From a virus, in IMG/VR virus record IMGVR_UViG_3300038701_003011, positions 1 through 56,753 of that record: a stretch of DNA of 56,753 bases, one strand, 5' to 3'. Each line of letters starts with the position of its first letter. Positions within the stretch are counted from its first letter, which is position 1. A model generated the notes under the pieces. It made no database searches, had not been told where the DNA came from, and worked only from the letters and a program-made list of their open reading frames with translations. The position numbers were made by a program, and so were the translations under genes. Shown here piece after piece: positions 1 through 56,753 of this stretch.

Positions 1-662
1 AGGGAGGGGGGAGCTCCATGCAGATTCGCCTCATACAGATCCGCCCCACGCAGATTCGCCCCATGCAGATTCGCCTCATACAGACTCGCCCCATACAGAT
101 CCGCCCCATGCAGATTCGCCTCATACAGACTCGCCCCATACAGATCCGCCCCACGCAGATTCGCCCCACGCAGATTCGCCTCACGCAGATTCGCCTCACA
201 CAGATTCGCCCCATGCAGACTCGCCTCACGCAGATCCGCCCCACGCAGATTCGCCCCATGCAGATTCGCCTCACACAGATTCGCCCCATACAGATCCGCC
301 CCACGCAGATTCGCTCCATGCAGATTCGCCTCACACAGATCCGTCCCACGCAGATTCGCCTCACACAGATTCGCCTTATACAGATTCGCCTCATACAGAT
401 TCGCCTCACGCAGATTCGCCTCACACAGATTCGCCCCACGCAGATTCGCCCCATGCAGACTCGCCTCACGCAGATTCGCCTCACACAGATTCGCCCCATA
501 CAGATTCGCCTCACGCAGATTCGCTCCATGCAGATTCGCTCCATGCAGATTCGCCTCACGCAGATTCGCCCCACGCAGATCCGCTCGTTCCCCGTTCTTC
601 TTATTAGAATCTAACCATTCTTTATGTAACCTCAACACTTTATCTAAATCCACTTTATTCAT
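1..662 (-). CDS. Pentapeptide-repeat protein, N-terminal part (3' end cut by window start)
   Basis: The minus strand opens at 662 after a GGAGG-type site and reads a short leader with the VLRLHKEWL motif seen in two paralogues at 1637-2338 and 3162-3911. It continues as unbroken A-(D/N)-L-x-x pentapeptides to the window edge. Such repeats fold into a right-handed beta-helix; some family members mimic DNA and bind gyrase, but no function can be read here. The start overlaps the stop of the upstream gene by 8 bases. The last dozen bases at the edge leave the repeat pattern. With the end overlap (13-157 equals 56609-56753) the frame continues into 56203-56753, giving one gene of 1056 nt (351 aa). 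Repeat identity is certain; the join is inferred. Confidence 0.9.
   Translation of the reverse strand, partial: MNKVDLDKVLRLHKEWLDSNKKNGERADLRGANLREANLHGANLHGANLREANLYGANLCEANLREASLHGANLRGANLCEANLREANLYEANLYKANLCEANLRGTDLCEANLHGANLRGADLYGANLCEANLHGANLRGADLREASLHGANLCEANLREANLRGANLRGADLYGASLYEANLHGADLYGASLYEANLHGANLRGADLYEANLHGAPPS
13..157. repeat. Left copy of 145-bp exact terminal direct repeat
   Basis: This stretch is identical to 56609-56753, and the right copy stops exactly at the last base of the window. The offset (56596) keeps the pentapeptide reading frame. This is the usual sign of a circular or terminally redundant genome whose contig ends overlap. Because it lies inside a 15-bp repeat array, a chance repeat-mediated match is possible but less likely at this length. 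Confidence 0.85.
14..590. repeat. 15-bp degenerate tandem array (pentapeptide codons)
   Basis: About 38 units of a 15-bp motif (plus-strand sense CAGATTCGCC with variable CAYRY bases) encode A(D/N)Lxx on the minus strand. Because the period is a multiple of three and stop codons are rare in the unit, other frames on both strands are also open; these long ORFs are by-products. Confidence 0.9.
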
Positions 663-888
663 AACTCCTCCATAAAAGCTTATTCCCAAAACTAGTTCTA
701 ATTTCTATACAATCTTCAAACTCAAGCACTTTGCCTCTCAGTTTCCCAGCTCTCGAAGAATGCGGTCTAAATCTCCCTACAATCTGCTCCAATTCATCAG
801 CTGCTAGGTTTGTGAGCTGAAGTGCAGCGCATAAATTCTTCTTATCTGATAGATAAAATTCCCTTATGCAGTACCTGCTTTTGCGCAT
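655..888 (-). CDS. Hypothetical protein, 77 aa
   Basis: I do not recognise this small basic protein. It has a good Shine-Dalgarno (GGGAG) before its ATG and overlaps the start of the pentapeptide gene by 8 bases, so the two are probably translationally coupled in the leftward operon. No signal peptide, membrane segment or cysteine cluster is visible. Confidence 0.65.
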   Translation of the reverse strand: MRKSRYCIREFYLSDKKNLCAALQLTNLAADELEQIVGRFRPHSSRAGKLRGKVLEFEDCIEIRTSFGNKLLWRSYE

Positions 889-926
889 AATCTTCTCCCG
901 TCTTTGCTCATAACCTACTTTCGCCG

Positions 927-1082
927 CTACTTATGACTTTCTCCTGCGGAAAAACCTATCAGCATTATGCCCCAGATCCAAAAAATTAAGCCCCAAGACA
1001 CTTCTGCCCCAGGATCCCACATAATTGCTATAACTCCAAGCGGAAAGCAAATTAGTCCTAAAATAAGATAAATCCAGCCCAT
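927..1082 (-). CDS. Small two-helix membrane protein, 51 aa (holin candidate)
   Basis: Two hydrophobic helices (about residues 2-19 and 27-44) flank a short DPGAE turn, and the tail is polar. An ATG at 1082 shares bases with the TAA of the upstream lipoprotein gene (TAATG) and has a GGAAG site, so I prefer it to the in-frame ATG at 1115. Size and topology fit a class II holin, and a lytic transglycosylase lies in the same operon, but holins cannot be identified by sequence alone. Other small membrane proteins in this genome are equally possible holins. Confidence 0.6.
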   Translation of the reverse strand: MGWIYLILGLICFPLGVIAIMWDPGAEVSWGLIFWIWGIMLIGFSAGESHK

Positions 1083-1288
1083 TATTCTTCCCAACGTTGA
1101 TAGATTGTACTGCATATGCCTAAACTGCTCTTAGGGGGCACGTCCTGAGCCAGGAAATGGGTCACACAGCCCTGTAAGCTGCTTTTACGCGCTTGCGCGG
1201 GACTCTGCTTCTCTGACTCTGTAAACGTCGCACAGCCGGTCAAGGCTAAGATGCAGCCTGTAAATAAAATTAGTTTAATTGAGTTCAT
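1082..1288 (-). CDS. Small lipoprotein, 68 aa
   Basis: A short positively charged start and hydrophobic stretch end in the lipobox LTGC (cysteine 19), so the mature protein of about 50 residues should be lipid-anchored, probably in the outer membrane. Two further cysteines (C41, C59) could form a disulfide. It has a strong AAGGAG site and couples to the small membrane protein downstream. An outer-membrane spanin (Rz1-like) is one possibility given the size; nothing proves it. Confidence 0.7.
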   Translation of the reverse strand: MNSIKLILFTGCILALTGCATFTESEKQSPAQARKSSLQGCVTHFLAQDVPPKSSLGICSTIYQRWEE

Positions 1289-1331
1289 ATTCTCTCCTTT
1301 TTAGGTAAATTTAAATGCAAAACCTGCGCCA

Positions 1332-1640
1332 TTATTTGCTTACGAGCCAATAATCCACGCCCAACTCATCTTTGCATATTCTTTCAATTATTGCCACCTC
1401 AGCTCCATCAGCACTAGTCCAATGCACAAGTGCTTTTGTCCCCGGCTTGCCCTTTAGCTCAGTTTTGTCCTGCAGAACATCTCCTACCTGAAAACCTGCT
1501 CCGGCAGCTGGCGTATTAGAAAAAACGTGCCCGACTCTGCCTTTTTTATCAAAAGCCACGCCAATGACGCCTTTGCACGGCGCCAAATCGTGCATGACTC
1601 CAATGCTTAAAACCCATGCTGCGATTAATGCTAAACTCAT
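1332..1640 (-). CDS. Membrane-anchored or secreted PDZ-like domain protein, 102 aa
   Basis: An N-terminal hydrophobic segment (residues 2-16) is followed by a single PDZ-like fold (about residues 23-95). It has the GV-x-FD-x-x-G-x-V strand, the NTPAAGAGFQVGDVL core expected for a ligand-binding groove and helix, and a PGTKALV strand. PDZ domains bind C-terminal peptides and usually occur in HtrA-type proteases or sensors; here no protease is attached. The start overlaps the stop of the preceding pentapeptide gene (ATGA). It would act at the inner membrane or periplasm. The domain call is by eye and is fairly secure; the role is unknown. Confidence 0.7.
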   Translation of the reverse strand: MSLALIAAWVLSIGVMHDLAPCKGVIGVAFDKKGRVGHVFSNTPAAGAGFQVGDVLQDKTELKGKPGTKALVHWTSADGAEVAIIERICKDELGVDYWLVSK

Positions 1641-2338
1641 ATCTCCTCCAGTTTCGATTTTTTTAATTTTTTACAACCTTTAATCCAATGTCCATACATT
1701 CTAATCTCTTCTTTTGTATAATTCTCTTTTAAACCAATTTCTTTATATTTTAAAACCCAATCCTCTATATTCATTGAAATGCAACCTATTTTTATCATAT
1801 TTTCATGACAAAATGCAAAATGCTTATTAAATTGAAAAATTAAAATATTGGTGTTGAATAGATCCGCCTCACACAGATTCGCCTCACGCAGATTCGCCCC
1901 ACGCAGATTCGCCCCACGCAGATCCGCCTCACACAGATTCGCCCCACGCAGATCCGCCTCATATAGATTCGCTCCATGCAGACTCGCCTCATACAGATCC
2001 GCCCCACGCAGATTCGCCCCATGCAGATTCGCCTCACACAGATTCGCCCCATACAGATTCGCCTCACGCAGATTCGCCTCATACAGACTCGCCTCACACA
2101 GATCCGTCCCACGCAGATTCGCCTCACACAGATTCGCCTCACGCAGATTCGCCTCCTGCAGATTCGCCCCACGCAGATTCGCCCCATGCAGATTCGCCTC
2201 ACGCAGATTCGCCCCACGCAGATTCGCCCCATGCAGATTCGCCTCACACAGCTTCGCCCTATACAGATCCGCCTTAACCCCATTCTTATTACCTTTTAAC
2301 CACTTTTCATGCAATCTCAATACATTATCTAAATCCAT
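1637..2338 (-). CDS. Pentapeptide-repeat protein, 233 aa, with conserved C-terminal domain
   Basis: Residues 1-25 carry the VLRLHEKWLKGNKNG leader. Residues about 26-162 are A(D/N)Lxx repeats. The last 70 residues form a non-repeat domain (FNKHFAFCHENMIKIGC, then SMNIEDWVLKY and a YTKEEI helix) that also ends the paralogues at 3162-3911 and 56203-56753. This repeat-plus-tail architecture is common in phages and prophages. A strong AGGAGG site precedes the ATG, and ATGA coupling links it to the PDZ gene. Function unknown; some family members bind topoisomerases. Confidence 0.88.
   Translation of the reverse strand: MDLDNVLRLHEKWLKGNKNGVKADLYRAKLCEANLHGANLRGANLREANLHGANLRGANLQEANLREANLCEANLRGTDLCEASLYEANLREANLYGANLCEANLHGANLRGADLYEASLHGANLYEADLRGANLCEADLRGANLRGANLREANLCEADLFNTNILIFQFNKHFAFCHENMIKIGCISMNIEDWVLKYKEIGLKENYTKEEIRMYGHWIKGCKKLKKSKLEEI
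1858..2275. repeat. 15-bp pentapeptide-coding array, second gene
   Basis: About 28 units of the same 15-bp motif as at 14-590. Unit variants occur in similar orders in the other arrays, which suggests exchange between the genes. Confidence 0.88.
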
Positions 2339-2713
2339 TTAAACCTCCTCCTTAAACTTTGCCCACCCCGGCTCCCGCCCCGGATTCTTAATAGCTACAT
2401 CATATTTAGACTGCTCTACATCATATTTTAGCCAAAGAACTCGAGGCAGTCTTTTTTTAATTTTCATGCACTGAATCTCATACACTTGAATTAAGCCGTT
2501 ACTGTCCAAATCTACATCTACAAGAGAGTGCCCCGCTACATTCTTCTTATACAAAACCACGCCTTGCCTAGGCGCAAGTAGTGAGCTTGTGTCATACACG
2601 TTCACGGCATCTCCGACTGAGATTTCTTGCTCCACTGCGGTATTGACTAAATGAGTGGACAGATTTCCCGCCTCGCCTTGTAGCTGTTGCCACTTTTCTT
2701 TCATTTTTCCCAT
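2339..2713 (-). CDS. Hypothetical protein, 124 aa
   Basis: Not recognised. An N-terminal helix rich in Q, E and K precedes a mixed beta segment (VGDAVNVYD, then RQGVVLYKK and LVDVDLDSNG) that resembles a small SH3-like or KOW-like barrel. It is preceded by AAAAGGAG and lies one base before the pentapeptide gene ATG, so it belongs to the same transcript. Confidence 0.65.
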   Translation of the reverse strand: MGKMKEKWQQLQGEAGNLSTHLVNTAVEQEISVGDAVNVYDTSSLLAPRQGVVLYKKNVAGHSLVDVDLDSNGLIQVYEIQCMKIKKRLPRVLWLKYDVEQSKYDVAIKNPGREPGWAKFKEEV

Positions 2714-2727
2714 GTCTAAACTCCTTT

Positions 2728-2937
2728 TTATTTTTCAAGTTCTTTAACTGCGTCAATTAATTCATCTAAGCAAAAACCGTCGTCGGCTGCAAGTTTGGTC
2801 AGGTGTCGTAATTCCTTAAGATGCTTAATAAACTGAGACATATTTTTGTTTTTACTGCAACTTAAAGGCGGGGAAGGGTCGTGTGCACTAGTAATTAAAC
2901 TACCATCATCATTATAAAATTGATTATAGTCGGTCAT
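2728..2937 (-). CDS. Hypothetical protein, 69 aa
   Basis: Small acidic protein with a helical C-terminal half (FIKHLKELRHLTKLAADDG and ELIDAVKELEK). An AAAGGAG site lies before the ATG, and the gene starts immediately after the neighbouring stop. No known family seen. Confidence 0.6.
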   Translation of the reverse strand: MTDYNQFYNDDGSLITSAHDPSPPLSCSKNKNMSQFIKHLKELRHLTKLAADDGFCLDELIDAVKELEK

Positions 2938-3165
2938 TTAAACTCCTTTCCTATTCCGCAAAAACGCAGAAAACGCATCCGCAAAAGCTTGCTCCATCGT
3001 CTGCGATTCTCCGGTTCTGTAACTAGTTAGGGCAGCATCATGCACCCTTGCATTGTCATCTGCATCTGCCTGCAAGTGCTTAGATACTTCCTGCATAACA
3101 TCTGCAGCCGTTTGCAGCTCTTTGGTACTAAATTGCTTAAGTTTGCTAAAGTTTTTTTGAATCAT
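2938..3165 (-). CDS. Hypothetical helical protein, 75 aa
   Basis: Predominantly helical, with QTAADVMQEVSKHLQADAD and a C-terminal FADAFSAFLRNRK helix; possibly a small coiled coil. The ATG overlaps the stop of the pentapeptide gene upstream (ATGA) and has a GGAAGG site. Function not recognised. Confidence 0.6.
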   Translation of the reverse strand: MIQKNFSKLKQFSTKELQTAADVMQEVSKHLQADADDNARVHDAALTSYRTGESQTMEQAFADAFSAFLRNRKGV

Positions 3166-3911
3166 AAGCCCTTCCTAAGGTTTGCACAGGATTTAATAAA
3201 TTGTGCGTATAGGTTTATTTCTTCTTTTGTATAATTTTCTTTTAAACCAATTTCTTCATATCTTAAAACCCAATCCTCTATATTCATTGAAATGCAACCT
3301 ATTTTTATCATGTTTTCATGACAAAATGCAAAATGCTTATTAAATTGAAAAGTTAATATATTGGTGTTGAGTAGATTCGCCTCACGCAGATCCGCCCCAC
3401 GCAGATTCGCCTTATACAGATTCGCCCCACGTAGATTCGCCTTATACAGATTCGCCTCCTGCAGATTCGCCCCACGCAGATTCGCCCCATGCAGATTCGC
3501 CTCATACAGACTCGCCCCATACAGATCCGCCCCGCGCAGATTCGCCCCATGCAGATTCGCCTCATACAGACTCGCCCCATACAGATCCGCCCCATGCAGA
3601 TTCGCCTCATACAGACTCGCCCCATACAGATCCGCCCCACGCAGATTCGCCCCATACAGATTCGCCTCACGCAGATTCGCCCCATACAGATCCGCCCCCT
3701 GCAGATTCGCTCCATGCAGATTCGCCTCACACAGATTCGCCCCATACAGCTTCGCCCCCTGCAGATTCGCTCCATGCAGATTCGCCTCACACAGATTCGC
3801 CCCATACAGCTTCGCCCTATACAGATCCGCCCCTTGCAGATCCGCCTTAACCCCATTCTTATTACCTTTTAACCACTTTTCATGCAATCTCAATACATTA
3901 TCTAAATCCAT
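3162..3911 (-). CDS. Pentapeptide-repeat protein, 249 aa, with conserved C-terminal domain
   Basis: Third member of the family. The leader is nearly identical to 1637-2338, followed by about 30 A(D/N)Lxx repeats and the same FNKHFAFCHENMIKIGC tail with an IEDWVLRYEEIG helix; the extreme C-terminus differs (a cysteine and basic residues). GGAG precedes the ATG at 3911, which overlaps the end of the upstream gene by 14 bases. The near identity of leader and tail with the first paralogue suggests recent duplication or gene conversion. Confidence 0.88.
   Translation of the reverse strand: MDLDNVLRLHEKWLKGNKNGVKADLQGADLYRAKLYGANLCEANLHGANLQGAKLYGANLCEANLHGANLQGADLYGANLREANLYGANLRGADLYGASLYEANLHGADLYGASLYEANLHGANLRGADLYGASLYEANLHGANLRGANLQEANLYKANLRGANLYKANLRGADLREANLLNTNILTFQFNKHFAFCHENMIKIGCISMNIEDWVLRYEEIGLKENYTKEEINLYAQFIKSCANLRKGL
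3370..3846. repeat. 15-bp pentapeptide-coding array, third gene
   Basis: About 32 units. It contains a higher-order block of about 60 bp (the order TACAGACTCG, TACAGATCCG, CAGATTCG) repeated at least three times, also seen at 61-157 and at the right end. This points to unequal crossing-over or conversion. Confidence 0.85.
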
Positions 3912-4104
3912 TTAAATCTCCTTTTTTACACTTAGACTTATCCACAATCATAATTCCTCTGTTAAAATAGTGTAGCATAGAATTTTTAGGCACGTCATAT
4001 TTTATTTTATAATTAAACTCATTTTGAGACACAATTTGTTTAACACTAACTTCTTGCTCCAAAAGTGTGCCGTTTAAGTTTAGTAAGGCTAAGATGCAGA
4101 TCAT
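3898..4104 (-). CDS. Small protein with hydrophobic start, 68 aa
   Basis: I place the start at 4104, where ATG overlaps the TGA of the HNH gene (ATGA) and GGAGA lies six bases upstream, rather than at 4116. The first dozen residues (MICILALLNLNG) are hydrophobic but too short for a clear signal. The rest is polar with a lysine-rich end. No family recognised. Confidence 0.6.
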   Translation of the reverse strand: MICILALLNLNGTLLEQEVSVKQIVSQNEFNYKIKYDVPKNSMLHYFNRGIMIVDKSKCKKGDLNGFR

Positions 4105-4577
4105 ATATGTCTCCAAGTCTCGCCCCTCGCAATTTTACCAATAACGCGTCCATTAACCCCGTACATTTTTCCTATTTCGGTATAATTAAATATTGGAAGC
4201 AATAATTCTTTAATAACCTTAACCTTATGATTAGTAAGTTTAGTATTGTAATGAGTTTCTCCCTTACTTGAGTGAAGTCCAGAGTCATATGCATGTTGTA
4301 AATTTTCCCTATGCGTAACTAGTTCTAAATTATTTAATCTATTATCAGACTTTATACCGTTAATATGGTTAATTTCCAGTGTACCTACATCTCCCCTAAA
4401 GGTTTGCCATACTAATCTGTGAACATATTTATCATGTCGTCTTTTATTTTTATATAAAAAAATTCTACTGTAGCCAGTTACGGAAGGGCTTCCTTTTATT
4501 ATTTTATTTGTTTTATTGCTAAATATTTGTCCCAACTCATTTATATAATAACTGGGGAAGTTTTTTAACCGTACCAT
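4101..4577 (-). CDS. HNH homing endonuclease, 158 aa
   Basis: A NUMOD4-like N-terminal part (FPSYYINELGQIFSN, GYSRIFLYKN) precedes a classical HNH module (YVHRLVWQTF, then EINHINGIKSDNRLNNLELVTHREN), and the C-terminus reads as a helix-turn-helix DNA-binding segment (YTEIGKMYGVNGRVIGKIARGETW). This is the layout of free-standing phage homing endonucleases, which cut DNA lacking the element and spread by repair. It is inserted between the transglycosylase gene and a small gene without breaking either; the overlaps at both ends show it has been fitted into the operon. Confidence 0.88.
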   Translation of the reverse strand: MVRLKNFPSYYINELGQIFSNKTNKIIKGSPSVTGYSRIFLYKNKRRHDKYVHRLVWQTFRGDVGTLEINHINGIKSDNRLNNLELVTHRENLQHAYDSGLHSSKGETHYNTKLTNHKVKVIKELLLPIFNYTEIGKMYGVNGRVIGKIARGETWRHI

Positions 4578-5182
4578 TATAATCTCCTTCGCACTTTTGC
4601 CGCATATTTCTTACAAATTTTTCCTCCAACGCCTTTTAAGTTTCTGGTTCCCCAATTGTACCTACAAAACCAATTTCTAGGCTCCTTTTTAGCATACCTG
4701 GACTTGAACCATGCCAAAATAGACGCTCCAGCTTCAATGCTATACTCAATATCAGTCAAAAGCCGTTTCTTACTTAAGCCCAGCTTCTTAATGTTCGTAG
4801 CATTAATCTGCATCAGCCCAAAGTCATTCGATCGTGAGTTTACTGCTCCGACGTAGTAGTTGGATTCTACTGCCCCAATAGCAGACAATAGCACCGGATC
4901 TAAGCCGTGTTTAGCTGCTGATGCCATAAACGCATCGGCAAGCCTAATCGGATCATGTGGAGGCTGCCCTTGGGTGTTGCGTAAAATTTGCATATACACA
5001 GTTCCTGACTGCTCTACGTTCTGTTTACTAGCCAAGACTGTCCCAGCATATTCAGCCTTAGCGTCTGAAATGAAACAGCCAATTACAAACCCTAAGACGC
5101 AAATGATAATTACTCTCAATTGCATACTTCTCACGAACTGCTCCCGACTAGACTTTGTACAAATCTCCCTTCTAGACCTCAT
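4577..5182 (-). CDS. Lytic transglycosylase (SLT lysozyme-like domain)
   Basis: A hydrophobic signal or anchor (MQLRVIIICVLGFVIGCF, then AKA) precedes a goose-lysozyme-like SLT domain: HGLDPVLLSAIGAVESNY with the catalytic glutamate in VES, then NDFGLMQIN and the SIEAGASILAWF helix. It should cleave peptidoglycan between MurNAc and GlcNAc, in entry or lysis. Three in-frame starts exist. ATG 5182 has the best site (GGGGAG, spacing six); ATG 5206 also has a site; ATG 5125 gives the shortest signal peptide but a poor site. These starts sit in a 24-bp tandem repeat. Family call is secure; use as endolysin versus virion lysin is not resolved. Confidence 0.85.
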   Translation of the reverse strand: MRSRREICTKSSREQFVRSMQLRVIIICVLGFVIGCFISDAKAEYAGTVLASKQNVEQSGTVYMQILRNTQGQPPHDPIRLADAFMASAAKHGLDPVLLSAIGAVESNYYVGAVNSRSNDFGLMQINATNIKKLGLSKKRLLTDIEYSIEAGASILAWFKSRYAKKEPRNWFCRYNWGTRNLKGVGGKICKKYAAKVRRRL

Positions 5183-5217
5183 ACCAATCTCCCCACTAGC
5201 CCTCATGCAAATCCCCC
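5122..5217. repeat. Four imperfect 24-bp tandem repeats over the transglycosylase start
   Basis: On the minus strand four consecutive 24-base units begin GGGGG or GGGAG. Units one and two each hold a Shine-Dalgarno and an ATG with the same spacing (ATG at 5206 and 5182); units three and four have lost it. The encoded octapeptides run MRxSxEIx. The duplication multiplies translation starts in front of the lysis gene. Confidence 0.75.
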
Positions 5218-5477
5218 TCTGCAACTTGTTTTAACTCTTCGGCAGACACAACCGCCCTAATCAAATTAATACACTGCCCAAACACAAAATCACTTGTCTC
5301 GTTCATGTGCATTAGATCTAATTCGGAATTATCTGAGTCTAAGACATATACAAACGTATTCTTAATCAGTTCATGCCTAGTATTTCCAAATCCTGACACC
5401 CAGAGTTTTATATCTGAGCCCAGCTCACAGCTAGGACTTGTAATATAGGCACTTAGTTCATATTTATGTCTTATCAT
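5196..5477 (-). CDS. Hypothetical protein, 93 aa
   Basis: Beta-rich N-terminus (HKYELSAYITSP, DIKLWVSGFG) and a helical acidic end. The ATG follows a GGAGATTAAG site. Its 3' end runs into the tandem repeat that contains the transglycosylase starts. Not recognised. Confidence 0.6.
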   Translation of the reverse strand: MIRHKYELSAYITSPSCELGSDIKLWVSGFGNTRHELIKNTFVYVLDSDNSELDLMHMNETSDFVFGQCINLIRAVVSAEELKQVAEGDLHEG

Positions 5478-5517
5478 ATCTTAATCTCCAGTCTTAAGTT
5501 TGGATGCAAGTTTAGAC

Positions 5518-5775
5518 TTAATCTCCACAAAAAGTCCGAGTCTTGTAATCTTTAACCATGCTTTTAATTAACTCAGTTTTATCTTCTACCGCTTTAATCT
5601 TGACTAAGCAGTAATTTGAATCACCTATAAACTGTTCTGAAATTGCATCAGACTTAGCGTTAGCAATCTCCATTGCCTGAACTGGGCACTTAGCCTTAAT
5701 CTCATCTCCAGCAAAGCTGAAGCTACAGTCTGAGGTTGTGATTTGATATGTAATTTTAAAATATCGATCTTCCAT
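5518..5775 (-). CDS. Hypothetical protein, 85 aa
   Basis: Alternating strands (YFKITYQITTSDCSFSFAGDEIKA) and a helix with AMEIANAKSDAISEQF. It follows an 18-codon membrane ORF by nine bases and shares its transcript. GGAA lies before the ATG. Family unknown. Confidence 0.6.
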   Translation of the reverse strand: MEDRYFKITYQITTSDCSFSFAGDEIKAKCPVQAMEIANAKSDAISEQFIGDSNYCLVKIKAVEDKTELIKSMVKDYKTRTFCGD

Positions 5776-5784
5776 GTAATTTCC

Positions 5785-5841
5785 TTAGTTTTTAAAAATG
5801 TAACATATTATGACAATAACTACAAAATAAATAATCCACAT
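5785..5841 (-). CDS. 18-aa hydrophobic mini-protein
   Basis: ATG at 5841 is preceded by a strong AAGGAG site and encodes an almost wholly hydrophobic peptide (MWIIYFVVIVIICYIF plus KN), enough for one membrane pass. It sits between two genes of the operon with normal spacing. The site and position support translation; alternatively it is a leader affecting the next gene. Confidence 0.5.
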   Translation of the reverse strand: MWIIYFVVIVIICYIFKN

Positions 5842-5896
5842 TCTAACTCTCCTTTATTTGTCCTACAATATACTTTTCGGCGCCTTTGGCAAAAAC

Positions 5897-6073
5897 TTAA
5901 GCCCTTTGTCTTAAAAATCTATTATTTTTATCAAACTTATTCAAGTTAAATTTAAACACTCTTGCAGCCTCAAGCGCAGCATAATATGTTCTAAACTTAA
6001 GCTCTTTTTTATGTCCCCTGGCGTTTAAGCGCAAAATCCAATCTCCATTAGTTCTCTGATATATAAAATACAT
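5897..6073 (-). CDS. Small basic protein, 58 aa, first gene of leftward operon
   Basis: ATG at 6073 follows AAAGGAGATAGT, an excellent ribosome site. The product is basic and aromatic (MYFIYQRTNGDWILRLN, then YYAALEAARVFKF). The pattern of an RTNGDW strand followed by an AALEAAR helix resembles small AP2-like or integrase-arm-like DNA-binding folds, but this is only a resemblance. It is the first gene of the leftward transcript. Confidence 0.65.
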   Translation of the reverse strand: MYFIYQRTNGDWILRLNARGHKKELKFRTYYAALEAARVFKFNLNKFDKNNRFLRQRA

Positions 6074-6499
6074 ACTATCTCCTTTTTAGTTAACGTTCTT
6101 TTTATGCTTAATTACTCATCGGTCTCTGTAGTTAAAACTTTAGAGCACAATGCAAAAAAAGTACAGAAATATTTAAACCAGCAAACGTGTCCTAATATAT
6201 AGAGCAATAATCGTGATTCGTGTGCTTGTGAGCTTAGATTATCGCATTTTGCATACCAACAACCCAAATTCCCCAACTTATTCGCCTGAATAGGTCTTTT
6301 TTTACCCAAATCTAGCTAAAATGTAACAAAATCTGCCAAAATTACGATAATTTGCATAGTTTTTGCAGGCTATGCAGCTGGACTTTACCCGAGTTAAGAT
6401 TAGGTTAAGATAGGCTGTGTTGCGGTGTTGCTGGACAGCTGCCCTAGAGCAAGTAGGGGGTAGGGGGTAGCACCGGTTTGTACCTTTTCCCTCTCTTCT

Positions 6500-6530
6500 A
6501 ATAGCCCAAAACACAACTCAGGCTATTTTT
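6500..6530 (+). terminator. Hairpin with T-run, possible terminator
   Basis: AATAGCC (6500-6506) pairs with GGCTATT (6521-6527), and the sequence then runs into T's. The opposite strand also has a T-run, so it may work both ways. If used rightward it would end a short transcript starting upstream in this gap. Confidence 0.5.
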
Positions 6531-6716
6531 AAAAACAAATCGTGTATTTTCAGGCACTTACGGCTTTAAAATAATTTAAAATTTCTTTTCTTGGAAAAAT
6601 TTTTTTGCAAAAATTCAAAACCGCTCAATGTTTTCAAGTACTTAGCGCATTTGACACTGCCCAAGTTCTGTGGCACACTTACTGCAGGGGATTTGTGATT
6701 TGTAAACTGCAAAACA

Positions 6717-6770
6717 ACGCCCCCGGCGACCGGAGGTCTGGGGACTTGCCCCCCTTTAGCCTCCAATCTT
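6717..6770. repeat. 54-bp GC-rich direct repeat, copy 1
   Basis: Identical to 54797-54850 except for four adjacent mismatches; the first 37 bases are perfect. It holds GGGG-ACTTG-CCCC and overlapping C-run/G-run pairings, so it can form alternative hairpins. It stands out from the AT-rich surroundings. Confidence 0.8.
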
Positions 6771-6885
6771 TAGCCCATAATCTTTAACCACCGGTCCTTA
6801 GCAGCGTTGCAAAGCAGCAACATTGCCCCAGCCCTCCCACCCACCCTATGCTTATGCCGCATAGATCCATATCCCTGGAGCACAT

Positions 6886-7392
6886 ATGAAAAAACCTAAA
6901 AAACGCCCCGAACCTAAAACCCAAGCAGAGTTTGCCTCCCTCCAAAAAGAATGGTACGATTATCTAAAAGACACCGGATTTGACGACCTAGAATGGGTCG
7001 ATCATAAGACTGGCAAAGGTCAAGGGTCGGATTACTTGAAGCAGCCGTCTATGTATCTCTCCAAGCAGTATGACGCATCAGTGGAAGAGTATTACAGAAA
7101 ATGCCGAATCTTTCTACAGCACGGCGACTTCAAATCTGGGACGCTAAAGTTTGTATTCAAGCGGCACACCGAGGGCGCCTCTTACCGAGATATTGCTGCC
7201 GAAATAGAAAGGTACCCACAAAGATTTGGACGCACATATAGCATATTCTGGATTTCTCAGAGATTAAATGAGATGCTCGAGTACATGGAATACTGGCACT
7301 ACATGCACCCAGAAGGATTGCTTAATCCCGGAAGTCAAGATTTTGTAGTCGAGGATTTGCCCTTAAAACCTCTTGACCCTGAGTCTGAATAG
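6886..7392 (+). CDS. Hypothetical protein with possible helix-turn-helix, 168 aa
   Basis: First gene of the rightward block, with a GGAGCACAT site before ATG. The N-terminus is lysine- and proline-rich. A central segment (SGTLKFVFKRHTEGASYRDIAAEIERY, residues about 85-112) reads like a helix-turn-helix, followed by an aromatic helix (ISQRLNEMLEYMEYWHYM). This would suit a DNA-binding regulator or terminase-like protein. Its last codons overlap the promoter of the downstream RNA. Function not established. Confidence 0.7.
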   Translation: MKKPKKRPEPKTQAEFASLQKEWYDYLKDTGFDDLEWVDHKTGKGQGSDYLKQPSMYLSKQYDASVEEYYRKCRIFLQHGDFKSGTLKFVFKRHTEGASYRDIAAEIERYPQRFGRTYSIFWISQRLNEMLEYMEYWHYMHPEGLLNPGSQDFVVEDLPLKPLDPESE

Positions 7393-7400
7393 TGTATAAT
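7373..7400 (+). promoter_or_regulatory. Near-consensus sigma70-type promoter
   Basis: TTGACC (7373-7378), a 16-bp spacer and a perfect TATAAT (7395-7400). Initiation would fall near 7407-7408, exactly where the terminal helix of the predicted RNA begins. It is the best promoter I see in the window. Confidence 0.8.
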
Positions 7401-7407
7401 TAAAACC

Positions 7408-7683
7408 GTAGGACGGCGTGGGAAGCTGTGGATGCGCGGCAGGATAAGGCATGCGGCATTAATTCACTTGTTAGCAAGGGACCACTGGAGACACGCATAG
7501 AGTATATATGGTGGATAAGCAATTGATTCCGAGTTTTGGCAACAAAACTGACCTGTGTGGAATCCCGCAGAATGGTAAGCGCATTTGTTACGCGGAGGGT
7601 ACTGGCTTTATACTTACCCTGATGAACGTGGTTGAGTAATCAGGCTAAACACACCATTTGCCCCAGTAGCGCGGGGCTCCTAC
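7408..7683 (+). ncRNA. Predicted structured non-coding RNA, about 276 nt
   Basis: GTAGGA at 7408-7413 pairs with TCCTAC at 7678-7683, closing the whole stretch. Inside are AGTTTTG-GCAA-CAAAACT (7532-7549, seven pairs, GNRA loop) enclosed by GATTCC/GGAATC (7525-7530, 7559-7564), CCTGAT/ATCAGG (7618-7623, 7639-7644), GGGTA/TACCC (7597-7601, 7615-7619) and a GC-rich hairpin GCCCC/GGGGC (7660-7664, 7673-7677). A consensus promoter sits just upstream and a T-rich tail follows. It does not match tmRNA, RNase P, 6S or SRP signatures that I know. A 43-codon ORF (7508-7639) is contained but has a poor ribosome site; it could make this a small mRNA instead. Confidence 0.6.
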
Positions 7684-7745
7684 AATTTTATTATTAGACA
7701 CAGTTAATAAATACATCAAGATAAATTAATAAAGGAAGATAATAA

Positions 7746-8120
7746 ATGAAAATTAAGAGACCGGATTGGGAGATTTTAAATTATCAAGATCCTAGAACTT
7801 GGAGTGCTTTTGATGCATGGTTTGATACACACGTAAAGCCCATTAACAAAATGCTTGAGCAGGGGGTCGAAGTCACTGGCTGGCGCCTATCTGAAGCTGA
7901 TGTCGGCGCAGGAGATAATATAGGAGAGTGGACTTGTGGATCTGGACATGACTCAAGATCTACCCACAAAGCCCTGCTCATAAACCTCCAGCCCATAAAG
8001 CAAGAGACTGCTGAGGATGTTTTGCGCCAATGTCTGGAAAATGGAAACTTTGTCAATAACGTAGACGGCTGGTTAGTGAAAAAAGTCAAAAACGTACTCG
8101 AGTCTAAAAATGACACCTGA
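7746..8120 (+). CDS. Hypothetical protein, 124 aa
   Basis: An AAGGAAGATAATAA site precedes the ATG. The protein begins with an aromatic WEILNYQDPRTWSAFDAWFDTHVKP segment and has an SGHDSRSTHKALLINLQPIK strand with a helical C-terminus, a pattern common in small phage proteins of unknown function. It overlaps the next gene by 11 bases. Confidence 0.65.
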   Translation: MKIKRPDWEILNYQDPRTWSAFDAWFDTHVKPINKMLEQGVEVTGWRLSEADVGAGDNIGEWTCGSGHDSRSTHKALLINLQPIKQETAEDVLRQCLENGNFVNNVDGWLVKKVKNVLESKNDT

Positions 8121-8319
8121 ATCTTGCCCAAAATGCAACGCAGACTTTACCGGCGAACCAATTCCAAAAGAGTCTCAAGACATCTTCGGAGGCAGCACTC
8201 ACTTTTCCAGAGTAATAGGAATTGAAGATCCAGAAATCTACGACGGAGTCTGTAGTTGGCTTTGTCCAGACTGTAAACATATTTGGAACTCAGAAGTAGG
8301 AGAATTAAGACATGAGTGA
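8110..8319 (+). CDS. Zinc-ribbon protein, 69 aa
   Basis: Two CxxC knuckles (CPKC near residue 6 and CPDC near residue 55) frame an aromatic acidic middle (THFSRVIGIEDPEIYDG). The spacing suits a zinc ribbon. A clear paralogue is at 13132-13401, with the same (D/S)THFSR(V/L)IGI and IYDG motifs. Role unknown; small ribbons of this kind often bind nucleic acid or transcription proteins. Confidence 0.75.
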   Translation: MTPESCPKCNADFTGEPIPKESQDIFGGSTHFSRVIGIEDPEIYDGVCSWLCPDCKHIWNSEVGELRHE

Positions 8320-8569
8320 TTTATATCTATACCCCTCTCGCACAATGTGCTCAATTTTAGACGATATGCGAAAAATGCGTAAGACCCATAACTATGCTGC
8401 ACTCGAATCCTGTATCGAAGAACTGCAATACGCCGGGAATCGTATGGAAGCGGCGATAGCCGATGTGCGAGACGTGTTTGAAGTTAAGAAAAAGATTTCA
8501 GATTTAAAGCAGGAGTACAAAAAAGAAAAGCTTAAGCTGCAAAAACTTAAGTCTAAGGGGAAGAAGTGA
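8312..8569 (+). CDS. Hypothetical coiled-coil protein, 85 aa
   Basis: Mostly helical; the last 35 residues (KKKISDLKQEYKKEKLKLQ and a lysine-rich end) form a clear basic coiled coil. It overlaps both neighbours by a few bases, as expected for coupled translation. No family assigned. Confidence 0.65.
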   Translation: MSDLYLYPSRTMCSILDDMRKMRKTHNYAALESCIEELQYAGNRMEAAIADVRDVFEVKKKISDLKQEYKKEKLKLQKLKSKGKK

Positions 8570-8790
8570 AAGACGTCTGCATAGGTAAACTCGGAGAAGC
8601 GAATGTCATAGTTAGCGTATATGCACACCATGATACTATTGTCATTTCTCCCAAAGAGCAAGAAACCTTTGAAGCTCTATTTGAACTAATTAAAAATTTA
8701 GAAAACCTAAAATCCAACCAAGAGCAATTAGCTGAACCAATTCTGGCGGTTAAATCTGCGATGGCAAAATATGTAAAGGAGAAGAAATGA
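8566..8790 (+). CDS. Hypothetical protein, 74 aa (GTG start)
   Basis: GTG at 8566 overlaps the stop of the previous gene (GTGA) and has an AAGGGGAAGAA site. Strands at the start (ANVIVSVYAHHDTIVIS) are followed by a long acidic helix. Not recognised. Confidence 0.6.
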   Translation: MKDVCIGKLGEANVIVSVYAHHDTIVISPKEQETFEALFELIKNLENLKSNQEQLAEPILAVKSAMAKYVKEKK

Positions 8791-8954
8791 ATATTAGTAA
8801 TTTTCAATGTATAAAATGTAAAGATTTATTAATATATACTGATTTTAAAAGAAATAAATGTGTTAATTGTTTAAATAAAATTCCGAAAATGCAACGTAAT
8901 TATTGGCTAAGAATTAGTGGAATAAAAACTCTAAGGGTGGTAAAAAATGTTTAA
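8787..8954 (+). CDS. Small zinc-finger-like protein, 55 aa
   Basis: ATG overlaps the preceding TGA (ATGA), with AAGGAG just upstream. The peptide has CIKC near residue 7 and CVNC near residue 28, a spacing of about 18 residues that fits one zinc knuckle pair, then a basic tail with W, R and K. It resembles tiny FYDLN-like or restriction-alleviation-like zinc proteins but I cannot name it. Confidence 0.6.
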   Translation: MNISNFQCIKCKDLLIYTDFKRNKCVNCLNKIPKMQRNYWLRISGIKTLRVVKNV

Positions 8955-9096
8955 AGTAGATAAGTACATTTTTTATGGATTTTTTACCGGTAATGTATTG
9001 GGTTTGTTTTTTGATCCAAATAATCCAGGATTTAGTTCTGGCGCACTCTTTACTTTAATTTTTTTATATGTTTTTCAAGATTGGAGAGAAAAATGA
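8947..9096 (+). CDS. Small membrane protein, 49 aa
   Basis: Two hydrophobic stretches (YIFYGFFTGNVLGLFF and GALFTLIFLYVF) are separated by DPNNPG, with a charged DWREK end. The ATG lies eight bases inside the previous gene, with AGGGTGG upstream. Possible holin or envelope protein; unproven. Confidence 0.55.
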   Translation: MFKVDKYIFYGFFTGNVLGLFFDPNNPGFSSGALFTLIFLYVFQDWREK

Positions 9097-9158
9097 AAGA
9101 CGCCTACATAGCCTGGGAAGTTTATTTAAAAAAAGATAATATAAGAAGGAGCAAGTAA
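9093..9158 (+). CDS. 21-aa mini-ORF upstream of mazG
   Basis: ATG overlaps the previous TGA and its TAA shares a base with the mazG ATG (TAATG). The site GGAGAG precedes it, and its own end supplies AAGGAG for mazG. It may be a coupling leader rather than a functional peptide. Confidence 0.45.
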   Translation: MKDAYIAWEVYLKKDNIRRSK

Positions 9159-9547
9159 TGAACTTAACCGAATACAGTAAATCAGTCCTGGAAACAGAAT
9201 CCCCAATAGATACAGCGCTTATAACCAGGGCTTCTCAGAATGATGCCTTAAGACTATTACACTCCGGTCTAGGGCTTTGCACCGAAGCCGGAGAATTTGT
9301 AGACGCACTTAAGAAGCATATCTTCTATAACCGTCCCTTAGACCGTACAAACTTAAAAGAGGAGCTTGGTGACGTGATGTGGTACATTGCTCTTGCGGCT
9401 GACGAGCTGGACCTTGACCTGGATAAGCTGCTTCAAGCAAATATTCTTAAACTTAAGTCTAGATACGCGAACGGCTACAATCATAACTCTGCCAAAAATA
9501 GAGATACTAAAACTGAGCAGGACCTTGTAGCCAAAGGCACAAAGTGA
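9158..9547 (+). CDS. mazG: MazG-like nucleotide pyrophosphohydrolase, 129 aa
   Basis: All-alpha NTP pyrophosphatase of the MazG superfamily. The first helix carries CTEAGEFVDALKK and the second LKEELGDVMWYIALAADEL; the ExxE and ExxxD pairs bind magnesium. Length suits a single-domain phage MazG. It would hydrolyse NTPs or dNTPs to monophosphates, or lower alarmone (ppGpp) levels as proposed for some phage MazG. It sits in a coupled run of tiny genes after a strong AAGGAG site. Exact substrate cannot be told. Confidence 0.85.
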   Translation: MNLTEYSKSVLETESPIDTALITRASQNDALRLLHSGLGLCTEAGEFVDALKKHIFYNRPLDRTNLKEELGDVMWYIALAADELDLDLDKLLQANILKLKSRYANGYNHNSAKNRDTKTEQDLVAKGTK

Positions 9548-9612
9548 TAACTCTAGACACCTGGCAGCTGCTCTTAATCGGGGCAGTTATTTATTTCCTA
9601 CTAACAGCCTAA
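9544..9612 (+). CDS. 22-aa hydrophobic mini-protein (GTG start)
   Basis: GTG overlaps the mazG stop (GTGA). The peptide MITLDTWQLLLIGAVIYFLL plus TA is one membrane span with a short polar start. Coupling supports translation; no function is assigned. Confidence 0.5.
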   Translation: MITLDTWQLLLIGAVIYFLLTA

Positions 9613-9702
9613 AATACATAAGAGCTAGTGACCTCAACTATCGGCAGCAAAAGTCTGCAACGAAGCTCACTTTAGAGTATACGAGGAATTAGTTTTTTTT
9701 AC

Positions 9703-9731
9703 TTGAATTTTATTTTTTTCTCCTGTAAAAT
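9703..9731 (+). promoter_or_regulatory. Sigma70-like promoter
   Basis: TTGAAT (9703-9708), a 17-bp T-rich spacer and TAAAAT (9726-9731) precede the gene starting at 9758. The surrounding 145-bp gap has no gene, which supports a new transcript here. Confidence 0.6.
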
Positions 9732-9757
9732 AAGGTAAACAACACAGGAGGCATGCT

Positions 9758-10357
9758 TTGGCAGACTCAGCAAAGGGTAAATTTAGCCACAACGATCCAT
9801 TTTATTACACGGGGGCAAAAGATAATAAATTGCCACTTGGCTATAGACTGTACCACCCCACTTCTTCAATATTTATTTCTTTTACAGAGTTTTACACTCA
9901 CTATAAATCTCTTCCAGCGCACAAAAAGAAAAAAATAAAAATAAAAAAATCTGACGGCACCGATATTAAGTCCGAAACTCTTAAATACGGAAAAACCCTA
10001 TGGGAGCAGGAGCAGTCCAGGCTTCGAGCTTTAGCTCTTAAGCAAAAACGAGAAAAGGCTGCTGAGGAAGCAAAATCGGGCTACTACTGCGACTGTAAAA
10101 TGTCTAAAATATACAAAACCCCTTGCCAAGTTCCAAAAAATATGACCGAAGCTCAACTTTCCGTCGCAAAAGGCGGCGCTATGCGGAAGGTGCCAGTTAC
10201 TCAAGATAAAGAGTGTAAATTCTGCGGATACTACACCATATATAAATTATTTAAAAACGGAAAAGAACCAAGACCGTCATTGGTTAAACCGAAAGGAGAG
10301 TTATGCCAAAAAAGCAGAGCAAAAGAATTAAGACGTCTAAACCGAACTCGGGCGTAA
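9758..10357 (+). CDS. Cysteine-rich basic protein, 199 aa (TTG start)
   Basis: Start TTG at 9758, six bases after AGGAGG; the nearby ATG at 9753 is in another frame. The N-terminal third is aromatic (HNDPFYYTGAK, GYRLYHPTSS). The middle is a lysine-rich helix (residues about 65-105). The C-terminal part has CDCK, a lone C, and CKFC (residues about 109-150), a plausible zinc site, and ends strongly basic. Probably nucleic-acid binding; family unknown. It overlaps the next gene by 55 bases. Confidence 0.65.
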   Translation: MADSAKGKFSHNDPFYYTGAKDNKLPLGYRLYHPTSSIFISFTEFYTHYKSLPAHKKKKIKIKKSDGTDIKSETLKYGKTLWEQEQSRLRALALKQKREKAAEEAKSGYYCDCKMSKIYKTPCQVPKNMTEAQLSVAKGGAMRKVPVTQDKECKFCGYYTIYKLFKNGKEPRPSLVKPKGELCQKSRAKELRRLNRTRA

Positions 10358-10545
10358 TGCCCTACGGGCAACTGCTGCTCCAGCTTGAGACAGTTTTAGA
10401 GAAAATGATTGATCAACACGATGTTCAGCGGTATGATATCTTAGGATCAGTAGATTACTGGATTCGTGTACATAGACCGGAAGCAGTAGAAGAGTACTTA
10501 GACGGGTCTATACCTGATTTATTTAGAAACCCTTTGGAGGGCTAA
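10303..10545 (+). CDS. Hypothetical protein, 80 aa
   Basis: Basic N-terminus then helices (YGQLLLQLETVLEKMIDQHD; GSVDYWIRVHRPEAVEEYLDG). AAAGGAG lies before the ATG. It overlaps the preceding gene by 55 bases and the following ATG by one base. Not recognised. Confidence 0.6.
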   Translation: MPKKQSKRIKTSKPNSGVMPYGQLLLQLETVLEKMIDQHDVQRYDILGSVDYWIRVHRPEAVEEYLDGSIPDLFRNPLEG

Positions 10546-10799
10546 TGAAACGATCTCAAATGTTAAGAAAATTAACGCATCTGCTAAAATCCTGGGAAGG
10601 TTCTCAGCTAGATGGGGGCACTTCTAAAGAAATTTTAGATTTAATCGAAAGATGCGGAATGACTCCAATGGGAGCCCGGTCTAGGCGCCCAAAAAGGGTA
10701 GTTCTTGACAATGTTAGAACTCTAATCGATAAAGATTTAGATACTAGTGATGTAATTGAATATCTTACTTTCGAAACTAATTGGGAGCCAGAAAAATGA
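10545..10799 (+). CDS. Hypothetical helical protein, 84 aa
   Basis: Helical, with a basic start (MKRSQMLRKLTHLLKSW) and a DTSDVIEYLTFE end. TTGGAGGGCTA lies before ATG. It overlaps the exported protein downstream (ATGA). Not recognised. Confidence 0.6.
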   Translation: MKRSQMLRKLTHLLKSWEGSQLDGGTSKEILDLIERCGMTPMGARSRRPKRVVLDNVRTLIDKDLDTSDVIEYLTFETNWEPEK

Positions 10800-11335
10800 A
10801 AAAGCTAATCCTACTTTGTAGCACAGCCATACTATTAACCAGTACTCCCCTGGACGCTGGAGTCTTTAGTTTGGACCCAAACCTGACTTTAACTCCCGAA
10901 ATCGGCTTTGCCGGGACCCATGTAGTATTTGCCAGCTCAGATCCGTTGACAGAAGCGGGAGTGCTTAAAATTAAAAAGTCTGGAACGGAGCTTAGTTTAA
11001 CGGTTTATAACTTGCAAATTAGAAACTGGAACGGCACTACCTGCTACCTTCCCTCTTTTAATGTTTTAAAAGATTTTGAAACCGCCTACACCTTTTTTGT
11101 AGACGCCAAAATAAGCTATCACGGCGCAAAAAACTGCCTTCCGTTTGAATCTAATATCCCCGTACAGGAGCAGCTAGAGACTCGGCTGTTTTTATTAAAC
11201 ACTGGGGAGCAAATCTATCTAGCCTGGACCGTATTTGATTCTAAGGGGGACGTGCTCTTAGACGAAACGTTTTATTCTAGGAAAAAGCCAAAAAAAGCTT
11301 GCAATTTTTTAAATCAAAGCTTAATCTGTATTTAG
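10796..11335 (+). CDS. Secreted protein, 179 aa
   Basis: The start at 10796 (ATGA overlap) gives a textbook Sec signal: MKKLILLCSTAILLTSTPLDAG with cleavage near residue 20. The mature part is beta-rich and contains paired cysteines (GTTCYLPSF, KNCLPFE, and CNF/LICI near the end), suggesting disulfides in the periplasm. Not recognised; one of several envelope-directed products of this phage. Confidence 0.7.
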   Translation: MKKLILLCSTAILLTSTPLDAGVFSLDPNLTLTPEIGFAGTHVVFASSDPLTEAGVLKIKKSGTELSLTVYNLQIRNWNGTTCYLPSFNVLKDFETAYTFFVDAKISYHGAKNCLPFESNIPVQEQLETRLFLLNTGEQIYLAWTVFDSKGDVLLDETFYSRKKPKKACNFLNQSLICI

Positions 11336-11400
11336 GAAACGGAAATTTATATTTAAAAAACAAAAACTTGCTTTTAACAAGAAACACTCAGGAGGATGGA

Positions 11401-11664
11401 ATGAGTTTAACTAATAAAATTTACAAAAAATATGTAGACGTAATTTTTAAACCAAAATCAGTTTACGATGCGGAATTTAACTTAGAAAACGAGCACAAAA
11501 TATCTGAAGAACCTACTTCGGAAGAAAAGCAGGCATTCAGAGCCGCTATGCTTGATTTTTGTAAAGTAAACGGGTTTAGTGCAAAATTGGAAGGCGCTGC
11601 AATCCCAAGTAGCCCTCGGCAAGCGGCTCCTAAACTTGAGTTAAAAATTACTGGGGAGCAATAA
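11401..11664 (+). CDS. Hypothetical protein, 87 aa
   Basis: I start at 11401, where CAGGAGGATGGA precedes ATG; the longer frame from 11299 lies inside the secreted-protein gene. Helical acidic N-terminal half, then a proline/alanine-rich linker and a short strand LELKITGE. Function unknown. Confidence 0.65.
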   Translation: MSLTNKIYKKYVDVIFKPKSVYDAEFNLENEHKISEEPTSEEKQAFRAAMLDFCKVNGFSAKLEGAAIPSSPRQAAPKLELKITGEQ

Positions 11665-12534
11665 TTGCGCACCGCCAACGATCTTCCCGAAAACATTCGG
11701 AAGCATTTTGATATGTATGACCTAATTGGAGTATACAAGCCTCCGGGCACGGTTACCGACAACGGAAGTACCTCCGAAGCCCAAGGCTGGGTAGATGGGG
11801 GAGATTCTTGTCATTTTACTGGAATCTATTATTATTGCTTTTGGTTGAATCCCGAATTCCGATTTAGACCTGAATACTATGGAAACATTATCGGAAGACT
11901 TGCTGCTGCGGAGGGTAATCTCAGAAGTAAATCTGCTTTTGGCGGCTATAAGCGACATCCAGATTCCAGATATTGGTATTCGGACGATAACCGAATGTCC
12001 AGAGATCAGGCAACTCCGCTTTTGGCTTCGTTAGCAATTTCTAATAGTAAAAAATCTTTAGCCAGACAGCTTTTGCATCATGCCAAAAGATTATTTTTAT
12101 TTAGCACAAACACACGAAGGAACGGGACGACTGCAGACAACCACGGAATGGAATACGCCCCAGGACGGGTCTATGACTACAGCTGGAAAGTTCCAGACCT
12201 AATGATATTTGACATTTGGTCAATTTTCATCAGAGGTTTAAATCTAAAACTACTTTACCCCCTATTGCTAGTTGCTGATTTACAAACCTATATAAACGCA
12301 CGGATACTTTTGCGGAACCCAACTGACACGGACGTCGCCAATTTCTTTATTAAACACAGTCTTAGCAGAAAACTACTCCCAACCTTTATCGGAGCCTGGA
12401 CAGATTCTTTACTAAAACGTTTAAACCTAGAAGCACGCATTGCTGTTCGATACTCTGCTCCAGGGATGCCAGTTTTTTTAGGACGGATTTTGCAAGATAC
12501 AATTACTAAATTTAGGAGAGCTCTTGAAAATTAA
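11665..12534 (+). CDS. Hypothetical protein, 289 aa (TTG start)
   Basis: TTG directly follows the previous stop, with GGGGAG seven bases upstream. The protein is rich in aromatic residues and has conserved-looking motifs (GWVDGGDSCHFTGIYYY, RHPDSRYWYSDDNRMSRDQ) followed by hydrophobic helices. The pattern of W, D, R and SRDQ residues reminds me of alpha-helical toroid glycan-acting enzymes, but I cannot place it. It overlaps thyX by 11 bases. Confidence 0.65.
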   Translation: MRTANDLPENIRKHFDMYDLIGVYKPPGTVTDNGSTSEAQGWVDGGDSCHFTGIYYYCFWLNPEFRFRPEYYGNIIGRLAAAEGNLRSKSAFGGYKRHPDSRYWYSDDNRMSRDQATPLLASLAISNSKKSLARQLLHHAKRLFLFSTNTRRNGTTADNHGMEYAPGRVYDYSWKVPDLMIFDIWSIFIRGLNLKLLYPLLLVADLQTYINARILLRNPTDTDVANFFIKHSLSRKLLPTFIGAWTDSLLKRLNLEARIAVRYSAPGMPVFLGRILQDTITKFRRALEN

Positions 12535-13135
12535 ACTTATGTGGATAACTCCCGATGCCGAAAAAACTATAATGTACTGTGCCAGAGTCTCTAATCCGGC
12601 AAATCAAAACTCAGAAAACACTGGCTTGTTAAAATACTGCATTAAGAATGGTCACTGGTCTATCTTTGAAATGGCTAACGCCTGTTTCGAGATTGAAACC
12701 AGTAGAGCAATCGCTGCCCAGATCTTGCGTCATCGCAGCTTTAGTTTTCAGGAATTTTCACAGCGCTATGCCGAGGCGCAAGGCTTTATTACCTACAACG
12801 CCAGATCCCAAGATCTAAAAAACAGGCAAAATAGTTTAGACAATATGAGTATCGAAGATAAAGTTTGGTTCTCTGACGCACAGCTAGAGGTCCAGACTCA
12901 GTGTGAAAGGTTGTACAATAAGGCTTTAAAAAAAGGAATTGCTAAAGAGCAAGCTCGATTCCTACTACCCCAAAGCACTACTACCAGAATGTATATGAAC
13001 GGCACTATTAGATCTTGGCTTCATTATTTGCAACTTAGAACTGGAAACGGAACCCAGTTGGAACATCAAGAGATTGCTAAGTCTATTTGGGAGCAGCTTT
13101 CGGACAAACTGCCAACTATTATGGAGGCACTGTGA
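12524..13135 (+). CDS. thyX: Flavin-dependent thymidylate synthase ThyX, 203 aa
   Basis: The ThyX signature RHRSFSFQEFSQRY (residues 69-82, family motif RHRxxSxxxxSxRY) is complete. ThyX makes dTMP from dUMP using methylenetetrahydrofolate and FAD/NADPH; it is common in phages. The length is normal for the family. The C-terminal segment has the expected ARFLLPQSTTTRMYMNGTIRSWLHYLQLR helices. Start is TTG at 12524 after AGGAG. It lies with mazG in the nucleotide-metabolism part of the rightward block. Confidence 0.95.
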   Translation: MKIKLMWITPDAEKTIMYCARVSNPANQNSENTGLLKYCIKNGHWSIFEMANACFEIETSRAIAAQILRHRSFSFQEFSQRYAEAQGFITYNARSQDLKNRQNSLDNMSIEDKVWFSDAQLEVQTQCERLYNKALKKGIAKEQARFLLPQSTTTRMYMNGTIRSWLHYLQLRTGNGTQLEHQEIAKSIWEQLSDKLPTIMEAL

Positions 13136-13401
13136 AAAATTGTCCAAAATGCAAAGCCGATTTTCGCGGCAAAGGAATTCCTGCCAAAGACCGAGATCTA
13201 TTCGGAGACAAAACCCACTTTAGTAGACTAATAGGCATAGACGGCGGTCGTCTGGGAATCTATGACGGGATCCTGGCTTATCGCTGCCCAGACTGCTGTC
13301 ACGAGTTTCCTCGAGGAGATTCTGGTTGGGCATTGGAGCTATTTGATAAATATAACAATTCAAAAAAGAGAGATCCGGACTTTGATCCGTTTAAATTTTA
13401 G
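13132..13401 (+). CDS. Zinc-ribbon protein, 89 aa (GTG start)
   Basis: GTG at 13132 overlaps the thyX stop and follows GGAGG. CPKC near residue 4 and CPDCC near residue 55 frame THFSRLIGID and IYDG motifs shared with 8110-8319, so the two are paralogues; this one has a longer, charged C-terminus. Likely zinc-binding; role unknown. Confidence 0.75.
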   Translation: MKNCPKCKADFRGKGIPAKDRDLFGDKTHFSRLIGIDGGRLGIYDGILAYRCPDCCHEFPRGDSGWALELFDKYNNSKKRDPDFDPFKF

Positions 13402-13409
13402 GAGGCTTT

Positions 13410-13550
13410 ATGGACTGGAAATTAGAATCTTTATGGGTTAGCCTTTGTATTATAGGGGTAGCTTGGGCACTTTCGTCCTGCACCGCCAGAGTTGCAGAGT
13501 CTAAATCAGAGTGTATGAAATTTTGCAAACACGAAACTTGTATTTGCTGA
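13410..13550 (+). CDS. Tiny lipoprotein, 46 aa
   Basis: AGGAGG precedes ATG. A hydrophobic helix ends in ALSSC (lipobox, cysteine 24) and the mature 23 residues hold four more cysteines (SECMKFCKHETCIC). Size and lipid anchor fit an outer-membrane spanin, though no inner spanin is adjacent. It could also be a small disulfide-rich envelope lipoprotein. Confidence 0.6.
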   Translation: MDWKLESLWVSLCIIGVAWALSSCTARVAESKSECMKFCKHETCIC

Positions 13551-13560
13551 GGAGGTAAAT

Positions 13561-14025
13561 ATGCCTAGTCACCACTGGGGAGATAAATGGTTTGAGGAAC
13601 ATGGTCATAAACTTGACAAGTCTATATCTTACTGTTGCCTCATTTGGCGCACTTATGGACGAATTGGCACTCACGGTAAAGAAAAGTACGGAACATTTAG
13701 AGATCAATTATACCCATACCGAGCTTATTGGGCGGTGCACGAGCTGCTAAAACCCGGGCACGCGTATTACCGGTGGGGAAAGAAAATTATGAAAGCTGAC
13801 ATTGCTTTAGGCTGCGTAATAAGATTCTTACGACTGGATCGTTTAATTACAAAGTACCAAGCCCTAATTTATAATTATGCAATCCAACAAGCCTGTAAGC
13901 GGTACCCAGAAATTACAGATGAAATTGTATCAGACCTAGAAGGGTACGAATGGGTGCGTCCAGGCATATTCGGACCAGTCTGCGGAAAAACAATTCACGA
14001 AAAATACTGGACTCGAGTAGAATAG
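13561..14025 (+). CDS. Conserved-type phage hypothetical protein, 154 aa
   Basis: GGAGG precedes ATG. It starts with MPSHHWGDKWFEEHG and has GRIGTHGKEKYGTFRDQLYPY and a C-terminal PGIFGPVCGKTIHEKYW. I recall a family of phage proteins with this pattern and no known function. No catalytic motif or signal peptide is apparent. Confidence 0.7.
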   Translation: MPSHHWGDKWFEEHGHKLDKSISYCCLIWRTYGRIGTHGKEKYGTFRDQLYPYRAYWAVHELLKPGHAYYRWGKKIMKADIALGCVIRFLRLDRLITKYQALIYNYAIQQACKRYPEITDEIVSDLEGYEWVRPGIFGPVCGKTIHEKYWTRVE

Positions 14026-14044
14026 TGGTAAAATAATATAACAC

Positions 14045-14083
14045 TCTGACATTTAGTACAAAGTAAGGATACTAAATGTCAGA
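14045..14083 (+). promoter_or_regulatory. 13-bp perfect inverted repeat over RBS and start codon
   Basis: TCTGACATTTAGT (14045-14057) and ACTAAATGTCAGA (14071-14083) are perfect complements. The 13-base loop carries GTAAGG, the ribosome site, and the ATG (14076-14078) lies in the 3' arm. The RNA hairpin would hide the start codon; alternatively it is a protein-binding dyad. It controls the gene starting at 14076. Confidence 0.75.
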
Positions 14084-14465
14084 TAAGCAAAAAAGCAAAA
14101 AAATAATCCTCCCCCCGAAGTCTAAAACGCCTTCCTACAAAAAATCCGACATCGTCCTCTTACCCGAACTCGAAGCAGTTCTAACTGACGCAGCGTCAAT
14201 AGTTTCTACAGAGCTTGCCAAATTACGTCGCCGGTCAGAAATCGGCTCTACCCCCATGGACAACGAATCTGCCCGCGTGCTACAAGGTTACATAAAATCT
14301 GCTATAGACTTATCCAAAGAAAACCGAGAACGGGATAAGGAATCTAATACAGACAATCTATCAGACACTGAAGTCCTAAATATGTTCTTAGAAAATTTAC
14401 CAAAAGAAGAAGTAGTTCGGCTTCTGCAAGATACTTTAAACAAGGACACTTCTTCCGATGAATAA
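14076..14465 (+). CDS. Hypothetical helical protein, 129 aa (weak terminase small subunit candidate)
   Basis: Lysine/proline-rich start, then helices (LPELEAVLTDAASIVSTELAKLRRR; ARVLQGYIKSAIDLSKENRE) and an acidic end. First gene of the block leading to the protease and packaging genes. Size, charge and position could suit a terminase small subunit, but I see no definite helix-turn-helix. Its start codon is buried in a perfect hairpin. Confidence 0.65.
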   Translation: MSDKQKSKKIILPPKSKTPSYKKSDIVLLPELEAVLTDAASIVSTELAKLRRRSEIGSTPMDNESARVLQGYIKSAIDLSKENRERDKESNTDNLSDTEVLNMFLENLPKEEVVRLLQDTLNKDTSSDE

Positions 14466-14688
14466 GGACCCGCAACATATCCACGTAGAATATGAAGTGC
14501 TTACTTCCGGTCCTACTGGAACGTTGTTTAAGGTTTACACTCCCTATAATGAAGCGGAATACCATATTAACAATCAAGATTGCGCCATTATGCGTAGAAA
14601 CCAGGAAGAAGTTTTAGAGCAGCGCATTTTAGAAGACATTCGCCCGCAATTTCCCGAAGTAGAACACATTACTCTCCTGAGGAGATAG
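14458..14688 (+). CDS. Hypothetical protein, 76 aa
   Basis: Beta-rich N-terminal half (HIHVEYEVLTSGPTGTLFKVY) and a helical EEVLEQRILEDIRPQF end. Overlaps the preceding gene by 8 bases. Not recognised. Confidence 0.6.
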   Translation: MNKDPQHIHVEYEVLTSGPTGTLFKVYTPYNEAEYHINNQDCAIMRRNQEEVLEQRILEDIRPQFPEVEHITLLRR

Positions 14689-14689
14689 T

Positions 14690-14926
14690 ATGCCAATTAT
14701 AGAAAATGCTTTTGATGAAAAATATAAAAATTTACTAACTAAATATGGGGAAGTCGCCCTACGAAAAAAGCAAATAGAGGAACAGCTGCTCGATTTGGAA
14801 GATAAAATTAAAACAATTATAGAAGTTATGCCTGAAATGAAAGCATATGAATCCTTAATCGCTGAAAAGGCAAAAAAGGAGCAAAATGAGAAGTCCAAAT
14901 GTTCAGAGTGTTCATGCAGTAATTGA
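14690..14926 (+). CDS. Hypothetical coiled-coil protein, 78 aa
   Basis: A GAGGAGATAGT site precedes ATG. A long charged helix (LTKYGEVALRKKQIEEQLLD onward) ends in a cysteine cluster KCSECSCSN. Its last 41 bases overlap the next gene. Function unknown. Confidence 0.6.
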   Translation: MPIIENAFDEKYKNLLTKYGEVALRKKQIEEQLLDLEDKIKTIIEVMPEMKAYESLIAEKAKKEQNEKSKCSECSCSN

Positions 14927-15104
14927 TTTTCTAATGACCAAAGCCGGTACTACCGGGGAAACTAAAAAGTATCAAATTAGAATCCCGCACAAAGAATTAG
15001 TGCCCGAGTCTGAAGAGTACGATGATGTAGATCTAGTAATAACAATAGAAACCGATTGGGAGCAAACAAAAGATGGAGACGCAGACCTTACCGATGAAAC
15101 TTAG
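14886..15104 (+). CDS. Hypothetical protein, 72 aa
   Basis: ATG 14886 has a GGAGCAAA site within the previous gene; a later ATG at 14934 has none. Beta pattern (KYQIRIPHKELV, VDLVITIETDW) with an acidic tail. Not recognised. Confidence 0.55.
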   Translation: MRSPNVQSVHAVIDFLMTKAGTTGETKKYQIRIPHKELVPESEEYDDVDLVITIETDWEQTKDGDADLTDET

Positions 15105-15522
15105 ATTGGCTGAAGAAAGTGATGTAGGTTTTATATTTAACTCTTGGCTAAAGTCCTACAGAAGTAGTTATTTCGCTAAACCAATTAGTAATACAATTTA
15201 TTTTTCAGAGCATCATAAAGTGATAGAAAAGTTAGCAAAGACTTCTGAAATTTTAATAGCGTGCAACCAAGACGATCCTTCTCAGATTTATGGTTACGCC
15301 TGCGCAGAGCGGGTAGACGGAGTTTTTGTAATTCACTATATTTATGTGAAGCAAACTTTTAGACGAATGGGAGTAGCGAAAGCGCTTTTGGAATCATTTG
15401 ATCATGACTATTCTGACGCGGCAGTATTTACTCACAACACTAGCATAGCGGATAAGCTAGCGGCTAAATATAACTTAGTTTATCATCCCTATCTCCTAAT
15501 AAATGTAGAGCCGGAGTCCTAA
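15073..15522 (+). CDS. GNAT-family N-acetyltransferase-like protein, 149 aa
   Basis: The fold is readable: LRLAEESDVGFIFNSWLKSY as strand 1 and helix 1, GYACAERVDGVFVIHYIYVKQTFRRMGVAKALLESF as strands 4-5 and the acetyl-CoA loop (RRMGVA for R/Q-x-x-G-x-G/A). The family transfers acetyl from acetyl-CoA to amines. Start could also be ATG 15094, which overlaps the previous stop. Target unknown; a second GNAT-like protein is at 29516-29842. Confidence 0.75.
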   Translation: METQTLPMKLRLAEESDVGFIFNSWLKSYRSSYFAKPISNTIYFSEHHKVIEKLAKTSEILIACNQDDPSQIYGYACAERVDGVFVIHYIYVKQTFRRMGVAKALLESFDHDYSDAAVFTHNTSIADKLAAKYNLVYHPYLLINVEPES

Positions 15523-16103
15523 TGTCTTTAATAGACAAAATGAAAAGCAACTTAGCTTTAGAAAAGAAAGCTCTTCAGCTAAACTACAGTTTCGAGTGGG
15601 GCGTGGACATTGCTAACCGCATTATTCGCATATCCGGAGATATCGATACTGGGTACTTTGATTTTCTAGACGCCGCGCTAACCGAACTAGAGTCCGAAAG
15701 TAAAGGTGCCATTACCATTCGCATAAACTGTCCTGGAGGCTCCGTATATGAGGCTCTAGCTATGGTAGGTAGAATCGAGAGCTGTAAGCGGCAAATCATT
15801 ACCGAAGGCTACGGGCATATTATGTCTGCCGCGACTCTGCTCCTGGCTTCGGGAGATAAACGCAAAATGTCCAAACGTGCTCATTTTATGCACCACGAAA
15901 CCTATCTAGGTCTAGAAGGTAAGCAGTCTGAGCTTGAGGTAGAGATCCGGCAGCTAAGAGCCGAGTCGGATTCCTGGGCGGATGCCATGGAAGAAATGAC
16001 CGGAACAGATAGAAATTTTTGGGCAAACACCGGAGTAGGAACCAATGCTTACTTTAGCCCAGAAGAGTGCCTAGAATTAGGAATAGTTGACGAAATCTTT
16101 TAA
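15522..16103 (+). CDS. ClpP-like serine protease, 193 aa (possible prohead protease)
   Basis: ClpP/crotonase fold: INCPGGSVYEA loop (residues 69-77), nucleophile region GYGHIMSAATLLLASG with Ser102, and the RAHFMHHE histidine (His125). No signal peptide, so cytoplasmic. In tailed phages such proteases near the terminase and portal genes mature the procapsid, though degradation of host proteins is also possible. ATG overlaps the GNAT gene stop. Family call is strong. A second, exported member follows at 16291. Confidence 0.85.
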   Translation: MSLIDKMKSNLALEKKALQLNYSFEWGVDIANRIIRISGDIDTGYFDFLDAALTELESESKGAITIRINCPGGSVYEALAMVGRIESCKRQIITEGYGHIMSAATLLLASGDKRKMSKRAHFMHHETYLGLEGKQSELEVEIRQLRAESDSWADAMEEMTGTDRNFWANTGVGTNAYFSPEECLELGIVDEIF

Positions 16104-16115
16104 AAAGGAGAAGTA

Positions 16116-16334
16116 ATGCAAGAAAAAATGAGTCAAGAAGAATTAGCTGCTTTCTGGCAGCAAAAAATGGCAGAGGCTAAGCGGCATCTTAAAAAATCAA
16201 GTAAAAATGATTTAATTAGAACCGTTATAAACATGAGTGTTCGAACTTACGAACTAGAGTCTATTATAGAAAAGTTACAAGGAGATATAAATGAAGAGTC
16301 TGTTCCTGATTCTGAGCCTAGTTCTCAGTCTTAA
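16116..16334 (+). CDS. Hypothetical helical protein, 72 aa
   Basis: AAAGGAGAAGTA site before ATG. Fully helical and charged (EELAAFWQQKMAEAKRHLKK; ELESIIEKLQGDI). It overlaps the exported protease gene by 44 bases. Role unknown; may partner one of the two flanking proteases. Confidence 0.6.
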   Translation: MQEKMSQEELAAFWQQKMAEAKRHLKKSSKNDLIRTVINMSVRTYELESIIEKLQGDINEESVPDSEPSSQS

Positions 16335-16971
16335 TTGTTTTGCAAATGAGAAAGTGGTTTTAACCACTACAAATAGCGTGCTCCTCAGCTCCGATGTAAA
16401 CATTAGCTCTATGACTGTAGCAATGCTCGATATCGCCTCTAAGGTAGTTCTTCGCGGGCAAGCAAAATACCCCATCTATCTTGTGCTCGATAGCCCGGGC
16501 GGGAGCATCTACGCTGGAGATAATTTTATTCAGTTTGCTAAAACTATTAGAAATCTGCACACAATTACAATGTACTCCGCCTCTATGGCAGCCGGTATTG
16601 CCCAAGCCCTGCCCGGCAGACGACTAATTACTGAGCACGGTATGTTCATGTTTCATCGAGCCACAACTACTATCAGCGGGCAAATCTCTGAAGGAGAGCT
16701 CGAGTCTAGATTGGCAAACTCTAAAAGATTAGTCAGGCGCATGGAAGTTAAAAACGCTAAAAGAATCGGAATTACTTTGCAAAAGTACAAGCAAAATGTA
16801 AAAGACGAGTGGTGGTTGGATGCTGAAAAAGCGATTTTAAGCAAAGTCGCAGACGCCATTGTAGATATACACTGCTCCCCCGCATTAATTAAAAAGAAAC
16901 TGACCACAGTTAAGCGGACGTTTTTTGGTAATAAAACAATTACACGCAGCGCGTGCCCACTTATTCTATAG
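16291..16971 (+). CDS. Exported ClpP-like serine protease, 226 aa
   Basis: A Sec signal (MKSLFLILSLVLSLNCFA, cleavage near residue 19) is followed by a ClpP fold: LVLDSPGGSIYAGDNF (residues 64-79), TMYSASMAAGIAQAL with nucleophile Ser98, and MFMFHRA with His122. Classical ClpP is cytoplasmic and fed by an ATPase, so a periplasmic form would act alone. Some bacteria have secreted ClpP-like proteins. GGAGATATAA precedes ATG. It overlaps the preceding gene. Tandem cytoplasmic and exported copies are unusual. Confidence 0.82.
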   Translation: MKSLFLILSLVLSLNCFANEKVVLTTTNSVLLSSDVNISSMTVAMLDIASKVVLRGQAKYPIYLVLDSPGGSIYAGDNFIQFAKTIRNLHTITMYSASMAAGIAQALPGRRLITEHGMFMFHRATTTISGQISEGELESRLANSKRLVRRMEVKNAKRIGITLQKYKQNVKDEWWLDAEKAILSKVADAIVDIHCSPALIKKKLTTVKRTFFGNKTITRSACPLIL

Positions 16972-16979
16972 GAGTTAAA

Positions 16980-17279
16980 ATGAAAGTTACTGAAGTCTTT
17001 ACCCATATGTCTGTCCAATTTGGAGTTCGAAAGAGAGAGCTTCGTCATTTTACAACTGATTCTTCTGCAAAAACTAAAAACATTAAACTAGAAATAGTGG
17101 ACGGAATCGGAATCAGAGCTTCAAATGAGGAGGACAGTGTTGTGATTCCATTTATAAACATTACTTGCTTTAAAACAGAGCCGGAAAAGAAAAAAACCCC
17201 CGCGTTAACAAAAAGCGAACGAGAGGTGCTCGGTATGGAGCCTGACTCAACTAGTTCTAGTAGAGGGTCTAAAAAGTAG
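16980..17279 (+). CDS. Hypothetical protein upstream of terL, 99 aa
   Basis: Start at 16980 after TAGGAGTTAAA; the in-frame ATG at 16953 lies inside the previous gene. Beta-rich core (IKLEIVDGIGIRASNEEDSVVIPFINITCFK) and a lysine/serine-rich tail. Next to terL, so possibly a packaging protein, but without an obvious helix-turn-helix. Confidence 0.65.
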   Translation: MKVTEVFTHMSVQFGVRKRELRHFTTDSSAKTKNIKLEIVDGIGIRASNEEDSVVIPFINITCFKTEPEKKKTPALTKSEREVLGMEPDSTSSSRGSKK

Positions 17280-18755
17280 ATGGCAGCTTCAAAGCGAAAA
17301 CTTAAGGAAACTCTAGCAAAACGAACGGCTGCTTCCAAAGAGCAAGCTAATAAGCCGGAGTTTAACTTAGAGGATTTTTGTTTTGATAAACAATTAGATT
17401 TTATTCAAGATAAAGCTAGATTTAAGACTGCGGTCTGTTCTCGCCGGGCGGGGAAAACAGTCAGCTGTGCTGCAGATTTAATTAATACAGTCCTATCTAA
17501 CAACCAAGGAGATGTGCTGTATGCCACTCTAAACCGGAAAACGGCAAAAAGAATTATCTGGAAAGAGTTGCTAAATATTAACAAGAAGTTCCAACTCGGC
17601 GCTCACATCAATAATCAAGAACTAACCCTAACCTTTCCCCACGGAGATAATCCTACAATTCACGTCACGGGAGCAAAGGATGCGACCGAAATCGAAAAGT
17701 TTCGAGGAATGGCGCTGCGAAAAGTGTACATAGACGAGTGCCAGTCCTTTCGGGGCTATATAACTGAGCTCGTAGAAGACGTGTTTGAGCCCTGTTTAAC
17801 GGACTATGACGGCTCCTTAGCCCTAATTGGTACTCCAGGTCCTATTCCGGCTGGGTTCTTCTACGACGCCGCCCACAACGCCCAATGGGCTAATTTCAAG
17901 TGGACTATGGCGGACAATCCTCATATTGAACTTAAGTCCGGGAAAACAGTAGATCAGATCCTGGCAGAGCTCCGGGAGCGTCGAGGGGTTACTGCTAATG
18001 ATCCGTCCTACATGAGAGAATATTTAGGTCTCTGGGTCCAGGATTTTGATTCCCTGGTATATCATTTTAAGAAAGAAAGAAACTTATATAATAAGCTTCC
18101 AGCTGATCTTACCTACGTGCTTGGAATTGATATAGGTTTCCACGATGCAGATGCGATTGCCGTCCTAGGATACAGCTTAGAAACAAACCGAGTTTACCTA
18201 GTTGAGGAGCATATTAAGCGCCGTCAGGGGATTACGCCTCTGGTAAATAAGATTAGAGAGCTCCAGGACAGATACGACCCAGTCAAAATGGTAATGGATA
18301 CCGGCGGCTTGGGTAAAAAAATCGAGGAGGAAATGCGCGTAAGATACACCCTTCCTGTCCATGCAGCTGAAAAGAATAGAAAATTTGAATACATAGAACT
18401 CTTAAACGATGATCTTAGGACCGGAAGACTGCAGGCATTTTCCAACTCAGTTTTTGAGCAAGATTCTTACATCCTTCAATGGAACCGAGATGATCCATAT
18501 AAGCTCAAAATCTCAGACGGGTTTCATACCGATATTGGAGATGCAGTCCTTTACGGCTGGAGAGAGTGTAAGCACTACATCGAGCAAAACCGTGAAGTTA
18601 AGCACCATGATAAGACAGATGCCTATATGCGCCAGCTTGAAGAAGATGAGGCTGCTAAAGTCCAATTTAGAAAAGACAACCCAGACGACTGGGAGCTTAT
18701 AGAGGAATTTGAGGCAGACGTCTCGGAATTAGATGATTTGATCTCAGATTTTTGA
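17280..18755 (+). CDS. terL: Terminase large subunit, 491 aa
   Basis: N-terminal ATPase: Walker A SRRAGKT (residues 54-60), Walker B VYIDE (D152, E153) and coupling motif IGTPGP (about 183-188). C-terminal RNase H-like nuclease: D284 in LGIDIGFHDADAI, D340 in MVMDTGG and D421 in HTDIGDAVLYGW. The protein pumps DNA into proheads through the portal and cuts the concatemer. Length and order are standard. The type of DNA end cannot be deduced from sequence alone, but the circular map fits headful packaging or terminal redundancy. Confidence 0.95.
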   Translation: MAASKRKLKETLAKRTAASKEQANKPEFNLEDFCFDKQLDFIQDKARFKTAVCSRRAGKTVSCAADLINTVLSNNQGDVLYATLNRKTAKRIIWKELLNINKKFQLGAHINNQELTLTFPHGDNPTIHVTGAKDATEIEKFRGMALRKVYIDECQSFRGYITELVEDVFEPCLTDYDGSLALIGTPGPIPAGFFYDAAHNAQWANFKWTMADNPHIELKSGKTVDQILAELRERRGVTANDPSYMREYLGLWVQDFDSLVYHFKKERNLYNKLPADLTYVLGIDIGFHDADAIAVLGYSLETNRVYLVEEHIKRRQGITPLVNKIRELQDRYDPVKMVMDTGGLGKKIEEEMRVRYTLPVHAAEKNRKFEYIELLNDDLRTGRLQAFSNSVFEQDSYILQWNRDDPYKLKISDGFHTDIGDAVLYGWRECKHYIEQNREVKHHDKTDAYMRQLEEDEAAKVQFRKDNPDDWELIEEFEADVSELDDLISDF

Positions 18756-18792
18756 AATACATAACAATATGCAATAATCAGTAGGAGAATTC

Positions 18793-19062
18793 ATGACATT
18801 TAAGAATATCGAAGAATTAAAGACCTTTATCCTATGGGCGAAAAAAGAGCAATTAGCTGCTTTTCAAGTAGGAGAAGTTTCTTTTACTTTTTCAGATGCC
18901 CGGATTATGACTGAAAGCCTAAACGCACCTACTGCCCAAGAACAAGTAGACCTAGAGGCGGCACAGGAATCTAAATCAGATTATCAGCCTAATAGTAAAA
19001 CTTGGGAAGATGTCGATCAGTCTCAAGACGATGATGAAGATCTATTATATTACAGCACTTAA
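18793..19062 (+). CDS. Hypothetical protein between terL and portal, 89 aa
   Basis: AGGAGAATTC precedes ATG. An N-terminal helix and strand (IEELKTFILWAKKEQLAAFQVGEVSFTFSD style, residues 6-36) is followed by a disordered acidic tail ending DDDEDLLYYST. Small proteins of this type often sit between terminase and portal genes in podoviruses; role unknown. Confidence 0.7.
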   Translation: MTFKNIEELKTFILWAKKEQLAAFQVGEVSFTFSDARIMTESLNAPTAQEQVDLEAAQESKSDYQPNSKTWEDVDQSQDDDEDLLYYST

Positions 19063-19073
19063 TAGGAGCTTAA

Positions 19074-20969
19074 ATGCAAGAATCAGATTATTATTGGTGG
19101 AAAAAACCAGATAAAAAAATTCATAAGAGCGTGTTTCCTTATATTGCTGATTTGCGCAAAAGGCAAAGTTACATCCATACGAATAATCGAAAGTACTTGC
19201 GCCTGTATTCTAACTTTGACGTGCTTGATCTCCAAGGCTACTCCTACTTAAACGATACTCCAACCACCTCTACCCAAAATAGAGTTACTTTAAACGTAGT
19301 TCAGTCTATGGTAGATACCGTGGTTTCCAAAATAGGAAAAAACAGACCGAAGCCCAGCTTTCTTACAGAGGCAGGTGATTTTTCTCTTCAGCAAAAAGCT
19401 AAAAATCTTACTCAATTTATTGAGGGACAATTTCAGTCGACAAAATTTTATGCTCAAGGAAAGAAAGCGTTTAGGGACAGTTGCATTTTCGGAACAGGTG
19501 CTGTTAAGATTTTTTCTGAAAATGGTCAAATGAACGCTGAAAGAATTTTTATAGACGAGCTTGTAGTTGATAGTGCTGAGTCTTTGTACGGAGATCCTCG
19601 GCAGATTCATCAGTTAAAGCAAATACATAAAGACGTTTTAAAAGAAATGTTTCCCAAATCTAAAACTTTTATCGATCAACTAGGTGCTGAGCTCGCCGAA
19701 CAGTCTGTAAGCCTAGGCTCTACAGTAGAAAATAAAGAAATGGTTTGGGTAATTGAGTCTTGGCACAAACCCTCCGGCGTAGGTGCTAAAGACGGAAAAC
19801 ATTGTATTACTATTGAAAACCACACTCTTTTAGCCGAAGAATGGAATAAAGACTATTTCCCGTTTGCGTTCACTCGCTGGGGTGAAAGAGCTATGGGATT
19901 TTTTGGGCAAGGAATTGCGGAGCAGCTCCAAGGTCTTCAGTTGGAAATTAACAAAATCTTAAGAACGATTCAAGTGTCTATGCACCTAGTGTCTATTCCA
20001 AAGATTTTTCTAGAAGCATCTAGCAAGGTCGTGACTGCCCATTTAGATAATAAAATTGGAGGTATTATTCGGTATGCAGGAACGCCCCCGACTAATGGTC
20101 CTTTGGGGCAAATTCCTTCTGAGCTTTTTTCTCATTTAGACCGATTGTATCAACGTGCTTATGAAATTATCGGCGTGTCAGAGCTCAGTGCTCAAAGCCA
20201 AAAGCCTGCAGGTCTTGAATCCGGAAGAGCATTGAGAGAATACAATGATATTGAAACTGAGCGATTTATGGACGTTGGGCAAAGATATGAGCAGTTCCAT
20301 TTAGACGCTGCTGAAATTTTTATAAAAGAGGTAAAGTCCATTGTCGAAAGCGGTGAAGTAGAAGATATAGATGTCAAAATACAAAGCAATGACTTTGTAA
20401 AGCGCATAAAATGGTCTGAAGTTTCCATGGATGAAGATAAATATTCCATGTTTCTCTATCCCACAAGCTCCTTAGCCTCTAGTCCAGGAGGTAAATTGCA
20501 AGACATTCAAGACTTACTTCAAGCCGGTATGATTGGCGCCGAAGAAGGTAGAGATCTTTTAGATTTTCCAGATTTAAAAGGATATTACAATTATGCCAAT
20601 AGCCCCGTCGAGGATATTAAAAGAACGATTGAATTAATGGTTGACGAGGGGAAGTATTTTTCTCCGGAGCCTTATCAGGATCTAGAATATGGAATAACTA
20701 AAATTCAACAAGCCTATCTCTTTTATAGAACACGGGAGCTCCCGGAAGAAAGGCTAGAGCTTATGCGGCGTTGGATAGAAGATGCCCAAATCTTGCTTAA
20801 AAAAGCCTCCGAGCCCACAGAGCAAGAAATTGCAATGCAGCAGCAGCAAATGCAGGCTGAAATAGCCCAGAATGCCTCCGTCGCTCCTCCAATTGAGGCG
20901 GAACTGCCTCTAGCCGAAGAAGCCGCGGCAGTAGCTGCTCCAGACCCTGCCATAGGATTACCTGAATAA
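19074..20969 (+). CDS. Portal protein (head-tail connector), 631 aa
   Basis: Size, position between terL and scaffold genes, and sequence features match podovirus portals: early YSNFDVLDLQGYSYLN and NVVQSMVDTVVSKIGKNRPKP segments, a long stem helix region, an SGRALREYNDIETERF helix, and an alanine/glutamine-rich C-terminus with QQQQMQAE. Twelve copies form the ring through which DNA passes. Start ATG follows TAGGAGCTTAA. Confident on context and pattern. Confidence 0.9.
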   Translation: MQESDYYWWKKPDKKIHKSVFPYIADLRKRQSYIHTNNRKYLRLYSNFDVLDLQGYSYLNDTPTTSTQNRVTLNVVQSMVDTVVSKIGKNRPKPSFLTEAGDFSLQQKAKNLTQFIEGQFQSTKFYAQGKKAFRDSCIFGTGAVKIFSENGQMNAERIFIDELVVDSAESLYGDPRQIHQLKQIHKDVLKEMFPKSKTFIDQLGAELAEQSVSLGSTVENKEMVWVIESWHKPSGVGAKDGKHCITIENHTLLAEEWNKDYFPFAFTRWGERAMGFFGQGIAEQLQGLQLEINKILRTIQVSMHLVSIPKIFLEASSKVVTAHLDNKIGGIIRYAGTPPTNGPLGQIPSELFSHLDRLYQRAYEIIGVSELSAQSQKPAGLESGRALREYNDIETERFMDVGQRYEQFHLDAAEIFIKEVKSIVESGEVEDIDVKIQSNDFVKRIKWSEVSMDEDKYSMFLYPTSSLASSPGGKLQDIQDLLQAGMIGAEEGRDLLDFPDLKGYYNYANSPVEDIKRTIELMVDEGKYFSPEPYQDLEYGITKIQQAYLFYRTRELPEERLELMRRWIEDAQILLKKASEPTEQEIAMQQQQMQAEIAQNASVAPPIEAELPLAEEAAAVAAPDPAIGLPE

Positions 20970-20988
20970 TATTAATCAATAATTAACA

Positions 20989-21012
20989 CGCCCTTCGGGG
21001 CTGTGCTTTTAT
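20989..21012 (+). terminator. UUCG-loop hairpin between portal and scaffold genes
   Basis: GCCC-TTCG-GGGC with an imperfect CAC/GTG extension is followed by CTTTT. The T-run is short, so it may only partly stop transcription or act as a processing or stabilising hairpin to set portal below capsid level. Confidence 0.6.
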
Positions 21013-21035
21013 GCACACACAAGTAAGGAGACTAT

Positions 21036-22016
21036 ATGTCAGACACACCAGAAAACACAGGAGTAATTACCGAATATTCTAGTTCGCTCTACGAAGGATC
21101 TACTTCCGATGAAGATAGAGCCACAATTTTAGCCAATGCAATGGGAGCAAAACAGGAAGCCGCCTCTGAAACCGCGGCTAATTCGGAAGAATCTACTACA
21201 GAAGAGGCAGACATTGAAGAAGCTGTCCCTAAACAAGAAGAAGATCAATTTGCGTCTAAATTTGCTGCCCTAAGCCGAAAAGAAAAGGCTGTTCGAGAGC
21301 GAGAAGCTCAAATCGAGGCTCGGCTAAAGGAATTGGAAGAAAAAAGCACTAGCCTGGAATCCGAGTACGAAGAAAAATACGGCAAATATAAATCGCTTCC
21401 AGACCGGCTAAAAAATCAGCCCCTAGAGGTGCTAGCCGAAGAAGGAGTGGATTTAGATACACTTTTAAAAATGGTTCTAGAAAACGATGGGAAGCCTACT
21501 ACAGAAATGCAAATTCAAAGACTTCGAGAGGACATGAAGAATAACTACTCAAAAGAACTAGAGAATTTAAAACAGGAGCTTGCCGAAAAAGAAAAGGCGG
21601 CAGAGGCAAAACGGCAGGAAGAGGTAGTTGAAGATTACAAATATGAATTAAATGAGTTCATTAATAGCAATACCGATGAATTTGAACTAATAAAATTAAA
21701 CGAAGCAAGCGATTTGGTCTATCAAGTCGTCGAAGATCATTATAACGAAAACGGTAGAATTCTCACACACAAAGAAGCCTGCGAGCACGTTGAGAATTAC
21801 TTGCTGGAAGAAGCGAAAAAACATTTAAGCGTGAACAAGATTAAAAAGTTGTTAAACCCTGAGGATGCTCCCTCAAAGCCACAAGCCGAGCAACAGGTAG
21901 GAGCTAAAACCCTATCGAATACGGCAGCTACTACCGTACCCAATGAGAGTAGCCGAGTTTTAAGTGATGAAGAATCTAAGCGGAGAGCGGCAGAATTAAT
22001 CCGTTGGGAAGAATAA
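21036..22016 (+). CDS. Capsid scaffolding protein, 326 aa
   Basis: Highly acidic N-terminal third, a long central coiled coil (residues about 85-130 and 160-205, rich in E, K and A) and a charged C-terminus. It lies directly upstream of the major capsid gene, the place and composition of podovirus scaffold proteins, which are lost from the mature head. AAGGAG precedes ATG. No enzymatic motif. Confidence 0.85.
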   Translation: MSDTPENTGVITEYSSSLYEGSTSDEDRATILANAMGAKQEAASETAANSEESTTEEADIEEAVPKQEEDQFASKFAALSRKEKAVREREAQIEARLKELEEKSTSLESEYEEKYGKYKSLPDRLKNQPLEVLAEEGVDLDTLLKMVLENDGKPTTEMQIQRLREDMKNNYSKELENLKQELAEKEKAAEAKRQEEVVEDYKYELNEFINSNTDEFELIKLNEASDLVYQVVEDHYNENGRILTHKEACEHVENYLLEEAKKHLSVNKIKKLLNPEDAPSKPQAEQQVGAKTLSNTAATTVPNESSRVLSDEESKRRAAELIRWEE

Positions 22017-22053
22017 TTTTTAACTAATTTAACAACTAATAGAGGAGACTACA

Positions 22054-23259
22054 ATGTCTTTAGATTTAACCACTTTTGCAAGTGCCCTAAAACAGCACTA
22101 TACGGATGATAGAGTAGAGAATACTGTCTACAAAGACAATCCGCTTTTGGCTATGATGCCTAAGATGGAAAGCTTTGGCGGTAAAAACCTTCCAATTCCA
22201 ATCATATACGGAAACCCTCAGGGACGTTCTGCTACTTTTGCTACAGCTCAGGCTAATAAGACTAATTCTCAGTTGAAAGATTTCGTTTTAACTAGAGTTC
22301 GAGATTACTCTCTTGCTTCTATCGATAACGAAACTATGGAAGCTTCAAAAGGTAATGCTAATGCGTTCATCGAAGCTGCTACGACTGAAATCGATGGAGC
22401 TATTCACTCAGTTACTCGTTCACTAGCTGTTGCTATGTACGGAACTGGTTCTGGTTCTATTGGTCAAGTTAACGCTGGATTCACTGGCACAACTCTTCAG
22501 TTGAAAAACATCGAAGACGTTACTAACTACGAAGTTGGCATGGAGCTTGTTTTCTCTGCTACTGATGGCGGCGGAACTGTAAAGTCTGGTAATATTTCTG
22601 TTACTGGAGTAAACAGAGACACAGGAGCCATAACTGTTGATGCTGGTTCAGCTATTGACGGTGGAACTGGTCCTGCTACTGATGACTATATTTTTGTTCA
22701 AGGTGATTATGACCTTAAACTTTCTGGTCTTAGAGCTTGGATCCCAGATTCTGCTCCTACTTCTACTGCGTTTTTCTCTGTAGACAGAACTGCTGATGCT
22801 ACTCGTCTTGGTGGAATTCGATATGACGGTTCTGCTCAACCAATCGAAGAAGCTCTTGTAGACGCTGCTTCTAGAGTTGCTAGAGAAGGCGGAAAGCCTG
22901 AGTACTGTTTCTTGTCTTACGATAAGTTTGCAGATCTAGAAAAAGCACTTGGTTCTAAAGTTCAATACGTTGACCACAGAGTTTCTGCTGAAATCGGATT
23001 CCGAGGAATTCTTATTCACGGACCTCGTGGACCAATTAGAGTTATCCCTGATCAAAACTGCCCTTCTGACAGAGCTTTCATGCTTCAAATGAATGTTTGG
23101 AAATTGTACTCTCTTGGAAAGTGCCCTAAGATCTTGGATTCTGATGGTCTTAAAATGCTTAGAGATTCTAGCGCTGATAGCGTTGAAATCCGAGTAGGCT
23201 ACTACGCCCAAATGGGTTGCAGAGCTCCAGGTTATAACGTAAATATTCAGCTTGCATAG
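22054..23259 (+). CDS. Major capsid protein, 401 aa
   Basis: Follows the scaffold gene with GAGGAGACTACA before ATG, and is followed by a strong terminator. N-terminal TFASALKQHYTDDRVENTVYKDNPLLAMMPK is the typical start of a P22/T7-type HK97-fold capsid protein. Codon use switches here towards T-ending codons compared with neighbours, consistent with very high expression. A beta-rich insertion (residues about 150-240) could be a surface domain. Confidence 0.92.
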   Translation: MSLDLTTFASALKQHYTDDRVENTVYKDNPLLAMMPKMESFGGKNLPIPIIYGNPQGRSATFATAQANKTNSQLKDFVLTRVRDYSLASIDNETMEASKGNANAFIEAATTEIDGAIHSVTRSLAVAMYGTGSGSIGQVNAGFTGTTLQLKNIEDVTNYEVGMELVFSATDGGGTVKSGNISVTGVNRDTGAITVDAGSAIDGGTGPATDDYIFVQGDYDLKLSGLRAWIPDSAPTSTAFFSVDRTADATRLGGIRYDGSAQPIEEALVDAASRVAREGGKPEYCFLSYDKFADLEKALGSKVQYVDHRVSAEIGFRGILIHGPRGPIRVIPDQNCPSDRAFMLQMNVWKLYSLGKCPKILDSDGLKMLRDSSADSVEIRVGYYAQMGCRAPGYNVNIQLA

Positions 23260-23284
23260 AATAAGCAAATATAATCAATAGTTT

Positions 23285-23314
23285 ATAGGGAGACTTCGGT
23301 CTCTCTATTTTTTT
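23285..23314 (+). terminator. Strong intrinsic terminator after the capsid gene
   Basis: AGGGAGAC-TTCG-GTCTCTCT hairpin followed by A and seven T's. Eight-pair stem with a UUCG loop; it should end the capsid transcript. Confidence 0.9.
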
Positions 23315-23341
23315 GCCCTATGCTAATATCAGTCTTAATAT
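23313..23341 (+). promoter_or_regulatory. Possible promoter after the capsid terminator
   Basis: TTGCCC (23313-23318), 17-bp spacer, TAATAT (23336-23341). Placed between the terminator and the next virion genes, it would restart transcription. The -35 is weak. Confidence 0.45.
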
Positions 23342-23380
23342 AACTAATCTACATTATAGACACCCATCTTAGGAGGATTA

Positions 23381-23581
23381 GTGCTTAAAATGAATAATGG
23401 ATCTGAACGTACTTCCGATGATTTTAAAGAAGCTCTCGCAGAGCACCAGTCTGAGAAGCCTAAGAAAAAAAAGAAAAAACCTGTAAAGGAAAATGTCCTA
23501 GCCGAGGCTATGAAAGTGAAAAACATTGGGGACGGAATTCAACACGCCGCCTCCGCCATTGCCAAAAGTTATAAAAAATAG
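23381..23581 (+). CDS. Small lysine-rich protein, 66 aa (GTG start)
   Basis: TTAGGAGGATTA precedes GTG. The centre is very basic (EKPKKKKKKPVKEN) and the ends helical. Possibly a minor virion or DNA-binding protein; not recognised. Confidence 0.6.
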   Translation: MLKMNNGSERTSDDFKEALAEHQSEKPKKKKKKPVKENVLAEAMKVKNIGDGIQHAASAIAKSYKK

Positions 23582-23641
23582 AAAATAAACCAAAACCAGC
23601 GCTCCCTGCAATTAAGCAGCGAGACTAAATAGGAGAAAATC

Positions 23642-24013
23642 ATGGCAAGTAGAAATTTTAACAGAAGTCAAGCACTAGAAAAAGAAGTAAAAAGTCTTTA
23701 CGCAGATGTCGCCATTGGCGCCTCGGGAGCACCCACTGTAACCAAGGCTCTCGGCATCGCTAGTGTCGTTCGAAACGGAGCTGGAGACTATACAATTACT
23801 TTAGATGATAAATATGTTCGATTAATGCACGTAGATGTTCAGATTTTGGCTGCTTCTGCCGAAGACATTACTGCTCAACTAGCTGCTGAGGACGTTAATG
23901 GAGATAAAACGATTCAGGTATTGACTAAAGCCGCTGCTACTGAGGCTGATCCTTCAGACGGTGCTAGATTGCTTATCCGAATTGACCTTAAAAACTCTAC
24001 ATCTGGAGAGTAA
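23642..24013 (+). CDS. Virion protein candidate, 123 aa
   Basis: ATAGGAGAAAATC precedes ATG. Beta-rich body (ASVVRNGAGDYTITLDDKYV; VDVQILAASAEDITAQL) ending IRIDLKNSTSGE, resembling small capsid decoration or fibre-head domains. Lies two genes after the capsid gene. Function inferred from position only. Confidence 0.65.
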   Translation: MASRNFNRSQALEKEVKSLYADVAIGASGAPTVTKALGIASVVRNGAGDYTITLDDKYVRLMHVDVQILAASAEDITAQLAAEDVNGDKTIQVLTKAAATEADPSDGARLLIRIDLKNSTSGE

Positions 24014-24014
24014 T

Positions 24015-24299
24015 ATGGGTTTCTTAGACGATAAGAAAAACGCTGCTACTGTCATTATTCGAAAGATTACTGGCAGTGGCTCACCATCTTCGTATGATTC
24101 CATGAAGCAGGATAATGAAGAGATGAAGCAAGTTGCGATTAAAGACGGGGCGGAAGTTGATTCCGTTTCTGGATTAGACGCAGCTAGCGAAGAAATGATG
24201 CAGGCAATGGAACAGAAAAGTCCTGCTAAGTTTACCTCCGCGTTAAAAGCCTTTATTCAGATGTGTGAATACGAAGAAGATTCGCAAGAAGAAAATTAA
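24015..24299 (+). CDS. Hypothetical protein, 94 aa
   Basis: Start at 24015 with GGAGAG upstream (a longer frame from 23961 overlaps the previous gene). Helical, methionine-rich and acidic towards the end (MCEYEEDSQEEN). Followed by a terminator. Not recognised. Confidence 0.65.
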   Translation: MGFLDDKKNAATVIIRKITGSGSPSSYDSMKQDNEEMKQVAIKDGAEVDSVSGLDAASEEMMQAMEQKSPAKFTSALKAFIQMCEYEEDSQEEN

Positions 24300-24307
24300 A
24301 AACATTA

Positions 24308-24337
24308 AGCGGTTAGGGAGCCCCCTAGCTGCTTTTT
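24308..24337 (+). terminator. Intrinsic terminator
   Basis: TAGGG pairs with CCCTA within a longer imperfect AGCGG.../...CTGCT stem, followed by six T's. It separates the 94-aa gene from the adaptor gene. Confidence 0.75.
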
Positions 24338-24350
24338 TGCTGGAGGCTTA

Positions 24351-25037
24351 ATGTCTATTACCTTATTAGAACTACGAACACAATCAAGGCAGCGGGCAGA
24401 TCAAGAAGATTCCACGTTTATTACCGATACCGAGTTAAACTCCTACATTAACAACTCAATAGCAGAGCTGCATGATATTTTAGTTCAAGCCTACGGATCT
24501 GATTATTTCCTATCTGAGTTCAACTTCACCACGGTCCCAGATCAAACTGATTATACTTTACCGGAAGATCTGTATAAGCTTCGAGGAGTTGATGTAAAGT
24601 TAAATTCTGCCAACTGGGAAACAATTAGAAAGTTTAATTTTAATGAAAGGAATCGTTTAAATGATTTTGGCGTATGGAACATTTCTGGCTTTAGCGCTGT
24701 TCGGTATAGGGTTATGGGCAGTAGAATCCGGTTCAGCCCAGTGCCAGATGCAGCGGTACAAGCGCGATTGTGGTATGTGCCGGTCGCGGAAGTGCTCGTG
24801 TCAGACTCGGATGAATTAGTTGATTATAATGCTTACTCCGAGTATGTCATTGTAGATGCAGCAATTAAAATGATGGTTAAAGAAGAATCAGACCCTACTG
24901 TACTTGTAAAACAAAAAGCCGATTTAAAGAGAAGAATTGAAGAAGCTGCTAATAACCGGGACGCAGGTAATCCAGAATCCGTTACAGATGTTTATGCGGA
25001 AAATAATGATTACTTCTGGAGGAACAGTAGCTCATGA
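24351..25037 (+). CDS. Head-tail adaptor (tail tubular protein A-like), 228 aa
   Basis: The pattern SQRADQEDSTFITDTELNSYINNSIAELHDIL, FNFTTVPDQTDYTLPEDLYKLRGVDVKL and ARLWYVPVAEVLVSDSDEL is the well-known layout of the T7 gp11 / P22 gp4-type adaptor that docks under the portal. Length is usual. GGAGG precedes ATG. It overlaps the next gene (ATGA). Confidence 0.82.
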   Translation: MSITLLELRTQSRQRADQEDSTFITDTELNSYINNSIAELHDILVQAYGSDYFLSEFNFTTVPDQTDYTLPEDLYKLRGVDVKLNSANWETIRKFNFNERNRLNDFGVWNISGFSAVRYRVMGSRIRFSPVPDAAVQARLWYVPVAEVLVSDSDELVDYNAYSEYVIVDAAIKMMVKEESDPTVLVKQKADLKRRIEEAANNRDAGNPESVTDVYAENNDYFWRNSSS

Positions 25038-25348
25038 TTAGAGCATTTCGTAAGATAAAATCTACTATTCAAGAACTGAATCAGGTTCAAGAAAATATTG
25101 AGCAAACTTTACGGAGCGTGCTTCAAACGCCTATTTTAAATGGAGTGCTTTTGACAAATATAGACCTAGTAACTGGAGCGGTAAATAGAGTGCCCCATAA
25201 ACTAGGTAGAGAACTTCGAGGCTATTTTATAGTTAAAAAGAATTCGGCAGCAACAATATACGACACGCAAAGTAGTTTAAAAGCTGATGAAAACTTTTTA
25301 CTTCTCAATACTAGCGCCAACACGAATGTAAATATTTGGATTTTTTAA
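25034..25348 (+). CDS. Tail-associated virion protein, 104 aa
   Basis: N-terminal helix (KIKSTIQELNQVQENIEQTL) and a beta domain (AVNRVPHKLGRELRGYFIVKKNS, NFLLLNTSANTNVNIWIF). Small proteins ending in this IWIF strand pattern are common in podovirus tail clusters. Coupled to the adaptor gene. Confidence 0.65.
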   Translation: MIRAFRKIKSTIQELNQVQENIEQTLRSVLQTPILNGVLLTNIDLVTGAVNRVPHKLGRELRGYFIVKKNSAATIYDTQSSLKADENFLLLNTSANTNVNIWIF

Positions 25349-25357
25349 GGAGATAGT

Positions 25358-26548
25358 ATGTCTACGACCCCATTAATGAGCTTAGTGCTCCCTACCCCTA
25401 CGGTAACTACTGGACCCGAGTGGGCGGAGACTTTAAATACTGCTTTAGAACTAGTCGATTCTCATGATCACTCCGTCGGAAAAGGAACTAAAATTAACCC
25501 AAACGGGCTTGATATTAACAGTGATTTGCCTCTAGGGAGCAACAACTTAACAAACGCTAGATCCTTAAGAATGATTTCTAACGCCTCCGCAATTGGCGGC
25601 GCCGCAGATTTAAGAGCTCTTTACGCCGTGGGAAGTGAGCTTTATTACAATGACGGAATAGGTAACCAGGTTCAGCTGACCTCGAACGGAGGAATAAATG
25701 CTGCTTCGGTTGGAGGCTTTGGAGGAGATTACACTACATCTACGGCACTGGCTTCATATAGTTCAGTTAGCGCCACGTTTCTCTTTCAGCAAAATACAGG
25801 AATTAATGCAAACATCGATGCTGCCGAGCTTACAATAAGAGAAGCGGTTGCATCTGCCAATGCTGTAAAACTAAAAAGCCCTGCCAGTCTTGCGGCTTCT
25901 TATGATTTAACATTACTGACTGCTCTGCCTGCGTCCAAACTAGCTCTACTTGTAGACGCTTCTGGGAACCTAACTGCAGAAGAAATTACTTCGGCACAAT
26001 TAGGAGACAATGCTGTAATCCCTTCGGGAGCGATTATGCCGTATGCTGGCGCCTCTGCTCCGACTGGGTTTTTACTATGCGACGGCTCAGCAGTAAGTAG
26101 AACAACTTACGCAGCCCTATTTGCAGTTCTTGGAAACACTCACGGACAGGGCGATGGGTCTACAACTTTTAATATTCCAGATTATCGAGGAAGGTTTTTA
26201 CGCGGAACAGATGACATGGGCACCGGAGCTGGAGCGGCTGGGAGAGATCCAGATGCTGCAGGCAGAACGGCAATGAATACTGGAGGAAACGCTGGAAATA
26301 ATGTTGGGTCGGTGCAAGCTGACGCTACTGCCAAAAACGGACTAACTATTACAGACCCTGGACATAGCCATGACCAGTTTGATAACGTAGGCGGTACTGG
26401 CGGAGTAAATTTATCCGCTACAAACGCAGGATCTACTGCTGGCAGATCTTCGACTACAAGTACCGACCCCGCGGGAACTGTTTTAAACGCAGGAGATAAT
26501 GAAACGCGACCATTAAATGCTTATGTAAATTACATCATAAAAACTTAG
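25358..26548 (+). CDS. Tail fibre protein with phage tail-collar domain, 396 aa
   Basis: N-terminal virion-attachment part (LPTPTVTTGPEWAETLNTALELVDSHDHS), a beta shaft, then a tail-collar domain from about residue 223: SGAIMPYAGASAPTGFLLCDGS, GDGSTTFNIPDYRGRFLRG, and the C-terminal NETRPLNAYVNYIIKT. These are classic features of short fibre or receptor-binding tips. GGAGATAGT precedes ATG. It probably helps host recognition. Confidence 0.88.
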   Translation: MSTTPLMSLVLPTPTVTTGPEWAETLNTALELVDSHDHSVGKGTKINPNGLDINSDLPLGSNNLTNARSLRMISNASAIGGAADLRALYAVGSELYYNDGIGNQVQLTSNGGINAASVGGFGGDYTTSTALASYSSVSATFLFQQNTGINANIDAAELTIREAVASANAVKLKSPASLAASYDLTLLTALPASKLALLVDASGNLTAEEITSAQLGDNAVIPSGAIMPYAGASAPTGFLLCDGSAVSRTTYAALFAVLGNTHGQGDGSTTFNIPDYRGRFLRGTDDMGTGAGAAGRDPDAAGRTAMNTGGNAGNNVGSVQADATAKNGLTITDPGHSHDQFDNVGGTGGVNLSATNAGSTAGRSSTTSTDPAGTVLNAGDNETRPLNAYVNYIIKT

Positions 26549-26555
26549 GAGTAAC

Positions 26556-29519
26556 ATGGCTTTACAAAAAACAAAAGTGCCTATCTCCTTTGCCGAGGGT
26601 TTAGATACTAAAACTGATGATAAACAGACTCTGCCCACTAAGCTTTTAGAGCTTGAGAATGGTATTTTTAATAAAATAGGAAAAATTAATAAAAGATTTG
26701 GCTACGACATTTTACCTCAAACGATTGTAAACGAGTCTACCGAAGTATCCGAAGGTCGAGGACTCACCCGGTACAAAGATGAACTTGTGCTTTTTGACAG
26801 CACTAAATTATTATCCTATTTAGACGCAAATGAAACTTGGATAGAAAAGGGAGATCTAGTCTCAGTAACTACAAAAAACCAAGCCATTATCCGAAATCCA
26901 TATCAGCAATCCGGAGCCGATTTTGCCTCTAATGGCATAACCTCAATTTCCGTCTGGGAAGATTCTAGAGGCGGATGTCGGTATTCAGTTTTAGATGAAA
27001 GCTCTGGAACTTTTATTCTTTCGGACGCTGAGTTTACTGCTTCCGGCACAAATCCAAAAGTGTTTTTACTAGGAAATAATTTTGTCTTAACATACGTAAA
27101 TGGAACCGTCGTTTCCCGAAGAACTGTTTCAACGCTTACTCCGACTGTCTTAACTGCGGAGCTGGACATAATTACCAACTTAGATCCAGTAGATAAAGTG
27201 TATGACGGAGCGCTTATTAACGACCGACTATACTTTGTTTGGAACGCTAATGATGGCGGCGGCGCAGTTCGTATGCTTTATCTGCTTCCAATTACGTTTA
27301 CCGTAAGCACCAGCGCGGTGGAGCCTGGAGAAATTGCATCTACCTGTGCCACAATAACCAGTGATAGTTCGGACAACGTATGGGCAGTTTATTACGACGG
27401 GACGGACGTTAAAGCCTTTGCTTACAATAGTAATTTAGACACACAAGAAACTGCCCCCACATCACTAGAGACTGTTGCTAACATTAGAAACGTTACCGCT
27501 ATCGAAACCGACTCTGCAGACAATACTATTACTGCCTTTTACGAAGTATCTAATACTACCAGCGGAAACCCTGATAATTTTGTGAAGAAAAATACAATAA
27601 ACGCCGCCGCCTCAGTTGGCACTGCCTCCGTATTTAACCGTTCCGTAGGAATTGCCAGTAAATTATTTTCATATAATAACAATCAATATTTTATTCTTGT
27701 GCACGAGTCAGATCTGCAGTCTACGTATTTTGTATATTCCATATCCGGAGATATTGTTTCTAAAATTAGCACAAACGTTGCTGGAGGGTATACTGCTAAT
27801 AGCATCCTTCCCGAAGTTGTTGCCCTTTCTTCGGGAGTTTACAAAACTGCTTTACTTAGAAAGATTCAATTTATAAGCGAAAATGGAGATGCTTTTAGCC
27901 GCCTAGGAGTCGAAGCTACTAAATTTGACTTTACCGCCCCCAACAACTTTTTGACTGCTGAGCTAGGAAATAACCTCCACATAACTGGTGGGGCAATGCA
28001 GATGTACGACGGGCTATCCGCAGTAGAGCACGGTTTTTCCGTATTTCCAGAAAATGTATCTTTAGCAGAGGTTAATACTGGAGCAGGGACAATCCCTAAC
28101 GGAACTTACCAATACGCCGTCGTATATGCTTGGATAGACAACCAAGGACAGCTTCACAGAAGTGCTCCGTCTATAGCAGAGAGCATTACCGTGGCTGCTG
28201 GACCTTCGGATGTAGAAATTACTGCCCCCACACTACGAATTACAAAAAAAGAACAGGCGTTTTTAGAGGTATACCGAACAGAAGATGCTGGAACTGTATT
28301 TTATAAGGTAACTTCAGTAGATTCTCCGGTTTTTAATGATAAGACTGTAGATACTATAACTTTTACCGATGATGTAACTGACGCTGATTTAATTTCCAAC
28401 GAAATTTTATACACAACCGGAGGAGTGCTTGAAAACATTGCCGCTCCCGCTTCTAGTCTAATAACTACATTTAAATCGAGAGTAATTATAAATGATCAAG
28501 ACGATGAAAACGTTTTTAGGTATAGCAAAATACGAACTGAAGGATTCCCTGTAGAGTTTAATGATACACTAGCTAGGAGCATCGACAGCCGAGGGGGGGC
28601 ACTCACTGCCTTTAACGTGCTTGACGATAAGCTAATTCTTTTTAAGAAGTCAGCAATATTCTACACTGCCGGAGAAGGTCCTAATAACCTTGGGCTCCAG
28701 GACGATTTTCTTGATCCGTTATTAGTAACTTCGGACGTGGGGTGCATAGAGCCTAATTCTGTAGTAGAAACCCCTATTGGGCTCATGTTTCAAAGTAGAA
28801 AAGGCATATACCTATTAGACCGAAGCCTATCTACTCGGTACATTGGAGCCCCGGTAGAACGTTTTAATGATGTAGAAATTACATCTGCCACCCTTGTGCC
28901 TGACAGTAACGAGGTCCGATTTACTACTGCTAATAACTTGGCTCTTGTCTACAACTATTATTTTCAACAATGGAGTACATTTACTAACCACGAAGCACAG
29001 GGCGCAACTAGCTACGAAGATAAGTTCACTTTTGTAAAATTAGACGGTAGAGTTTACCAAGAAAATAGAAACAAATTTAGAGACGGGGCAGAGTTAATTA
29101 AACTAAAACTAGTTACTAGCTGGATGAAAATGGCGACCCTATCCGGGTACCAAAGAGTATATAAAGCTATGCTTCTTGGAGAGTTTTTATCTGACCACAA
29201 ATTGCTAGTTAAAGTCGGCTACGATTACAACACTTCGTTTACCCAAGAAACTCTTATAGATGCTGCCACGCTTTTAGCTACTAACAATTACGGAGACGGA
29301 ACCCCTTACGGATCTGGAGATACCTTATACGGAGGAGCTTATCAATTGTACCAATGGGAGCTTAGGTTTAAACGTCAAAAGTGCCAAAGCATTCGAATAT
29401 CTATAGAAGATGTTCAAGATTCTAATTTTGATGCAGGGTACAGTGTGTCAAGTTTAACGTTTGAAGTTGGAATTAAGCAAGGACTAAACCCTAACACTAG
29501 TAGATTTGGACCAGCATGA
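26556..29519 (+). CDS. Large tail tubular protein B-like / tail stabilisation protein, 987 aa
   Basis: N-terminal KTKVPISFAEGLDTKTDDKQTLPTKLLELENGIFNKIGKINKRFGYD is the conserved opening of podovirus tail nozzle or stabilisation proteins (T7 gp12-like); long beta-propeller-like repeats follow. DNVWAVYYDGTDVKAF, GLMFQSRKGIYLLDRS and QQWSTFTNHEAQ blades agree. The final part (about 850-987) is beta-rich. Size is within the family range. Coupled by ATGA to the GNAT-like gene. Confidence 0.82.
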   Translation: MALQKTKVPISFAEGLDTKTDDKQTLPTKLLELENGIFNKIGKINKRFGYDILPQTIVNESTEVSEGRGLTRYKDELVLFDSTKLLSYLDANETWIEKGDLVSVTTKNQAIIRNPYQQSGADFASNGITSISVWEDSRGGCRYSVLDESSGTFILSDAEFTASGTNPKVFLLGNNFVLTYVNGTVVSRRTVSTLTPTVLTAELDIITNLDPVDKVYDGALINDRLYFVWNANDGGGAVRMLYLLPITFTVSTSAVEPGEIASTCATITSDSSDNVWAVYYDGTDVKAFAYNSNLDTQETAPTSLETVANIRNVTAIETDSADNTITAFYEVSNTTSGNPDNFVKKNTINAAASVGTASVFNRSVGIASKLFSYNNNQYFILVHESDLQSTYFVYSISGDIVSKISTNVAGGYTANSILPEVVALSSGVYKTALLRKIQFISENGDAFSRLGVEATKFDFTAPNNFLTAELGNNLHITGGAMQMYDGLSAVEHGFSVFPENVSLAEVNTGAGTIPNGTYQYAVVYAWIDNQGQLHRSAPSIAESITVAAGPSDVEITAPTLRITKKEQAFLEVYRTEDAGTVFYKVTSVDSPVFNDKTVDTITFTDDVTDADLISNEILYTTGGVLENIAAPASSLITTFKSRVIINDQDDENVFRYSKIRTEGFPVEFNDTLARSIDSRGGALTAFNVLDDKLILFKKSAIFYTAGEGPNNLGLQDDFLDPLLVTSDVGCIEPNSVVETPIGLMFQSRKGIYLLDRSLSTRYIGAPVERFNDVEITSATLVPDSNEVRFTTANNLALVYNYYFQQWSTFTNHEAQGATSYEDKFTFVKLDGRVYQENRNKFRDGAELIKLKLVTSWMKMATLSGYQRVYKAMLLGEFLSDHKLLVKVGYDYNTSFTQETLIDAATLLATNNYGDGTPYGSGDTLYGGAYQLYQWELRFKRQKCQSIRISIEDVQDSNFDAGYSVSSLTFEVGIKQGLNPNTSRFGPA

Positions 29520-29842
29520 GTATGTACGCCGATTACGTTTTAGAAAGAGAAGGAAAGCGGGTATTAGAAACCGACCACGGATTTGCCACGTTTTCAGTAA
29601 AACAAGACTACATATATATAGAGGATATATACGTAATTCCTGAAAAAAGAAAAAAGGGAGCCGCCTCTTTTTTTGTAGATTCTATCGTAGCTGAATACAA
29701 GACAGAGAATATAACTAAATTAATAGGAAGCGTAGATTTAAGCTCAAACGGAGCCAGAGAAAGTATGTTAGCGATTTTGCAGTATGGATTTAAACCTCTA
29801 AGCTACGAATCAGAATTACTATATTTTATTAAGGAGATATAA
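29516..29842 (+). CDS. GNAT-like acetyltransferase within the virion gene cluster, 108 aa
   Basis: Strands ATFSVKQDYIYIEDIYVIPEKRKKGAASFFVDSIV correspond to GNAT strand 4, the acetyl-CoA loop (KRKKGAA) and helix 3; the C-terminal LQYGFKPLSYESELLYFIKEI matches the last GNAT strands. The N-terminus is short. Podovirus tail clusters sometimes contain such a gene of unknown purpose. Overlaps both neighbours by a few bases. Confidence 0.65.
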   Translation: MSMYADYVLEREGKRVLETDHGFATFSVKQDYIYIEDIYVIPEKRKKGAASFFVDSIVAEYKTENITKLIGSVDLSSNGARESMLAILQYGFKPLSYESELLYFIKEI

Positions 29843-30948
29843 TGGGAAAAGCTGTTAAAAAAATAGGTTCAGCCGCAGGAGCCGTAGGGGGCGCGATGTC
29901 TCCGCTTGGAATTGCGGGAGCTATCCCTGGAGCAAAAATTGGAGAAAAAATTGGAGGAATGGTAGGTAAATTGGGTGGCGGACTACCTACAGCTAAACCT
30001 GGCTCTGGAGAAGCTGCAGCAAGAGCAATTCAGGCTCAGCCTTTTGATGTTTCTAAATCAGTAGAAAAATTTAGTGGGCAAGCAGCAGCCCAGCAGGGCT
30101 TGGCAGAAAACCGGCAGGCAGCAGTGGGCGCCCAGGGAGCCGCGCTTCGAAATCAACTAACCGAAACAGCTGCGGGCAGAGGTCCTTCTTTGGCAGAAGC
30201 TCAAATGAAGCAGACTCAGGATAGAAATTTATCCCAGCAACTTGCTGCGGCAGCTTCTCAACGGGGAGGGAGTCCGGCTGCGCTACAACGTCAACTTGCA
30301 CGTCAACAAGCTTCTGCCGGGCAAGAGTTGGTACAGCAGTCCGGAGTTGCTAGAATGCAGGAAGCTCAGCAAGCTCAGCAACTTTTGGGACAACAAGTGG
30401 CTCAAGAGCAAGCGGCTGCCGATCAAGCAGTTAATAATTATTTAAATCTAGGCTTTAACATGGAACAAGCGCAAGCAAAAGCGTTGCAAGATCTAGAAAC
30501 GCTAAGGCAAGGCGCGAGAGCTGGACAAGCCGCTTTGCAAACTCAGGCTAGTGTTGCTAATCAACAATCTCAATCTAATCTCTTAGGCGGACTAATCGGG
30601 GGAGCAGGGTCCTTGCTTGCCATGTCCGATAAAAATCAAAAGAAAAATATTAAAAATGCAAAAAAGGACACAGCCTCTTTTTTGAATGCGCTTTCGGCTC
30701 AAAAGTATGACTACAAAGATAATTCTAAATCAGGAACCTCTAAAGGGAAAAACTATGGTATAATGGCTCAGGATTTGGAAAAAAGCGCCATGGGAAAAAG
30801 TCTTGTAGTGGACACCACTGAAGGAAAAATGATAGATACCCGCAAAGGTTTTGGTGCCGCGCTCGCAGGAATGGCGGAGTTAAATCAAAGAACTGCTGAA
30901 CTGGAGAGAGCATTGAAGAAACGAAAAATGAAGAAGGGGAAAGCATAA
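29842..30948 (+). CDS. Internal virion protein with S74-type C-terminal chaperone domain, 368 aa
   Basis: Glycine/alanine-rich start (MGKAVKKIGSAAGAVGGAM), a Q/A-rich helical body, then a hydrophobic GGLIGGAGSLLA. From Ser262 (MSDKNQKKNIKNAKKD, ... AQKYDYKDN, NYGIMAQDLEKSAMGKSLV, and a terminal coiled coil) it matches the S74 intramolecular chaperone, which cleaves itself at the S-D site after helping trimers fold. In podoviruses related proteins are ejected with DNA. The N-terminal function is inferred. Confidence 0.75.
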   Translation: MGKAVKKIGSAAGAVGGAMSPLGIAGAIPGAKIGEKIGGMVGKLGGGLPTAKPGSGEAAARAIQAQPFDVSKSVEKFSGQAAAQQGLAENRQAAVGAQGAALRNQLTETAAGRGPSLAEAQMKQTQDRNLSQQLAAAASQRGGSPAALQRQLARQQASAGQELVQQSGVARMQEAQQAQQLLGQQVAQEQAAADQAVNNYLNLGFNMEQAQAKALQDLETLRQGARAGQAALQTQASVANQQSQSNLLGGLIGGAGSLLAMSDKNQKKNIKNAKKDTASFLNALSAQKYDYKDNSKSGTSKGKNYGIMAQDLEKSAMGKSLVVDTTEGKMIDTRKGFGAALAGMAELNQRTAELERALKKRKMKKGKA

Positions 30949-32747
30949 TGGCAGACAGCCCTATTAGTCCTGACGTAGCCACGCAATTAGCTTCCAGTCC
31001 TTTGGTTCAAGATGAGTCAGTTAAGGAACAATTGGGGGCATTAGCTGCTCCAGTAGTTGATCCCGTGGAAATTCCTGTAGCCCAAAATCCGGAAGCGCTT
31101 GCTCCAGTAGAAGCTCCGCTAGCTGCTCCCGCAGAAGTTCCTGAGGCACTAGCCCCTGCTCCAGAAACCACGCCGCAAGAGCAGTTGCTTCAGGAGTTAA
31201 CTACAGTCCCTACGGAAGTTACGCCAGTTCCATTGGATCAAAAATCTCCAGAACAATTAACTTCCAAAGAGAGGCAGGCTTTAATATCTCAAAAACTGGG
31301 AGAAAGAGATGCTGCCTTAGAGAAACGACTATTAAACGGAGAGATGAATCCTGACGAGGAACTTGCTTACTTACAAGAAAAATCTTCACAAATGCAAAGA
31401 GAAAAGCAGCAAGAACTACTTTCCCCAGACGTTCAGATTCGATTAGATAAAATTCAAAGCGGAATTGCAGACTATTTACAAGCTAAAAACACTTTTGACG
31501 AAAGGAATAGATTGCGCCAAGAATCAGGGCTTCCGCTTATAACAGATGTGCCAGACATTTCAAACTTCGTATCTGCCGAAGATGGACAATTTGCTGCTGA
31601 GGCAGGGCTGGAAGTTCCGGAAGAGTTGCAGTCGCTATTTGCTCAAAGTATTCAGGCAAAAGAACAGGATGCTCAGCTTGCAGCGGCAGAAGATATTCAA
31701 AGAAACTTAGCTACTACAGCTAAAGCTCAACAAAACGTTGCTCAAGACCAGGTTATAGAACAAAAAAAACAAGAAGCACAGGCTAAAGATGCAGTCAAAA
31801 AGCAAGTCAAAGAAGTTGAGACTCAATTTACCTCTCTGAGCGACTTATTTGAAAATGCCTCAACTGGTAGGAAAGTCAGTGCTGCGCTTGGGATAATGTT
31901 TGGAGGCTTAGCTCAGGGCTTTTCCGGTGGGTCAGTAAATCCGGTCTTAGATGTTTTAGATAAAACTTTTAAAAATAATTTAGCAGCTAAACAGGTGGCG
32001 CTTAAAAAAATTAAACAGGAAGCAGACCGGGCGGCTGCTAAAATTCCAGATCCCATAAAGCAGGTAAAATTACAAAAAGAAAGCGCTCTCTTACAAAAAG
32101 CTATGTTGGAAAATGAAAAATTAATGATAGACAGAAACATGGGAAGTTTTAATGGAAGCACTCCAATTCCAGAGGATCAAATTAGAGCCTTGAGAGGAGA
32201 TTCCAAAGAAAGAGAGCTTCTTGTTACAGTTCCTAGTACAAAACAAACATTCAGAGGTAATAGTAAAGAAGCTGTTTCTAAAGCTAATACTGCTTTAAGG
32301 GATCTTAGTCCGGGTATTACTAGTATTGATAATTTAATTTCTGCTATTGACGATCCCAATTTTAATCGATTTAATCTTACAGATGAACGACGAGCAGCTC
32401 TAGACGCCGAAACTGGAGCAGTAATTGGTGCCCTTCGGATTCCAATCTTAGGTCCTGGAGTAATGACTGAATCTGAAAGACAGTTTATGGTTAAATTACT
32501 AGGAAGTCCGACAAGATTGACTACTCTTAGTAGTTTTGAAAAAGCAAAATTAAAAGCTGTAAAGGGAGTATTAAAACGAAATATCAAAGCACATTTAGAC
32601 AGTGCGGGAGTTACCCCCCCTCCGTCAAAGGCAGAGGTAATGAACCAAGCCAACATAGCAAAGCTTAAAAAAAGATTGCCAAAAGCCACTCAGTTTGAAA
32701 TAATACAATCTTTACAAAAAACCAACCAATGGCACCCAGAAGACTAA
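30948..32747 (+). CDS. Internal virion / ejection protein, 599 aa
   Basis: Proline/alanine-rich N-terminus (residues 1-95, many PVEAP-type units), then long glutamine- and lysine-rich coiled coil helices (about 230-290 and 340-400), a GIMFGGLAQGFSGG hydrophobic patch (about 312-325) and a helical C-terminus. Such size, composition and place between tail and fibre genes fit podovirus proteins that form the DNA-ejection channel. No lytic motif seen. Confidence 0.7.
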   Translation: MADSPISPDVATQLASSPLVQDESVKEQLGALAAPVVDPVEIPVAQNPEALAPVEAPLAAPAEVPEALAPAPETTPQEQLLQELTTVPTEVTPVPLDQKSPEQLTSKERQALISQKLGERDAALEKRLLNGEMNPDEELAYLQEKSSQMQREKQQELLSPDVQIRLDKIQSGIADYLQAKNTFDERNRLRQESGLPLITDVPDISNFVSAEDGQFAAEAGLEVPEELQSLFAQSIQAKEQDAQLAAAEDIQRNLATTAKAQQNVAQDQVIEQKKQEAQAKDAVKKQVKEVETQFTSLSDLFENASTGRKVSAALGIMFGGLAQGFSGGSVNPVLDVLDKTFKNNLAAKQVALKKIKQEADRAAAKIPDPIKQVKLQKESALLQKAMLENEKLMIDRNMGSFNGSTPIPEDQIRALRGDSKERELLVTVPSTKQTFRGNSKEAVSKANTALRDLSPGITSIDNLISAIDDPNFNRFNLTDERRAALDAETGAVIGALRIPILGPGVMTESERQFMVKLLGSPTRLTTLSSFEKAKLKAVKGVLKRNIKAHLDSAGVTPPPSKAEVMNQANIAKLKKRLPKATQFEIIQSLQKTNQWHPED

Positions 32748-32748
32748 T

Positions 32749-35145
32749 ATGGCTGATAAATTAATTCCAGATTCCGAGTTTAAAAAGCAGCAAGAGGAAA
32801 TTGCCTCTACTGCAAACCCTAACTCTATTGAAAATTTGAATACAAAATCAGAGCTCTCTGATGAGGCAATAGAAGCCGCTGCTCATGAATATGAAATGGA
32901 AAAAAAGTACGGAAACAGCCCCATTAAAACTGGAGCCATAAATCTTGCCTCTGGACTAACTTTTGGTCTTTCTAATCATGTGCTCAAAAAACTAGGATTT
33001 TCGCAAGAAGAGCTTCGAGAACTGGATGATAGAAATAAAGCTGCGTCTATAGCCGGGGAAGTTGTCGGAACCGGAGTCGGCTTAATCGGAACAGGCGGAA
33101 CGGGGGCACTTGCCAAAGGAGCAGGTGCTTTAGGAACAGGGGTAAAGGGGGTAGTAAAAGCAGGGACAGTTGCGGAAAAGGCTACAGCTAAAACCTTAAA
33201 TAAACTTATCGCAGAAACTGGCGAAAAAAAGTTTGCCAAAGAGGTAATTAAGAAAGCCATACCTAAGGCTGCCGGATCTGCTGTAGAAGGTGCCGCTTTC
33301 GGTGCCGGGCAGTTAGTAAAAGAAAACGCCCTAGGCACTGCAGAGTTTAACGCTGAAAACCTTGTATCTGCTGTAGGAGGGGGCACACTTATAGGAGGCG
33401 GACTTGGACTGGGGCTAGGTTCAGTTGCTCCATTATTTACTCCTGCTGCAAAAATTGGTGCAAAAGTTAAAAGTGCCGCTACAAAAAGAATAGCTGATTT
33501 ATCTGATGTAGAAGACGCTGCTATGGACTTAATAGGGTTAACTCCTACTCAGAAAATTAACTTAAAAAAGTTTAATCCGAATCTTGCAAAAGATCTTCCT
33601 GAGATTTTGGCTAATCAAGGAAATTTAGGTAAACTTACTTCCACTGATGATCTATATAAAAATTTAATGAAGGTAAAAGATACCTCTGGGAAGCAGATCC
33701 CCGTTCTTCTTAAAAAAATAGACGAAGCCGCAGCAATTAATCCTAGTATTTTAAGAAATAAACAGGAATTATTTAAGCCTATATTACAAACTTTGGATGA
33801 TAAATATATCTCTGTTTACGGAGGTAAAAAAGCCTTTAGGGGGCAGCTTTCAAAAGTCAGGCAGCTTAGGGACGATATTAGAAGCATTAGTTTAGGCGAT
33901 GAAACTATGAACGCTGGAAGTTTGCAAAAACTTCGACAACAAATCGATCAATTGGCAAAGTTTGAAAAAACTCCAGGCAAAACCACTATGGGGGAAGAAG
34001 CCGCTAGAGATATTAGACGGGGGCTAAGAACAGCTATTGATGATGTTGCGGAAAGAGCGTCTAAAACAGATGCTTCTCTACAAACTATAGCGCAAGAACT
34101 TAAACAGGCTAATAGAAATTTTAGTACAATTTCTCAAATAGAAAAGCCTTTAATGAAAAAAACTATGAAATCGGATCAATTTGCTTCCGTAAAAGACTTG
34201 TTGCTAGGAGGCGTAATCGGGTCTTCCGTAGACTTTGGAGTGGGTGCTTTAGCTGTCGGTGTTAAGAAGTTTGCAGAATCGGATCTTAGAAGAAAATTAT
34301 CAATACTTTCTTATATGGAAAAACAGAATCAAAAAGTGCAAAAGACTGTAAATTCCAGTGTAAAAGACTTTTTTAAAAAAGCAGCTAAGCCAGTAGAAGT
34401 TACGACTAAAGCAGTCCTTGTTCGGTCTATGTTATCTAATAAAATTGAAGACGGAAAAGAGATAAAGCCTAAAGATCGGCAGCAAGCTTTTCGCAACATT
34501 CGAGAAAATTTAATAGAACTTGCCACTGACCCGGAAAAGTTAGAAAATAGACTAATAAAGAGTACCGCCGGATTGTCTCGAATTGCGCCAGAAACCGCCA
34601 GTTCAGCTCAGCAGATCTTAGTGCGAGGAGTTGAGTTTCTCTTAAGCAAAGTACCAAAAGAGGCGTACAGTGCCCAGGGACTTGCCGCCTTACAACGAGA
34701 CCGGCAAATTTCGGACCTGGAACTTGCTAAATTTTCTAGATACTTAGAAGCCGTGGAAAAGCCCATGATTTTGCTTGAGGATATCCAATCTGGGACAGCC
34801 ACTAGGGAGCAAGTGGAGGCGGTAAGAATCGTGTATCCAGATCTATATAAGCGTATAGTTGATCAAACTTATGAATATTTAGATGACTCTGAGAACAAAT
34901 TGAGCTATACTAAAAAAGTGCAGTTGGGAATTTTACTAGATATTGATGCAGATAGCTCATTACGGAAAGACGCACTTATGGATTTACAACAAAGATTTAA
35001 AACTGAAGAAGAAAAGCAAGCTGCTGCTCAAGAGCAGAGCCGAAAAGCGGCTAGCACGTTTACAGCGGCGAGAGCTGATAAAATAGACATCGCTTCTCGA
35101 GAAAACTCAGAGGCGCAAAGCTTTGCCAGACGGAGACAACAGTAG
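32749..35145 (+). CDS. Internal virion / ejection protein, 798 aa
   Basis: A glycine-rich amphipathic N-terminal segment (INLASGLTFGLSNHVLKKLGFSQEELRELD, then GEVVGTGVGLIGTGGTGALAKGAG) and a second G-rich patch (VSAVGGGTLIGGGLGLGLG) precede long helical regions. The G-rich membrane-active start plus helical body is typical of large phage internal proteins that insert in the host membrane on entry. Starts one base after the previous stop. No enzymatic motif found. Confidence 0.72.
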   Translation: MADKLIPDSEFKKQQEEIASTANPNSIENLNTKSELSDEAIEAAAHEYEMEKKYGNSPIKTGAINLASGLTFGLSNHVLKKLGFSQEELRELDDRNKAASIAGEVVGTGVGLIGTGGTGALAKGAGALGTGVKGVVKAGTVAEKATAKTLNKLIAETGEKKFAKEVIKKAIPKAAGSAVEGAAFGAGQLVKENALGTAEFNAENLVSAVGGGTLIGGGLGLGLGSVAPLFTPAAKIGAKVKSAATKRIADLSDVEDAAMDLIGLTPTQKINLKKFNPNLAKDLPEILANQGNLGKLTSTDDLYKNLMKVKDTSGKQIPVLLKKIDEAAAINPSILRNKQELFKPILQTLDDKYISVYGGKKAFRGQLSKVRQLRDDIRSISLGDETMNAGSLQKLRQQIDQLAKFEKTPGKTTMGEEAARDIRRGLRTAIDDVAERASKTDASLQTIAQELKQANRNFSTISQIEKPLMKKTMKSDQFASVKDLLLGGVIGSSVDFGVGALAVGVKKFAESDLRRKLSILSYMEKQNQKVQKTVNSSVKDFFKKAAKPVEVTTKAVLVRSMLSNKIEDGKEIKPKDRQQAFRNIRENLIELATDPEKLENRLIKSTAGLSRIAPETASSAQQILVRGVEFLLSKVPKEAYSAQGLAALQRDRQISDLELAKFSRYLEAVEKPMILLEDIQSGTATREQVEAVRIVYPDLYKRIVDQTYEYLDDSENKLSYTKKVQLGILLDIDADSSLRKDALMDLQQRFKTEEEKQAAAQEQSRKAASTFTAARADKIDIASRENSEAQSFARRRQQ

Positions 35146-35258
35146 TGAATATTGGTATGCTGCTTATTATAACTGGAATAACTATCTCTGCAATTTTTGT
35201 GCCACACATAGCCGTCGCACTTGTTGCGTTTGCCTTATTATTTAATTTAATAGATTAA
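35145..35258 (+). CDS. 37-aa membrane protein (GTG start; holin candidate)
   Basis: GTG overlaps the stop of the 798-aa gene. The peptide is almost all hydrophobic with one central turn (MNIGMLLIITGITISAIF, VPH, then IAVALVAFALLFNLI). It fits two short membrane passes. Located at the end of an internal-virion gene and before a regulatory dyad. Holin is possible, not shown. Confidence 0.5.
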   Translation: MNIGMLLIITGITISAIFVPHIAVALVAFALLFNLID

Positions 35259-35291
35259 GGTAGTTTAGCAATCAATTACCTCCTTAAGCGA

Positions 35292-35317
35292 TACAATAAC
35301 ATTTAGACATTATTGTA
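35292..35317. promoter_or_regulatory. 8-bp perfect dyad before the fibre genes
   Basis: TACAATAA (35292-35299) and TTATTGTA (35310-35317) flank CATTTAGACA. It sits in the 97-bp gap before the gene at 35356. The inner GACATT recurs in dyads at 14045 and 41265. It may be an operator or hairpin. Confidence 0.45.
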
Positions 35318-35355
35318 CCTATGCCCCAAAAAGGCAGCACTCAAAAGGAGGACAC

Positions 35356-35706
35356 GTGGCTCGGAAGAATACGCTCAAAGCCTTTAAAATGCTCGACGCC
35401 GGAGACGTTTCTGGCAATTTGCAATCCGCAACAACTAATGTTTTAAATTTAGATAAAGCTTCTATTTCAGTAACTTGGACGGGCTCTAGCCCTGTAGGAA
35501 CTTTAGAAGTGCTCGCCCGAAACGGAGAAGACGATGCTTGGTCTGCTCTCAACTTTGGCTCTGCTATTAGCATTTCCGGCAATTCTGGAGATCACAGAAT
35601 CTTGCTAAATGAGATGCCCTTTACGGATATTCGAATAGATTACACCGCCACTTCCGGCACAGGTTCCTTAACTGCTATTATAACTGCTAAACAAGTGGGA
35701 GGCTAA
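35356..35706 (+). CDS. Virion-associated beta protein, 116 aa (GTG start)
   Basis: AAAAGGAGGACAC precedes GTG. All-beta pattern: ASISVTWTGSSPVGTLEVLARNG, HRILLNEMPFTDIRIDYTATSGTGSL. Such small beta-sandwich proteins are common next to fibre genes in phages and serve as attachment or decoration proteins. Specific role unknown. Confidence 0.65.
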   Translation: MARKNTLKAFKMLDAGDVSGNLQSATTNVLNLDKASISVTWTGSSPVGTLEVLARNGEDDAWSALNFGSAISISGNSGDHRILLNEMPFTDIRIDYTATSGTGSLTAIITAKQVGG

Positions 35707-35707
35707 A

Positions 35708-36163
35708 ATGGCTCTTTTTATATTCCCCGCGGTATCCGTAGACACTTCCGGACTTGCCACTGAGGCTAAGCAAGATACTATTATAACCGAATTACAGGAC
35801 CTTGATACTAATACGGCTGATAATGCTACTGAAACTACTCTTTCTGCGTTAAACGCAAAAGTAACTGCAGTTAACACGGGAGCAGTCACTGTAAGTTCTA
35901 GCGTGCTTCCTACCGGAGCTGCTACCGAAGCGTCTCTTTCCGCTCAAGCTACCGACGTGTCTCTATTAGAAGACAGGCTCGCTGGAAGTCTTGTTCCCGA
36001 AACTCATGATTATATTGCAACAACTTACGTCGCTGCAGGCAATGGAGCGGGGGAAATTGAGACAGTAACTTACCGTACGGGGGGAGCAGCCGGATCTATA
36101 GTTGCTACCCTAACACTGACATATGATGGCAGTGACCGACTTTCTTCCGTAACTAGGAGCTAA
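35708..36163 (+). CDS. Tail fibre-associated protein, 151 aa
   Basis: Starts one base after the previous gene. The opening VSVDTSGLATEAKQDTIITELQDLDTNT and the threonine/alanine-rich ATEASLSAQATDVSLLEDRLAGSLVPE region are common in phage fibre shafts. The C-terminus is a beta domain. Probably structural; receptor role undetermined. Confidence 0.65.
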   Translation: MALFIFPAVSVDTSGLATEAKQDTIITELQDLDTNTADNATETTLSALNAKVTAVNTGAVTVSSSVLPTGAATEASLSAQATDVSLLEDRLAGSLVPETHDYIATTYVAAGNGAGEIETVTYRTGGAAGSIVATLTLTYDGSDRLSSVTRS

Positions 36164-36164
36164 T

Positions 36165-37325
36165 ATGCCTTTCAAATTTAATCCCTTTAGCGGAACATTT
36201 GATGAAGTGCAGGACATATCGGAAAAAGTGGATGGACCTGCTTCTAGTACAGATAATGCGGTAGCCCGTTTTGATTCTACTACAGGAAAACTTATTCAAA
36301 ATAGTTCTGCCATACTTGATGACGCCGGGAAACTTACGCTAGGAGCTGACGGCTCTGCAAATTTAGACGCGGTAACTAAGCAGCAATTGGATGCAGTCTC
36401 TGACGCCATTGTAAACCTTGCTTGGCAGGATCCTGTTATTGATAAAGATTTAACTGCTCCTCCGGGATCTCCCAGTACTGGAGACCGGTATTTAATTGGA
36501 TTAGACACTGCTGCGGGAGCTGCTACTGGCGCCTGGGCTGGGGAAGATGGAAAAGTCACAGAATGGAACGGAGCTTCATGGGATTTTTACACTCCTGCCA
36601 ATGGCTGGTTTGTCTCTGCTGACGATGAAACTGATGTTGTTTACGGCTTTGCGGGCACAACCTGGACTGCTAAATCATTTGAATCAACAACAGCTTCCGG
36701 GTTTTTATCTAAATCTGTTTTTGATATTCAGTTAACAAACTTGATTAATCAAAATTTAATTATAGGAAATGGGTCAAACGTTGCTACAAGTACAGACACT
36801 AATAGTGTTGGAGATATTTTAGCAAATAGCGCATCCGGACTGACAATCAAAGCGGGGGCAATCCTAGACGCCGACGTTAACGCCTCTGCTGCGATAGCTC
36901 TTTCAAAATTAGCTGCGGTGACCGCTAATCGAGCGCTTGCTTCCAATGCCTCTGGAGTTGTGGTACCTAGTGCAGTTACAGACACCGAGCTAGGATATGT
37001 TTCAGGAGTTACAAGCTCTATTCAAACTCAATTAAACGGAAAACAGGATGCAGTTACCACGACCGCAATTAGCTCCAACGCCACTTTAGCTGCCGATACT
37101 TACAATCTTGTAAACACTTCCGTAGCAAGGACGTTAACGTTGCCTGCCGCTAGTGATGGAGCTACTGTCTATATAAAAGACGTTACCGGGTCAGCAAAAG
37201 CAAACAATATCACTGTAAACACTCCCGGAGCTGAAACCATAGACGGAGATAATAGTTTGATTATAGACTCGGAATATCAATTTACAAAACTTGTCTCTGA
37301 TGGGACAAATTGGTTCATAGTATGA
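36165..37325 (+). CDS. Tail fibre / tip protein, 386 aa
   Basis: N-terminal MPFKFNPFSGTFDEVQ followed by a VARFDSTTGKLIQNSSAILDDAGKLTLG beta-shaft repeat, a DUF2793-like part (AWQDPVIDKDLTAPPGSPSTGDRYLI, EDGKVTEWNGASWDFYTP), and a shaft of LAADTYNLVN type ending in an AETIDGDNSLIIDSEYQFTKLVSDGTNWFIV tip. The same TIDG...VSDGTNW tip module recurs in the next gene. Likely a trimeric fibre in adsorption. Confidence 0.8.
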   Translation: MPFKFNPFSGTFDEVQDISEKVDGPASSTDNAVARFDSTTGKLIQNSSAILDDAGKLTLGADGSANLDAVTKQQLDAVSDAIVNLAWQDPVIDKDLTAPPGSPSTGDRYLIGLDTAAGAATGAWAGEDGKVTEWNGASWDFYTPANGWFVSADDETDVVYGFAGTTWTAKSFESTTASGFLSKSVFDIQLTNLINQNLIIGNGSNVATSTDTNSVGDILANSASGLTIKAGAILDADVNASAAIALSKLAAVTANRALASNASGVVVPSAVTDTELGYVSGVTSSIQTQLNGKQDAVTTTAISSNATLAADTYNLVNTSVARTLTLPAASDGATVYIKDVTGSAKANNITVNTPGAETIDGDNSLIIDSEYQFTKLVSDGTNWFIV

Positions 37326-37387
37326 TTATATTTAGTGCGTTTAATTATTTTAAAAATACTTCAGGAGGTGCCTCATCTCTTTTATAG
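37322..37387 (+). CDS. 21-aa ORF coupled to the fibre gene
   Basis: ATG overlaps the fibre stop (ATGA) and the frame closes at TAG 37385-37387, encoding MIIFSAFNYFKNTSGGASSL plus L. It crosses the ribosome site and the unusual start of the next gene, so it may carry ribosomes there or be fused by a -1 shift. No evidence that the peptide itself matters. Confidence 0.35.
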   Translation: MIIFSAFNYFKNTSGGASSLL

Positions 37388-38295
37388 GTAAAAATCCAAA
37401 AGTAGACGAGTTGCGATTAGTACCCCAATCTGCAGATCCCAGTAACCCTGAAGAAGGTGAGCTTTTTAGGTCTGATGGCACGTCTAGGGCTGAAGGTACT
37501 TGGGAATATAAGAACTCAAATTGGTCTAAATTGTTTTCAGAAAATGCAGTTACTGATAGTATTAATAATACTGATAGTCCGTATGCCGTTGCTACGACGA
37601 CCGAAATTGTATTTTGTGACACTTCCTCAGGAGCAATTACTGTTAATCTGCCAACCGCCGTTTCTGATACTGGAAGAAAGTTCACATTTAAACTAACAAC
37701 CGCAGGTAATACTTTAACTATCGACCCTAACGGAGCTCAAACTATCGATGGTGCCACTACATTTGAACTTCGGGCAGACGATGAGGAAGTTACAGTTGTT
37801 TCAGACGGCGCTAACTGGCAAGTTATCTCTAGACAGTTAAATGAGTATGTAGAAAATGAACTTGCAGCAGATTATTTAGCCTCAAGTCCTTCCGCTGGAG
37901 TTTGGCAGGTTCCCTCCTCCTCTTTTAGATTAGACTTGGAGCCTGGGTCTTGGGACATTGACTTAGAGGCTATGATGGGGATGTTAACCAGCACAAGTAC
38001 TGCGGGAAATTCTATTAATTCCGAGATAGCATTTGCAACCAGTAGTACGGGAGGGACTGGAATTGTAAAAGCTTTTTCAACTATTTTATTTGCAGTCGCT
38101 ACTAATCAATTTGCTTATGAAATGATGACTCCTTTTATAAAAAATTATGTAGTTACAAGCTCCACTTCTATTTATGTACATATTAGATTTAGAAATTTTG
38201 GAGGGTCTACAACTGCGGGAAACTTTGGCTTTAGATCAGAAACTGGGTCTGGCAATGGAATGGATCCAATTCTTGTAGCGAGAAGAGTTAAATAA
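37375..38295 (+). CDS. Fibre-like protein, about 306 aa; probable AUC start
   Basis: The first canonical start in frame (TTG, 37411) has a poor site. Reading from ATC at 37375, six bases after AGGAGG (37363-37368), gives (M)SFIGKNPKVDELRLVPQSAD, a typical fibre N-terminus. The following PSNPEEGELFRSDGTSRAEGTWEYKNSNW module, the TLTIDPNGAQTIDGATTFELRADDEEVTVVSDGANW tip and a jelly-roll-like C-terminus support a fibre or capsule-binding role. Start choice is an inference; residues from 13 on are certain. Confidence 0.75.
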   Translation: MSFIGKNPKVDELRLVPQSADPSNPEEGELFRSDGTSRAEGTWEYKNSNWSKLFSENAVTDSINNTDSPYAVATTTEIVFCDTSSGAITVNLPTAVSDTGRKFTFKLTTAGNTLTIDPNGAQTIDGATTFELRADDEEVTVVSDGANWQVISRQLNEYVENELAADYLASSPSAGVWQVPSSSFRLDLEPGSWDIDLEAMMGMLTSTSTAGNSINSEIAFATSSTGGTGIVKAFSTILFAVATNQFAYEMMTPFIKNYVVTSSTSIYVHIRFRNFGGSTTAGNFGFRSETGSGNGMDPILVARRVK

Positions 38296-38323
38296 TGAAT
38301 TACATAAATTTAGGAAAATTACT

Positions 38324-38593
38324 ATGGAAGAGTTAAAAGTTTTATTAACAGAAATTTTATCTAGATTAAGCTCTATAGACGAAAAGCAGGCTGAGACTAG
38401 TAATAAACAAGCGTTAATGAACGAAGTCCAAGTCCGACACGAGGAAAACTTACAAGAACACATGAGAAGGACTGCTCTCTTGGAAAAAGAATTTAAACCA
38501 GTACACAAGCACGTCCATCAGGTTAGAGGTGCAATTATTTTTTTAGCGGCAGCAACCCCGATTGCCGTTGCTATTTGGATAGCTTTACAGTAA
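38324..38593 (+). CDS. Coiled coil plus C-terminal membrane helix, 89 aa (holin-type candidate)
   Basis: N-terminal coiled coil (VLLTEILSRLSSIDEKQAE to about residue 50), a VHKHVHQVRG linker, and a single C-terminal membrane span (AIIFLAAATPIAVAIWIAL). Proteins of this shape are frequent in lysis or tail cassettes of podoviruses and are sometimes called holins. A 13-codon ORF (38295-38336) coupled to the previous gene overlaps its start. No direct evidence of pore formation. Confidence 0.65.
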   Translation: MEELKVLLTEILSRLSSIDEKQAETSNKQALMNEVQVRHEENLQEHMRRTALLEKEFKPVHKHVHQVRGAIIFLAAATPIAVAIWIALQ

Positions 38594-38605
38594 AAAGGAC
38601 GACAA

Positions 38606-40444
38606 ATGCCTACTACAACTTTTACTTATACTACTCCCAGCAATTACACTACTTCAGATGCAGAAGTTAGCGGAGGAAATGCGCAATTGTCCGTAACTAC
38701 TGGACCAATTACTTACCCCGGAGTTATAGATTCCGATTTAGGATACACTTACGATCCCACAAAAGCCGTTTTTACTGGGGGAATGGTAGAGCAAGTAGAC
38801 CAGACTGCTGCAAACTCAATTCTTGCAGGAAAACTTGAAACAAAAGATCTTAATTGGCATAAATCTGGATCCGTTACCGGAACTTTATATGGATCTCCGA
38901 CTTTTGGAACCGGTAAAATGGTTTGCACTGGATCGCAAGGAGTTAGCTGGGAATATACTACGACCGCTATAGAAACTCACAAGTTTATATACACACCAAA
39001 TTATACGACTGCTCCCCCTGCAAATGTCAATGTTTTTACTAGTTATAACGGTACCAATAACAATGATCGTTTTTATTTAACAAACTCTCCCAGCGGAAAC
39101 AATCTTAGGTTCGATCTCAGAAACTCATCAGGTACTGCAGTTGCTGGATTGACAGTTATTGGAGCTTTTAATCCTGTTGCAGGTACTGACTATGAGTTTG
39201 AAATTGTCTTAGATTCAGTAGCCGGAACTGTCAGAGTTTTTATTGACGGAACATTAATCGGCACTTCGGCACTTGGAGCCTGGACTCGTGGGGGGGTAAC
39301 TTCTCGGACTATACTTGGAGCAACTCCTGTTGTTTATAATCGAGCAGAAGCTTCGTATGATGATTATATTTTATTTGATAATGCGCAACATACTTCTAGT
39401 TATGTCCCTGGGTACACAATAGTTGATACTATTTACGCTGAAACTATTGTAACCAGTCCAGAAGTTCCCCACTCCGGACCAGGAACAATTATTTCTTTTG
39501 ACGCTTTTGCCGCGGTAACGACTGGCAGCCCTCGGTTTACGTTTGAAGTCGGACAATCTGGCGATTTTCTATACTGGGACGGTTCGACATGGTCTACTTC
39601 TAATAATACGTATGCTCAAGCAACTGATGCGGCAACGTTTAACGCTAACACTTCTAGTATTCCAGTACTGGGCGAAGTTTTTGGTCAGTTGCGAATAATT
39701 TTTCCAGATTCTAATACTATAAGCTCGGTAGACTCTTTTGATTTAACTTTTACTGAAAATACGTATTCAACGGCAGGGTCAGTTGTTACGAACACAACTG
39801 TAAGCGCGGACGCCTTAACTTCGCTTTCTACCGCCACGACTTTGCCTGCAAATACTAATATAAAACATGGAATAATCGTAGACGGAGCTCTTAAATACTG
39901 GGATGGAGCTGCCTGGGTAACTTCTGACGGATCTGAGGCGCAGCTAAACACAGAAGAAGAGATTACAATTAATGCCGCTGCGCTTTTAGGTACGCAAAAT
40001 TCCCTACTTCAACTACACTCAGGTCTTTTTACTACAGATGGAACAGTTACTCCGCTACTAGACAGCGCTAGTCTAGTAACTGATTTTGGAGGAATTCCTT
40101 CAGGAACCCAAGAGCTATGTACTGTGTGGGGATACATTAATACTTTAAATGGGGTGCCTATTAGTGATGTAACTGTCACTGTAAAATTAGTTGAGGCTGC
40201 CTCTGAGTACCGAGAAGCTGCTGGGCGGATTTTAGGGAACAGCCTTTCAACCACAACAGACTCTACGGGGTACTGGCAACTAGACCTTACTAGGTCTTCT
40301 CAGTTTGAGGGGTCTGGACAATATAAGGTTACTTTTGAAAAAGCCAATGTGCTTAATATAAAGACAAACAATAACGCTCCTATTGCTTTTAGCGTACCAG
40401 ACGCTGTCAGCGTAGAGCTTAGTACTCTAATAACGGACGTATAA
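38606..40444 (+). CDS. Receptor-binding / tail spike-like protein with LamG-like domain, 612 aa
   Basis: Residues about 95-225 form a concanavalin/LamG-like sandwich (TTAIETHKFIYTPNY, NRFYLTNSPSGN-like core, DYEFEIVLDSVAGTVRVFIDGTLIGTSA). Middle beta modules (FEVGQSGDFLYWDGSTWS; LKYWDGAAWVTSDGS) and a C-terminal carboxypeptidase-regulatory-like sandwich (VWGYINTLNGVPISDVTVTVKL, TDSTGYWQLDLTRSS) follow. Such carbohydrate-binding mosaics point to host-surface binding. No enzymatic motif seen. Confidence 0.75.
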   Translation: MPTTTFTYTTPSNYTTSDAEVSGGNAQLSVTTGPITYPGVIDSDLGYTYDPTKAVFTGGMVEQVDQTAANSILAGKLETKDLNWHKSGSVTGTLYGSPTFGTGKMVCTGSQGVSWEYTTTAIETHKFIYTPNYTTAPPANVNVFTSYNGTNNNDRFYLTNSPSGNNLRFDLRNSSGTAVAGLTVIGAFNPVAGTDYEFEIVLDSVAGTVRVFIDGTLIGTSALGAWTRGGVTSRTILGATPVVYNRAEASYDDYILFDNAQHTSSYVPGYTIVDTIYAETIVTSPEVPHSGPGTIISFDAFAAVTTGSPRFTFEVGQSGDFLYWDGSTWSTSNNTYAQATDAATFNANTSSIPVLGEVFGQLRIIFPDSNTISSVDSFDLTFTENTYSTAGSVVTNTTVSADALTSLSTATTLPANTNIKHGIIVDGALKYWDGAAWVTSDGSEAQLNTEEEITINAAALLGTQNSLLQLHSGLFTTDGTVTPLLDSASLVTDFGGIPSGTQELCTVWGYINTLNGVPISDVTVTVKLVEAASEYREAAGRILGNSLSTTTDSTGYWQLDLTRSSQFEGSGQYKVTFEKANVLNIKTNNNAPIAFSVPDAVSVELSTLITDV

Positions 40445-41037
40445 TGGGAAAGAAATTAAAATCAGCCTCAGCCTCTAAAGTTTTAAACTATCCGCAGAAA
40501 TACTTATCAGAAAAAGCTGCAGATCATTTTGGCGTCGAAAAAGGTAAGGACGTAGATGAAACTTCCAGAAACCTAGTGCAAAAGGCTGCCGATAAACTAG
40601 GAATCAAGGACTCAACTGCTGCAAACGCTTTAAAAGCTGTAGGCGCCGCAGGCTTGTCCATGGTGGCAGATCCTTTAAACGTTGTTCCCGGTCTCGGTCC
40701 AGCCAAAAGACTACTTAAATTGGGGCGCGGAGTGTCCAAGGCAAAGGCGTTAAATAAAGCCAAATTACCTACCGGAGCTCGAACAAAAGCAGCCCCTGGA
40801 GCTGTTAGGGAGGCTAAATTGCAAGCGTTGGGCGATGTTATGTCTAAAAAACCTTCCAATACTGCTAAATTAATACAGGCAAATGATAAGCTTTCTCAAG
40901 TAGAAAAGGGCAAGAGAATTGCCCGCTCGCCAGATATTGCCGATAAGATTAAGAACATGAGCCCAGAAGATAAGGAAAAGTTTAAAAAAGCGTTGCTAAG
41001 AAATCGACGTTCTGAAAAGAAAAATCAAGGAGAATAA
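40444..41037 (+). CDS. Basic virion-associated protein, 197 aa
   Basis: TAATG coupling to the spike gene. Very lysine/alanine-rich, with a VGAAGLSMVADPLNVVPGLGPAKRLLKLGRG hydrophobic patch (about residues 68-95) resembling membrane-active internal proteins. May be a minor injected protein. Not recognised as a family. Confidence 0.6.
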   Translation: MGKKLKSASASKVLNYPQKYLSEKAADHFGVEKGKDVDETSRNLVQKAADKLGIKDSTAANALKAVGAAGLSMVADPLNVVPGLGPAKRLLKLGRGVSKAKALNKAKLPTGARTKAAPGAVREAKLQALGDVMSKKPSNTAKLIQANDKLSQVEKGKRIARSPDIADKIKNMSPEDKEKFKKALLRNRRSEKKNQGE

Positions 41038-41038
41038 T

Positions 41039-41221
41039 ATGTTAATGTCAGTTTTACGAAAACTAGGAATGCAGCTGCTTACAGCACTCTTGACTGAAAA
41101 ATTCCTAAAAAAGCTTATAGTGTTTTTGCTTAAAAAGTTGTCTGAAAGAACCGATAATACTATAGACGATGAAGTTGTTAAAATGATCGAAAAAGCCCTC
41201 GAGCCGCAAGATCCTAAATAG
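41039..41221 (+). CDS. Small hydrophobic amphipathic protein, 60 aa
   Basis: GGAGAATAAT precedes ATG. Leucine-rich helices (LLTALLTEKFLKKLIVFLLKKLSE) and an acidic end with TDNTIDDEVVKMIEKAL. The leucine-rich helix plus TDNTxDDE pattern recurs in many phages near lysis or tail genes; holin activity has been suggested for such proteins but is unproven. Last gene of the rightward virion block. Confidence 0.6.
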   Translation: MLMSVLRKLGMQLLTALLTEKFLKKLIVFLLKKLSERTDNTIDDEVVKMIEKALEPQDPK

Positions 41222-41301
41222 TGCTAATATGGAATAAAAACCGCCTATTGCTTATCTGGAATAACGTATAGACATTTACGTAACCCGAACCAGGAAGTAA
41301 T

Positions 41302-41832
41302 ATGCGGTTCTCTTTTATGCTCAAGGGCATTAAACCTTTCTCAGTAAACTCCCTTTTTTATAACGACGGTCGAACAAAGACTCAGGCATACTACGACTGG
41401 AGTTTTAAATTCTTCGGTATGCTTTGCCATGAGAGCGTGCAATTAGGTTTAGAGCCTATGCGGGAGCAGTTTGATCCTAAGAAGCATTGCTTCGCGGTCA
41501 GGCTAACTGCTTACTATCCAGAAAAAATCTTTTACAGACAGGTTGGGGGAATCTCAGCCAAGACAATGGATTTGTCTAATTGGGAAAAGCCGCTTATAGA
41601 TGCCCTGTTTTTGCCTAAGAATCACAAAGTGTCTCCACCTTTTGGGAGCCCAAATATGAATTGTGATGATAGGTATATTGCCTCAATTGTATCGAGAAAA
41701 AGAATGACTACAGAGGATGAGCCTAGCATTAGAATTTCTATAGCCATGCTACCTATTACATCCCTTGAATCATATCCTCGTCTAGAATTACATACAAAAG
41801 TTCTCCAGAATCCCGACGACGAGACAACATAA
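41302..41832 (+). CDS. rusA: RusA-like Holliday junction resolvase, 176 aa
   Basis: KGIKPFSVNSLF at the start, a central DLSNWEKPLIDALF and NCDDRYIASIVSRKR: the D..N..K...D.L and DD pattern is the RusA active site, which uses acidic residues with magnesium to cut four-way junctions. RusA helps clear branched DNA before packaging. The family length is about 120; the extra 50 are mostly an N-terminal insert. Convergent with the leftward operon; its 3' end overlaps the opposite gene by 77 bases. Confidence 0.8.
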   Translation: MRFSFMLKGIKPFSVNSLFYNDGRTKTQAYYDWSFKFFGMLCHESVQLGLEPMREQFDPKKHCFAVRLTAYYPEKIFYRQVGGISAKTMDLSNWEKPLIDALFLPKNHKVSPPFGSPNMNCDDRYIASIVSRKRMTTEDEPSIRISIAMLPITSLESYPRLELHTKVLQNPDDETT

Positions 41833-42112
41833 TATTGCCGTGCTCTTCCATGAGCTCTACCGCCTTTTCTGGCGTCGCAATAAAATCCCACTCCCCAACT
41901 CGGTTATATTTTTTCATAAGTATGCTTTCGCACCTGGCTAAGAGCTTTTGCATTCTTAGCATTGCTACTGAAGGATCGTCGTTGGCGTTTAAGCCTAAGG
42001 TACACTTGTCCTGAACTTTATCAAATAGTTGTCTAAAATCTTCCTTGTAAGCCTCAATATCTTCCAATAATAAGGGGTGCCCACTGGCTCTCATAACTTT
42101 GACTTTTTGCAT
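41756..42112 (-). CDS. Hypothetical protein, 118 aa
   Basis: Start ATG at 42112 overlaps the TAA upstream (TAATG) with GGGAG five bases before; I prefer it to 42124. Helical, with IEAYKEDFRQLFDKVQDKCTL and VAMLRMQKLLARCESILMKKY. Last gene of the replication operon, overlapping the resolvase antisense. Unknown function. Confidence 0.65.
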   Translation of the reverse strand: MQKVKVMRASGHPLLLEDIEAYKEDFRQLFDKVQDKCTLGLNANDDPSVAMLRMQKLLARCESILMKKYNRVGEWDFIATPEKAVELMEEHGNIMLSRRRDSGELLYVILDEDMIQGM

Positions 42113-42660
42113 TATATCTCCCATAGGTTAATTCCTGATGCTAAAAGCTCGTCCCAGTATACCACAGTTTTGCTGTAAGCGTAAGCAGTGTTTTTAGGTT
42201 CTGAGTACAAATGCTCATCTTGCAAATTCCGTGCCCGGACAATTGCCTTAATTGTCACACAATTATCTTTCGTTTCGGTCAGTGCCAAATAATCCTGCTT
42301 ATGGGGTCCCCAAATTAATGGATCTTTTTTTTGGAAAGTCCAACTAAGTCCATGCCGCTCAGCGGACTCCGCACTTTGTGATTTTACATGGATTCTTCTA
42401 TCGTCAGAATTTAAATCTGGACTGTAACTTTTACCTCTTTTTTCGTAAATAGTCAAATCCGGATCAGTACAATCTAAATTTTTAGATTTTAAATAATTAC
42501 AAACGGCAAACTCTGCTACCGTACCGCCTACAATATCTCTAAAAATTTTAGACAGCTGCCTTTCCCCTCGGTCAACGTATAACTTTGTACTGGACTGCAT
42601 TCTTGCTTCTGCAAATTCTGAGCATCGTTTTATGGTTGTCTTACTTACTACAATTACCAT
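42112..42660 (-). CDS. PD-(D/E)XK-type nuclease, 182 aa
   Basis: Helix with a conserved-type acid (VGGTVAEFAVCNYLKSK), then YSPDLNSDDRRIHVKSQS: a D followed by a strand ending in V-K, the core of PD-(D/E)XK enzymes, though the middle acid is replaced or displaced (HVK). The family includes restriction and Holliday-junction nucleases. Position in the replication operon suggests DNA processing or host DNA breakdown. Motif match by eye only. Confidence 0.6.
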   Translation of the reverse strand: MVIVVSKTTIKRCSEFAEARMQSSTKLYVDRGERQLSKIFRDIVGGTVAEFAVCNYLKSKNLDCTDPDLTIYEKRGKSYSPDLNSDDRRIHVKSQSAESAERHGLSWTFQKKDPLIWGPHKQDYLALTETKDNCVTIKAIVRARNLQDEHLYSEPKNTAYAYSKTVVYWDELLASGINLWEI

Positions 42661-43139
42661 TTTGCCCCTTTAACCCACTTTTTAAAATCTTCAATATCGT
42701 ACTGTCCCCGGGCAACATTAATCCAGCACATAACCCAGCGCACATTACCTTTTGTGTATCCTTTTGAGTTGTCCTTTCTATCGGGACTCAACCTAAACGG
42801 ATTCATATGATATTTCGATTCATACATCAAATCGGGCTTTCTACCAGTTACTTCGCATTTGCTGTTTTGAAATATATCTAATATATCTTCAAAAGTAAAT
42901 TCCGGAGGACTAAACCCTCTTTGTTTTGCTCTCATTTTCATACCATTCAAACACCGCATAGCTGCCCCTTCCGGAGTTTTTCTGTGCCTTTTTTGCCGTT
43001 TAGATGCATTTTTTTTATTGGCGGCATCGTATTGTTTTACACAATCTATGCATTTATATTGAAGTCCGTCTTTGTTTGATTTTGACTTATAAAAAGATGT
43101 AAGTTTTTTTATTTTTTTACATTTACTACACTTTTTCAT
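42654..43139 (-). CDS. HNH-like / endonuclease VII-like homing endonuclease, 161 aa
   Basis: Start ATG 43139 overlaps the upstream stop (ATGA), placing CSKCKK at the N-terminus; two CxxC pairs (CSKC, CIDC) make a zinc finger. A C-terminal core MNPFRLSPDRKDNSKGYTKGNVRWVMCWINVAR matches the S-x-DR-x-x-x-x-KGY-x-x-x-N-x-x-x-V pattern of HNH endonucleases. Probably a free-standing mobile gene wedged in the operon between lysis-like and nuclease genes. Confidence 0.8.
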   Translation of the reverse strand: MKKCSKCKKIKKLTSFYKSKSNKDGLQYKCIDCVKQYDAANKKNASKRQKRHRKTPEGAAMRCLNGMKMRAKQRGFSPPEFTFEDILDIFQNSKCEVTGRKPDLMYESKYHMNPFRLSPDRKDNSKGYTKGNVRWVMCWINVARGQYDIEDFKKWVKGAKW

Positions 43140-43420
43140 AGCAATAATAAAAGCAATAAGAACAGCTCCCCCCAAGCAATACTGCGCACAGTTTTGTTTT
43201 CAGATTCAAGTCTCTCTACTTCTTTAGACTCAATCTTAATCAGCTCTTCCTGTGTCTTTATTTGCTCGTCCTGAGCCGCTATTGTTTGCTCCTGTTTCTC
43301 CACTACCAGACTGCACTCTGTTAATAGTCCGGGACAAGTTAGATTCTCGGCTCTTGCGATACTGCTCAAGCCTAAGCTTAAAACTACTAACAGCATTATC
43401 AGATACTTGTTTTGCTTCAT
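43136..43420 (-). CDS. Exported coiled-coil protein, nested in upstream gene, 94 aa (spanin-type candidate)
   Basis: A cleavable signal (MKQNKYLIMLLVVLSLGLSS, ARA) is followed by a periplasmic coiled coil (EKQEQTIAAQDEQIKTQEELIKIE to about 78) and a C-terminal leucine run (LFLLLLLLL) that could span a membrane. It starts inside the gene at 43236-43541 in another frame, with its own AGGAG site. Two-frame nesting with a coiled-coil partner is typical of phage Rz/Rz1 spanin pairs, which fuse inner and outer membranes. No lipobox, so it is not a standard Rz1. Confidence 0.65.
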   Translation of the reverse strand: MKQNKYLIMLLVVLSLGLSSIARAENLTCPGLLTECSLVVEKQEQTIAAQDEQIKTQEELIKIESKEVERLESENKTVRSIAWGELFLLLLLLL

Positions 43421-43541
43421 TTGCCTTCTCCTCTGCCTTAATTACTTTCTCAGTCGCGTCTTTCTTTTTAGTCAAATATAGCATCTTCTCTAAAGATCCC
43501 ATAATTAGTTTTACAATCCATTTTATGACTAGATCTATCAT
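43236..43541 (-). CDS. Amphipathic helix protein, 101 aa, overlapping the exported coiled-coil gene
   Basis: Strong AAGGAG site; ATGA overlap with the upstream gene. N-terminal hydrophobic/amphipathic helix (IDLVIKWIVKLIMGSLEKMLYL), long charged coiled coil (residues 25-75) and a disordered G/S/N-rich tail. Its last 185 bases are shared with the gene at 43136-43420 in another frame. It could be an inner-membrane spanin or lysis regulator. Both frames have ribosome sites, so both are likely real. Confidence 0.6.
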   Translation of the reverse strand: MIDLVIKWIVKLIMGSLEKMLYLTKKKDATEKVIKAEEKANEAKQVSDNAVSSFKLRLEQYRKSRESNLSRTINRVQSGSGETGANNSGSGRANKDTGRAD

Positions 43542-43957
43542 GCCTTATCTCCTTTAGGGCACCAAGTAGAGTGGTGATAGGAACTGGCGTCCTTGCCGTA
43601 AGTCTTAACTGCACCACACTCACATTTACTTTTTGGCTGAAGGGGGGCACCCCCAGGCTGCTTTACTGGACTCATTTCTGTTTCCATGTTGTAGACAATG
43701 TTTCCGCTTTTAGTTTCTCTTAGCATATACTCAGGAATGCTCCAAAGATTTGTCCCACAGTGCTCTTTAATTTCATACTCGTCTGGGCTAAAAGTTATTT
43801 TAACAATTTCCCCGACTTTGTATTTGTGTTCAGGAACCACAGACACCGGACTAAATCCTGATGGGATTGTATTTGGAGGATTAGTAGTACTGCAAGTATA
43901 AGTTGGGTGCTGATTTCCAAATGAATGCATAGGTATAGTTTTAGTGTGCATCTGCAA
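43538..43957 (-). CDS. Hypothetical protein with cysteine/histidine site, 139 aa
   Basis: Starts at TTG 43957 (GGAGG four bases upstream) or ATG 43951; both overlap the polymerase stop. Proline-rich start, a beta core (YKVGEIVKITFSPDEYEI) and a C-terminal CECG ... YHHSTWC motif likely to bind zinc. Not recognised. Coupled by ATGA to the amphipathic helix gene. Confidence 0.62.
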   Translation of the reverse strand: MQMHTKTIPMHSFGNQHPTYTCSTTNPPNTIPSGFSPVSVVPEHKYKVGEIVKITFSPDEYEIKEHCGTNLWSIPEYMLRETKSGNIVYNMETEMSPVKQPGGAPLQPKSKCECGAVKTYGKDASSYHHSTWCPKGDKA

Positions 43958-46900
43958 AGTTCCTCCCTATCTCAGCCGGAGCTTTCAAATCTATAGATAT
44001 TTTATAATTATTTTCCATAATATCTTGCACCTGCACTTTCATAGCATTCTGGTATTGCTCTGGAACTCGGACCACTAATTGATCGTGGATCTGAGCGCAG
44101 ACATATCCAGGGACTTGGTTCTTTTTCATGTATCGATTAATTGAAATAGCTGCTCTATTTACAATAGACGTAGACAAAGACTGGATTTGAAAGTTTTTAG
44201 CATTATTTAAATAATTGCTTAACTTCTTTCGAAGCTCTTTCATCTTAGCGTATTCTCCCGGATCATCATGGTATCTTTTCCATAACTCTAAAGAATCCAA
44301 TATATCTAGCCCATACTTGCCTACAATCCTTTTAGCCTCCCAAAGGTGCCTTACTCTTCCAGCTTCGGATCTTACAAAGCCGTCTGTAACTGCTTGCTCC
44401 TCAGATCTTTGCATCCACTGCTTTAAATCCGGATATGCATCTAAATACTGCTTTCGAAGCCCCTCAGCCTCCGCTTGAGAAACTCCAATTTCAAACTGAA
44501 GCTTGTACGCGCTCATTCCGTAGGGGATACCCAAACAATTATGTACTTTCACTCCGTTAGCAAAAAAATGGTGCTCATCTTCTACCCTAATATCATATAC
44601 CTCACAACTCTCACTAGGTTCTATTTTAATTACTTGAGGAGATTTACATCTAGATTTAAAAGTAGGAATATAATTTATGTATTCACGCAAAGCATCTGAT
44701 TTTCTTTTACACTTCATATGGTGATGCAGTTCCAGCTCTGATAATCTCTTACATCCTAATCTTGTTGGAGATATTTTATAATAGTTTTTTTCATAGGTTT
44801 TATTATACTCTAAAGAGTAAGAACACTCTACTCCTAGTGAATTTAATAAAAGACACACTCCAGTACTTAGCCGATGATCTTTTGAAACTAAATTAATAGA
44901 GGGCATATCGTGGTTCATTTTTATATAACCATCAGTGTCTAATAATCCTGCTAAAAAATTTAGTTTAAGTTTAATTGGCGCATTCATTATATATGTAGGT
45001 ACTTCCAAGTTTTTACACTTCTTTTGACCATCTTCCCATTTACCTAAGTTTAAGGTATTATATACAATCTTTGCCATTTCTGAGTTTACTACAACAATTG
45101 ATTCGAAATGTCCTCGGTCTTCTGATACTCTTGTTTTATATCCTAGATTTTCCATAAACTGTTTAAACCATTTAGTAACTCCATCTTCCTTTAATCCACA
45201 CATGCCAATATATCCTTTTAGTCCATGACCTTGTGTGTTTAACCTTTGACTAATTGAAACTATACCGTCTCCCAATAATGCTCCCGAAAAATAAGCCCAT
45301 TCATTATCCAGTTTTAGTTCTCCAAGAGGCTTATTTCCTCCATTTTTATAATACATATTGCTGTATATAGGTAGATAATTATTATTTAGACAATTGGAAG
45401 TTTCATAAATTATTTCATCCTTTTCCTTTAAATCCTTTGCCTCTACCCATTCGTTGTTAATAAAAAAGGGATGATCTTCGGTACATCTTATTGTGCCCCT
45501 GTTTGTATGAACTAATATTGTCCTAGCTTTTCTTTTAAATAATTTATTAACCTTTTTAAATCCTTTAGAGGTTTTTACTAAACTGTCTTCCTTAATATCT
45601 TTTATCTTTACATAGCCTTTTGAAGTTTCAACTAAGGTTGATCCTTCACAACAGTAAGCTTTGGCTTTTTGTCGTCTTTGTTTGTCGACTTTACCAAGGT
45701 AAGTTTTGGATGTCTTATCAGCCGAAACGTTTTGGAGTTTTTCCGTCTGTATAGCAATAGCAGAATAGAAATCAAGACCACTCCTAAAAATATCCCGTAA
45801 ACCATCATCGCCACTAACGTGGGCAAAGACATGAGGTTCAAGGGATTCATAGTCTGCATCGATAAATACATGATCTTCTCCTGAAATAAAAAACTTTCGA
45901 ACTCTGTTCGTGTGCTTTACAACAAGCTCCGAAGCTTGTCCCGGACTTAACTGTCTAGGTAATTGTTGAATATCAGAGCCGTATCTGCCGGAAATAGTTC
46001 TATGTTGAAAAAATGAAGGGTAAAATATGCCATCCTCAGATTGATCTAAAAATCTTTCAATGTAGGCTCCCCGGATCTTTATGAGCTTATTATAATCCTG
46101 CAAAGACTTTACCCAAGAATACTTCTCCGCCATCAAGTCTAAAAAACTATCATCTACTTGCGGATTTCCTTTATCGGTATAACTTACTGCCTTCTCACCA
46201 AGCTGCTCGAAGAAAAGCTTTTTTAAATGGTGCTTACTGGACAGATTAAATGGGTACTTTTGCTCTTCTTCTTTAATCAAACTTAACTGGACCATTCGTG
46301 CTACCCTAGGATGTAACTTTCCTTTTCCGAGCAAGAACTCTTTAGCCGGACTCTGTACTAAGTCTTCTACATTCTTTTTACTAAGACTATATTTTCCAGA
46401 TTTAGTTTTTGGTAGCGGAAGTTTGTAATAAGCCACAACTGCTTGTGCAAAACTCCCAGTATTCTTAGCCGGGTAATGTCGGTTTACGTACCAGGTTATA
46501 AAATTATCTAACTCTGGTGCTATGTGCTCTTGAATCGAGTCTTCTAAGTTATTGATATCTGTATTGATTTCCGATAATGAAGAGTTAAGCAATTCCATGT
46601 CTAACGGAATCCCGCCTTGCTCCATAGGAATTGTAACTTCTTTGTAAAGCGGCATAACTTCATCTTTAAAGAAAAAGTCTTCCAAATTTTCTTCTTTTAT
46701 TTGCTTAAGATAGTGACGATATAATTTCATTGTAAGGATGCAATCCTTTTCACAGTATTTTGCCATAATATCTAGATCGCATTTGTACATATCAGATGGA
46801 CCGTGACCTCCGTTAGCTTTTACGGATGCCATCATCTCTTCCTGCTCTCTAGTAGAGTCGGCGCCGTAAACTTTTTTAGCTATTTGTTTTAGCCTAAACG

Positions 46901-47267
46901 GCGGGAGCTCATCGACAGTGTGCTTCGCAAGCAAAGTGTCTGCCCAGAGTGAGTCTAAGAGATCTACATCAAAGAAATTAGTTGTAAATGGAATATCAAA
47001 TGCGCCGTTAAAGGTAATTACTTTCTTTTCTTGAAGATGCTTTAACGCAACCATACACTGCCAAGCTGGTAATACTTCTACTAATTTTCCATCTAAAAAC
47101 TGCTTATGTGGAATATAAAAGGATTCGGTGTCATTTGAAACACCAAACCCAATAATAGTATCTTTTCGAACGTTAAGACCATTTGTCTCAATATCAAATG
47201 CAACTTCAGATTGCTGCCTAATCCAGTTGGAAAACTTTACAAAATCTTCAGTGGTTTTGATAATCAT
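43941..47267 (-). CDS. polA: Family A DNA polymerase with in-frame intein, 1108 aa precursor
   Basis: N-terminal 3'-5' exonuclease: FDIETNGL (D25, E27), ITFNGAFD and YCEKDC. The polymerase domain has motif A (FIDADYESLEPH, about 465-475), motif B split by an intein (RRQKAKAY then CLGIPYGMS), and motif C (AQIHDQL, catalytic H-D). After removal of residues 539-910 the enzyme is 736 residues, the size of T7-type replicases. No 5'-3' exonuclease domain. ATG overlaps the previous gene with a GGAG site. It copies the genome with the primase and helicase of the same operon. Confidence 0.95.
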   Translation of the reverse strand: MIIKTTEDFVKFSNWIRQQSEVAFDIETNGLNVRKDTIIGFGVSNDTESFYIPHKQFLDGKLVEVLPAWQCMVALKHLQEKKVITFNGAFDIPFTTNFFDVDLLDSLWADTLLAKHTVDELPPFRLKQIAKKVYGADSTREQEEMMASVKANGGHGPSDMYKCDLDIMAKYCEKDCILTMKLYRHYLKQIKEENLEDFFFKDEVMPLYKEVTIPMEQGGIPLDMELLNSSLSEINTDINNLEDSIQEHIAPELDNFITWYVNRHYPAKNTGSFAQAVVAYYKLPLPKTKSGKYSLSKKNVEDLVQSPAKEFLLGKGKLHPRVARMVQLSLIKEEEQKYPFNLSSKHHLKKLFFEQLGEKAVSYTDKGNPQVDDSFLDLMAEKYSWVKSLQDYNKLIKIRGAYIERFLDQSEDGIFYPSFFQHRTISGRYGSDIQQLPRQLSPGQASELVVKHTNRVRKFFISGEDHVFIDADYESLEPHVFAHVSGDDGLRDIFRSGLDFYSAIAIQTEKLQNVSADKTSKTYLGKVDKQRRQKAKAYCCEGSTLVETSKGYVKIKDIKEDSLVKTSKGFKKVNKLFKRKARTILVHTNRGTIRCTEDHPFFINNEWVEAKDLKEKDEIIYETSNCLNNNYLPIYSNMYYKNGGNKPLGELKLDNEWAYFSGALLGDGIVSISQRLNTQGHGLKGYIGMCGLKEDGVTKWFKQFMENLGYKTRVSEDRGHFESIVVVNSEMAKIVYNTLNLGKWEDGQKKCKNLEVPTYIMNAPIKLKLNFLAGLLDTDGYIKMNHDMPSINLVSKDHRLSTGVCLLLNSLGVECSYSLEYNKTYEKNYYKISPTRLGCKRLSELELHHHMKCKRKSDALREYINYIPTFKSRCKSPQVIKIEPSESCEVYDIRVEDEHHFFANGVKVHNCLGIPYGMSAYKLQFEIGVSQAEAEGLRKQYLDAYPDLKQWMQRSEEQAVTDGFVRSEAGRVRHLWEAKRIVGKYGLDILDSLELWKRYHDDPGEYAKMKELRKKLSNYLNNAKNFQIQSLSTSIVNRAAISINRYMKKNQVPGYVCAQIHDQLVVRVPEQYQNAMKVQVQDIMENNYKISIDLKAPAEIGRNFADAH
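44538..45653 (-). mobile_element. Intein with LAGLIDADG homing endonuclease inside the polymerase, 372 aa
   Basis: Begins with the Cys1 block (CCEGSTLVETSKG) and a block B-like TEDHPFFI; ends HHFFANGVKVHN followed by Cys+1. The join KAKAY-CLGIPYG restores motif B exactly. Endonuclease motifs FSGALLGDGIV and LAGLLDTDGYI are both intact with their acidic residues, so it may be active. All splicing residues (Cys1, block B His, penultimate His, Asn, Cys+1) are present. Confidence 0.95.
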
Positions 47268-47604
47268 GAATAAACTCCGAACATTCGCCTAAGATTGTTT
47301 TAAACTCAAGCGATTGCAGGTTCGGGGTCTCATCAATAGGGGGAAGTGCGTAAAAAGGAACATTAAGATCATTTAAGATCTCTTTAGATTTTTTTCCAAT
47401 AGAAATTACCTTCACTTCTTTGTCTGCCACTGCAATCGCTTCAATAATAAGTGATTGTTTGTCATTATACAGTAGAGTATCATTTGGTGATAAATCGAAG
47501 ATGCTCATATACTCTAAAAAACTCTGGTAAACATTAGAGCCTACCAGAGCTTTATCGGTGAAAACGTCTAAGGTGCTGTCACTGACAAAAATCACAGTTA
47601 ACAT
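47248..47604 (-). CDS. Hypothetical protein upstream of the polymerase, 118 aa
   Basis: Rossmann-like order of strands and helices (LTVIFVSDST, DTLLYNDKQSLIIEAIAVADKEVKVISIGKKSKEIL, VPFYALPPIDE). This faintly recalls small uracil-DNA-glycosylase-fold proteins beside phage replication genes, but catalytic motifs are not clear. Overlaps the polymerase start by 20 bases. Confidence 0.6.
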   Translation of the reverse strand: MLTVIFVSDSTLDVFTDKALVGSNVYQSFLEYMSIFDLSPNDTLLYNDKQSLIIEAIAVADKEVKVISIGKKSKEILNDLNVPFYALPPIDETPNLQSLEFKTILGECSEFIHDYQNH

Positions 47605-47933
47605 TATTCGCCGTCTTCTACAAGAACGTTGAACTGATGTGCTAATACGCCCTTGTGGGTGCCTTTTGTGATTTCAGCTTGTCCGTTGTAGACAACTTGA
47701 CACAAAGTCCCTGGCTGAATTTGTTCCATGCGAATAGCGAGCGATCCTGCTCTGTTAATTACTGAGATTCCATCTGCAGTTTTAAATTTAAAATCGTTGT
47801 TTTGAGATTTAGGATTCATAACGGTTCCAAGGTACTCACCTTCAAGAATCACGCCTGTAGTTCCTGCTTCTGCTAATGCTTTTGGTCGGATGTAATTGAT
47901 ACCTTCGCCGACTGTTACTTCTTTGAATGCCAT
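47604..47933 (-). CDS. Probable OB-fold / single-stranded DNA-binding-like protein, 109 aa
   Basis: Regular strand pattern (GTTGVILEGEYLGTVM, NNDFKFKTADGISVIN, GTLCQVVYNGQAEIT, LAHQFNVLVED) with an acidic C-terminal tip (VEDGE), all as in small SSB proteins. AAGGAGCTAAAG precedes ATG. The place between polymerase and recombination genes agrees. Family not confirmed. Confidence 0.5.
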   Translation of the reverse strand: MAFKEVTVGEGINYIRPKALAEAGTTGVILEGEYLGTVMNPKSQNNDFKFKTADGISVINRAGSLAIRMEQIQPGTLCQVVYNGQAEITKGTHKGVLAHQFNVLVEDGE

Positions 47934-47935
47934 CT

Positions 47936-48196
47936 TTAGCTCCTTTTTTTGCTGTCATAGGCTTTATTGCTTAAGTTACGATACACGTTTTTTTCTTCAT
48001 AGTCAAGTACAGGACTCATTTGCTTTTGCAGATTATCAAATGCTTGGCTTAATTCTTCATCTACAATTATTTGTGCTGATCGGTACTCCAATAAAGCGGC
48101 TGTGAGCTCTACAAGGGAGCACTTCTCTCTTAAAAGTTTATCGACTACATCTGCCAAATTATCAGCAGCCTTTATTTGTTGCTCAAGTTCGACCAT
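47936..48196 (-). CDS. Hypothetical helical protein, 86 aa
   Basis: Helical acidic protein (VELEQQIKAADNLADVVDKLL; QIIVDEELSQAFDNLQKQM) with a basic tail. Overlaps the preceding gene by 25 bases. Unknown. Confidence 0.6.
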   Translation of the reverse strand: MVELEQQIKAADNLADVVDKLLREKCSLVELTAALLEYRSAQIIVDEELSQAFDNLQKQMSPVLDYEEKNVYRNLSNKAYDSKKRS

Positions 48197-48435
48197 TTTT
48201 CATTCCTTATGAATTTGGCATCGGTATTTTCGCAGATTAGCCACTCAGATAATTTTTCTAGTGGTATTTCAAATTTTGCATTTATTCCCATAGGGTAAGT
48301 AGTTTCAAATCCCTGATTAATCCAAGATCCTTTTACTGTCCATTTTTTTCTAAAAGTAAATATTTTTTCTACTAGAACAGCCACATCTGAAAACTTTTCG
48401 TGCTTTATAATATCAAATTGTCTAGGAATTCTCAT
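48172..48435 (-). CDS. Hypothetical protein, 87 aa
   Basis: ATG 48435 preferred over TTG 48441 because GGGAG lies seven bases upstream. Mixed strands (FSDVAVLVEKIFTFRKKWTVKG; GINAKFEIPLEKLSEWLI). Possibly beta-barrel. Not recognised. Confidence 0.6.
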   Translation of the reverse strand: MRIPRQFDIIKHEKFSDVAVLVEKIFTFRKKWTVKGSWINQGFETTYPMGINAKFEIPLEKLSEWLICENTDAKFIRNEKWSNLSNK

Positions 48436-48652
48436 CTTCAAGCTCCCATTCGTTTACAGTGTAAAAATCATTATCTTCACGAGACCAGAATTTCGATTTA
48501 TGTCCTGGAGGTAACATTCCCTCTGTTTCTAGTAAATTTAAAATCATTTTAACTTTAATCTCATCTTCATAAACAAGCTCGTTTTTATCTTCTGCGTATG
48601 CAATCTTGGAAAGTAAATTTTCTAACTTTTCCGCCATTTCACTTTTCTTCAT
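48422..48652 (-). CDS. Hypothetical protein, 76 aa
   Basis: Acidic, helical N-terminal half and an aromatic C-terminal half (SKFWSREDNDFYTVNEWELEDENS). Overlaps both neighbours. Not recognised. Confidence 0.6.
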   Translation of the reverse strand: MKKSEMAEKLENLLSKIAYAEDKNELVYEDEIKVKMILNLLETEGMLPPGHKSKFWSREDNDFYTVNEWELEDENS

Positions 48653-48980
48653 ACCCAGCTCTTTTCTTCAGATCAGATTTAAACCTGTCGTCTAAATCAA
48701 CTCTTTCATCTAAGTAAAATTCTATGATCATAGCGGCACAACATCTAATATGTGCCCCATGATGTAGTCCCGATTCTGGATCTAAATCTTCACCTTTATT
48801 TAAAGCATTAGTATGCCGCATTAGGGCTGATAAAATTCTAGTAAATTCTAATCCCTTTTTCCAATTCCATTGGTCATATTTTTTAGCTCCGAAGGTCCAG
48901 ACTTTAGCCTCCTGCTCTAGAGCATTAGGGGGGATTAAAGCCATGATAGGCTTTTCTGAATCGTGCTTTACTCCGGACAT
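48639..48980 (-). CDS. dATP/dGTP diphosphohydrolase-like protein (DUF5664 type), 113 aa
   Basis: The pattern KHDSEKP-(x)-LIPPNALEQEAKVWTFGAKKYDQWNWKKG, then ALMRHTNALNKGEDLDPESGLHHGAHIRCCAAMI, is the hallmark of the family annotated as dATP/dGTP diphosphohydrolase N-terminal domain (formerly DUF5664). Histidines and acids (RH, EDLDPESG, HH) would bind metal. It would trim purine dNTP pools, together with MazG and ThyX. In some phages relatives accompany 2-aminoadenine synthesis, but no PurZ is visible here. Confidence 0.8.
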   Translation of the reverse strand: MSGVKHDSEKPIMALIPPNALEQEAKVWTFGAKKYDQWNWKKGLEFTRILSALMRHTNALNKGEDLDPESGLHHGAHIRCCAAMIIEFYLDERVDLDDRFKSDLKKRAGYEEK

Positions 48981-49189
48981 GGGTTTTCCGTGAATGTAAC
49001 TTCTAATACATTCCCTTCTTTACTTGCAATTTTTTTTAAATTTAAATTACATATGACAGTATTCGTAGGAAGCATATAATTAAACCCTTTCTTATCTGCA
49101 TGAAACGACATATGTTCAACAAAACTTAAAAAAGTATTTAAATCTACATTTTTAGGTAACATTAATTTTATATCCACTAACTGTTTCAT
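48968..49189 (-). CDS. Hypothetical protein, 73 aa
   Basis: GGAGGTTTAA precedes ATG, directly after the nuclease stop. Strand-rich ends (VDIKLMLPKNVDLNTFL; LEVTFTENPCPE) with a central aromatic-histidine segment. Not recognised. Confidence 0.6.
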   Translation of the reverse strand: MKQLVDIKLMLPKNVDLNTFLSFVEHMSFHADKKGFNYMLPTNTVICNLNLKKIASKEGNVLEVTFTENPCPE

Positions 49190-50005
49190 TTAAACCTCCA
49201 ATATCTCATATTCAGAATTATTAATCTCTTTTTTTGCAATATCTGATTCATCTAACCAAATACCAGATTCCTTACACTGCTTATATTTCTTAGCTGCCTT
49301 AACTAAATCTTGATACCCTTTGTCATAGCTCTTTTCTGAAAGCTTAAACACATCACACGTCGGCTCTTTTTTGCTTAAAACAATGAAATAGAAATCAAAA
49401 TCTTTGCCGTAATACTGTTTACAGATCTCAGCATAGAGCACGGCAGATAGGTCATATCTATACCTAAGAACAGTATCTCGAAACGTTGCTTGATCTGATC
49501 CCCAAGCCGTAGTCTTTACGTCTGCAATATACCCCTTTTCCACATTAATATAATCAGTTCTAACTTTAGAATTGATCCCCATAAAATCGCCACAAATAGT
49601 GTGCTCAGGAAACCCGCCATCCACTAAAGCTACTGCCGCATCATTTTCATTGTAATTGTCTACACACTTTAGGCAGCGAGTTTTTTGAGACGCACTAATT
49701 ATAGTTTTATCTCTATTTTTTGCCTTAAACTTTTGAAACTCTACCCCGGCTTTTCGAAATCCAGGAAAAAATGCATACTCCTTATCAACTAAATGCGGCT
49801 CTAAAATGTAACTGTGAACCAAAGACCCTTCTGAAAATGCTGGGTTTTCCTTTTGCTCTTCTTCTACCGTTTCTAATATGTATTTGGATTCAAATTCCTT
49901 AGCAGATTTAAGTAACAGTTTATAAGCTGAACTAGATAGATAATTCCTATCAGCATGATAATCCGCATTGCTCACTCCTTCGTTTACTCCTGGTTGTAAA
50001 ATCAT
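49190..50005 (-). CDS. RecE/Cas4-type PD-(D/E)XK exonuclease (exodeoxyribonuclease VIII-like), 271 aa
   Basis: N-terminal GVSNADYHADRNYLSSSAYKLLLKSAKEFESKY is the hallmark of the RecE C-terminal-like family (DUF3799). Then AFSEGSLVHSYILEP supplies the conserved E and H; GINSKVRTDYI and YIADVKTTAWGS supply D...(D)VKT of the nuclease core. It would chew 5' ends for recombination or repair of replicating phage DNA. No separate RecT-like annealing protein is recognisable nearby, though the 109-aa OB-like protein could assist. Strong AGGAGG site. Confidence 0.85.
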   Translation of the reverse strand: MILQPGVNEGVSNADYHADRNYLSSSAYKLLLKSAKEFESKYILETVEEEQKENPAFSEGSLVHSYILEPHLVDKEYAFFPGFRKAGVEFQKFKAKNRDKTIISASQKTRCLKCVDNYNENDAAVALVDGGFPEHTICGDFMGINSKVRTDYINVEKGYIADVKTTAWGSDQATFRDTVLRYRYDLSAVLYAEICKQYYGKDFDFYFIVLSKKEPTCDVFKLSEKSYDKGYQDLVKAAKKYKQCKESGIWLDESDIAKKEINNSEYEILEV

Positions 50006-50032
50006 GTATTGCCTCCTGTAATATATTCTATA

Positions 50033-50296
50033 TTATCTTGCATCCTTAACTAATTTCAAAGGCTTGCGAGTCATAATCCTTTTGAAAACATCACTATATG
50101 GTATTTCTGGATGTCTTGCATGATACTCTCGGATTTCCCTTAATCGTTTCAACGTGTCCATGCTATTGTCATCAACTATTAATTTTACTTTCATATTAAC
50201 CTCATAAAAATTTAATTCAGGATACGCCTTTTCTACTGAGTACGCTAAGTCCACTTTATGTAGACATTTTTGAAAAACCTTACCTAACTTTACCAC
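50033..50296 (-). CDS. Hypothetical protein, 87 aa (GTG start)
   Basis: I prefer GTG 50296, five bases after GGGAG, to the TTG at 50311. Contains SMDTLKRLREIREYHARHPE helix and a basic end (KRIMTRKPLKLVKDAR). May bind DNA. Not recognised. Confidence 0.58.
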   Translation of the reverse strand: MVKLGKVFQKCLHKVDLAYSVEKAYPELNFYEVNMKVKLIVDDNSMDTLKRLREIREYHARHPEIPYSDVFKRIMTRKPLKLVKDAR

Positions 50297-50332
50297 TATT
50301 TCTCCCTGCAAGATAAGTTATAATATCATGCA

Positions 50333-50515
50333 TCATAGTGTGCAAATGCCCATAAATACATACTTAAAAATGGTTGGCTCCAATAAAACTATTGATGCCC
50401 CAATTATTCCACCAAATATAGTTCCAAACATAAATAACAATAAAACTATACTACCCTTCATAGTATTTATGACTTTTGGGTCAGACTCTTTTGTTGATTC
50501 TATCCAAACTTTCAT
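50333..50515 (-). CDS. Small two-helix membrane protein, 60 aa
   Basis: ATG 50515 has GGAG five bases before. Two membrane spans: GSIVLLLFMFGTIFGGIIGA and IVLLEPTIFKYVFMGI. It interrupts the run of replication genes. Function unknown; a membrane tether or inhibitor is possible. Confidence 0.6.
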   Translation of the reverse strand: MKVWIESTKESDPKVINTMKGSIVLLLFMFGTIFGGIIGASIVLLEPTIFKYVFMGICTL

Positions 50516-50553
50516 ACTCACTCCTATGCAAGATAATTTATGTTATATTGCCC

Positions 50554-51387
50554 TTAAACCTGAATCCTCGCAGCCGTATACGCTTCTCGCTCGCTAAATC
50601 CAGATGTGTTCTCTAACTTGCCATAAGCCGTATTCACATATTTAAGAACAAACGCTTCGTCCCAATTAGGCACTTCCCTTAATCTATTTCCTAACCAAAA
50701 AAAATAAGCATTACGCCCACCAAGTCTTGCTAACATTTTTTGAGGATAACTGACTGCGTCCATTACATCATGTTGAACAAATCTTCTGCCGGTAAAACTA
50801 GGTTGAACCATCTTATTAAACTTATCATACTCTGGCTTAGCGGGCAATAAGCTGTCAAAAACAGTATTTCTAATCCGTTCTCCAAGATATTTAAGTTCCT
50901 GAACTTTTCCATTCTCAGGTCTAATCGCATTTGCCAACCTAGATAACCTAGACGGGTTTCTACAGGCTCTATCCATTTCAGGTATGTACTTTACCAATCT
51001 CTCTACATACTCGCAGTAAGCCTCATAATCCTCCAGAGGCTGCTCTAAGGAAACTATAAAATGATAAGACTTTCCTCCAGAGTATGTAATAGATGTGACT
51101 GGCAATTTTCTTGTAACATACGAAATTTGATCTTTTAGCGCCATATTATCTAATTCTATTAAAAAATTACGAAAACAGACTACATTCGCATCTGCCCGTC
51201 TCGGTTTATCTATTGCATGATACGGCATAGATGGAGCCAGGTCTTCAGTAGGGTGAAGTGCGTTTATGCAGAAAAAGTAATCCTGCTTATCGGGAGCACT
51301 CTTTACCGAGGTGCCTTTAGGATTGTCTGCAAAACAAGTATTTTGCCCCGGATCAAATAGTAATTTTAAAAATTTATCTACACTCAA
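50554..51387 (-). CDS. Archaeo-eukaryotic-type (AEP) primase, 277 aa (TTG start)
   Basis: AEP motifs in order: ELD (E78, D80) in FRNFLIELDN for metal binding, SGGKSYHF (103-110) with the catalytic histidine, and a distal D139 followed by RNPSRLSR. This fits primases that team with SF3 helicases in phages and plasmids. The TTG start overlaps the helicase stop (TTGA) and follows AGGAGG at six bases. It would make primers for the polymerase of the same operon. Confidence 0.82.
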   Translation of the reverse strand: MSVDKFLKLLFDPGQNTCFADNPKGTSVKSAPDKQDYFFCINALHPTEDLAPSMPYHAIDKPRRADANVVCFRNFLIELDNMALKDQISYVTRKLPVTSITYSGGKSYHFIVSLEQPLEDYEAYCEYVERLVKYIPEMDRACRNPSRLSRLANAIRPENGKVQELKYLGERIRNTVFDSLLPAKPEYDKFNKMVQPSFTGRRFVQHDVMDAVSYPQKMLARLGGRNAYFFWLGNRLREVPNWDEAFVLKYVNTAYGKLENTSGFSEREAYTAARIQV

Positions 51388-52934
51388 TCTAATCCTCCTA
51401 TAACTTTAACTCCGTAGAATCCATTGGTGCTGTCTCTTTTTCCATTTTTCGTTCCGAAGTGTATTCTGGTTTTATAAATCCCCTCTTGCTCAAGTCTGGC
51501 TAGAAGGTCTCTTCTAATTCTATTAAATTTGCTATTGTCCACATATCTGGCTCTAGCTACCCGCTCAAAATCTTCTAGTAAATCAACAGACTTTATTTTT
51601 GCGTCTTTATCTGTAAAGTCTAGGTGATCTTCCACATATGCAGTCACAAAATTATATTCCTTTGAAGATGCGTCTTCCAACATTTCCGTATCAAGTTCTT
51701 CCGGTACGTGGATTTTGGCGTGATTAGGGCACAACTTGTCATAACTTTGCTTGCATTTAAATAGAAATGCACTTTTCTCTGAAACTAATCCTTCTTTAAA
51801 ATTAGGATCACCGTCGTCCATTTTAGGCTGCTTTAGTTTTAACAACAAAAGCCGACTAGCCTCATTAGGCATACTGAAATCGATTTCTGGAAACAAGTTT
51901 GAGGCTATCAATAGTTTAATCTGTACATGGGCAGTAAAAGGTTGCTCCCCTTTTCTTTCTATAGGCACGTAATCTCCGCCTACCAGAGAGTGAATCTTAG
52001 ATCCTGCAATGTACCTAGGGGATTTACAATCGCCAAATACCGCTAAACGTTTTCCATAGACTTTGCTATAGAAAAACTGAGAAGAGGTATTTTCATCGAT
52101 GGGCATAACATTATCTTCTCCCAGCCACTCAGTAATAGCCGAGATAGCCGTAGACTTACCATCATTACCTTTTCCATGTAGCCACAGAATTTGCCTACCT
52201 TTATTTCGTGGATCAAAGATGCTCCATACCCATGCCATAAAAACATCTGAGAAATTTAGCCTTGTCAGAAACTGGTCCCAATAAGGTGTAGGTCCGTCTT
52301 TTAATATTGCCGGATTAAAGCGTTTGTATGCAATTTCATCAGAATCATGAGTTAAAATCGGGGGGTCTTTTTCTAATCTTTTGTCTATATCATATTTGAA
52401 TTTATTAAATATAACTTTTAAATAATCTTCAAACTCTACAGTAATCCTACCACTATCGTTTACAACATAAGGAGAGACTTTGTGTAAAGCCGTAAGTGCC
52501 GTAAGCACTTCTGACTTAGCTCCTCGAATAACGTTCTCAAAGTTTAATTGAGATGCTTCCCCGGCAAACGTAACTTCGTTATTGTCATTTATATAAAATA
52601 GTCTAGAGTCTCCAGCTACAGACGCAAACCAGCGCAGTGGCAAGTAATCTTTTGCCTCATTATATATAGCCGTTCTTTTTTCGGATTTTCCAAATTGTTT
52701 TTCTGAAGTCTGTAGCAAGTCTTCTTTAGAGTGACCAAAATCTCTAACCATTTGCACAACATCATCTACCATAGCTCCATTTTTACTTAGCTCTGGATAG
52801 AACTCGATTATCTTTTTTCGTACAGATGTTTCTTTAACTTTACGCTTGGTCTGCTTATTATAAAACTCATTATCATCTACAACGAAGCAAAAAACCTTTC
52901 TCACAGCAGTATAATCGATAGCTTCCATTCTCAT
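51384..52934 (-). CDS. SF3 (D5/primase-C-like) replicative helicase, 516 aa
   Basis: SF3 motor: Walker A LHGKGNDGKST, Walker B GKRLAVFGD, and motif C KLLIASNLFPEID, the usual D5-type order. The N-terminal half (about 250 residues) is helical and may bind DNA or the primase. A C-terminal winged-helix-like RRDLLARLEQEG segment ends the protein. The ATG at 52934 has GGAAGG before it, so I choose it over 52946. It probably loads at the origin candidate upstream (53.0-53.4 kb). Confidence 0.9.
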   Translation of the reverse strand: MRMEAIDYTAVRKVFCFVVDDNEFYNKQTKRKVKETSVRKKIIEFYPELSKNGAMVDDVVQMVRDFGHSKEDLLQTSEKQFGKSEKRTAIYNEAKDYLPLRWFASVAGDSRLFYINDNNEVTFAGEASQLNFENVIRGAKSEVLTALTALHKVSPYVVNDSGRITVEFEDYLKVIFNKFKYDIDKRLEKDPPILTHDSDEIAYKRFNPAILKDGPTPYWDQFLTRLNFSDVFMAWVWSIFDPRNKGRQILWLHGKGNDGKSTAISAITEWLGEDNVMPIDENTSSQFFYSKVYGKRLAVFGDCKSPRYIAGSKIHSLVGGDYVPIERKGEQPFTAHVQIKLLIASNLFPEIDFSMPNEASRLLLLKLKQPKMDDGDPNFKEGLVSEKSAFLFKCKQSYDKLCPNHAKIHVPEELDTEMLEDASSKEYNFVTAYVEDHLDFTDKDAKIKSVDLLEDFERVARARYVDNSKFNRIRRDLLARLEQEGIYKTRIHFGTKNGKRDSTNGFYGVKVIGGLD

Positions 52935-53030
52935 AACACCTTCCATGTGAAGAGTGTAACAGAAAAGCTCTAACTATGCAATACTAGATGAAAGTGTCGA
53001 ACTTATGATCAATGTCAAAAAGTTAGCCAT

Positions 53031-53043
53031 GTACATTGTGTAC
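53031..53043. promoter_or_regulatory. GTACA-N3-TGTAC dyad, site 1
   Basis: Perfect palindrome GTACATTGTGTAC, within CCATGTACATTGTGTACGTG. A further half-site GTACG lies at 53051. It is the reverse complement of site 3. Confidence 0.75.
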
Positions 53044-53111
53044 GTGTCATGTACGTGTTTTTTGCCTTTTTGAAAAGCAGAGTTGAATAATTATAAGCAC
53101 TTATCCTACAC

Positions 53112-53133
53112 GTACACGATGTACACAATGTAC
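53112..53133. promoter_or_regulatory. Two overlapping GTACA-N3-TGTAC dyads, sites 2 and 3
   Basis: GTACACGATGTAC (53112-53124) and GTACACAATGTAC (53121-53133) share GTAC. Site 3 with its flank GTACACAATGTACATGG is an exact inverted copy of the region around site 1. Confidence 0.78.
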
Positions 53134-53357
53134 ATGGGGTTTTCCAGTTTTATATATATTTTCTAATGGAGTAATGTATTTTTATCTTATTTTAGAGGGA
53201 GGGATGCACTTAAAAGCACGAGAGTCTTTATTTGAGGGTATCTTATTGCATTGAAGCAGTCAAGGGTACTCTTACAATTCAGTCTCTCAGGGAGAAAAAT
53301 GAACTACCTAACTACTACACATATAATCTTGTTATAGCCAAAACAGCCAAATTTCAT

Positions 53358-53370
53358 GTACATCGTGTAC
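53358..53370. promoter_or_regulatory. GTACA-N3-TGTAC dyad, site 4
   Basis: GTACATCGTGTAC, the reverse complement of site 2 (GTACACGATGTAC). It lies 225 bp from sites 2 and 3, so looping between sites is possible. Confidence 0.72.
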
Positions 53371-53447
53371 CTGCACCTATTTCCTCAGGCAAGGAGCCCC
53401 GTTGAGTGGCATAAACGCCTTAAACTCTAAAACCTAAGCCTAGATAC

Positions 53448-53468
53448 AAAAAACCCCCAGGACGGGGG
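53448..53468 (-). terminator. Intrinsic terminator of the leftward accessory operon
   Basis: On the minus strand CCCCC-GTCCT-GGGGG is followed by six T's. It follows the last accessory gene (53563) at about 95 bases and would stop transcription before the dyad region. Confidence 0.82.
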
Positions 53469-53562
53469 TAAGAACGGAAGGAAAAAAATAAACCCTAGTT
53501 TTCGAGGTCTAGGAACTCGGATGCCCCCGCAAACAGGCTAGGACATCCATAAACAGAATACT

Positions 53563-53823
53563 CTAAAACCTAGATTCTGTCAACTTTTTCCAGAGCAAAT
53601 ACCCAATACAGACCAAATTTACACTATAATTAAACAGCAGATAAGGATCATTACCTAACTCCGCCCAATTATAGACCAATAGCAGAATCTCTCCCACTCC
53701 CCATAGAGCCAGAAAGCTCCAGGACAGCCCGTCTAGGCTTTTCCCACGCCAGGCATGGATGCATTGCGGCACTGCACATACAGCCAAAAGAGTGCTCCCC
53801 ATTAGCCCATAGACTTCAACCAT
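53563..53823 (-). CDS. PQ-loop / SemiSWEET-like three-helix transporter, 86 aa
   Basis: Three membrane helices (about residues 4-22, 36-54, 62-78). Helix 1 ends LLAVCAVPQC with the PQ signature (P19-Q20), followed by HAWRGKSLDGLSWSFLALWGVGEILLLVYN, the classic R-x-K-S-x-x-G-x-S loop. The length matches bacterial SemiSWEETs, which dimerise and carry sugars. Start ATG 53823 overlaps the upstream gene. Transport is inferred from the family; substrate unknown. Last gene of the accessory operon. Confidence 0.82.
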   Translation of the reverse strand: MVEVYGLMGSTLLAVCAVPQCIHAWRGKSLDGLSWSFLALWGVGEILLLVYNWAELGNDPYLLFNYSVNLVCIGYLLWKKLTESRF

Positions 53824-54013
53824 TCCCAACCCGTCTTTCGTTAAACTCCACTTTATCTAAATCCGTCAACATATCATATCCACAGTCCTCGCATTTAAGC
53901 TTGGTCTGCCTAATCTTACCAAAATCCCCCAGATAGCCACAGTTCACACATTTATAATATCTAGTCGGTTTTGTGCCTAAAAATAGCTTAGACTCAAGTT
54001 TAGTCTTTTTCAT
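53816..54013 (-). CDS. Zinc-ribbon protein, 65 aa
   Basis: Two CxxC pairs (CVNCG near residue 22 and CEDCG near residue 41) make a rubredoxin-like ribbon. Basic N-terminus, acidic TDLDKVEF end. Overlaps both neighbours, so co-translated. Role unknown. Confidence 0.7.
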   Translation of the reverse strand: MKKTKLESKLFLGTKPTRYYKCVNCGYLGDFGKIRQTKLKCEDCGYDMLTDLDKVEFNERRVGNG

Positions 54014-54257
54014 TTTCGCCTCGGTATTCTTTTAGGGCTTGCCTCGCAACATGGTTGCCCATGTCATCAATGTAGCTATTGTTTTCTTCAATAAACTCCA
54101 AAGCCTTAGCCAGTTTGTCGGCGGCTGATTTTTCTATAAGGTGAATCCCATTTCCGTTTATTTTTTCACCCCTTGGTATTTCAATACATCGTTTGCTGTT
54201 GTACTGCACTTCATAGTGAAATTCATCTGTGGTATAAAACTCTCTCGGCTTATTCAT
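54000..54257 (-). CDS. Hypothetical protein, 85 aa
   Basis: Strand-rich start (FHYEVQYNSKRCIEIPRGEK), then helices KSAADKLAKALEFIEENN and HVARQALKEYRG. GGAGA is directly before ATG, overlapping the previous gene. Not recognised. Confidence 0.6.
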   Translation of the reverse strand: MNKPREFYTTDEFHYEVQYNSKRCIEIPRGEKINGNGIHLIEKSAADKLAKALEFIEENNSYIDDMGNHVARQALKEYRGENEKD

Positions 54258-54546
54258 TCTCCATTTCCTCTACTTCTTTGAGGGTTTTTTTGGCTGGCTC
54301 AGGCAACCCATAAACTAATCTGTCTGTGGTTCCTAATTCAGCATATTGCTTTAAAGCCCCCTTCAGCTTCTCGATGATAGCTTGCTGCTCTTTAGCAAAA
54401 GAGCTTAACATATACTTTTCTCGACACCACTCATAAGCCCAGTCCGCTGCATTATTCCAATGGCACTCTCGAGGCTTTATCATAGACCGCTCACATTGTT
54501 TTTTATATTCCTTATTTTTAGCTTTTTCGAATTTTTTATTGCCCAC
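54250..54546 (-). CDS. Hypothetical protein, 98 aa (GTG start)
   Basis: GTG 54546 lies in the end of the preceding gene. Basic start; NNAADWAYEWCREKYMLS and FAKEQQAIIEKLKGALKQYAE helices of a type frequent in phage small proteins. Unknown function. Confidence 0.58.
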   Translation of the reverse strand: MGNKKFEKAKNKEYKKQCERSMIKPRECHWNNAADWAYEWCREKYMLSSFAKEQQAIIEKLKGALKQYAELGTTDRLVYGLPEPAKKTLKEVEEMENE

Positions 54547-54760
54547 ACCTAACCTCTCTTCTTAAATTCCTAAGTTCCACTCTCGCTTCTTCCAAAGTCG
54601 CAAACTTAGCCCACACAACTCCATGCCTAAGTATACACACCCTTGCTCCGCATTCAAATCTTTGCTTCTTAAGCCTAAATCCCAGTCCAGAATTACTTTG
54701 AAAATACTCTGCATCCTTCCTGAACTGCCTAATCTGCCTCTCCCACTCTCGTTTACCCAT
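54536..54760 (-). CDS. Small basic protein, 74 aa
   Basis: GGAGAG precedes ATG. Strongly basic (MGKREWERQIRQFRKDAEYF) with strands CGARVCILRHGVVWAKF and a LEEARVELRNLRREV helix; this strand-helix end recalls small AP2-like DNA-binding modules and partly resembles the 58-aa protein at 5897. Speculative. Confidence 0.6.
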   Translation of the reverse strand: MGKREWERQIRQFRKDAEYFQSNSGLGFRLKKQRFECGARVCILRHGVVWAKFATLEEARVELRNLRREVRCGQ

Positions 54761-54794
54761 TAAACTCTCCTGCTCTATATTAAGATTTAGTTAA

Positions 54795-55001
54795 CTACGC
54801 CCCCGGCGACCGGAGGTCTGGGGACTTGCCCCCACCCAGCCTCCAATCTTCAACCTGTCGCAGCATTAACTCCCGCTTAAGGTTTGATACCTTAATATGA
54901 GTACTGTACATCAGTTGCTGCGCCTCTAATTCATTAAATAACTGCATAAGCTGCTCCAAAAATATCTCATCCGATACCGACTCAGGTTTAAACTCCGTCA
55001 T
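54795..55001 (-). CDS. Hypothetical protein, 68 aa, ending in the 54-bp repeat
   Basis: ATG 55001 has GGAG six bases upstream; longer starts lie inside the lipoprotein gene. A helical body (EIFLEQLMQLFNELEAQQLM) and a C-terminal GGGKSPDLRSPGA that is coded by the 54-bp repeat, suggesting the repeat replaced the original end. Not recognised. Confidence 0.58.
   Translation of the reverse strand: MTEFKPESVSDEIFLEQLMQLFNELEAQQLMYSTHIKVSNLKRELMLRQVEDWRLGGGKSPDLRSPGA
54797..54850. repeat. 54-bp GC-rich direct repeat, copy 2
   Basis: Matches 6717-6770 in the same orientation (50 of 54 bases). On a circular map the two copies bracket the accessory operon segment of about 8.6 kb. Here it lies in the 3' end of a small gene. 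Confidence 0.8.
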
Positions 55002-55572
55002 TAATTTCTCCATTACTAACAGTAAAATAGCACCGTTGTTTATCCGTAGTTCTATAATTACCATTACTCAGTAAAGTCAAAAATCTCTTAGATCCTGACT
55101 CAAAGTACGCCAATAGCTCCCCATTGCTTGTAGCCAAAATCACCTCATCAAAATGCCCAGGCTTATCGCCACACGGATCAATAATAGCTGTAATACTAGA
55201 ATAGCCCTCCAAAGTAGCCACCCTAGTCAGCAACGAATTTATACTTCCTTGCAAAACATTAATCATGATCTGAACATCTGTTACATTTGTTACGTAGGCT
55301 TGCTCTAGAACAGAGACTTGAGATCTCAAAGTTAAGATCTCGTTAAGAAGCATAGTCCTTAGCTTTTCAATTTCTGCCAGATTACGTTCAATATCTTGCT
55401 CATTCTCTAAAATCTGCTCCTCATTCTCCAGCACTTGGTCTGCATCCTTACCAAAAACTGCATCACATACCGGATCTAAATCTCCACCACAGCCCCTGCT
55501 AAAATCTTCTGCTACTCCGCAGCCAGTTAAAGCTGCCCCTAATATCAATGTTAAGATTACGTTAATTCGCAT
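54988..55572 (-). CDS. Lipoprotein with long coiled coil, 194 aa
   Basis: Lipobox ALTGC (Cys18) after a typical signal (MRINVILTLILGA). Then cysteines (GCGG, VCDAV), a coiled coil from about residue 45 to 125 (ENEEQILENEQDIERNLAEI; LRSQVSVLEQAYV) and a beta-rich C-terminal domain (IIDPCGDKPGHFDEVILATSNGELLAYFESGSKRFLTLL). It would sit on a membrane and project a rod and head, as a surface or superinfection-exclusion protein might. Family unknown to me; the C-terminal pattern vaguely recalls Bdellovibrio proteins. Confidence 0.75.
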   Translation of the reverse strand: MRINVILTLILGAALTGCGVAEDFSRGCGGDLDPVCDAVFGKDADQVLENEEQILENEQDIERNLAEIEKLRTMLLNEILTLRSQVSVLEQAYVTNVTDVQIMINVLQGSINSLLTRVATLEGYSSITAIIDPCGDKPGHFDEVILATSNGELLAYFESGSKRFLTLLSNGNYRTTDKQRCYFTVSNGEINDGV

Positions 55573-55627
55573 AGTTTTCTCCTTTTTGCTTAATAGCTTA
55601 AAATTATTTAAATCTACTGCCTAAACC

Positions 55628-56209
55628 CTAATCCCAGTCTACCTTAGACCCACCTAATTCTTCAACTAAATAATCTAAAGCTGCCCTAATTTGAGGCAAA
55701 TCTCCATAATCTCCGCCAAAGCTAATCTGCCCAAATGCAATAGAAATTTCCTTAAATTGCTCAGGAAAATACTGCCTAACCTTAAATGGAATTAAAATTG
55801 AGTCCGTGTTGGACCTTACCGCTTGGTAAGCTAGTGGGGCTACTTTTGTGGACACCTTTCCCTCCCCAGGCTGCGTCTGCTTTAAAGATTCCTGCCTAGG
55901 CTTCGTACTAACGCAAGAACAGTTCTTAGGCAAACGCTGCTCCCATTCAGCCTCTAACTCTTTATCTTTTAATAAGTTTTCATATAAACTGGGATCATAT
56001 AATTTAAATTTACTATCAGTGTACTTATGTAATTCCGCCTCTACCTGTTTTTGCATAATCGTCTCATCTACATATAAAATCTGCCCTTCCATGTTCATAT
56101 CTAAATATTGAGCAGTCCAGTTACTTTCTTCTGGTTGTACTAAATAACCCTGCTCTAAAAGACAAATGGCTTCCCCAAAGCTTAGATTTTCATTTTTAAA
56201 ATTTAGCAT
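55628..56209 (-). CDS. Hypothetical protein, 193 aa
   Basis: AGGAGAAAAC precedes ATG and the frame overlaps the pentapeptide stop. Starts NLSFGEAICLLEQGYLVQPEESNW, a pattern used by small phage proteins similar to Thoeris anti-defence (Tad2/DUF2829-like) proteins, which begin with FGxAxxxLxxG-x-x-V-x-R-x-x-W; key residues are only partly conserved. A charged, proline-rich middle and a second beta/helix part follow. The Tad2-like reading is a tentative inference. Confidence 0.6.
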   Translation of the reverse strand: MLNFKNENLSFGEAICLLEQGYLVQPEESNWTAQYLDMNMEGQILYVDETIMQKQVEAELHKYTDSKFKLYDPSLYENLLKDKELEAEWEQRLPKNCSCVSTKPRQESLKQTQPGEGKVSTKVAPLAYQAVRSNTDSILIPFKVRQYFPEQFKEISIAFGQISFGGDYGDLPQIRAALDYLVEELGGSKVDWD

Positions 56210-56753
56210 GTTTTCTCCTGATTAATTATTTTTTCACAAAACTTAATCCAATGTCCATATGCCATAATTTCTTCTTTTGTATACTTCTCTTTTAAACCAA
56301 TATCTTCATATTTTAAAACCCAATCTTTTATATTCATTGAAATGCAACCTATTTTTATCATATTTTCATGACAAAATGCAAAATGCTTATTAAATTGAAA
56401 AGTTAATATATTGGTGTTGAGTAGATTCGCCTCACGCAGATTCGCCTCATACAGATTCGCCTCACGCAGATTCGCCTCCTGCAGATTCGCCCCACGCAGA
56501 TTCGCCTCACACAGATTCGCCCCACGCAGATTCGCCCCATGCAGACTCGCCCCACGCAGATCCGCCTCACACAGATTCGTCCCACGCAGATCCGCCTCAT
56601 ATAGATTCGCTCCATGCAGATTCGCCTCATACAGATCCGCCCCACGCAGATTCGCCCCATGCAGATTCGCCTCATACAGACTCGCCCCATACAGATCCGC
56701 CCCATGCAGATTCGCCTCATACAGACTCGCCCCATACAGATCCGCCCCACGCA
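56203..56753 (-). CDS. Pentapeptide-repeat protein, C-terminal part (5' end cut by window end)
   Basis: About 22 A(D/N)Lxx units enter from the window edge and run into the LNTNILTFQFNKHFAFCHENMIKIGC tail shared with the two complete paralogues; the end differs (GHWIKFCEKIIN, then QEKTC). The stop TAA overlaps the ATG of the next gene. Through the terminal overlap it is the 3' part of the gene that begins at 662, in the same frame. Confidence 0.9.
   Translation of the reverse strand, partial: RGADLYGASLYEANLHGADLYGASLYEANLHGANLRGADLYEANLHGANLYEADLRGTNLCEADLRGASLHGANLRGANLCEANLRGANLQEANLREANLYEANLREANLLNTNILTFQFNKHFAFCHENMIKIGCISMNIKDWVLKYEDIGLKEKYTKEEIMAYGHWIKFCEKIINQEKTC
56424..56753. repeat. 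15-bp pentapeptide-coding array at the right edge
   Basis: About 22 units, continuous with the array at the left edge if the ends are joined; together about 55 units, the longest of the three arrays. Confidence 0.85.
56609..56753. repeat. Right copy of 145-bp exact terminal direct repeat
   Basis: Identical to 13-157. The match ends at the last base of the window and breaks at 56608, where the left end carries a G-rich 12-base stretch that is foreign to the array. Confidence 0.85.

Follow-up and report, generated by a model that had tools for sequence, protein, structure and literature searches.

Does a near-consensus promoter that points into a gap between phage genes announce a new structured RNA, as a preliminary description of this locus had proposed, or does it drive the leader of the genes that follow? 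The window, by which we mean the whole stretch of DNA analysed here (56,753 bases), is an IMG/VR virus record, whose terminase, portal and capsid matches point to a tailed phage. On the plus strand, an ORF (6886-7392) is followed by a gap of 353 nt carrying no convincing gene and then by a run of small genes from 7746. The first part of the gap (7408-7683), the leader RNA proper, is GC-rich (GC 0.50, the 96th percentile of the genome) and gives way to an AT-rich spacer (7684-7745, 16% GC), which holds the Shine-Dalgarno sequence AAAGGA ahead of the ATG at 7746, the start of the first downstream gene (7746-8120, 124 aa).

The ORF at 6886-7392 belongs to a small protein family, whose members in several related phages are encoded upstream of the terminase gene, and its product is possibly a small terminase or a regulator. 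Farther away, on the minus strand, the DNA polymerase A gene (43941-47267) is split by an intein with a LAGLIDADG homing-endonuclease domain, and two repeat-rich ORFs (1637-2338 and 3162-3911), each matching the same PHROG families in several stretches, are probably paralogous.

Promoter and end of the transcript

The near-consensus TATAAT promoter was confirmed: TTGACC-16-TATAAT (7373-7400, plus strand) agrees with the sigma70-type consensus in 11 of 12 positions and lies within the 3' end of ORF 6886-7392. Sites of the 11/12 type occur three times in the genome versus 1.3 +- 1.0 times in shuffled versions, a count that is weak alone; the placement matters, for two reasons. The genome has two long gaps led by a promoter, and 7373-7400 faces one of them; moreover, the sole relative of the gene at 7746 is likewise preceded, at the equivalent position, by an 11/12 promoter (TTGACA-18-TATACT) and a gap of 144 nt (a non-coding leader of about 145 nt). 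This relative, 45% identical by alignment to the 7746 gene, is found in two near-identical IMG/VR contigs (G001 and G002), which were the sole source of relatives of the neighbouring genes; none were found in GTDB genomes.

Judged by the distance from the -10 box, transcription would start near 7407-7408. No intrinsic terminator was detected on the plus strand past 7660 (a U run begins 8 nt beyond the hairpin at the 3' end of the block), and the RNA would be expected to read through into the gene at 7746. The missing terminator speaks against an independent abundant RNA, and the idea of a new RNA acting in trans, put forward in the preliminary description, is unsupported.

Fold of the whole RNA

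The 276-nt globally structured RNA proposed earlier did not withstand comparison with dinucleotide shuffles. The minimum free energy gave z = +0.27 for 7407-7690 and z = +1.28 for the originally proposed 7373-7683, the ensemble diversity and ensemble defect of the block were at shuffle level, and so were the sub-windows of 70 and 120 nt, except for an overlapping pair at 7650-7729, which came near z -2. Since energy, diversity, defect and most sub-windows do not differ from shuffles, a large well-folded RNA is unsupported by the single sequence. Watson-Crick helices of 6 bp are mildly in excess (12 vs 6.2 +- 2.6). Among the internal helices described as perfect, the GNRA-capped hairpin has a high pair probability, but most of the others compete, exclude each other and are improbable (0.03 for GATTCC/GGAATC, 0.04 for CCTGAT/ATCAGG and 0 for GGTAAG/CTTACC); AGGGTA/TACCCT reaches about 0.65.

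The GNRA hairpin itself (7532-7549, plus strand; AGTTTTG-GCAA-CAAAACT, 7 bp) is present as described, with a pair probability of 0.92-0.99 in folds up to 7745 and of about 0.6 once the coding region is included; such Watson-Crick GNRA hairpins number three on both strands of the genome, versus 0.4 in shuffles. When the fold extends into the coding region up to 7900, this hairpin, the helix closing the block and the 3' hairpin all fall to 0.46-0.81.

The statement that the RNA fits no known class agrees with Rfam 15, in which the window matched no family at gathering score and 7200-7800 none at E<=10. A tRNA or tmRNA was considered and rejected: the closing helix and the 5-bp hairpin beside it look like an acceptor and T arm, but a T-loop and a CCA are both lacking, and ARAGORN returned 0 genes. 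Homologues of the RNA sequence were found neither in phage or plasmid collections, nor in the records of relatives, nor by exact 18-mer in IMG/VR.

Pairing of the 5' end

The helix closing the block joins GTAGGA (7408-7413) to TCCTAC (7678-7683). Its pair probability is 0.8-1.0 for RNAs that stop at 7683 or 7745 and drops to about 0.5-0.6 when the fold takes in coding sequence to 7900. Initiation had been placed on the first base of this helix; the helix indeed starts 8 nt after the -10 box, at the probable transcription start, but a comparable Watson-Crick closing helix arises in 14% of shuffles.

For a comparison of leaders, the start was set 7 nt past the -10 box and the mean pair probability of the best six of the first nine bases was compared with that in shuffles. 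Four related phages supply five transcripts that combine a strong promoter with a long leader (the window in both directions, G001, G013 and G014), and in all five these bases are paired at 0.93-1.00. The rightward leader of the window reaches 0.976, a value attained by 3% of shuffles, and the shuffle fractions of the five are 0.03 (window, rightward), 0.01 (window, leftward), 0.047 (G001), 0.01 (G013) and 0.01 (G014). The longer leaders at two further sites, in G014 and G017, gave fractions of 0.125 and 0.83, and sealing of the 5' end is absent there. By our own Fisher combination, the probability is about 1e-5 for the five leaders and about 4e-5 for all seven. In the comparison set, made up of promoter-like sites within genes and of leaders in G013, G014 and G017 that are short or weak, the fractions ranged from 0.01 to 0.99, and those of the sites within genes were evenly spread. 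Predicted pairing of the 5' end thus exceeds chance across several long leaders of these phages.

The 3' hairpin and its counterpart in a related phage

The 3' end of the block carries a hairpin (7660-7677, plus strand; GCCCC-AGTAGCGC-GGGGC), which abuts the closing-helix strand and has a pair probability of 0.98 in RNAs ending at 7683 or 7745. A counterpart was found in G014, a relative of the window phage by terminase (57%), at L079:11348-11331 on the minus strand: GCCUG-AGUAGAGC-CAGGC, compared with GCCCC-AGUAGCGC-GGGGC in the window. Seven of the eight loop bases are identical (shared pattern AGUAGMGC), as are the flanks AUUU and U, and two of the five stem pairs differ on both sides between these two sequences. 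The counterpart closes a block of about 270 nt in which no convincing gene is seen, situated behind TTGACA-17-GATAGT. Immediately after each hairpin comes the 3' strand of a 6-bp helix (GUAGGA/UCCUAC in the window, GGGGUA/UACCCC in G014). The 5' partner of this strand lies at the leader start in the window but, in G014, 69 nt ahead of the hairpin.

The hairpin-anchored comparison scored 69, against a maximum of 42 in shuffled pairs (0 of 3000 as high), and G014 was the best of 4322 hairpin comparisons in 12 phage genomes; because the likeness had been noticed beforehand, these figures serve as a chance check rather than as a blind test. From the two sequences a small covariance model was built; in 814 kb of related sequence it found only the window and G014, which match by construction, and the next best hit had E 0.5. 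The hairpin recurs in one other phage with compensating changes. Covariation in related phages had been named as a check on the RNA: in the 3' hairpin, candidate compensatory changes are seen at two pairs in the two sequences that carry it, and the remainder of the RNA is unsupported.

Past the hairpin, a Sankoff-type structure alignment of the two blocks gave z 0.6 and was not above chance (three comparisons run). Their sequence alignment beats 99.3-99.7% of randomised versions, but six of 14,814 unrelated segments outscore G014 (254) against the window RNA. In G014, the hairpin precedes an SSB-like gene, which is not a relative of the 7746 gene and for which no relative but itself was found. 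The G014 block gave no more than a chance-level match in Rfam. A likeness of 14 nt between this block and the E. coli RNase P RNA was dismissed, as no P4 partner strand is visible by eye and Rfam returned nothing. An earlier register of the two blocks (TGAGTA..CAGGCTA..CCATTT), with which an IMG/VR pattern search hit G014 alone, was replaced by the hairpin register. The leader of G001 shares neither length nor sequence with that of the window (local alignment p about 0.2) and lacks the hairpin, and homology with the G001 or G013 leaders was not above chance.

Function of the region

With a probability of roughly 0.55, we regard the region as the long 5' leader of a rightward operon of small, 'early' genes starting at 7746, bearing a sealed 5' end and a small hairpin. 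A leader of the 7746 gene is the simplest account because the whole fold equals shuffles, Rfam is empty and a terminator is lacking, and a small part of it is probably functional because the sealed 5' end recurs in relatives and the hairpin recurs with compensation. The strong sigma70-type promoter would drive transcription through the leader into the operon. Pairing at the 5' terminus shields bacterial mRNA from RppH and RNase E (PMC3997798), and locking the first bases in a helix could likewise keep these enzymes off a heavily made message; their presence in the host is an assumption. The hairpin with the AGUAGCGC loop at the 3' end of the leader would probably dock a protein of the phage or the host, such as a factor for elongation or translation. 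The start site, the read-through, stabilisation by the 5' helix and a partner of the hairpin are what we infer. Weighing against this account are the differing sequence and length of the G001 leader, the two-sequence basis of the hairpin, the unequal spacing of the closing-helix partners in the two phages, the weaker closing helix in folds that reach the coding region, and the position of the G014 hairpin ahead of an SSB-like gene.

Rather unlikely, in our estimation, is a stand-alone RNA, about 275 nt long and non-coding, that would act in trans and represent a new class common to the window and G014. Members of this family would come from a dedicated strong promoter, have their 5' end sealed and finish with a hairpin whose AGUAG(C/A)GC loop docks on host RNA polymerase, the ribosome or a phage protein. 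The two blocks do share a similar size, a strong promoter, a 5' helix at the start site, the layout of a GC-rich followed by an AT-rich part and the 3' hairpin, their sequence alignment exceeds 99% of randomised versions, and the next gene in G014 bears, by eye, a promoter-like sequence of its own. However, no terminator was detected, the whole-fold scores of both blocks are at shuffle level, their structures align at chance past the hairpin, and six unrelated segments align better than G014; moreover, no further copy was found in about 0.81 Mb of related phages or by the IMG/VR pattern search with the superseded register.

A better small-RNA candidate than 7408-7683 is a compact, small-RNA-like unit elsewhere in the genome, upstream of the primase gene (53583-53425, minus strand), which has a TTGACA-17-TATTCT promoter (53583-53555), a 9-bp hairpin exactly at the presumed start and a terminator-like hairpin (CCCCCGTCCTGGGGGTTTTTT). 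The stretch from this promoter to the primase gene holds a GTACAnnnTGTAC-like palindrome in at least three copies (CATGTACATTGTGTACGTG and variants; 53028-53373), which have an operator- or origin-like appearance, and the gap carrying them folds at z -5.4. The primase gene of G013 is likewise preceded by a promoter and a long leader.

We consider it improbable that, in the manner of HK022 put or lambda nut, RNA of the nascent leader signals antitermination or elongation and is recognised through the AGUAGMGC hairpin. In both phages the hairpin, small, with a conserved loop and a compensating stem, has a strong promoter upstream and early or replication genes downstream, and both put and the window element are non-coding RNA just downstream of an early phage promoter. 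The put RNA, however, consists of two stem-loops within about 70 nt (PMC9378689), which were not seen here: 7407-7500 folds as one weak branched domain. A 5-bp stem in an early leader and a conserved loop recall lambda nut (boxA and boxB), but the nut pentaloop contrasts with a loop of 8 nt in the window, and no boxA is present (best match with three mismatches in nine). No antiterminator protein was identified, and the hairpin is missing from the G001 leader.

The preliminary description had also named a coding signature in the frame at 7508-7639 as a critical check. The test places these 43 codons between decoys and real genes: their score (0.0005) exceeds that of 90% of decoy frames, and 92% of real gene pieces score higher. 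An ORF of that length on the plus strand is expected in 34% of random regions, and neither a similar protein nor, by eye, a good ribosome-binding site was found, so that we lean towards regarding the frame as non-coding. That the region is an ordinary spacer in which a GC-rich stretch arose by chance, or a gene remnant that may even encode a 43-aa protein, would suit the fold statistics and the rank of the frame among decoys, but this has little probability given those same coding results and the fact that the G014 hairpin and the 5'-end pairing both exceed chance.

Comparison with known systems

A 'new structured RNA' called from raw sequence thus loses its global fold, and two local features survive. 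The AGUAGMGC hairpin is a specific element, which can be searched for in further genomes, and the sealed 5' end, should the pattern hold in the long leaders of these uncultured phages, would offer a simple hypothesis for how early messages are kept stable. For the long leader that we favour, the closest comparison is with the ompA and papA leaders, in which a stem-loop at the 5' terminus stabilises a bacterial mRNA (PMC3997798 and studies cited there). The helix of the leader in the window differs from these stem-loops in being long-range (partner 265 nt away) and predicted only; like them, it would pair the first nucleotides of a strongly transcribed mRNA.
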